In this document: in pieces, positions 1 through 22,709 of the stretch
How the letters are laid out: every line of letters starts with the position of its first letter
Position numbering within the stretch: position 1 is the first letter of the stretch
Source of the DNA: a virus
IMG/VR virus record: IMGVR_UViG_3300027759_000454
Span: 1 to 22,709 of that record
Direction: 5' to 3' (one strand)
Length of the DNA stretch: 22,709 bases
Program-made: the position numbers and the translations under genes
The notes under the pieces: model-generated
What the model saw: the letters and a program-made list of their open reading frames with translations, nothing else
The model's database searches: none
Told to the model about the DNA's origin: nothing

Positions 1-25
1 GCCAAGATTTCTCAGTTTTCTTGGC
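1..25. repeat. 7-bp inverted repeat at the window edge
   Basis: GCCAAGA (1-7) and TCTTGGC (19-25) are perfect reverse complements separated by 11 bases. The RNA could form a small hairpin just before terL. No T-tract follows, so a rho-independent terminator is unlikely. The repeat is truncated by the window edge and may continue upstream. It may also be chance. Confidence 0.3.
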
Positions 26-47
26 CCGCAAAGAATCCGGTGACTGA
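3..47 (+). CDS. possible C-terminal end of an upstream gene (partial)
   Basis: The frame beginning at base 3 is open from the window edge and ends with TGA at 45-47, immediately before the terminase start codon (TGAATG). That is the spacing expected for an upstream operon gene such as a small terminase subunit. Only 14 residues are visible, ending KESGD, so nothing about function can be read. The other two forward frames are also open for most of this stretch, so the choice of frame rests only on the stop/start junction. Confidence 0.25.
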   Translation, partial: QDFSVFLARKESGD

Positions 48-2165
48 ATGGCGGTGAAGTTCGACAAGAAAAGCCAACCGGACGACGCCCAGGCGAAGCG
101 GGACGCAGCTCGGTACGAGGACATCAAGTCCAGAGACGAACGGCGAGCCCGCCGCGTCTCAGCCGCCGGCCGCGACATCGGCCCGCCGCCGGCAGTCGTC
201 GATCCGGCCCGACGCGATTCCTGCCGGCTCGACTTCCGGCTGTTCTGCGAGACGTACGCCGCCGAGTCGTTCCCGCTGGCGTGGTCGCCCGACCATCTGA
301 CCGCGATCGCCAAGATCGAAGCGTCGGTCCTTCGCGGCGAGCTGTTCGCCTTCGCCATGCCGCGCGGCTCAGGCAAGACGACGCTCTGTGAGTGGGCATG
401 CCTCTGGGCACTGCTGAACGGCCACCGGCAGTTCATCACGCTCATCGGCTCCGATCAGGCGATCGCCGAGCAGATGCTCGATTCAATCAAGTCGCACCTC
501 GAGCAGAACGACCTCTTGGCCGACGACTACCCAGAGGCGACCTATCCGATCCGGGCGCTCGAGGGCATCAACAAGCGGGCACGCGGTCAGCTCAGTGAAG
601 GGAAACCGACGAAGATCGAGTGGGGTTCCGATCAGATAACGCTCGCGTCAATCCCAGGCGGGGCGTCTTCCGGTGCCGCGGTCCGCGTGGCCGGCATCAC
701 CGGCCGCATCCGAGGGCTCCGGCACACCCGCCCCGACGGTAAGACCATCCGCCCCGACCTCGTGCTGATCGACGATCCGCAGACCGACGAATCGGCCGCG
801 AGCCCCTCGCAGTGTGCCACCCGCGAGCGGACGCTGTCCGGGGCGATCCTCGGCCTCGCCGGCCCCGGCAAGCGGATCGCCGGGCTCTGCACCGTCACCG
901 TCATCCGCACCGACGACCTGGCGGACCGGCTCCTCGACCGGCAGAAGCACCCGTCCTGGCAAGGCGAACGCACCAAGTTGGTCTACGAGTGGCCGGACGC
1001 CGAAGACGATTGGAGTCAGTACGCCGAGCTGCGGCGTGAAGGTCAGCGGGACGGCACCGGCACCGGCGCGGCCGACGATTACTACCGGCAGCGGCAAGCC
1101 GCGATGGACAAGGGCTCACGCGTGGCGTGGGCCGAGCGGAAAGCCCCCGACGAACTGTCGGCGATCCAACACGCCTGGAATCTGCGGATCGACCGCGGCG
1201 AGGCAGCGTTCAACGCCGAGTTCCAGAACTCGCCCCTGGCCGACGACATCACCACCGACAAGCTGGACAAGCGGCAGCTCGCGCTCAGGGCGACGAACAT
1301 CGCCCGCGGGATCGTGCCGGCGGGCCACACGAAGCTGACCGCGTTCGTAGACGTGCAGGACCGGCTTTTGTACTGGCTGGTCGCGTCGTGGTCGGAGTCG
1401 TTCGGCGGGCACGTCGTCGCCTACGGCAGCCACCCCGATCAGGGCTCGTCGTTTTTCGAGGCCGGATCGGCTCGGAAGACGCTGGCTCTCGCATCGCCAG
1501 GGGCAGGGTTTGAGGCGGCACTACGTGCCGGCCTCGACGAGACGGCGCGACTGCTGCTGGCCCGCGACTGGCAGCGGGAAGACGGCGTGCCGATGCGGAT
1601 CTCGCAACTCATGGTCGATGCGAACTGGGGCCAATCGACGGCGGTCGTGCGGAACTTTGCCCGGTCGTCACCGTTCGCGGCGCAGATCCTGCCGAGCCGC
1701 GGCAAAGGGGTCGGGGCATCGGGGACGCCGATGGGGCCGCGAAAGAATCGCGGCGATCGGTCGGGGCTCAACTGGCTCGTCGGCAAGACCGCCGAGGGCA
1801 CGCAGATCGAAGCCGCCTACGACACGAACTTCTGGAAGACGTTCGTCTCAGGCCGTCTGCGGCTCGGGCTCGGCGATCCGGAAGCGATCATGCTGCACGC
1901 CGGCAACCACGAGATGCTGATCGAGCACCTCGTCGCCGAGTTCCCGGTTCGCGTCGAGGCCCGCGGCCGGAGCGTGGACGAATGGAAGTCTGTCGCCCGC
2001 GAGAATCACTGGTGGGACTGTCTTGTCGGGTGCGCGGTCGCGGCATCGATCATTGGCCTTGAGCCGGCTGCCAGCGAGGGCGGATTCCGGAAGCGGAAGA
2101 AGGTCAGCATCCCGACCGGCCCTGACGGCAAGCGGGTGATCGTGACCAAGCGCCACAAGGCGTAG
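48..2165 (+). CDS. terL: phage terminase large subunit (TerL)
   Basis: This is the motor and nuclease that packages phage DNA into proheads. The N-terminal ATPase shows a Walker A motif PRGSGKTT (residues 105-112) and a Walker B DLVLIDD (237-243). A C-terminal nuclease domain is suggested by candidate metal-binding acidic residues D435 (FVDVQ), D524 (LMVDANWG) and D657 (HWWDCLVG). The last of these, in a W-D-x-x-V-G-x-A-V-A helix, is typical of the GpA/XtmB terminases. At 705 residues it is on the long side but normal for GpA-like enzymes. The ATG at 48 abuts an upstream TGA. The C-terminus is lysine/arginine-rich (GGFRKRKK, then TKRHKA), compatible with DNA or portal binding. It is followed by the gpW-position gene and the portal, the lambda order. 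The terminase assignment is firm; the subfamily is inferred. Confidence 0.93.
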   Translation: MAVKFDKKSQPDDAQAKRDAARYEDIKSRDERRARRVSAAGRDIGPPPAVVDPARRDSCRLDFRLFCETYAAESFPLAWSPDHLTAIAKIEASVLRGELFAFAMPRGSGKTTLCEWACLWALLNGHRQFITLIGSDQAIAEQMLDSIKSHLEQNDLLADDYPEATYPIRALEGINKRARGQLSEGKPTKIEWGSDQITLASIPGGASSGAAVRVAGITGRIRGLRHTRPDGKTIRPDLVLIDDPQTDESAASPSQCATRERTLSGAILGLAGPGKRIAGLCTVTVIRTDDLADRLLDRQKHPSWQGERTKLVYEWPDAEDDWSQYAELRREGQRDGTGTGAADDYYRQRQAAMDKGSRVAWAERKAPDELSAIQHAWNLRIDRGEAAFNAEFQNSPLADDITTDKLDKRQLALRATNIARGIVPAGHTKLTAFVDVQDRLLYWLVASWSESFGGHVVAYGSHPDQGSSFFEAGSARKTLALASPGAGFEAALRAGLDETARLLLARDWQREDGVPMRISQLMVDANWGQSTAVVRNFARSSPFAAQILPSRGKGVGASGTPMGPRKNRGDRSGLNWLVGKTAEGTQIEAAYDTNFWKTFVSGRLRLGLGDPEAIMLHAGNHEMLIEHLVAEFPVRVEARGRSVDEWKSVARENHWWDCLVGCAVAASIIGLEPAASEGGFRKRKKVSIPTGPDGKRVIVTKRHKA

Positions 2166-2210
2166 CCACACCCCCTCTCGATCCGTTGCCGTCTCCGCGA
2201 CTGTGGAGGC

Positions 2211-2408
2211 ATGAGCGACGAACTTGCTTCCAAGATCGACACGGTGGCGCAGGGGCCGGCGTCTGTCCGCACCGACGCGGGCGAAGTCGTCGCGCAGTCG
2301 ATCCCCGACATGATCGAGGCCGACAAGTACCTCGCCGGTCGAGCTGCCACGGCTGCCGGCAATCGCGGGCTGCGTTTTAACAAGTTGATCCCGCCGGGGA
2401 CCACCTGA
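2211..2408 (+). CDS. small phage protein in the gpW position
   Basis: A 65-residue protein between terL and the portal gene, the place where lambda encodes the head-tail joining protein gpW. The start is fixed by GGAGG at 2205-2209 placed just ahead of ATG 2211. The middle contains an acidic/hydrophobic stretch DMIEADKYLAGRAA, and the end RGLRFNKLIPPGTT is basic and then proline-rich. No catalytic motif is visible. The protein ends at 2408, directly before the portal ATG at 2409, so the two are probably translated together. I infer a head-completion or portal-associated role from position only; sequence similarity to gpW is not evident by eye. Confidence 0.7.
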   Translation: MSDELASKIDTVAQGPASVRTDAGEVVAQSIPDMIEADKYLAGRAATAAGNRGLRFNKLIPPGTT

Positions 2409-4214
2409 ATGGCGAATCGCACCGCACCGAAGGCGCGAGCGAGCCGCAAGGCACCGGCTGCCCGTGCGCCCCGGCAGGTGACGGTCGTCAAGCAGGCCGT
2501 CCGCGCCCGCTACGACGCCGCGCAGACGAGCGACGACGCTCGGCACTGGGCCAACGCCGACTCGCTGTCGGCGAACGCCGCTCTCGTGCCTGAGGTGCGG
2601 CGGATCATCCGCAATCGCGCCCGGTACGAGCGGGCGAATAACGCCTACGTCCACGGCATCTGCACGACGAAGAGCAACGACCTCATTGGCATCGGGCCGC
2701 GGGTGTTGCTCTCGACCGGCAATCCGGTGGCTGATCGTGCGATCGGCCGGGCTTGGTACGACTGGTCGTGGCACGTCCGCCTGGCCGACAAGCTCCGCGT
2801 CGCCACCGAGGCGAAGTTCCTCGACGGCGAAGCGTTCGCGCTGCTGTTCACGAATCCACGGCTCGACTCGCGCGGCGTGCAGCTCGATCTGCGGCTCATC
2901 GAGGCCGATCAAGTCGCATCGCCGGCTTACCAGTGGCAGCAGACGGTGTCGCCGGACGGGTCGCTCGTGGACGGCGTGGAGCTTGACGTTTACGGGAACG
3001 TGATCGCGTTCCACGTCCTCAAGTCGCACCCCGGCTCTAACTACCTCATCGGCGTCAACGAGTACGACCGCATCGCCGCGCAGGACATGCTGCATTGGTT
3101 CCGCTCGACGCGCCCCGGCCAGCATCGCGGGATCTCTGAGCTGGCACCGTGCCTCCGGCTGACGGCGAACATGCGGCGGTACACGGAGGCCGTGATCCGC
3201 GCCGCCGAGATCGCCGCCGACCTTGCCGCGTTCGTCCACAGCAACTCGCCCGCCGCCCAGGTGGACGAGGTGGACCCGTTCGCCGCCATCGAGATCGAGA
3301 AGGGCACGCTCACCACGCTGCCCGAGGGCTGGGATATCTCCCAGCTGAAGGCCGAACAGCCGACGAACACGCACCAAGCATTTACGCGGACAATCCTCGG
3401 CGAGATCGCCCGCGGCGTGAATCTGCCGTACCACAAGGCGGCTTTCGACGCGAGTTCCTACAACTTCTCTTCCGCTCGCCTTGACGGCTCGCTGCACGAT
3501 CAGAACGTCCGCGTGGACCGCGACGAACTCGAGCGATCCTGGCTTGACCGCATCTTCTCCGCGTGGCTCGATGAAGCTCTGCTCGTCCCCGGCATGATCC
3601 CAGACGACCTTCCACCCGTCAGCGAGTGGAACTGGCAATGGGTTTGGAACGGCAACGACGGCATCGATCCGGTCAAGGAAAGCAACGCCACCGAGACGAA
3701 GCTCTCGACGCTCACAACGTCGCTCTCCGCCGAGTACGCCCGGCAGGGAAAGCAGTGGGACGAAGAGCTTCGGCAGATCGCTGCCGAGCGGCAGTTGATG
3801 GCAGAGCTTGGCCTGACGATCGGCAATCGGCCGTCGCAGATCGTCGTCCCGCAGTCGGACGCCGTCAACGCTGCCGCCGTGCCGAGCGTCGTGGCCGCCG
3901 AGTCGTACCAGCCGACCGCCGAGATGCGAGCCGAGGCCGAACGTGGCCTCGCGTGGCGTCGTGAGTTCGGCCGCGGCGGCACTGAAGTCGGCGTGGCCCG
4001 CGCCCGCGATATCGCCAACGGCAGACCGCTCTCGCTCGACACCGTCCAGCGGATGGCGAGTTACTTCGCCCGTCACGAGGTGGACAAGCAGGGGCAAGGC
4101 TGGAGCCCCGGCGAGGACGGCTATCCGTCCGCCGGCCGCATTGCCTGGGCGCTGTGGGGCGGCGACCCCGGTCAGGCGTTTGCCAATTCGATCACCGAGA
4201 GGGCCAACGCATGA
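2409..4214 (+). CDS. phage portal protein (lambda gpB-like) with extra C-terminal domain
   Basis: The portal forms the dodecameric channel at the capsid vertex through which DNA enters and to which the tail attaches. The 601-residue sequence has the lambda-type (Phage_portal_2) layout. A basic, Ala-rich N-terminus is followed by NNAYVHGICTTKSNDLIG, then by LDLRLIEADQV and FRSTRPGQHRGIS, and by the helix RRYTEAVIRAAEIAADLAAFV, and then YNFSSARLDG. Residues from about 504 to the end form a distinct small domain with GVARARDIANGRPLS, YFARHEVDK, GEDGYPSAGRIAW and LWGGDPGQA. I know this segment as a recurring appendage of phage head proteins, not as part of the portal core. The stop overlaps the next start (ATGA at 4211-4214). 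Confidence 0.9.
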   Translation: MANRTAPKARASRKAPAARAPRQVTVVKQAVRARYDAAQTSDDARHWANADSLSANAALVPEVRRIIRNRARYERANNAYVHGICTTKSNDLIGIGPRVLLSTGNPVADRAIGRAWYDWSWHVRLADKLRVATEAKFLDGEAFALLFTNPRLDSRGVQLDLRLIEADQVASPAYQWQQTVSPDGSLVDGVELDVYGNVIAFHVLKSHPGSNYLIGVNEYDRIAAQDMLHWFRSTRPGQHRGISELAPCLRLTANMRRYTEAVIRAAEIAADLAAFVHSNSPAAQVDEVDPFAAIEIEKGTLTTLPEGWDISQLKAEQPTNTHQAFTRTILGEIARGVNLPYHKAAFDASSYNFSSARLDGSLHDQNVRVDRDELERSWLDRIFSAWLDEALLVPGMIPDDLPPVSEWNWQWVWNGNDGIDPVKESNATETKLSTLTTSLSAEYARQGKQWDEELRQIAAERQLMAELGLTIGNRPSQIVVPQSDAVNAAAVPSVVAAESYQPTAEMRAEAERGLAWRREFGRGGTEVGVARARDIANGRPLSLDTVQRMASYFARHEVDKQGQGWSPGEDGYPSAGRIAWALWGGDPGQAFANSITERANA

Positions 4215-6091
4215 CAAATCTCTCGCTCCGTTCCGCCGTGCAGTTCCTTCGCGCCGACGCTGACGGCGAGGGCGAAGGGCTTTCGACGCCGCGTATTCCG
4301 CGGTTCTCGATGGTGGGCTACACGGGCGGAATCATCCGCCAGATGTGGAGCCGCGAGCCGATCGTCATCGACCTTGCCGGCATGACCGTGCCGTCGGTGA
4401 TCCCGATCGTCTTCGGGCACGACTACTCGCTCGAGGCCGTTCTCGGCCAGGGCACCGGCACCGTCGGCAATCAGCTCGTCATCGAAGGCGCGATCCTCGC
4501 CGCCGGCGAAGCGGCCATGCAGGTCGTGCAGCTCGGTGACCGCGGCTACCAGTGGCAGGCATCCGTTGGCGCTGACGTGGATGAGGAATACCTCGTCGCG
4601 TCGGGCGACACCGCACAAGTCAACGGGCAGACCTTCCAAGGTCCGGTCCGAATCGTAAAGCGCTCCACGCTGCGGGAGTGTTCGTTTGTAACCCTCGGGG
4701 CCGACGCAGCGACGGCCGTCACCATTACCGCCAAAACGGCGGGGGAGTCTCCTATGTCGAATGAGACGCAGGCCGCCGTCGAGGTCATGCCGACCGGCCC
4801 CGATGTTCAGCAGACCGACTCGATGCCGACCGGTCCTTCCGACGTGGCTTCGGCCGCGCCGAAGGTCGATCTCGCTTCGATTCGTGCCGAGGTGGTCGCC
4901 GATGTCACCCGCGAGGTGAAGGCGACGCTCCTCAAGGATCTCCGCGACGTTCGCGGCGGGCCGTCGATCCACGCCAGCAAGCCGGCTCTCGACGACGATC
5001 AGGTCACGATCGCCGCCATGCAGGTCGTCGGCGGGCTCGGCAAGCAGATCGAAGCCAAGTACGGTGATTCGCCGATGGTCGAGGCCGCAAACAAGCGGTC
5101 GCGCACGATCGGCCTGCAAGAAGTCCTCGTCAGCGCCGCTCGCAAGGGCGGGTATGACGGTGTCCACAAGGTCACGGCCGGGAACATCGGGGTGATTCTG
5201 CGGGCCGCGTTTGCGACCCACAACATCTCCAACATCCTCGCCGCGACCTACAACAAGTATCTCCTCAACGGCTTCGAGGCCGTCGAGTCGGTGTGGGATC
5301 AGATCTCGCTCGTGCGGCCGCTCAACGACCTGAAGGCCATCACCGGCGTTCGGCTCGACGGCGGCTTCGTGTTCGACGAAGTGGCTGGCGACGGGCGGCT
5401 GAAGTCGGCGGATGCCGGCGACGCGACCCGCACGCTCCAGGCAAAGACCTACGGACGGATCTCGTCCATCACCAGGGCGGACATCATCAACGACGACCTC
5501 GGGGCTCTGACGGCGGTTCCCCGCCGGCTCGGCCGCGGTGCAGCTCTGAAGTTCAACTCGGTGTTCTGGACCGAGTTCCAGGTCGGTGCGACCGCCAACG
5601 CCAGCTACTACCAGGGTGCTACCGCTGGTGCCGGCAACGCGATGGCGATCGGCTCGGTCGAGACTGCGTACGCTGCTTACCGGTCGCTCAGCGATCCGGA
5701 CGGCAACCCGCTCGGCATCACGCCGAAGATCCTGCTCGTGCCGGTCGGGCTGCGGATCACTGCCGACAAGATCCAGACGGGCAACACGCTGTTGGCAAGC
5801 TCGCTCGGCTCGACCTCGAGCCGTGTCGTCGAGCCCCAGGCGAACGTCCTGGCCGGAAAGTTCACGATCGTCGATTCGGCTTACCTCACCTCGTCCACGA
5901 CGTGGTGGCTGTGCGCCGACCCGAACGATCTGCCGGTCATGGAAGTCGGGTTCCTCAACGGTCAGCGGTCGCCGATTGTCGAGCAGGCGGAAGCCTCGTT
6001 CGACACCCTCGGCATCGAGGTCCGCGGGTACTTCGATTTCGGCGTGAGCAAGGCGGAAAGCCGCTCGTGCTACCGCATGGCGACCTCCTGA
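4211..6091 (+). CDS. prohead protease-major capsid protein fusion
   Basis: A single 626-residue reading frame carries a prohead maturation protease and the major capsid protein. The N-terminal part resembles the HK97/U35 serine protease fold: candidate catalytic His70 in VFGHDY and Ser158 in the ECSFVTLGAD strand. A low-complexity linker (about 180-225) rich in Pro/Thr/Asp and a charged helix (ASIRAEVVADVTREVK) look like a scaffold/delta region. From about 260 onward the sequence is capsid-like (Mu gpT-like): NISNILAATYNKYLLNGFEA, VWDQISLVRPLND, YGRISSITRADIINDDL, GRGAALKFNSVFW and an EVGFLNGQRSPIVEQ tail. ATG 4211 overlaps the portal stop and is preferred over an in-frame ATG at 4154 inside the portal gene. 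An in-frame ATG at 4754 (Met182) preceded by GGGGGAG could give a separate scaffold-capsid product. Confidence 0.88.
   Translation: MTNLSLRSAVQFLRADADGEGEGLSTPRIPRFSMVGYTGGIIRQMWSREPIVIDLAGMTVPSVIPIVFGHDYSLEAVLGQGTGTVGNQLVIEGAILAAGEAAMQVVQLGDRGYQWQASVGADVDEEYLVASGDTAQVNGQTFQGPVRIVKRSTLRECSFVTLGADAATAVTITAKTAGESPMSNETQAAVEVMPTGPDVQQTDSMPTGPSDVASAAPKVDLASIRAEVVADVTREVKATLLKDLRDVRGGPSIHASKPALDDDQVTIAAMQVVGGLGKQIEAKYGDSPMVEAANKRSRTIGLQEVLVSAARKGGYDGVHKVTAGNIGVILRAAFATHNISNILAATYNKYLLNGFEAVESVWDQISLVRPLNDLKAITGVRLDGGFVFDEVAGDGRLKSADAGDATRTLQAKTYGRISSITRADIINDDLGALTAVPRRLGRGAALKFNSVFWTEFQVGATANASYYQGATAGAGNAMAIGSVETAYAAYRSLSDPDGNPLGITPKILLVPVGLRITADKIQTGNTLLASSLGSTSSRVVEPQANVLAGKFTIVDSAYLTSSTTWWLCADPNDLPVMEVGFLNGQRSPIVEQAEASFDTLGIEVRGYFDFGVSKAESRSCYRMATS
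4754..6091 (+). other. possible internal translation start for capsid without protease
   Basis: ATG 4754 is in frame with the protease-capsid fusion and is preceded by the purine-rich GGGGGAG at 4741-4747, six bases upstream. Initiation here would yield a 445-residue protein beginning MSNETQ and lacking the protease domain, analogous in arrangement to the nested lambda C/Nu3 reading frames. This is inferred from sequence and position only. The alternative is that all capsid protein is made as a fusion and cut by the protease. Confidence 0.4.
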
Positions 6092-6112
6092 GCCGTGCCA
6101 GCGTAATCCGTG

Positions 6113-6145
6113 CCCGGCGGGCCTGGGATGTCCAGGCCCGCCGGG
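6113..6145 (+). terminator. strong hairpin after the capsid gene (no T-tract)
   Basis: CCCGGCGGGCCTGG (6113-6126) and CCAGGCCCGCCGGG (6132-6145) are perfect reverse complements, giving a 14-bp GC-rich stem with a 5-base loop, GATGT. It lies in the 94-base gap between the capsid gene and the cement-protein gene. No run of T follows, so it is not a canonical intrinsic terminator. It could be a partial terminator, an mRNA 3'-end stabiliser for the abundant capsid message, or a processing site. The structure is read directly; the function is inferred. Confidence 0.7.
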
Positions 6146-6185
6146 GTGACGCTCACCACAAACTCCAGACAAACGAGGCTCTTCG

Positions 6186-6545
6186 ATGGCAACTCTGAAG
6201 CAGAACATCGGTGACAGTTGGGACTACACCCCGTCGGCCGCGAAGGCCGTCGGTGATGTGGTCATTCTTGGCAAGGTCGTTGGCGTCGTGTGCCGGCCGA
6301 TCGCTGCCAGTGCCAAGGGATCAATCGCCGTTCGCGGCGTGTTCACCTTCGACAAGGTGACCGGCGGCGCTCTCACCGCCGGCTCTGTGGCCTATCTGCA
6401 CTCCAACCTCAAGGTCACTGGCTCCGCGACCACGACCGGCATCGCCGGCCTCGTGGCGGTCGATGCGGCTGCCGGTGACACGACGGTCGATGTGTCGATC
6501 AATCACGGCATGCTCTACGACTTGAACTCCACCGGCCCCGCCTGA
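6186..6545 (+). CDS. DUF2190-type capsid cement/decoration protein
   Basis: A 119-residue protein directly after the capsid gene. Recognisable features are the N-terminal MATLKQN, the GDVVILGKVVGVVCRPIAA strand pair, the RGVFTFDKVTG turn and an AGLVAVDAAAGDTTVDVSINHG end. These match the small beta-rich DUF2190 family, often automatically labelled as a RecA/RadA-like protein but encoded next to capsid genes and thought to be a trimeric capsid-stabilising protein. No Walker motifs are present, so the recombinase label would be wrong. The gene stands alone, not overlapping its neighbours, and is flanked by strong hairpins at 6113-6145 and 6561-6606, which suggests its mRNA level is set independently. 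Confidence 0.82.
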   Translation: MATLKQNIGDSWDYTPSAAKAVGDVVILGKVVGVVCRPIAASAKGSIAVRGVFTFDKVTGGALTAGSVAYLHSNLKVTGSATTTGIAGLVAVDAAAGDTTVDVSINHGMLYDLNSTGPA

Positions 6546-6560
6546 GCTTGATTCATCCCG

Positions 6561-6606
6561 CAAGCCGCCGGCGGTCGCCTCTCCTCGGGCACCGCCGGCG
6601 GTCTTG
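6561..6606 (+). terminator. second strong hairpin, after the cement-protein gene
   Basis: The arms CCGCCGGCGGT (6565-6575) and ACCGCCGGCGG (6591-6601) pair perfectly over 11 bp. The stem extends by CAAG (6561-6564) with CTTG (6603-6606) across one bulged T at 6602. The loop is about 15 bases. Each arm contains the self-complementary CCGCCGGCGG. No T-tract follows; the Shine-Dalgarno sequence of the next gene (GGAGG, 6613-6617) comes seven bases later. It may terminate partly, stabilise the upstream message, or modulate access to the next ribosome binding site. Confidence 0.65.
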
Positions 6607-6623
6607 TGTCTTGGAGGTGCCCC

Positions 6624-7049
6624 GTGGCTGACATGCTTTCCGACGGTGCCGCGTGGCTCGCCGACCAGTTCGCTGCGTCGGCGTCGCTCACCGTGGCATA
6701 CAAGCGAGGCGCGAACTCTTCGCAGTTCGTCGCCACGATCGGCAAGAGCATGTTCGAGTCGTCGGGCCAGAACGGTGTCACCGAGCAGTGGGAGAGCAGG
6801 GACTACATCGTCAAGACGGCCGACCTGCCGTACGGCGAGCCGCTGCGGGGTGATCTGATTGTCGAGGACATCGGCGGCGTGTCGGTGTTCTACGAGGTGG
6901 CCGCGCCGAGGGGAGTGCCGCTGTTTCATTACGGGGACGCCTTCCAGCACCTCGTTCGCGTCCACACGAAGCGGTCGGACCGCGATCAGACGTACATTAT
7001 CACGGACCAGGGCGAAGAGATCGTCGTGCCGCTGACCGCTCAAGGGTGA
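6624..7049 (+). CDS. predicted head-tail connector/head completion protein
   Basis: A 141-residue protein located where phages encode connector proteins, between cement and tail genes. GTG 6624 is preferred because GGAGG lies at 6613-6617; ATG 6633 (three codons later) is the alternative. Residues near the N-terminus, ADMLSDGAAWLADQF, form an amphipathic helix. The rest is beta-rich (SLTVAYKRG, GDLIVEDIGGVSVFYEVAA) and ends with HLVRVHTKRSDR and a short tail. This resembles the small head-tail attachment/gpFII-type proteins by size, order and general pattern. The family cannot be named from sequence alone, so the role is inferred from context. Confidence 0.6.
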   Translation: MADMLSDGAAWLADQFAASASLTVAYKRGANSSQFVATIGKSMFESSGQNGVTEQWESRDYIVKTADLPYGEPLRGDLIVEDIGGVSVFYEVAAPRGVPLFHYGDAFQHLVRVHTKRSDRDQTYIITDQGEEIVVPLTAQG

Positions 7050-7053
7050 CCGC

Positions 7054-7839
7054 ATGCCGCTTTTCAAGCGCGTTGACCAGTTGCCCGCGGCGACCGGCGT
7101 CACCGGCACCGACTTTCTGATTCTGTCGCGGCCGTCCGGCCCGACGGGCACGGTCGGCACGCGGGCGGCGACGCTGTCTCAGCTCCTGACGTTCCTCAAC
7201 ACCAACGGCGGGGCCACCGGCCTGACGGGTGCAACCGGGACCGCGGGTGCAGCGTCCACGGTGACCGGGCCGACGGGCGTGCCGGGCAGCAACGGTGCGG
7301 CCGGCAGCAACGGCGCGGCCGGGGCCACGGGGCCGACGGGCGCGGCGGGGGCCGCGGGCAGCAACGGCAGCGCCGGGGCGGCTGGCCCGACCGGCCCGAC
7401 CGGAAGTACCGGTGCGGCCGGCAGCAACGGAGCGGCGTCCACGGTGACCGGCCCGACTGGTGCGCCGGGTGCCGCGGGCAGCAACGGCGCGGCAGGCGAG
7501 CAGGGGCCGACTGGCCCGGCTTATCAAACTACCGTCACTGGCGTCTCGCTCTCGGGCACCGGCACATACAACCCGCTGACGATCGACGGCGCGTTCGACG
7601 TTTACTACCTCACGCTCGCCACAGGCGCGGCGATCCAGGCTCTGAACATTACGGGGCCGACTGGAACCACAAAGCAGTTTCTCGTTATCGGAACCACCGG
7701 CGCGGCGACGTTCAATCACGCGACGGGCGCGAACGCCAACGCTCAGTTCGGTGTTCCGTGGGCCGGGTCCATAGTCGCGCCTGCCAACGGCGGCAACGTG
7801 GTGGCGCAGTACGACGGCAATCGCTGGCGGGTGATCTGA
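7054..7839 (+). CDS. collagen-like repeat fibre protein
   Basis: A 261-residue protein with three parts. Residues 1-52 (MPLFKRVDQLPAAT, FLILSRPSGPT, TRAATLSQLLTFLN) resemble the N-terminal virion-anchoring segment of phage fibre proteins. Residues 53-156 are collagen-like G-X-Y triplets (GPTGPTGST, GAAGSNGAA), interrupted twice by the same AASTVT segment. The C-terminal domain (about 157-261) is beta-rich with SLSGTGTYNPLTIDGAFDVYYLTL and ends QYDGNRWRVI, probably the trimerisation or binding head. Collagen triplets form triple-helical shafts in phage tail and side fibres. The stop overlaps the next ATG (TGATG at 7837-7841), so the two proteins are probably made together. The host-binding role is inferred. 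Confidence 0.85.
   Translation: MPLFKRVDQLPAATGVTGTDFLILSRPSGPTGTVGTRAATLSQLLTFLNTNGGATGLTGATGTAGAASTVTGPTGVPGSNGAAGSNGAAGATGPTGAAGAAGSNGSAGAAGPTGPTGSTGAAGSNGAASTVTGPTGAPGAAGSNGAAGEQGPTGPAYQTTVTGVSLSGTGTYNPLTIDGAFDVYYLTLATGAAIQALNITGPTGTTKQFLVIGTTGAATFNHATGANANAQFGVPWAGSIVAPANGGNVVAQYDGNRWRVI
7252..7460 (+). repeat. internal repeats within the collagen-like region
   Basis: A 17-base unit GCGTCCACGGTGACCGG starts at 7252 and again at 7435, 183 bases (61 codons) apart. GGCAGCAACGG recurs several times between them. The unit encodes the AASTVTG interruption of the triplet helix. The arrangement suggests expansion of the shaft by unequal recombination or slippage in multiples of codons. Confidence 0.7.
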
Positions 7840-8699
7840 TGCCGCTCCCGGTTTTCGTTTCAGAGACGTTGCACCACGAAGCCATCGACTGGGCCAAGCG
7901 AGTCTCGGACAACGGGGGCACTATTTCCTCGAGCGTGATTCGTGCCGTGAGCGCATTTTGCGCCGCAGCGGATTCAACTGGCCCCGGCGGTTTTCGATCC
8001 GCCATCTACCGGCTCAATCCGTTTGCGGGCGGCAACCTCTCTGGCTGTCTCGTTCCGCTCTACCGTGGGCCGACGTTTGGCGGGACCACCTTCGGAAACG
8101 CGACCGACACTAACGTCAATTTCGTTTCGGCCGACTTCGTTGAGACGGGGGCAACTGGCGGGCTCAAGGGCAACGGTACGAACAAGTATTTGCAAACGGG
8201 ATTGGCGTCTAACAGTTTGCCTTCAGCCACCAGCGTTCACCTGTCTGCGAGCGCGACCCAAGCGGCGACAGCCGGAAACCCTGTCTTTTTGGGCTCGTAC
8301 AATAACACGACGCCCGGCTTGCTTGTTCTCGACGATTTCTGCTCGTTCAACGCGACGGGGAGGTCATACCGTCACGGAAGTCTCAGCGGTGGCCAGTTTC
8401 CTGTCGTGTCGTCTCCGGGGGCGACAGAAGCTCACGTCATCGGCACTAGGACAGCGGCAGCGTCGGCCGCGATCTACCGCGCGGGTTCGTTATCCACCAC
8501 CAACACAACCAACCTTTCGACAGCAAATAATGCTTTGGGAATGTTTGTCTTCAACGCCAATTTCAATGGCTCTCCGCTCTCCGGGCAATTCTCGGCCGGT
8601 CGGCTTCGCATATACAGCATCGGAACAGGGCTCAACGCCACGCAGGCCGCCGCGTTCTCCGCTGCGGTAATCCAATTCAACGCTGCCCTCGGGAGGTGA
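7839..8699 (+). CDS. putative adhesin/fibre protein, lower GC
   Basis: A 286-residue protein overlapping the stop of the collagen-like gene, which fixes ATG 7839. It opens with MPLPVFVSETLHHEAIDWAKRV, then a Ser/Gly/Thr/Asn-rich body with VPLYRGPTFGGTTFGNATDTNVNF and LKGNGTNKYLQTGL, and ends GRLRIYSIGTGLNATQAAAFS. The KGNGTNKYLxT and GRLRIYSIG patterns recall LamG/concanavalin-like virion proteins of phages, in which the last segment closes a beta-sandwich. Base composition is lower than around it: the 60 bases at 8521-8580 contain 26 G+C. Such drift is common in receptor-binding genes. Function is inferred; a carbohydrate-binding fibre is my best guess. Confidence 0.6.
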   Translation: MPLPVFVSETLHHEAIDWAKRVSDNGGTISSSVIRAVSAFCAAADSTGPGGFRSAIYRLNPFAGGNLSGCLVPLYRGPTFGGTTFGNATDTNVNFVSADFVETGATGGLKGNGTNKYLQTGLASNSLPSATSVHLSASATQAATAGNPVFLGSYNNTTPGLLVLDDFCSFNATGRSYRHGSLSGGQFPVVSSPGATEAHVIGTRTAAASAAIYRAGSLSTTNTTNLSTANNALGMFVFNANFNGSPLSGQFSAGRLRIYSIGTGLNATQAAAFSAAVIQFNAALGR

Positions 8700-8703
8700 C
8701 GCG

Positions 8704-9027
8704 ATGCTTTTGCGTGACCTCTCCATGCCGATCTCCGAAACCGATGCCCGCGGGCTTGCGCTGGTGTTTTTGCCCGTCCTGGCCGCAAGGCTCGGCCAAC
8801 TCCATGCCGCTCACGGAAGCACAAATTGTGTTCCGGTTCCGTTGCCGCTCACCGATGGGCGATTGATGCTGTGCGCCGACGTTCTCACCGAAGTGAGGCC
8901 CGGCGGGCTCCTGGCCGCCATGTGGGCCAACGCCGATCAAGCCGTCCTCGGGGCGAGCGTGGAGGTGATCCCGTGGCATGAAGCGGTGGCGATGCTGCCA
9001 GAGCCCGACCCGATTGAGTGGGGATGA
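8704..9027 (+). CDS. hypothetical phage protein, 107 aa
   Basis: ATG 8704 is preceded by GGGAGGTGA, which overlaps the upstream stop, so coupling is likely. The protein has an Ala/Leu-rich first half (ETDARGLALVFLPVLAARLGQLHAAHG) that would form an amphipathic helix, then strands around LPLTDGRLMLCADVL, and an acidic end PEPDPIEWG. I do not recognise a family. It sits between a fibre gene and an HNH nuclease; a chaperone or accessory for the fibre is possible but not supported beyond position. Confidence 0.65.
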   Translation: MLLRDLSMPISETDARGLALVFLPVLAARLGQLHAAHGSTNCVPVPLPLTDGRLMLCADVLTEVRPGGLLAAMWANADQAVLGASVEVIPWHEAVAMLPEPDPIEWG

Positions 9028-9368
9028 ATATGTTCGACCTTTTCCGCAAAACCGACCCCGGCGCGATCGCCGCTGGCGTTCCCCGGTCTTCACGATGGCC
9101 AGCCTGGGTGAAGGCGTTTCTCCGCGGCAAGGTGTGCGCCTGCTGCGGATCAAAGGGCCCGCTGACTGGCCACCACAAAATCCCGTTCCACATCCGGCCA
9201 GACCTAGAGCTTGTCGAGAGCAACGTGGCTCCGATATGCGACGGCACGGACTGCCATCTCGTCATCGGCCACATGAAAGACTTCAAGCTCTACAACCCCG
9301 ATTTCGACGCCGATGCTGCGGCCTTCCTCGCCAAGCGGCTGGCCGCAAAGAAGGCGCAGGGTCGCTGA
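9024..9368 (+). CDS. HNH endonuclease
   Basis: A 114-residue protein of the small phage HNH type. A zinc ribbon is formed by C38-x2-C41 and by C72 with C77. The catalytic core is GHHKIPFH (His50/His51), an Asn at about 67 (ESNVAP) and CHLVIGH (His78, His83). ATG 9024 overlaps the previous stop (ATGA). A GTG at 9018 and an ATG at 9030 are alternatives. In HK97-like phages a small HNH protein works with the terminase in genome cleavage, but that gene normally lies next to terS. Here it is about 7 kb downstream of terL, between the fibre genes and the glycan cassette. It could therefore be either the packaging HNH or a homing-type nuclease. Confidence 0.85.
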   Translation: MNMFDLFRKTDPGAIAAGVPRSSRWPAWVKAFLRGKVCACCGSKGPLTGHHKIPFHIRPDLELVESNVAPICDGTDCHLVIGHMKDFKLYNPDFDADAAAFLAKRLAAKKAQGR

Positions 9369-9426
9369 CGCACCCCCTCCGCTCCCCCCGCCCCTCCCGG
9401 CACGATTGCCAGCCGAGGAGGACCGC
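9369..9426 (+). promoter_or_regulatory. C-rich gap before the glycan cassette, with strong RBS
   Basis: The 58-base gap starts just after the HNH stop with GCACCCCCTCCG (9370-9381), continues as a pyrimidine-rich run, and ends with GAGGAGGA before ATG 9427. CCTCC (9376-9380) is complementary to the Shine-Dalgarno GGAGG (9417-9421), so the messenger could fold to mask the start. Similar C-rich elements occur at other gene junctions in this window. No promoter is evident. Confidence 0.4.
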
Positions 9427-10497
9427 ATGCAAGAACACCTACACGCCTTGGCAATCCACGCCTTTTACTGCGGCGAGATCGACACCGGACGACGAGCAAG
9501 CGACCGGCTTTTGAACAGGCCGCTGCCGGACGACCTTGAGCGCCAGGCTCGGGCGAATCGCACGTGGTACACGCCGCTGCTGGCCGAACTGGCGTTCCAC
9601 ACGCCCCAGCGGATCGAAGTCGAGCCGGCGCACGCCGGCTGGACGACCTTTAACCCGACGATCATCCCCGACGGCACCGGCCTCTTGGCGATCGTGCGGT
9701 CGAGCAACTACCGGATTGACGCGGCCGGACGCTACGTGATCCCGCCGGAGGACGACGGGGCGATCAAGACCGAGAACATCCTCTGCCGGATCGACCGCGA
9801 CGGGAACGCTTACGACCGGCGGGTGATCGTCCCGCCGGCCTACGAGCCGAACGGCTACCCGGTCCACGGCCTGGAAGACTGCCGGCTACGGCGGACGCCC
9901 CGCGGCGTCAGCGTCTCCGCGACGGTCCGCGACGCGGCACCCTGGGCAGGGCAGTGCCGGATCGGGGTGGCCGATCTCGACGTGGGCGAGGCCCGGCTGC
10001 ACGGGCTTCGGGTGCTGGAATGGGAAGGGCTCCAGCCTCACGAGAAAAATTGGATGCCGATCGACGGCCAGGACGGCTGGATGTACGCAGCCAACCACGG
10101 CGGGCAGACGGTCACGGTGGCGGCCGACGCCGACATGCCGGGCGTCTACGAGGTGACAGGCCGGGGCGCGGCTCCGCACCTCGCCAGGGGCTTCCGGGGC
10201 GGCGGGCAGCTCGTCCCGGTCCGCGGCGGCTGGCTGGCGATCGTTCACGAAGTGGCGCACATCGAGGACGGCCGGCGAGCCTACGAGCATCGCTTCGTGT
10301 GGTTCGACGCCGGGTTCACGCTTCGCCGGTGGTCGCCGCTGTTCTCGTTCAAGGGCACGAAGTCGATCGAGTTCGCCGCCGGTCTGGCAGCTCTGGACGG
10401 GCAGATCGTCGTCGCCTTCGGGGTAAACGACGCCGAGGCGTGGACGACAACGCTCGCAGAGGAGGACGTATGCGATCTGCTCCAGCCCATATCGTGA
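9427..10497 (+). CDS. GH130-like five-bladed beta-propeller protein
   Basis: A 356-residue protein; ATG 9427 is chosen for its GAGGAGGA ribosome site rather than the long upstream in-frame extension. Residues 5-55 (ALAIHAFYCGEIDTGRRASDRLLNR) look like a TPR-type helix pair. From 75 on, the propeller signature appears in order: FNPTII (75-80), IVRSSNYRID, a HGLEDCRL segment in which E150-D151-x-R153 corresponds to the GH130 EDPR motif with Cys for Pro, EKNWMP (206-211), RGGGQLVP (257-264), VHEVAH (273-278), YEHRFVWFD and IEFAAGL. GH130 enzymes are mannosyl phosphorylases or hydrolases. This subgroup is often found with or fused to TPR glycosyltransferases, so a role in glycan synthesis or trimming is likely. 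Activity is not proven by sequence. Confidence 0.75.
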   Translation: MQEHLHALAIHAFYCGEIDTGRRASDRLLNRPLPDDLERQARANRTWYTPLLAELAFHTPQRIEVEPAHAGWTTFNPTIIPDGTGLLAIVRSSNYRIDAAGRYVIPPEDDGAIKTENILCRIDRDGNAYDRRVIVPPAYEPNGYPVHGLEDCRLRRTPRGVSVSATVRDAAPWAGQCRIGVADLDVGEARLHGLRVLEWEGLQPHEKNWMPIDGQDGWMYAANHGGQTVTVAADADMPGVYEVTGRGAAPHLARGFRGGGQLVPVRGGWLAIVHEVAHIEDGRRAYEHRFVWFDAGFTLRRWSPLFSFKGTKSIEFAAGLAALDGQIVVAFGVNDAEAWTTTLAEEDVCDLLQPIS

Positions 10498-11168
10498 CCG
10501 GGTACGTCCGGCTCAACAGCGAGCATCGCGGCCACGAGCGGTACACCGATCTTGGCCAGCAGCTCGTTGATGTCGGGCTTCCGACGGTCGCGTTCCTCGA
10601 TCCGTCGGCAGTCATGCGGTCCCGGCCCGGCCTGCTGCGGCTGCATGCGTCTCTTGAGCGCTGCTGGTACTGGCAGGCGTCCGACGGGGCCGGGCTGCCG
10701 GACGGCACGGTGGGCAAGGACACGCGGGCGTTCCTGAGCGTTCAGCACCAGAAGACGGCGTGGCTCGCCGACGCTGCCAGCTACTCCGACGCGGAAGTGC
10801 TGCTCTGGATCGATTTCGGAATCTTCCACGTGCCGGGCATCACGGCCGACGGCATCCGACGCCTGGCGGAGCGTGCCGGCGAGCGGTGCCGCGACCGGGT
10901 CGGCATGGCGTCGATCTGGGGGCCGCCGTTCGCACCCGTGCCGCCGGAGAGGGTGGCGTGGCACTGTGCCGGCGGGGTGCTCGCCGTGCCGCGGAACATG
11001 GCGTCGTGGCTCGACATGGCGGTACGGATTGAGGCCCAGCGGCAGATCGAGGCCGGGCAGGCTACGTGGGAGGTGAACACGTGGGCCAACGTCTGGCGGC
11101 TGCACCCGGATTGGTTTGACTCGTGGCGCTGCGACCACAACGGCACCATCCTGGCGGGCTACCAATGA
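10470..11168 (+). CDS. HtrL/YibB-like putative glycan-related protein
   Basis: A 232-residue protein whose ATG at 10470 lies 28 bases inside the end of the propeller gene and is preceded by GGAGGA at 10461-10466. Recognisable segments are TGYVRLNSEHRGHERYTDLG at the N-terminus, the central EVLLWIDFGIFHVPGIT, FAPVPPERVAWHCAGGVLAVPR, and TWEVNTWANVWRL near the end. The W-I-D-x-G-I-F-H stretch resembles the HtrL/YibB (WlaTC) family, which is found in polysaccharide loci and is thought to have a GT-A-like fold, with the Asp as a possible metal ligand. The family call is tentative. Its place between a GH130-like gene and two glycosyltransferases supports a glycan role. Confidence 0.6.
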   Translation: MRSAPAHIVTGYVRLNSEHRGHERYTDLGQQLVDVGLPTVAFLDPSAVMRSRPGLLRLHASLERCWYWQASDGAGLPDGTVGKDTRAFLSVQHQKTAWLADAASYSDAEVLLWIDFGIFHVPGITADGIRRLAERAGERCRDRVGMASIWGPPFAPVPPERVAWHCAGGVLAVPRNMASWLDMAVRIEAQRQIEAGQATWEVNTWANVWRLHPDWFDSWRCDHNGTILAGYQ

Positions 11169-11851
11169 ACGACTACGTCGTGGTGATCCCGACACGCAAC
11201 CGCTACCGGCTCTGCCTGCGGGCGATCCGGTCGGCGCTGACGCAGACCGTCCCGCCGGCGGAAGTGTTCGTCGTGGACGACGCCTCCGACGATCCCCGGT
11301 ATCAGTGGCTTGAGGAGATCGTCGGCAGCCCGCGGCTGACGGTCCTCCGGCGAGCCGTGTCGAGCCGCGAGGAAACCGGGGCGGGCTTTGCCGTCGGGAC
11401 CGTGCGAAACGAAGCGATCCGGCACGTGCTCAAGATCGGATTCTCCGGGTGGGTGGCGTTCCTCGACGACGACGACGAATGGCTGAAGACGAAGGCCGCG
11501 GTCCAGTTCGCGGCCGTCGGGTCGAACGGCCGGTACGGGGTGCTGTGTTCCAACGCCTTCAACCGCGATCCCGCCGGCGTTGTCAGCGGCTACCACCACG
11601 GGACGCAGGGCGTGCAGATCACCGACACCACCCGCGACGTGACCGCGATCTGCCGGGCCATGAATCCCGTCATCAACTCGACCGCGATGATCCACAGCAA
11701 GATCGTCGAGCGGTTGGGCGATCAGCAAGCCGTCGGCTTTGGCGAGGACTGGGACTACTGGCAGCGGGCTTCCAGGCTCACCGGGATCATGCGGGTCGAA
11801 GAGCCGCTGGCGTGGTACACGGTCGGCAATCCGAAGGAGTACACGCTATGA
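11165..11851 (+). CDS. GT2-family glycosyltransferase
   Basis: A 228-residue GT-A glycosyltransferase. It begins VVVIPTRNRYRLCLRAIRSAL (nucleotide-binding strand and helix), has VVDDASDD (Asp38/Asp39), RNEAIR (81-86), a FLDDDDEW metal-binding DxD equivalent (Asp101-104) and GFGEDWDYWQRAS with the probable catalytic base Asp195. It lacks membrane segments, so it is soluble and should use a nucleotide-sugar donor. The sugar and acceptor cannot be read. The start overlaps the upstream stop (ATGA at 11165-11168) and the stop overlaps the next start (ATGA at 11848-11851), so the genes are tightly coupled. Confidence 0.9.
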   Translation: MNDYVVVIPTRNRYRLCLRAIRSALTQTVPPAEVFVVDDASDDPRYQWLEEIVGSPRLTVLRRAVSSREETGAGFAVGTVRNEAIRHVLKIGFSGWVAFLDDDDEWLKTKAAVQFAAVGSNGRYGVLCSNAFNRDPAGVVSGYHHGTQGVQITDTTRDVTAICRAMNPVINSTAMIHSKIVERLGDQQAVGFGEDWDYWQRASRLTGIMRVEEPLAWYTVGNPKEYTL

Positions 11852-12882
11852 GGATCGGCGTTTACGCTCTCGCCAAGAACGAAGCCAAGCACGCGGAAGC
11901 GTGGGCCGCGGCGACCGCCGACGCCGATGTCCGCGTGGTGACCGACACCGGCTCGACCGACGGCACCGTCGAGCAGCTCCAGGCGGCCGGCGTGACGGTG
12001 GCCCGGTCCTACGTCGTACCGTGGCGGTGGGATGTGGCGTGGACGCAGTCGCTCTGCAATCTGCCGGCCGATGTCGATGTGGCCTTCCGCGTCGATCTCG
12101 ACGAGCGGCCCCAGCCCGGCTGGCGAGCGGCAATCGAAGCGGCTTGGGACGGCAACGCCAACAACCTCGTCTACGACTACTGGTGGTCGATGGACGACGC
12201 CGGCCGTCCGCTCCTGCGTTTCCACTGCGATCGGGTCCACGCCCGGTCGGGATTCGTCTGGCGGCAGGCCACGCACGAAGGGCTCGTCTGCTGGTCGGGC
12301 GAGAAGGTGCAGCGGAAGTGCGACGGCCTGGTGGTCGAGCACCACCGGGACAAGAACAAGGCGCACAAGACCGACCTCGATTTGCTGAAGGTCGCGGTCA
12401 ACGAGTCGCCGGCCGACGCACGGGCGCGGTGGTACTACGCCCGCGAGCTGGACTACGCGGGCATTCCTACCGCGGCGGGCGAGTTCGCGGGCTTCTTGAA
12501 GATGGCCGGCGGATCGCCGACGGAGCGTGCCTACGCTCTTCGGCGGCTGGCGTCGATCACCGGCGACGGGGCTTACCTCGAGCGGGCCGCGAGGGAATCG
12601 CCGGGCGAGCCCGACGGGTGGGAACGGCTGGCGCTTGCCGCTCACCACGGCGAAGACTGGCCGCGGTCGCTGGAGTTCGCCGAGCGGGCAATTGCCTCGC
12701 CGGTCAGCACGCACGCCACAGACCCGCTGGCGAAGGCCAGGGCGTCCGAACTGGCGTCGATCGCCCTTTGGCACCTCGGACGCAAGGCGGACGCCCTGAC
12801 GCATGCCAGGGCCGCTGCCGCACAATTGCACTGGGACGAGCGGATCGTCGGCAACGCAGCGGCAATGGAGGCGAGCCTGTGA
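11848..12882 (+). CDS. GT2-family glycosyltransferase with TPR-like C-terminus
   Basis: A 344-residue protein with AAGGAG ahead of ATG 11848. The GT domain spans about 1-170: YALAKNEAKHAEAW, VVTDTGSTDGT (31-41), a RVDLDERPQPG segment with the DxD-like D83/D85, then ATHEGL (His143/Glu144). This is the KNE...DTGSTDGT class of small GT2 enzymes. From about 190 to the end, Ala-rich helices with WYYARELDYAG, YALRRLASI and IALWHLGRKADALTHARAAAA look like degenerate TPR repeats, a pairing common in this family and probably used to bind a protein acceptor or partner. Its terminal TGA overlaps the GTG of the next, structural, gene. Confidence 0.88.
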   Translation: MRIGVYALAKNEAKHAEAWAAATADADVRVVTDTGSTDGTVEQLQAAGVTVARSYVVPWRWDVAWTQSLCNLPADVDVAFRVDLDERPQPGWRAAIEAAWDGNANNLVYDYWWSMDDAGRPLLRFHCDRVHARSGFVWRQATHEGLVCWSGEKVQRKCDGLVVEHHRDKNKAHKTDLDLLKVAVNESPADARARWYYARELDYAGIPTAAGEFAGFLKMAGGSPTERAYALRRLASITGDGAYLERAARESPGEPDGWERLALAAHHGEDWPRSLEFAERAIASPVSTHATDPLAKARASELASIALWHLGRKADALTHARAAAAQLHWDERIVGNAAAMEASL

Positions 12883-13325
12883 GCATCCAAGCGGACATCA
12901 TCACGGCGCTCGTCGCCTCGCTCGACGCGGTGACGTTCACGGCGACGGCCGCGACGGTGCTCGTCGAGAGCAAGAACTTTCCAAGCTACGACATCGAAGA
13001 CCTTGCCGACCCGGTGATCTGCGTCACCGACGGCTCAATTGAGTCGGAGCGGATCGCCCGGTCGTCTCACATGCGGGACTACGCGGTCGAGATTTACCTC
13101 GCCCGGCACACGCCGGAAGAGGCGGATTGCGACGTGATGCTTGAGATGCTCGAGGAGCTGCTGGGCAAGCTCGAAGATCACAACTGGCCGGGGATCACGT
13201 GGCCGACCGGCGTCACGTCGCCGCAGACGATTGTCGTCGAGAAGAATCCCGGTGACGCTCTGCAAGAGCGGAACGTGTGGCGGGCGGGGATCGTCGTGAC
13301 TTTCAGGGTGCCGAGGAGTCACTGA
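12879..13325 (+). CDS. predicted tail terminator/tail completion protein
   Basis: A 148-residue protein starting at GTG 12879, within GTGA shared with the end of the glycosyltransferase gene; GGAGG lies at 12867-12871. The pattern VSIQADIITALVASLDAV, a central strand pair (RDYAVEIYLARHT), an acidic helix (CDVMLEMLEELLGKLEDHNW) and the end NVWRAGIVVTFRVPRS is typical of tail terminator proteins (gpU-like), which cap the tail tube and join it to the head. Being followed by a gp10-like gene and tail-tube-like genes supports this. The family is inferred from architecture and order, not from a signature motif. Confidence 0.6.
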   Translation: MSIQADIITALVASLDAVTFTATAATVLVESKNFPSYDIEDLADPVICVTDGSIESERIARSSHMRDYAVEIYLARHTPEEADCDVMLEMLEELLGKLEDHNWPGITWPTGVTSPQTIVVEKNPGDALQERNVWRAGIVVTFRVPRSH

Positions 13326-13326
13326 T

Positions 13327-14097
13327 ATGACATGGATGATGCCGAAGCAGCGGGCGACGATCACCAGTGCCGGCGGCATCAAGTTCGACGTTGATCTGTC
13401 GATGCTGGAGCCGTCGGAAAAGCGGGCCATTCGGAAGGCTCAAAACATCACGCTCTTTAAGTGGGCGGAACTGAAGACCCGCGTAGGCACCGGGCGAGCG
13501 AAGGCGCTCAAGATCGCCGGCATGGAAGTCCGTCGGGCCACTCAACGCTCGATGTCCGTCCGCAAGGAACTGACGTTTCCGAAGTTCATCGACGGCGGAA
13601 CGAAGGACGGCCGGCAGATCGTCATCAAGCGATACCAGATTCCGAAACCGGACCGCGTGACGAGTTGGAAGACCGACAGATTCCCCAAGGGATTTCTGCG
13701 GTCGGACATCATCTCCGACTACGACTCGGTCACGCAGTCGGTGGTGATTGGCCCGCGGATGGCTCCGTCGATGAACAAGCTGCACGAAGTCGGCGGCAGC
13801 GTGTCGCTGTGGTTCACGCCTGGCTCGGTCATCCCAAAGCGAGCCCCGAAGAAGTTCGCCGGGGCCGTCTTCGGCACCCTGTCCAACGAGCCGAAGGGCG
13901 TCCGCGAGTTCGTGGAATACCGCCGCGGCCGGCGTCTGATCTGGGGCGAGAGTTTCTTCTGGGGCCGTCGCCGGGTGAAGGGTCGTCGGTACATGGGACA
14001 AGGCGTCGAGAAGGCCGGGCCGAAGATTCCGGAAGCGTTCCGCGACTTCATTTCCGGCCCGGCGTCCGGCGGTCAGAAGCAGCTCAAGTTGTTCTGA
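13327..14097 (+). CDS. HK97-gp10-like tail completion/minor tail protein
   Basis: A 256-residue, strongly basic protein. The segments QNITLFKWAELKTRVGTGRAKALKIAGMEVRRATQRSM and IGPRMAPSMNKLHEVGGSVSL (the x-K-L-H-E-x-G-G motif) are the hallmark of the HK97 gp10-like family, which helps close the head-tail interface. A basic patch YRRGRRLIWGESFFWGRRRVKGRR precedes a C-terminal YMGQGVEKAGPKIPEAFRDFI helix, also usual in the family. The GAGGAG at 13313-13318 gives the ribosome site for ATG 13327. It is larger than the usual 120-200 residues; the extra length lies in the middle and in the basic region. Confidence 0.78.
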   Translation: MTWMMPKQRATITSAGGIKFDVDLSMLEPSEKRAIRKAQNITLFKWAELKTRVGTGRAKALKIAGMEVRRATQRSMSVRKELTFPKFIDGGTKDGRQIVIKRYQIPKPDRVTSWKTDRFPKGFLRSDIISDYDSVTQSVVIGPRMAPSMNKLHEVGGSVSLWFTPGSVIPKRAPKKFAGAVFGTLSNEPKGVREFVEYRRGRRLIWGESFFWGRRRVKGRRYMGQGVEKAGPKIPEAFRDFISGPASGGQKQLKLF

Positions 14098-14168
14098 CCC
14101 GCCACACCCCCTCCGGCCTTGCCGCCCTGCCGCCGACGATAGAGCCACACCCCTACGCGGAGGCTCTC
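14098..14168 (+). promoter_or_regulatory. C-rich gap with two CCACACCCC elements and RBS
   Basis: The 71-base gap holds CCACACCCCCTCCGG (14102-14116) and a second copy CCACACCCC (14145-14153), and ends with CGGAGG (14158-14163) before ATG 14169. CCTCCG (14110-14115) is an exact complement of CGGAGG, so the leader could fold and hide the ribosome binding site of the first tail-tube-like gene. No promoter or T-tract terminator is seen. Confidence 0.45.
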
Positions 14169-14507
14169 ATGGCCGGCGAAACGATCGTTCTCGGCAAGAA
14201 CGTCACCTATACGGGGATCAGCAACGTGAGCGACGGGTCGATCACGACCACGTTCACGGAGATCGACAAAACGAAGGCGGGCGACACCGAGCGGACGATT
14301 CTGCGCGGCTGGGCCGAGCAGACGCTCGACCTCACGTGCATCGACGCGCCGGGCGTGTCTGTCGGCAGCGTGGTCGCCGTCAGTGCCACCGGGGCCAACG
14401 GCCACAACCTCTCTTCGGTCAAGTTCCTCGTGACGAGCGTCAGCCAGTCCGAGCCGCTCGACGACAAGGTGACGTTTTCCGTTTCCTGCACCCGCGGCGT
14501 CCAATAA
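14169..14507 (+). CDS. tail-tube-like protein 1
   Basis: A 112-residue beta-rich protein, first of three related small proteins in tandem. ATG 14169 has GGAGG five bases upstream and is chosen over a long in-frame extension that would run through the gp10-like gene. Features shared with the next two are a short N-terminus MA-x-x-LG, the strand ISNVSDGSITTTFTEIDKTKAGD, and the end VTSVSQSEPLDDKVTFSVSC. Position between tail completion genes and the tail assembly chaperone is where the major tail (tube) protein lies. One of the three is therefore likely the tube subunit; which one cannot be told. Confidence 0.65.
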   Translation: MAGETIVLGKNVTYTGISNVSDGSITTTFTEIDKTKAGDTERTILRGWAEQTLDLTCIDAPGVSVGSVVAVSATGANGHNLSSVKFLVTSVSQSEPLDDKVTFSVSCTRGVQ

Positions 14508-14519
14508 GGAGCGATCGAC

Positions 14520-14840
14520 ATGGCAGTAGCTCTCGGTCGGGACGGCGGCGCACCAACGGGCGGCAACGGCGCGACCGGAATCATCAACGTCACGTGGAAC
14601 CAAGAGGTAACCGCGATCGACGTGACGCATCGCGGCTTGGTCAACGCGAGCGGCATTTCGTTCAAGGCGGCCACCGGCGGATTCGTTACCCGCGTCGCCG
14701 AGATTGAGTGTCTCGACGCGACGGCCGTCATCACGAGCCTTGCCGGCGCTGGCACCGGCTACGTCGTCCTCAACGTCTCGGAAAATCGGCCGCTCGACGG
14801 GCCGGTCACGTTTACGTTGACGGCGAAGAAGACCTCCTGA
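14520..14840 (+). CDS. tail-tube-like protein 2
   Basis: A 106-residue protein with AAGGAG upstream of ATG 14520. It begins MAVALGRDGGAPTGG, has the central WNQEVTAIDVTHRGLVNASGI strand pair and ends VLNVSENRPLDGPVTFTLTAKK, matching its neighbours in length, N-terminus and the N-V-S-x-x-x-P-L-D end motif. It is glycine-rich near the N-terminus. It is probably paralogous to the flanking two and part of the tail tube or its adaptor rings. No other motif is seen. Confidence 0.65.
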   Translation: MAVALGRDGGAPTGGNGATGIINVTWNQEVTAIDVTHRGLVNASGISFKAATGGFVTRVAEIECLDATAVITSLAGAGTGYVVLNVSENRPLDGPVTFTLTAKKTS

Positions 14841-14855
14841 CCACGAGGGGGCGGC

Positions 14856-15212
14856 ATGGCTATCTCTCTCGGGCGTGACGTTGTCGTAACGTGGGACGGC
14901 GTGACCGTTCCCGGCGTCCGCGACGTGCAGGTGAGCGTTACCGGCACCACGCGAGAGATCACGCCCTTTGGCAGCCGGGCGACGATCTCATACCACACCG
15001 GCTACGGGGTGTCGATCAGCATCGACACAATCGACGACGCCGCGGCGACGACCGCCATCGCGGCAGCCATTGCCGGCACTGAGATCGCTGTCGTGCTGGC
15101 CGGCTACTCGTTTACGGCGGTCGTCGCCAACGTCTCGGATGCCATCCCGCTTGATGACAAGCGGCAATGGTCGATCCAGATGACGAAGACCCAAACAGGA
15201 CTGCGCACATGA
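14856..15212 (+). CDS. tail-tube-like protein 3
   Basis: A 118-residue protein starting MAISLGRDVVVTWDG; the purine-rich GAGGGGGCGG precedes ATG 14856. The strand DVQVSVTGTTREITPFGSR corresponds to the tube beta-hairpin seen in the two upstream genes, and the end VANVSDAIPLDDKRQWSIQMTKT carries the same N-V-S-x-x-x-P-L-D motif. It has an Ala-rich insert (AAATTAIAAAIAG) absent from the others. Its stop overlaps the start of the tail chaperone (ATGA at 15209-15212), the usual neighbour of the major tail protein, so this one is my first choice for the tube subunit. Confidence 0.68.
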   Translation: MAISLGRDVVVTWDGVTVPGVRDVQVSVTGTTREITPFGSRATISYHTGYGVSISIDTIDDAAATTAIAAAIAGTEIAVVLAGYSFTAVVANVSDAIPLDDKRQWSIQMTKTQTGLRT

Positions 15213-15724
15213 GAGAGTTTCGGGACGACCAGGGCCGCCCGTGGCACGTGGCGCTGACCGTGTTGTCGGCCGCTCGAGTGAAGGACTTGGTCCGGGTGGT
15301 GCTCCCGCCGAAGACGGCCGACGAGCCGACCCCGACCGAGGCGGTGCCGTTCGATCTGATCGACGCCGGCGAGATCGCCAGGACGTTTCAGGTCTTGCGG
15401 TCGAACTTCTCGGCGCTCGGCGAGACGCTCGCCGCTCTGCTGCTGCCGCAGATCATCCAGAAGGGGCTGACCAAGGAACAGTTCCTCGACGCTCTCCGCG
15501 GCGAGTCCCTCGAGCAGGGAGGGCTAGCAGTCGAGGAGGAGCTTGTCGGTTTTTTCCCCCCGCGCCTCCGCGGCGCGATCGCGGCTCTGTCAGCCAGGAT
15601 GAAGGAGCTGGCGGATCAGATGATCGACAACGCGGAGGCGGCTATTCGGGCACCTGGGCCGTCATCTGGGAGTGCTGCGGAATCACCGGCCTCGATCCAG
15701 ACAACCGAACCCTCCGAGAGTTGA
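15209..15724 (+). CDS. tail assembly chaperone, gpG-like (0-frame product)
   Basis: A 171-residue protein between the tail-tube-like genes and the tape measure, the fixed place of the lambda G/T chaperones. It begins MREFRDDQGRPWHVALTVLSAAR, has the helix ARTFQVLRSNFSALGETLAALLLPQII, and then a C-terminal half with helices LRGAIAALSARMKELADQMIDNAEAAIR and a Ser/Pro-rich end. The second half overlaps another open frame (to 15927) that has no good start of its own. A slippery heptamer at 15550-15556 lets a fraction of ribosomes shift -1 into it. The 0-frame protein would be the gpG analogue, holding the tape measure for tube assembly. Confidence 0.8.
   Translation: MREFRDDQGRPWHVALTVLSAARVKDLVRVVLPPKTADEPTPTEAVPFDLIDAGEIARTFQVLRSNFSALGETLAALLLPQIIQKGLTKEQFLDALRGESLEQGGLAVEEELVGFFPPRLRGAIAALSARMKELADQMIDNAEAAIRAPGPSSGSAAESPASIQTTEPSES
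15550..15577 (+). promoter_or_regulatory. programmed -1 frameshift site with downstream hairpin
   Basis: T TTT TTC (15550-15556) is a perfect X XXY YYZ heptamer in the 0 frame (codons Phe-Phe) and allows both tRNAs to re-pair after a -1 slip. Four bases later CGCGCC (15561-15566) and GGCGCG (15572-15577) form a perfect 6-bp stem with loop TCCGC. The following C CCC CCG (15556-15562) is also slippery but overlaps the stem. Elements and spacing match known frameshift stimulators; the efficiency is unknown. Confidence 0.75.
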
Positions 15725-15927
15725 CGGCGGCGAGGGACGCTCGCCTTGAATCCGACTGGTGGCACACCGCACAGCAGATGGCCCAATTCGCCAACGCAAA
15801 TCGTGCCCAGGGCAAGCCGGCGATCGACGCATCGAAACTGAATCCGTTCACGACTGCGAAACCGACCTCGAAGCGAGAAGCAACGCAGGAAGACCTCGAA
15901 GCCTTGTTCGGTCCCGCCGGAGGCTAG
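15556..15927 (+). CDS. tail assembly chaperone, gpT-like extension (-1 frame)
   Basis: After a -1 slip at the heptamer ending at 15556, translation continues in this frame to TAG 15925-15927, adding 123 residues. The fusion from 15209 would be about 239 residues. The first 30 added residues form a charged linker. Then comes a well-formed domain with WAVIWECCGITGLDPDNRTL, LTAARDARLESDWWHTAQQMAQFANANRAQGK and an end KREATQEDLEALFGPAGG. Trp-rich W...AG/GI-x-G-x-D-P followed by an LxEL-like helix is the pattern of gpT-type chaperones that contact the tape measure. There is no ATG or GTG in frame before this domain; a TTG at 15721 would cut it in half. Confidence 0.72.
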   Translation, partial: PPAPPRRDRGSVSQDEGAGGSDDRQRGGGYSGTWAVIWECCGITGLDPDNRTLRELTAARDARLESDWWHTAQQMAQFANANRAQGKPAIDASKLNPFTTAKPTSKREATQEDLEALFGPAGG

Positions 15928-15930
15928 TCC

Positions 15931-17436
15931 ATGAGTGCATCGGCAGTTCGCGGCGGTCAGGTGTACGTCGAGATCGGTGCCAACCCGTCGAAGTTCCTCT
16001 CAGCGCTCTCGACGATCAACACCAAGATCGCCGATGTCGGCATGACGCTGGAATCGGCCGGCATGGGCATGGCGGCGATCGGGGCGGCGATTGCCGGGCC
16101 GATCCTTGCCGTCGGCGGGGCGTTCGTCGAGCGAACCGCCGAGATCGAGAACATGCAGCGGGCGCTCAAGGACGTGGGCAACGCTGTCGGCGAGGCGGTT
16201 GCGCCGGCGTTTGTCGGCATCGCCAACGTCGTGGCCGGGGCCGCAAAGGCCGTCGCGAAGTTCGTCCGCGACAACCAGCAGCTCGTCCGCCTGGCCGTCG
16301 CGGTCGGCGGATATTTCACGTTCTGGGGAACGGCGACGTACGCCCTCGGCTTCGCCATGACGACGCTTTCCCGCACGATCGCGGCGTCCATCGGGCCGGT
16401 CAGCGGGTTTCTCGGCATGGTCAAGGGTGCGGCAGTCGCTGTCGCGGCGTTTGCCACCAGCGGGCCGGTGTTAGCAGCGGTGGCAGTCCTCGGCGGGCTG
16501 GCGGCCGGTGCGGCTCTGGCTGGGGTGGACTTCCGCAAGCTCGCCGGCGTGATCGGCAACGCCTTTTCCACACCGATCGGCAATCTGAAGGCCGTGTTCG
16601 GTGATCTGCTCGACACCGTGAATCTCACCGTCGAAGGCGTTTACCGGGCGATCGCGGCCGGCGACCTCGCCGGGGCCGTCGATGTGCTGTGGGCCGGCTG
16701 GGCCGCGGCGTGGGCTCGAGGCGAGCAGGCGATCATGGGATCGCTCGACCCGTGGATCGAGGCCGTGCAGAACGTCTTCTCCGACATGAGCGTCGGCATG
16801 GCAGCCATGTGGGATCAGATGTGGACGGACATGGCTACGAGCGAATGGGGCAGCTACATCCTTGGGGCGATGGACAACGTCCTCAATTCGATGGCTGCCT
16901 TGTGGGACAACACGACCGGCTTGATCCAGAAGGGCTGGACGGAGATGTGGCGGCGGGTCGGCAGAGTCTCCGACGAGGCGGCCGCGGCGGAGTTCGCCCG
17001 CATCGACGCAGCCAACGCTGCCAACGCCGAGCAGCGTGGCCGCGACCGGCCGGGATTTGCCGGCCGGACCGGGCTGACCGACGAGCAGAAGGCGCAGATG
17101 CAGCAGGAAAGCCGCGACCGGCAAGCGGCGATGTCGGAGGATGCGGACCGGCTGCGGCGTGAGCGTGCTGGCCGGACGGCTGCCAACGTCGGCACCCGTG
17201 CCCAGGCAGTGGCGGAAGCCAACAAGAATCTCCAAGACCAAGTCAATCGCTTCCCGGTGCCGAACGCTGTCGCCAATCCAGAGTCGTCGATGAAGGCGAC
17301 CACCACGGCTCAGTTCGGAGCGGCCGGACTCAGCCAGATGGGGGCCAGCTCGATCCCGGCGCAGCAGCTCGACACCCTGAGAAAGATCCGCGAAGACCTT
17401 AAGGCGGCCGCGATGGCCGGACAGGTGGGTGTGTAA
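15931..17436 (+). CDS. tail tape measure protein
   Basis: A 501-residue protein that sets tail length by spanning the tube during assembly. The N-terminal SASAVRGGQVYVEIGANPSKFLSALSTINTKI is the typical tape-measure opening (a ferredoxin-like strand and helix). Hydrophobic Gly/Ala-rich segments follow (about residues 40-60 and 125-210: GAAIAGPILAVGGAF, AAVAVLGGLAAGAALAG). Trp-rich helices (MWDQMWTDMA, WGSYILGAMD) and a long charged helical region (RDRQAAMSEDADRLRRERAG) make up the rest. The C-terminus LDTLRKIREDLKAAAM is a helix. At about 0.15 nm per residue, the usual relation, a tail of roughly 75 nm or less is expected; this is an estimate. It is short for a tape measure. Confidence 0.82.
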   Translation: MSASAVRGGQVYVEIGANPSKFLSALSTINTKIADVGMTLESAGMGMAAIGAAIAGPILAVGGAFVERTAEIENMQRALKDVGNAVGEAVAPAFVGIANVVAGAAKAVAKFVRDNQQLVRLAVAVGGYFTFWGTATYALGFAMTTLSRTIAASIGPVSGFLGMVKGAAVAVAAFATSGPVLAAVAVLGGLAAGAALAGVDFRKLAGVIGNAFSTPIGNLKAVFGDLLDTVNLTVEGVYRAIAAGDLAGAVDVLWAGWAAAWARGEQAIMGSLDPWIEAVQNVFSDMSVGMAAMWDQMWTDMATSEWGSYILGAMDNVLNSMAALWDNTTGLIQKGWTEMWRRVGRVSDEAAAAEFARIDAANAANAEQRGRDRPGFAGRTGLTDEQKAQMQQESRDRQAAMSEDADRLRRERAGRTAANVGTRAQAVAEANKNLQDQVNRFPVPNAVANPESSMKATTTAQFGAAGLSQMGASSIPAQQLDTLRKIREDLKAAAMAGQVGV

Positions 17437-18344
17437 TGGCACTGACATGGGTGGAAGACAGCACCTCAAGGTCGGCAACGATCTTCCGTCTCGGGCGGAA
17501 GGACGCAAGCACTCGTACCCGCGTTTTCAACGTCTTCGGCACCACCAACGAAGACGCTCTGCACGCCTCGGCAAACCAGCAGATCACCGCCCAGTATCAA
17601 TACTGGCAGTACCCAGGCCAGCCGACCGTACGGCTGCGATCCGAGTCCTACAGCGTCGAGTACCAGGGCGATGATTGCTGGAAAGTGACGATCGCCTACG
17701 AAAAGATCGGGGCCGACGATTCGTCGCAGGTGGCACCGCTCAAGCGGGCTCGGTCGTTCGACACGACCGGCGGCACGCGACACGTTACCAACGCGCTCGA
17801 CATGAACAACGGCGACGTGGGCGAGCGGAAGTACGGGCCGGGCGGGCTCAACGACGCGGCCTCGTTCAAGGGTGCCATTAACGTCGATGACAACGGCGTA
17901 AACGGCGTCGATATCGTCGTTCCTGCACTGTCGTGGACTGAGTCCTACGACGTGCCTTCGGGCTACGTCACCAACGCCTACATCAAGAATATTGCCTCGG
18001 TCACCGGCAGCGTGAACAAGGAGGCTTTCCGTTCGTTTCAGCCGGGGGAAGTTCTGTTCGTTGGGGCTTCCGGCACGCACGAGTGGGACGAGCAGCGAGG
18101 CTACGGTCCGTGGTCGCTGTCGTTCAAGTTTGTCGCCAATCCCAACGTCGGGCAAACGCTGCCGAAGGCGAAGATCGGCGACATCGCCAACGTCGAAGCG
18201 TACGGGCACGAAGTGGTGTGGGTGCGGTATGCAACGGACGCAGACGCCACCAAAAATCAGCTTGTCCGGCTGCCGGTGGCGGTGTACTGCAACCGCGTCT
18301 ACCCCGACGGCGACTTCTCGAAGATCGGGATCGGTGTGGCATGA
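17436..18344 (+). CDS. predicted tail tip/distal tail protein
   Basis: A 302-residue beta-rich protein directly after the tape measure, overlapping it by one base (TAATG at 17434-17438). It starts MALTWVEDSTSRSATIFRLG and has YQYWQYPGQPTVRLRSESYSVEYQGDDCWKV, YVTNAYIKNIASVTGSVN, FVGASGTHEWDEQRGYGPWSLSFKFVANPNV and the end VYCNRVYPDGDFSKIGIG. The first gene after the tape measure in siphophages is usually the distal tail or hub-type protein. I do not recognise a named family. The motif ASGTHEWDEQRGYGPWSLSFKF is distinctive and would be a good search handle. Confidence 0.65.
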   Translation: MALTWVEDSTSRSATIFRLGRKDASTRTRVFNVFGTTNEDALHASANQQITAQYQYWQYPGQPTVRLRSESYSVEYQGDDCWKVTIAYEKIGADDSSQVAPLKRARSFDTTGGTRHVTNALDMNNGDVGERKYGPGGLNDAASFKGAINVDDNGVNGVDIVVPALSWTESYDVPSGYVTNAYIKNIASVTGSVNKEAFRSFQPGEVLFVGASGTHEWDEQRGYGPWSLSFKFVANPNVGQTLPKAKIGDIANVEAYGHEVVWVRYATDADATKNQLVRLPVAVYCNRVYPDGDFSKIGIGVA

Positions 18345-19123
18345 GCGACGGCGCACCCAACCGCATCAAGCCTGGTCCGCTCCGCGGGCAGATATCTGCT
18401 CGAGCGTGGAACCGCGCCCAGGACGCTGCCGACATCGTCCTAGGCGATCGGTACGGGCAGGCCGGCGAGGCTCAGATCGACGGCCCTAAGCCCTACACAC
18501 CGATCCTCGCCCGCAACTCAACCACCGGCACCGTCAACCGCTGGGGCGTCCTCTCCGTCGCCGGCGTGGTATTCACGCCCTCGGGGGCGACCGGCAACGC
18601 CACGCAGCAGTTTCAAGATCAGCCGGTTCTCTCCGGCGGCTTGCCGACTGGCGGCTCGTCGTTCGTCGTTGCCGTCGAGCCGATCGCGGCCGGCAAGATC
18701 GGGCGGGTGGCGGTGGCGGGCGTCGTGCAGGCGAAGATCAACGTGGTCAGCGAGTCCGACACCTTCGCCACTGCGAAGGACGGCGACCTCACGCAACTCA
18801 CGTCGGCGTCGAGCGGGGAAGCCACGATCCTTTGGAAAGAGTCCGGCACCGGGGCGGGGAAGTGGGCCATCGTGCGGTTCGGGGCGGCCGGGGCGGCCGG
18901 CATCCGGCTCGGGAAGGTGACGGGAACGTGGAGCAAGAACGCTACGGCATCGGTGACGCATTGGAAGGGCGACGGCTCGCAGGCTGTCACCGGGACGAGC
19001 GGGCCGGCGAAGTTCACCGCGATCAACCGGGCTCAGACGGTGACGGGGCCGACCGGTGGATTCTGGGTCGGATGCGAGAGTATCGACGGGACATGGCACC
19101 TTGAATGGTCGGAGTGTGCTTGA
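18341..19123 (+). CDS. predicted tail-tip/structural protein of unknown family
   Basis: A 260-residue protein starting at ATG 18341 in an ATGA overlap. The N-terminal RGQISARAWNRAQDAADIVLGDRYG resembles the start of phage tail proteins that use an AWNRAQ helix to attach to the tail. The rest is beta-rich: RNSTTGTVNRWGVLSVAGVVF, FVVAVEPIAAGKIGRVAVAGVVQAKI, ATILWKESGTGAGKWAIVRFG and the end WHLEWSECA. The R-W-G-V-L and GKWAIVRFG strands are repeated sheet elements. A role in the tail tip or a side fibre follows from the location between tail genes and the Cys-rich protein. No enzymatic motif is seen. Confidence 0.62.
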   Translation: MSDGAPNRIKPGPLRGQISARAWNRAQDAADIVLGDRYGQAGEAQIDGPKPYTPILARNSTTGTVNRWGVLSVAGVVFTPSGATGNATQQFQDQPVLSGGLPTGGSSFVVAVEPIAAGKIGRVAVAGVVQAKINVVSESDTFATAKDGDLTQLTSASSGEATILWKESGTGAGKWAIVRFGAAGAAGIRLGKVTGTWSKNATASVTHWKGDGSQAVTGTSGPAKFTAINRAQTVTGPTGGFWVGCESIDGTWHLEWSECA

Positions 19124-20202
19124 TGCTGCTCGGAGGAAAAGGCGGCTGCCAGCAATGCACGTGTGTGCCGTGCGAAGTCTGCACGCGCACCTGCACCGAG
19201 CCGCACACCGGCACCGCGTTTGAGCCTGTCTACACCCGCTTTTTTGAAGGCGTTGAGATGGGCAATCCGGCCGACGGCTACCTCTCGGCATCGGGCGACA
19301 ACGACACGTCCGACCCTTACAACGGCATGGACGGGACCGGCCCGTGGTTTCAGCAAGTCGGCGGCGGTTTCAGCGATGGCGGCAGCTACGGCGGTGGGAC
19401 GCGGTTTCCTTGCACGTATCGGTTTTCTTTCTGGCGGAGTAGCTACACGCTCGGGGTCGGCACGATCCCGCCGGCATCGACGGCGCTCACCGAAAACGTC
19501 ATCACGGTGACCGTGTCTACGGGCGCGGTGGTGTTTCCCGATGGTCGCGTCTTTACTGCGGCCGACGGCCCTGTAACGGTTGCATCGGTGCCGCTGGTGT
19601 CGGGCGGCGCGTTGGCGGCCGATCCGCGGACAAACGACGGAACGGTATCGTTTGCTTTGCAGTGCCAGAACGTCGAGACGACGTTCAGCGTTCAGGCGAG
19701 AATCCGTTGGGCCACGCAAAAGCGGCAGCACGTTCTGTATGGGATCGTGCGGGAGTGCTACGAGGAGGGGACGCCGTGCGCGACGGCGTGTAGTGGGAGT
19801 GCTCCTCCAAACACGATCTACCTCGAGATCAAAAACGTATCGCTATCTGGTGGAGCGACTGTGGCCGGATTGGCCGGAACGTACGTTATGACTCGCGCTC
19901 CTAACTTCTGCGATCTTTGGGAAAACTATGCTGACCTGACGTGCAGCGTCGGAAGTTTTTGGGGATATCAGGAGTACATCGTTGCCAGCTCCATAAGGGT
20001 CGGCACAATTGCGCAGTCAATAAGACGAGTGGTCACGATTTCTGGCGTGTCCGAGTGCGTTCTTGCGACTTTGAATTGGTTGAATACCACTCCTGTGCCG
20101 ATTTGCGGAACAGGAGTCATCAAGAGCGGAACCGGAGGGCAGATCACTTTTGCCAACGGTGCCGCCACCACAGGTACGTTTGACTGGGAGATTACCGCAT
20201 GA
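19123..20202 (+). CDS. Cys-rich N-terminus tail/tip protein
   Basis: A 359-residue protein; ATG 19123 overlaps the previous stop (TGATG) and follows GGAG. The first 30 residues carry a tight cysteine cluster at positions 9, 12, 14, 17, 20 and 24 (CQQCTCVPCEVCTRTC), spaced like a zinc or iron-sulphur ligand set; further cysteines occur in pairs later (YEEGTPCATAC). The rest is beta-rich, Thr/Gly/Ser-rich, with DNDTSDPYNGMDGTGPWFQ and ITVTVSTGAVVFPDGRVF. The 3' third is lower in GC (29 and 31 G+C in the 60-base lines at 19921 and 19981). It is probably a tail-tip or receptor-binding protein; the name is uncertain. ATG 19105 is a possible earlier start. Confidence 0.6.
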   Translation: MLLGGKGGCQQCTCVPCEVCTRTCTEPHTGTAFEPVYTRFFEGVEMGNPADGYLSASGDNDTSDPYNGMDGTGPWFQQVGGGFSDGGSYGGGTRFPCTYRFSFWRSSYTLGVGTIPPASTALTENVITVTVSTGAVVFPDGRVFTAADGPVTVASVPLVSGGALAADPRTNDGTVSFALQCQNVETTFSVQARIRWATQKRQHVLYGIVRECYEEGTPCATACSGSAPPNTIYLEIKNVSLSGGATVAGLAGTYVMTRAPNFCDLWENYADLTCSVGSFWGYQEYIVASSIRVGTIAQSIRRVVTISGVSECVLATLNWLNTTPVPICGTGVIKSGTGGQITFANGAATTGTFDWEITA

Positions 20203-20564
20203 ACTGCGACCTCTCCGCCCCCGACGCCACTTGCCCCCGCTGCGGCTTCGTGTCGAAGGTCCGCGGAGCTATCCGCCAATGTCGCAAGCCGCTGCCGCCG
20301 CCCTGCGGCCCTGGCTGCCAACTCACGCGCTCGCTGGCATGGTGGGGAATCCGTGACGACGGGAAATGCGGCTGCGATTCCTACGCCGCCCAGATGGACG
20401 CCTGGGGATGCGACGAGAGCTTCCGCCGGATCGAGGAGATCGTCGAGCACCTACGGCAAGCCGCCGAGAAGAAGGGCTTGCCGTTCATCGCCACCGCGGC
20501 CCGGATCATGGTCGGCCGCGCCATTGAAGCCGCCAGGGCTGAAGCCACACCCCCGCCGGGGTGA
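20199..20564 (+). CDS. small Cys-rich, zinc-ribbon-like phage protein
   Basis: A 121-residue protein with nine cysteines. C12-x2-C15 (TCPRCGF) is a classic ribbon half, with further Cys at 3, 28, 36, 40, 57, 59 and 71. The central CGCDSYAAQMDAWGCDESFRRIEEIVEHLR has an MDAWG motif I associate with planctomycete phage proteins. A helix and then PPPG end the protein. It overlaps the Cys-rich tail gene by four bases (ATGA). It probably binds zinc; a role as an assembly factor or DNA/RNA-binding protein cannot be decided. The last codons contain the C-rich CCACACCCCCGCCGGGG element. Confidence 0.65.
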   Translation: MNCDLSAPDATCPRCGFVSKVRGAIRQCRKPLPPPCGPGCQLTRSLAWWGIRDDGKCGCDSYAAQMDAWGCDESFRRIEEIVEHLRQAAEKKGLPFIATAARIMVGRAIEAARAEATPPPG

Positions 20565-20600
20565 CCGCCCCCACCGTCACGATTGACCGCGGAGGCGAGC
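20565..20600 (+). promoter_or_regulatory. short leader with RBS; C-rich hairpin at gene end
   Basis: ACCCC (20549-20553) and GGGGT (20558-20562) can pair around CGCC at the end of the Cys-rich gene, next to its stop. GGAGG (20591-20595) lies in the gap ahead of ATG 20601. There is no promoter-like sequence. The hairpin is short and might weakly slow ribosomes or act on the mRNA; this is speculation from sequence. Confidence 0.3.
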
Positions 20601-20882
20601 ATGGCGAAGCGAACCTGCACGGTCCACATCGGCGCGAAGAAATGGAAGATCCGCGTCTGCAAGGTGCCTGCCGACCGGCTCGGCGACTGCAACGACGAGA
20701 CGGGGACGATCCGCGTCTCAGAGAAGTTGGTGGGCGTGGACTTCGTTGAAGTGCTGCTCCACGAGTTGATTCACGCTCGCTGGTGGTGTCTCGACGAGGG
20801 CGAGGTGACGGAGTTCGCGGAAGAGGCGTCGGCCGTGCTAGAGGCGTTCGGGGTGACCCGCGAGGAGGACAACGATGGCTAG
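20601..20882 (+). CDS. mini zinc metalloprotease-like protein (HELIH)
   Basis: A 93-residue protein with the zinc-binding HExxH motif LLHELIHAR (His54, Glu55, His58), followed by WWCLDEGEVTEFAEEASAVLEAFG, where a Glu or Asp may be the third ligand. The first half is basic (MAKRTCTVHIGAKKWKIRVCK) and then IRVSEKLVGVDFVEVLLHELIH, the strand-then-helix order of SprT/IrrE-like minimal metalloproteases. ATG 20601 is fixed by GGAGG five bases upstream. It is too small to be a full protease, so a nicking or processing role, or a metal-binding structural protein, are alternatives. Its end overlaps the phosphoesterase gene. Confidence 0.72.
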   Translation: MAKRTCTVHIGAKKWKIRVCKVPADRLGDCNDETGTIRVSEKLVGVDFVEVLLHELIHARWWCLDEGEVTEFAEEASAVLEAFGVTREEDNDG

Positions 20883-21894
20883 ACGCCGCACCTATGACGG
20901 TGACGGGATCACGCCGATTGTCCGCCGAATCGTCGAGGCACACCCGGACGCGCCGGCGCGGACGCTCGCCCGCCGGATCGTCGCCGAGACGAACGGGGCA
21001 CTGACGCTCGAGCAGGCCCGCACTCGGGTGCGACTCGCTCTCGGATTGTGCGGGTCCGCCAGGCGGAAGGAAGCCCCCAGCAAGCAACTGCACCGCGAGC
21101 CGCGGCCGGCCGGCACGCTGATGGCAATGCCGCCGAGCCAGGCCGAGCCCTGGCTGCCGTTCGACCTCGGGATCGTCGGCAAGGTAGGCATCCTGTCTGA
21201 CATCCACGTGCCTTACCACGACGAGACGGCGCTGCGGGCCGCAGTCGATCACCTCCAGGGCGAGAAGATCGACGCCTTACTGCTGAACGGCGATTGGGCA
21301 GACTTCTACTCGATCAGCCGGCACGAGAAGAATCCGAAGCACCGCAACTTTAAGAACGAGCTGCACGCCGGCCGCGATCTTTTGAAGTGGATGCGGCAGG
21401 AGTTCCCCGGCATTCGCATCGTCGCCAAACTCGGGAACCATGAAGAGAGGTGGGAATCTTGGCTATTCCAGCACGCCCCCGAAATCAGCGACGACCCGAT
21501 CATGGGAATCGACAATTGGTACGGCTTTGAGCGGCTCGGGATCGAGTTGGTAAAGGACAAGCGGATCATTCTCTGCGGTGCGTTGCCGGTGCTGCACGGG
21601 CACGAAAAGGGCAACGGGATCAGCTCGCCGGTGAATCAAGCCCGCGGGGCGTTCATGCGTCTGCATCACACCGTGCTCGAAGGCCACGGGCACCGCACCT
21701 CGACACACTCTGAGCCCGACATGATGGGATCGGAGACGGTGTGCTTCTCGACAGGGTGCTTGTGTGACATGCGGCCCGCCTACGCACGGCTGAACAAATG
21801 GAACCACGGCGCTGCGGTCGTGGCGGTCCACGCCGACCGCTCGTTCGACGTTGAGAACTTCCGCATCCAGGCTGGCAAGGTACGCCAATCGTGA
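20875..21894 (+). CDS. calcineurin-like metallophosphoesterase
   Basis: A 339-residue protein with the complete set of calcineurin-fold motifs in order: SDIHVP (Asp109, His111), NGDWAD (Asp140, with a W in GDxxD), LGNHEER (Asn188, His189), VLHGHE (His241, His243) and GHGHRT (His271, His273). These bind two divalent metals and hydrolyse phosphomonoesters or diesters; nucleic acids or cyclic nucleotides are possible substrates. The N-terminal 80 residues (IVRRIVEAHPDAPARTLARRIVAETNG, EQARTRVRLALG) are helical and look like a winged/HTH-type DNA-binding arm, suggesting a DNA-directed enzyme. The ATG overlaps the end of the metalloprotease gene. Confidence 0.86.
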   Translation: MARRRTYDGDGITPIVRRIVEAHPDAPARTLARRIVAETNGALTLEQARTRVRLALGLCGSARRKEAPSKQLHREPRPAGTLMAMPPSQAEPWLPFDLGIVGKVGILSDIHVPYHDETALRAAVDHLQGEKIDALLLNGDWADFYSISRHEKNPKHRNFKNELHAGRDLLKWMRQEFPGIRIVAKLGNHEERWESWLFQHAPEISDDPIMGIDNWYGFERLGIELVKDKRIILCGALPVLHGHEKGNGISSPVNQARGAFMRLHHTVLEGHGHRTSTHSEPDMMGSETVCFSTGCLCDMRPAYARLNKWNHGAAVVAVHADRSFDVENFRIQAGKVRQS

Positions 21895-22436
21895 CAGACG
21901 CCGACCTCGTTACGATCGACCAACGCATCCAGAGGGCCGGTGCCTCCAACTGTTGGACGGGCACACTCGGCTCTCTTGCCGGCGATGCTCGGCGGCTGGT
22001 GCGACACATTCAGGAGACGCGGCGAATGGCATGCGAATACCCGGTTGACCACATCCTGCAAGGCGAGCGCGAACTGAAGCACTTCCCCGGCGACGAGATC
22101 GAGCCGGAGGCGACGTTGATCGAGGAGGCGGAAGGCCCGCCGGTGGCCGTGCAGCTTCTCGACACGGCACGGGCCGCCGTCCTCGACCGCCACCGCGTCT
22201 ACGGCCCGCCCCAAGAGCATTTCCAAAGGACGGTGGGCATGGTCAACAGCCTATTCGCCTCGGTGCTGCGACGGCCGCTGACAACGTCCGATTGGGCTCG
22301 GATCATGCTGCTCGACAAGCTCGCCCGCGACCTCGGGCCGCGGCCCCACCCTGACAACGCCGTTGACCTCGCCGGCTACGCGGCATGCCTCGCCGAGTGC
22401 CAAGCGTCCGCACCCCCTGCGGACGGCACGACGTGA
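21891..22436 (+). CDS. DUF6378-type phage protein
   Basis: A 181-residue protein starting at GTG 21891 in a GTGA overlap. The N-terminal half (IDQRIQRAGASNCWTGTLGSLAGDARRLVRHIQETRR) is helical and unfamiliar. The C-terminal part RHRVYGPPQEHFQRTVGMVNSLFA, SDWARIMLLDKLARDLG and HPDNAVDLAGYAACL matches the DUF6378 pattern R-x-x-x-Y-G-x-P ... K-x-A-R ... D-x-x-D-x-A-G-Y-A, a family common in phages with no settled function (it resembles MazG-type helical proteins in layout). I am fairly sure of the family and have no basis for a reaction. Confidence 0.78.
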   Translation: MTDADLVTIDQRIQRAGASNCWTGTLGSLAGDARRLVRHIQETRRMACEYPVDHILQGERELKHFPGDEIEPEATLIEEAEGPPVAVQLLDTARAAVLDRHRVYGPPQEHFQRTVGMVNSLFASVLRRPLTTSDWARIMLLDKLARDLGPRPHPDNAVDLAGYAACLAECQASAPPADGTT

Positions 22437-22461
22437 GCCGTAGCGTGGGGGGAGGTGGCAC

Positions 22462-22701
22462 ATGATCTCACGGCCGACGCACTGGCGAACCGGTCCCAAC
22501 GGCCGGGAAGCGGTGGCATCCGCCGGGGACTTCGTGTCGCTCGAGCGACTGCTGACAGCGGGCGAGAAGTCAGGCCGCATTACTTCCCGACCGGAACGAA
22601 CGGACCGCGAGATCGAGGTGATCGCCTACCGGCTGGGCTGGACGGTGGCCGAAGTCCGGCGGGCGATAGCACGGGGACGCACGGAGATCTTCGATGCCTG
22701 A
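22462..22701 (+). CDS. small basic hypothetical protein with possible HTH
   Basis: A 79-residue protein with GGGGGAGG (22446-22453) before ATG 22462. The C-terminal half DREIEVIAYRLGWTVAEVRRAIARGRTEIF has the helix-turn-helix look of sigma-region-4 or Xre-type domains (E-V-I-A-x-R-L-G-W-T-V-A-E-V-R-R). The N-terminal half is short and polar. It could be a DNA-binding regulator of late genes, but nothing here tests that. The gap before it (22437-22461) contains no other feature. Confidence 0.55.
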   Translation: MISRPTHWRTGPNGREAVASAGDFVSLERLLTAGEKSGRITSRPERTDREIEVIAYRLGWTVAEVRRAIARGRTEIFDA

Positions 22702-22709
22702 CTCTCTCG
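22694..22709 (+). CDS. start of a further gene (partial)
   Basis: ATG 22694 overlaps the end of the small basic protein gene and reads MPDSL to the window edge. Overlapping starts are the rule in this operon, so this may be the next gene, but five codons are too few for confidence. Confidence 0.3.

Follow-up and report, generated by a model that had tools for sequence, protein, structure and literature searches.

A four-gene cassette with a predicted GH130-type propeller in a phage structural operon as a candidate glycosylation line for virion fibres

As listed in Table 1, a cassette of four intact genes lies head to tail inside the structural operon of an uncultured phage. The window analysed here is the whole 22,709-nucleotide stretch of the virus record IMGVR_UViG_3300027759_000454. 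An earlier note, made from the letters alone, had described a glycan cassette at positions 9427-12882, and all four genes were found there. Each junction between the four genes, as well as that between the cassette and the gene starting at 12879, is a 4-bp overlap of start and stop codons, and an AGGAGG-like site precedes the ATG of the first gene. The flanks are phage structural genes by family matches, with the exception of the gene at 12879-13325, whose product had no match in the family search and whose label is by position only. Compared with relatives at 83-98% identity, the cassette genes have dN/dS values of 0.05-0.24 and are thus under purifying selection. A Kyte-Doolittle scan of the four proteins found no membrane-type segment (maximum KD19 1.47), and no flippase gene was seen beside the cassette, which does not resemble a lysogenic gtr-type serotype-conversion locus in this respect. 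Scans for promoters and terminators found no signal beyond that expected by chance. Among isolates, the relatives of the terminase are all distant (28%).

Table 1. Features of the cassette and its surroundings (window positions)
Feature	Position	Strand	Description
Collagen-like virion protein	7054..7839	+	261 aa; PF01391 E 1.9e-11; PHROG tail-fibre/collagen-like minor tail families; proposed acceptor
Adhesin/fibre-like protein	7839..8699	+	286 aa; phrog_17104 E 6e-12 (family function unknown); proposed alternative acceptor
Small protein, no function assigned	8704..9027	+	107 aa; often kept beside the adhesin gene
HNH endonuclease-like ORF	9018..9368	+	PF01844 E 0.0017; phrog_144 E 1e-6; upstream of cassette
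GH130-like five-bladed propeller (predicted)	9427..10497	+	356 aa; N-terminal three-helix segment; cassette gene 1
HtrL/YibB-like GT-A glycosyltransferase (predicted)	10494..11168	+	224 aa; GTG start; cassette gene 2
GT2 glycosyltransferase	11165..11851	+	228 aa; ATG start; DDDD motif; cassette gene 3
GT-A + C-terminal TPR glycosyltransferase (GT-TPR)	11848..12882	+	344 aa; ATG start; last cassette gene
Neck/connector-like structural gene	12879..13325	+	GTG start at 12879

The collagen-like and adhesin-like genes that the earlier note placed upstream of the cassette are both present. By triplet count, the collagen-like protein has 19+8 Gly-X-Y triplets, its repeat is of the GPTGAAGAAGSNG type, and Thr occupies the Y position in part of them. 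A relative of the adhesin-like protein, at 38%, is encoded immediately 5′ of the cassette in two other contigs (L058 and L056), while an HNH endonuclease-like ORF was found in few relatives (10 loci).

Since direct Pfam and PHROG searches with the first two gene products gave nothing useful, alignments and predicted folds were used for them. The AlphaFold2 model of the first product (pLDDT 93) matched the GH130 structure 9gph with a Z score of 24.3 over 267 residues in VIA-align, and Foldseek likewise led to GH130 enzymes; the scores were 21-24 for other GH130 enzymes (VIA-align), about 18 for GT108, and 16-18 for GH43, GH62, and GH117. Thus, its predicted fold is a GH130-type five-bladed beta-propeller. 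The window protein itself is below the curated cut-off of PF04041 (GH130) and has no match to it; 4 of 31 relatives match that family (best E 9.2e-5), and a tandem homologue (L173) exceeds the cut-off with 31 versus 26 bits. The motifs pointed out before are in place: E150-D151-C-R153, K207-N208-W209-M210, and H274-E275. The catalytic Asp, D151, is kept in all 74 homologues, N76 in 72, and D335 in 70. That EKNW is conserved in the bacterial set follows in part from the search itself, for which EKNWMP served as one of two patterns. Equivalents of the catalytic Asp and the -1 mannose ligands of BT3780 (Asp142, Asn74, and Asp363) are present, as judged from weak alignments and spacing against PMC4599007. 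The alignment is not reliable at the three basic phosphate-binding residues of phosphorylases or the two Glu residues of hydrolases. Accordingly, the enzyme may be a phosphorylase, a synthase, or a hydrolase. Built from phage and cellular GH130-like proteins together, profile A4 gave no more than a weak match to GH130 structures (E 0.09) and was rejected for the viral scan as too diverse; when divergent homologues were searched one by one against the PDB, all matches were at chance level.

The second product, named HtrL/YibB-like in the earlier note, has a clear GT-A fold in its model (pLDDT 94.7), which matches LARGE1 (Z 13.9), GT6 (Z 12), and the PBCV-1 capsid glycosyltransferase 2p6w (Z 11.1). 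Its apparent kinship with HtrL/YibB is weak: PF09612 (HtrL_YibB) does not match the window protein, matches 5 of 25 relatives weakly (best E 0.057), and gives E 1e-4 with the homologue in a bacterial fusion (L198), just under the cut-off. The third product is a GT2 enzyme (PF00535, E 1.2e-14, 55 bits versus a cut-off of 23.3). The fourth matches the beta-1,4-glycosyltransferase family phrog_13126 (E 1.7e-59), and its D-T-G-x-T-D and D-x-D motifs are invariant in the 16 sequences of alignment A3. Its TPR part is weak in the window protein (TPR_16, E 0.003) and clear in a homologue (L215); this order, an N-terminal GT-A domain with DxD and then TPR, is the SgtA-type architecture. Thus, the assignments to GT2 and GT-TPR held.

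About a hundred contigs show the same arrangement, which is therefore not due to chance; for this GC-rich DNA, ORFs were called by codon usage, not by tiling by length. In all of the 45 loci recruited by gene 4 alone that had room upstream, a GH130-like gene lies upstream of the GT-TPR gene, with one to three variable genes for glycosyltransferases or methyltransferases between the two. In 60 of 64 loci, the same neck-region genes come directly after the cassette; in a 197-kb virus contig (L055), the cassette is not in a structural operon. The cassette is a conserved, obligate module in environmental phages of a large group without cultured members.

Does the cassette depend on the collagen-like gene? 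Collagen, GH130-like, and HtrL-like genes are linked in one locus (L092). However, several relatives (L057-L060, L262, L282, and L287) keep the cassette and lack collagen repeats, so that such dependence is too strong a claim; fibre/adhesin-type genes are still there where the region is covered. Counted by contig within the clade, the link between collagen and cassette seemed strong (30/37 versus 4/12). This per-contig test is not relied on here, and the link is not significant after dereplication by clustering because the phages lacking the cassette amount to little more than one sister lineage, in which the fibre block is absent as well while the capsid and neck genes stay.

Many bacterial genomes have the GT-TPR and GH130-like domains fused in a single ORF, and two have the HtrL-like and GH130-like domains fused. 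The operon order is HtrL-GH130, collagen, and GT-TPR in one of the latter (L192) and HtrL-GH130, GT-TPR, and collagen in the other (L198). In another genome (L186), a 1,248-aa ORF comprises GT-TPR, GH130, a DxD glycosyltransferase, and methyltransferase 24, and a separate GT-TPR gene comes next; by its domain order, this ORF appears to be the phage gene order in condensed form. Collagen repeats occur within the fetched flanks of 14 of 24 genomes, nine of them Rhizobiales, compared with about 1.4 expected at most, while some GH130-GT2 fusions (L205-L210) have no collagen nearby. Two unrelated phages also show the link: a GH130 homologue lies beside a collagen-like gene in DSL-LC02, and a GT-TPR homologue lies two genes behind two collagen genes in DSL-LC01.

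Because the bacterial relatives are fused and lie beside genes for collagen-like surface proteins, decoration of fibres is the most likely reading: with a probability of roughly 0.7, the four enzymes form a line that glycosylates virion fibre proteins, in many but not all cases collagen-like ones. In a scheme that is putative as to acceptor, sugar, sequence of steps, direction in which the GH130-like enzyme works, and time of expression, a repetitive fibre protein, in this phage the product of the collagen-like or the adhesin-like gene, would be held by the TPR part of the GT-TPR enzyme, and this enzyme would attach the first sugar to Ser/Thr. The glycan might then be lengthened or branched by the HtrL-like and GT2 enzymes, the GH130-like propeller might add, exchange, or trim a mannose-type residue, and a methyltransferase would cap the glycan in relatives, before the modified fibre is built into the virion. 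The earlier proposal of fibre glycosylation gains independent support from the bacterial operons and fusions, the two unrelated phages, and a GT-TPR/collagen precedent, while its tie to the collagen-like gene was overstated.

It is rather unlikely that the main acceptor is another virion protein, such as a capsid, decoration, or tail tube protein. The neck genes are more constant neighbours than collagen, and mycobacteriophage capsid and tail-tube proteins are glycosylated, as cited in PMC12619734; however, cellular operons and unrelated phages pair these enzymes with collagen-like or fibre genes, not with capsid or neck genes, and the sister lineage, which lacks the cassette and the fibre block, still has the latter. 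That the cassette alters the host surface glycan during infection, e.g., to keep competing phages from adsorbing, is also improbable. This is the usual reading of glycosyltransferases near tail fibres, as in pelagimyophages (PMC7029224), and relatives without collagen repeats fit it. However, the cassette encodes no flippase, polymerase, lipid-carrier, or membrane protein, its position in the head-to-neck structural operon is nearly constant, its bacterial homologues share operons with collagen-like genes, and the GT-TPR architecture is that of a proven protein glycosyltransferase. It is very unlikely that the GH130-like protein acts, as part of the virion or once released, to degrade the host capsule, with the glycosyltransferases serving separately, even though some GH130 enzymes are hydrolases (PMC4599007) and other glycosidases are among the fold matches. 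Many genomes carry it as a fusion with glycosyltransferases, GT-TPR accompanies it at every tested locus, and a virion-attachment domain was not seen. The GH130 enzymes described so far are exo-acting and are not known as capsule depolymerases. Modification of phage DNA, a known role of phage glycosyltransferases that was proposed for freshwater actinophages (PMC10202952), is most improbable, as no modified-base synthesis gene was recognised in the window, the TPR partner and the collagen linkage have no place in it, and the bacterial homologues lie beside surface collagen genes.

If fibre glycosylation is true, a widespread group of uncultured phages sugar-coats its own fibres with a compact set of overlapping genes, whose enzymes also decorate collagen-like surface proteins of bacteria. 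The GH130 fold would then take part in the synthesis of protein-linked glycans, glycosylated collagen could be made with a small system, and the role of fibre glycans in adsorption or stability would become testable. It would also be a caution that not every glycosyltransferase near a tail fibre should be taken for a host O-antigen modifier. A tentative idea, which I hold to be possible but not probable, is that a GH130-fold enzyme and a TPR-guided glycosyltransferase form an undescribed line common to bacteria and phages, performing a mannosyl-transfer step on collagen-like or other fibre proteins. Searches of open literature that paired GH130 with phages or collagen turned up no account of such a system, which is not proof of absence.

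Among known systems, the GH130 mannoside phosphorylases, beta-1,2-mannosidases, the mannoside synthase Uhgb_MS, and the Leishmania GT108 MPTs share with the first product the five-bladed propeller (predicted here) and the invariant Asp in ED-x-R; equivalents of BT3780 Arg89, Glu141, and possibly Lys199 seem to accompany those of Asn74, Asp142, and Asp363. Its identity to them is only 10-17%, and unlike them it is below the Pfam cut-off, with extra N-terminal helices and a steady glycosyltransferase partnership. The HtrL-like protein shares its predicted GT-A fold with the PBCV-1 enzyme, LARGE1, and GT6 enzymes (Z 11-14) but belongs to a different family at about 5-14% identity. Mimivirus L230 is likened by description, as virus-encoded glucosylation of collagen-like virion proteins; unlike the cassette enzymes, it is a hydroxylase/glucosyltransferase acting on hydroxylysine (PMC4691112). 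Virion glycosylation, proposed here, is phage-encoded in mycobacteriophages too (Freeman et al. 2023, as cited in PMC12619734); the targets given in that citation are capsid and tail-tube C-termini, and it names neither a GH130-like propeller nor a collagen-like acceptor. Since it is known that phage enzymes can glycosylate virion proteins, the cassette is not the wholly novel system once supposed, whereas its GH130-like partner is new. The closest in architecture is Clostridioides difficile SgtA, a 358-aa GT-A and TPR protein whose gene adjoins bclA3 and which transfers O-GlcNAc onto Thr of the BclA3 collagen repeats (PMC7157674). It acts on a spore coat, not a virion, without a reported GH130-like or HtrL-like partner; its acceptor is Thr in Gly-X-Thr triplets, and the last cassette product resembles it in domain order and length, with a collagen-like gene near the cassette as well.

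The window spans a complete IMG/VR virus record of 22,709 bases. Its main genes are all encoded on the plus strand and follow a structural order. First come the genes for terminase, portal, a protease fused to the major head protein, head decoration, and a 147-aa protein; collagen-like and adhesin-like genes, a small gene, and HNH precede the four-gene cassette, and behind it lie a neck-like gene, more tail genes, and the tape measure. The maturation protease and the major head protein form a single fused ORF at 4211-6091 (phrog_4523). Start and stop codons overlap by 4 bases at all four junctions, both within the cassette and between the cassette and the next structural gene. Thus, translational coupling between the cassette and the structural gene that follows is probable. 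Since no promoter-like site was found in a scan of positions 6000-14500, only its position suggests late expression. The dN/dS values against close relatives are 0.05-0.24 for the cassette genes, and a simple hydropathy scan found no membrane-type segment in any of the four proteins.

Coordinates of the cassette genes and of the gene that follows
Feature	Position	Strand	Start codon
Gene 1	9427-10497	+	
Gene 2	10494-11168	+	GTG
Gene 3	11165-11851	+	
Gene 4	11848-12882	+	
Neck-like gene 3′ of the cassette	starts 12879	+	GTG

The AlphaFold2 model of gene 1 (pLDDT 93), built on an alignment of 31 relatives, best matches GH130 phosphorylases (Z 24.3 to Teth514_1788), followed by the Uhgb_MS mannoside synthase and then the GT108 enzymes of Leishmania (Z 18). 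In weak alignments, N76, R91, E150, D151, and D335 take the positions of BT3780 Asn74, Arg89, Glu141, Asp142, and Asp363, which serve in mannose binding or catalysis (PMC4599007). The spacing from N76 to R91 equals that from Asn74 to Arg89, while K207 is, by spacing, a candidate counterpart of Lys199, the beta-1,2 determinant. D151, R153, and E315 are invariant among 74 homologues. Gene 2 has a predicted GT-A fold nearest to LARGE1 (Z 13.9), followed by GT6 enzymes (about Z 12) and the PBCV-1 capsid glycosyltransferase (Z 11.1); its HtrL_YibB similarity is weak. Gene 3 belongs to GT2, and gene 4 is a GT-A enzyme with a TPR part (GT-TPR).

Relatives of genes 1, 2, and 4 were found across many environmental viral contigs. 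When loci were recruited with gene 4 alone (down to 49% identity), a GH130-like gene lay within 4 kb in all 45 loci having more than 2.5 kb upstream, and neck-region genes followed in 60 of 64 loci. The GH130-like and GT-TPR genes are constant, and the one to three genes that separate them vary, encoding HtrL-like, second HtrL-like, GT2, methyltransferase 24, or FkbM methyltransferase proteins. The module looks like a glycan pathway whose first and last steps are fixed while the elaboration between them varies.

Is collagen a constant companion? The phage contigs L092 and L093 combine collagen-like repeats with GH130-like and HtrL-like genes. In a second phage group, proteins resembling sulfotransferases by eye only are encoded upstream of the GH130-like and HtrL-like genes (L090:5565-6215, L092:5205-5900). 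Among isolated phages outside the clade, cyanophage DSL-LC02 has a GH130-like homologue adjoining a collagen-like protein and tail fibres; the gene after it (L213:8959-11112) carries TPR, FkbM methyltransferase, radical SAM, and SPASM domains. The homologue in S-SCSM2R adjoins a baseplate gene. Actinomycetia phage DSL-LC01 has two collagen genes and, two genes further on, a GT-TPR homologue; a tryptophan-halogenase-like gene in the interval (L215:10433-12004) suggests further fibre modification. In the 197-kb virus contig L055, the cassette lies outside any structural operon and collagen genes are elsewhere on the contig; nucleotide-metabolism genes surround its GH130-like gene as well as a 768-aa protein fusing methyltransferase, a GT34-like domain, and GT-TPR (11876-14182). 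Collagen repeats are absent from cassette-bearing L057-L060 and several GT-TPR-recruited loci, and the collagen-free loci examined retain fibre or adhesin-type genes. Collagen is not obligatory for cassette-bearing phages.

A sister lineage (terminase about 69% identical; L130, L131, L135, L145, L147, L149, L163, L166, L170) has another fibre set in place of the collagen-adhesin-cassette block. Between the same flanking genes are proteins of 92, 197, and 122 aa and then a fibre-like protein of 720-887 aa, and no cassette was found in these contigs. Thus, cassette and fibre block seem to be swapped together, as a single unit. The gene at 6606-7049 (147 aa) has a 229-aa version there. The earlier note had tied the cassette to the collagen-like gene; the two are associated per contig in related phages, but this is not a statistical test because essentially one cassette-negative lineage remains after clustering.

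For independent evidence from beyond this phage clade, GTDB genomes were scanned with the gene 1 alignment, giving 40 loci whose domains were assigned by profile searches. GT-TPR and GH130-like domains share one open frame in L174-L191, L193, and L195-L197, while L192 and L198 carry fusions of HtrL-like and GH130-like domains. Both latter loci run on one strand with gaps below 100 bp, in the order HtrL-GH130, collagen-like, GT-TPR (L192) or HtrL-GH130, GT-TPR, collagen-like (L198). L186 has a 1,248-aa ORF joining GT-TPR, GH130-like, DxD glycosyltransferase, and methyltransferase 24 domains, followed by a separate, close GT-TPR gene; this is the phage gene order condensed. Collagen repeats of at least 8 triplets occur in the fetched flanks in 14 of the 24 genomes searched for collagen, versus about 1.4 expected by chance (calculated here with each collagen match treated as independent), and nine of the 14 are Rhizobiales, which count as one or two events. 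An Ignavibacteriae MAG contig has a 722-aa ORF with two tandem GH130-like domains (L173:6829-8994); GT-TPR genes and a collagen repeat of 137 triplets are close by. Betaproteobacterial L205-L210 have GH130-like/GT2 fusions of about 690 aa with no collagen repeats in the vicinity, which may reflect a related but distinct use of the fusion.

Phage virion glycosylation is already known from mycobacteriophages (as cited in PMC12619734), and viral collagen glycosylation from Mimivirus L230 (PMC4691112). What stands of the earlier claim of a novel system is the GH130-fold partner: no report of it or of the GH130/GT-TPR pair, nor of the pair occurring both in phages and in bacterial collagen operons, was found among the open-access papers searched. 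The cassette may instead modify the host surface, which is how published work usually interprets glycosyltransferases beside tail fibres (PMC7029224). As for fibre glycosylation, the steady pairing and fusion of the GH130-like enzyme with glycosyltransferases speaks for a putative step that builds or remodels a mannose-type sugar, and against free hydrolysis. Clostridioides difficile SgtA (358 aa) adds O-GlcNAc to collagen-repeat threonines (PMC7157674), and several triplets of the window collagen-like protein carry Thr in position Y. The phage enzyme GT-TPR would, by analogy, start a glycan on fibre Ser/Thr, and the remaining cassette enzymes would extend it. SgtA and gene 4 share the GT-A plus TPR architecture, and the SgtA gene adjoins that of the collagen-like BclA3.
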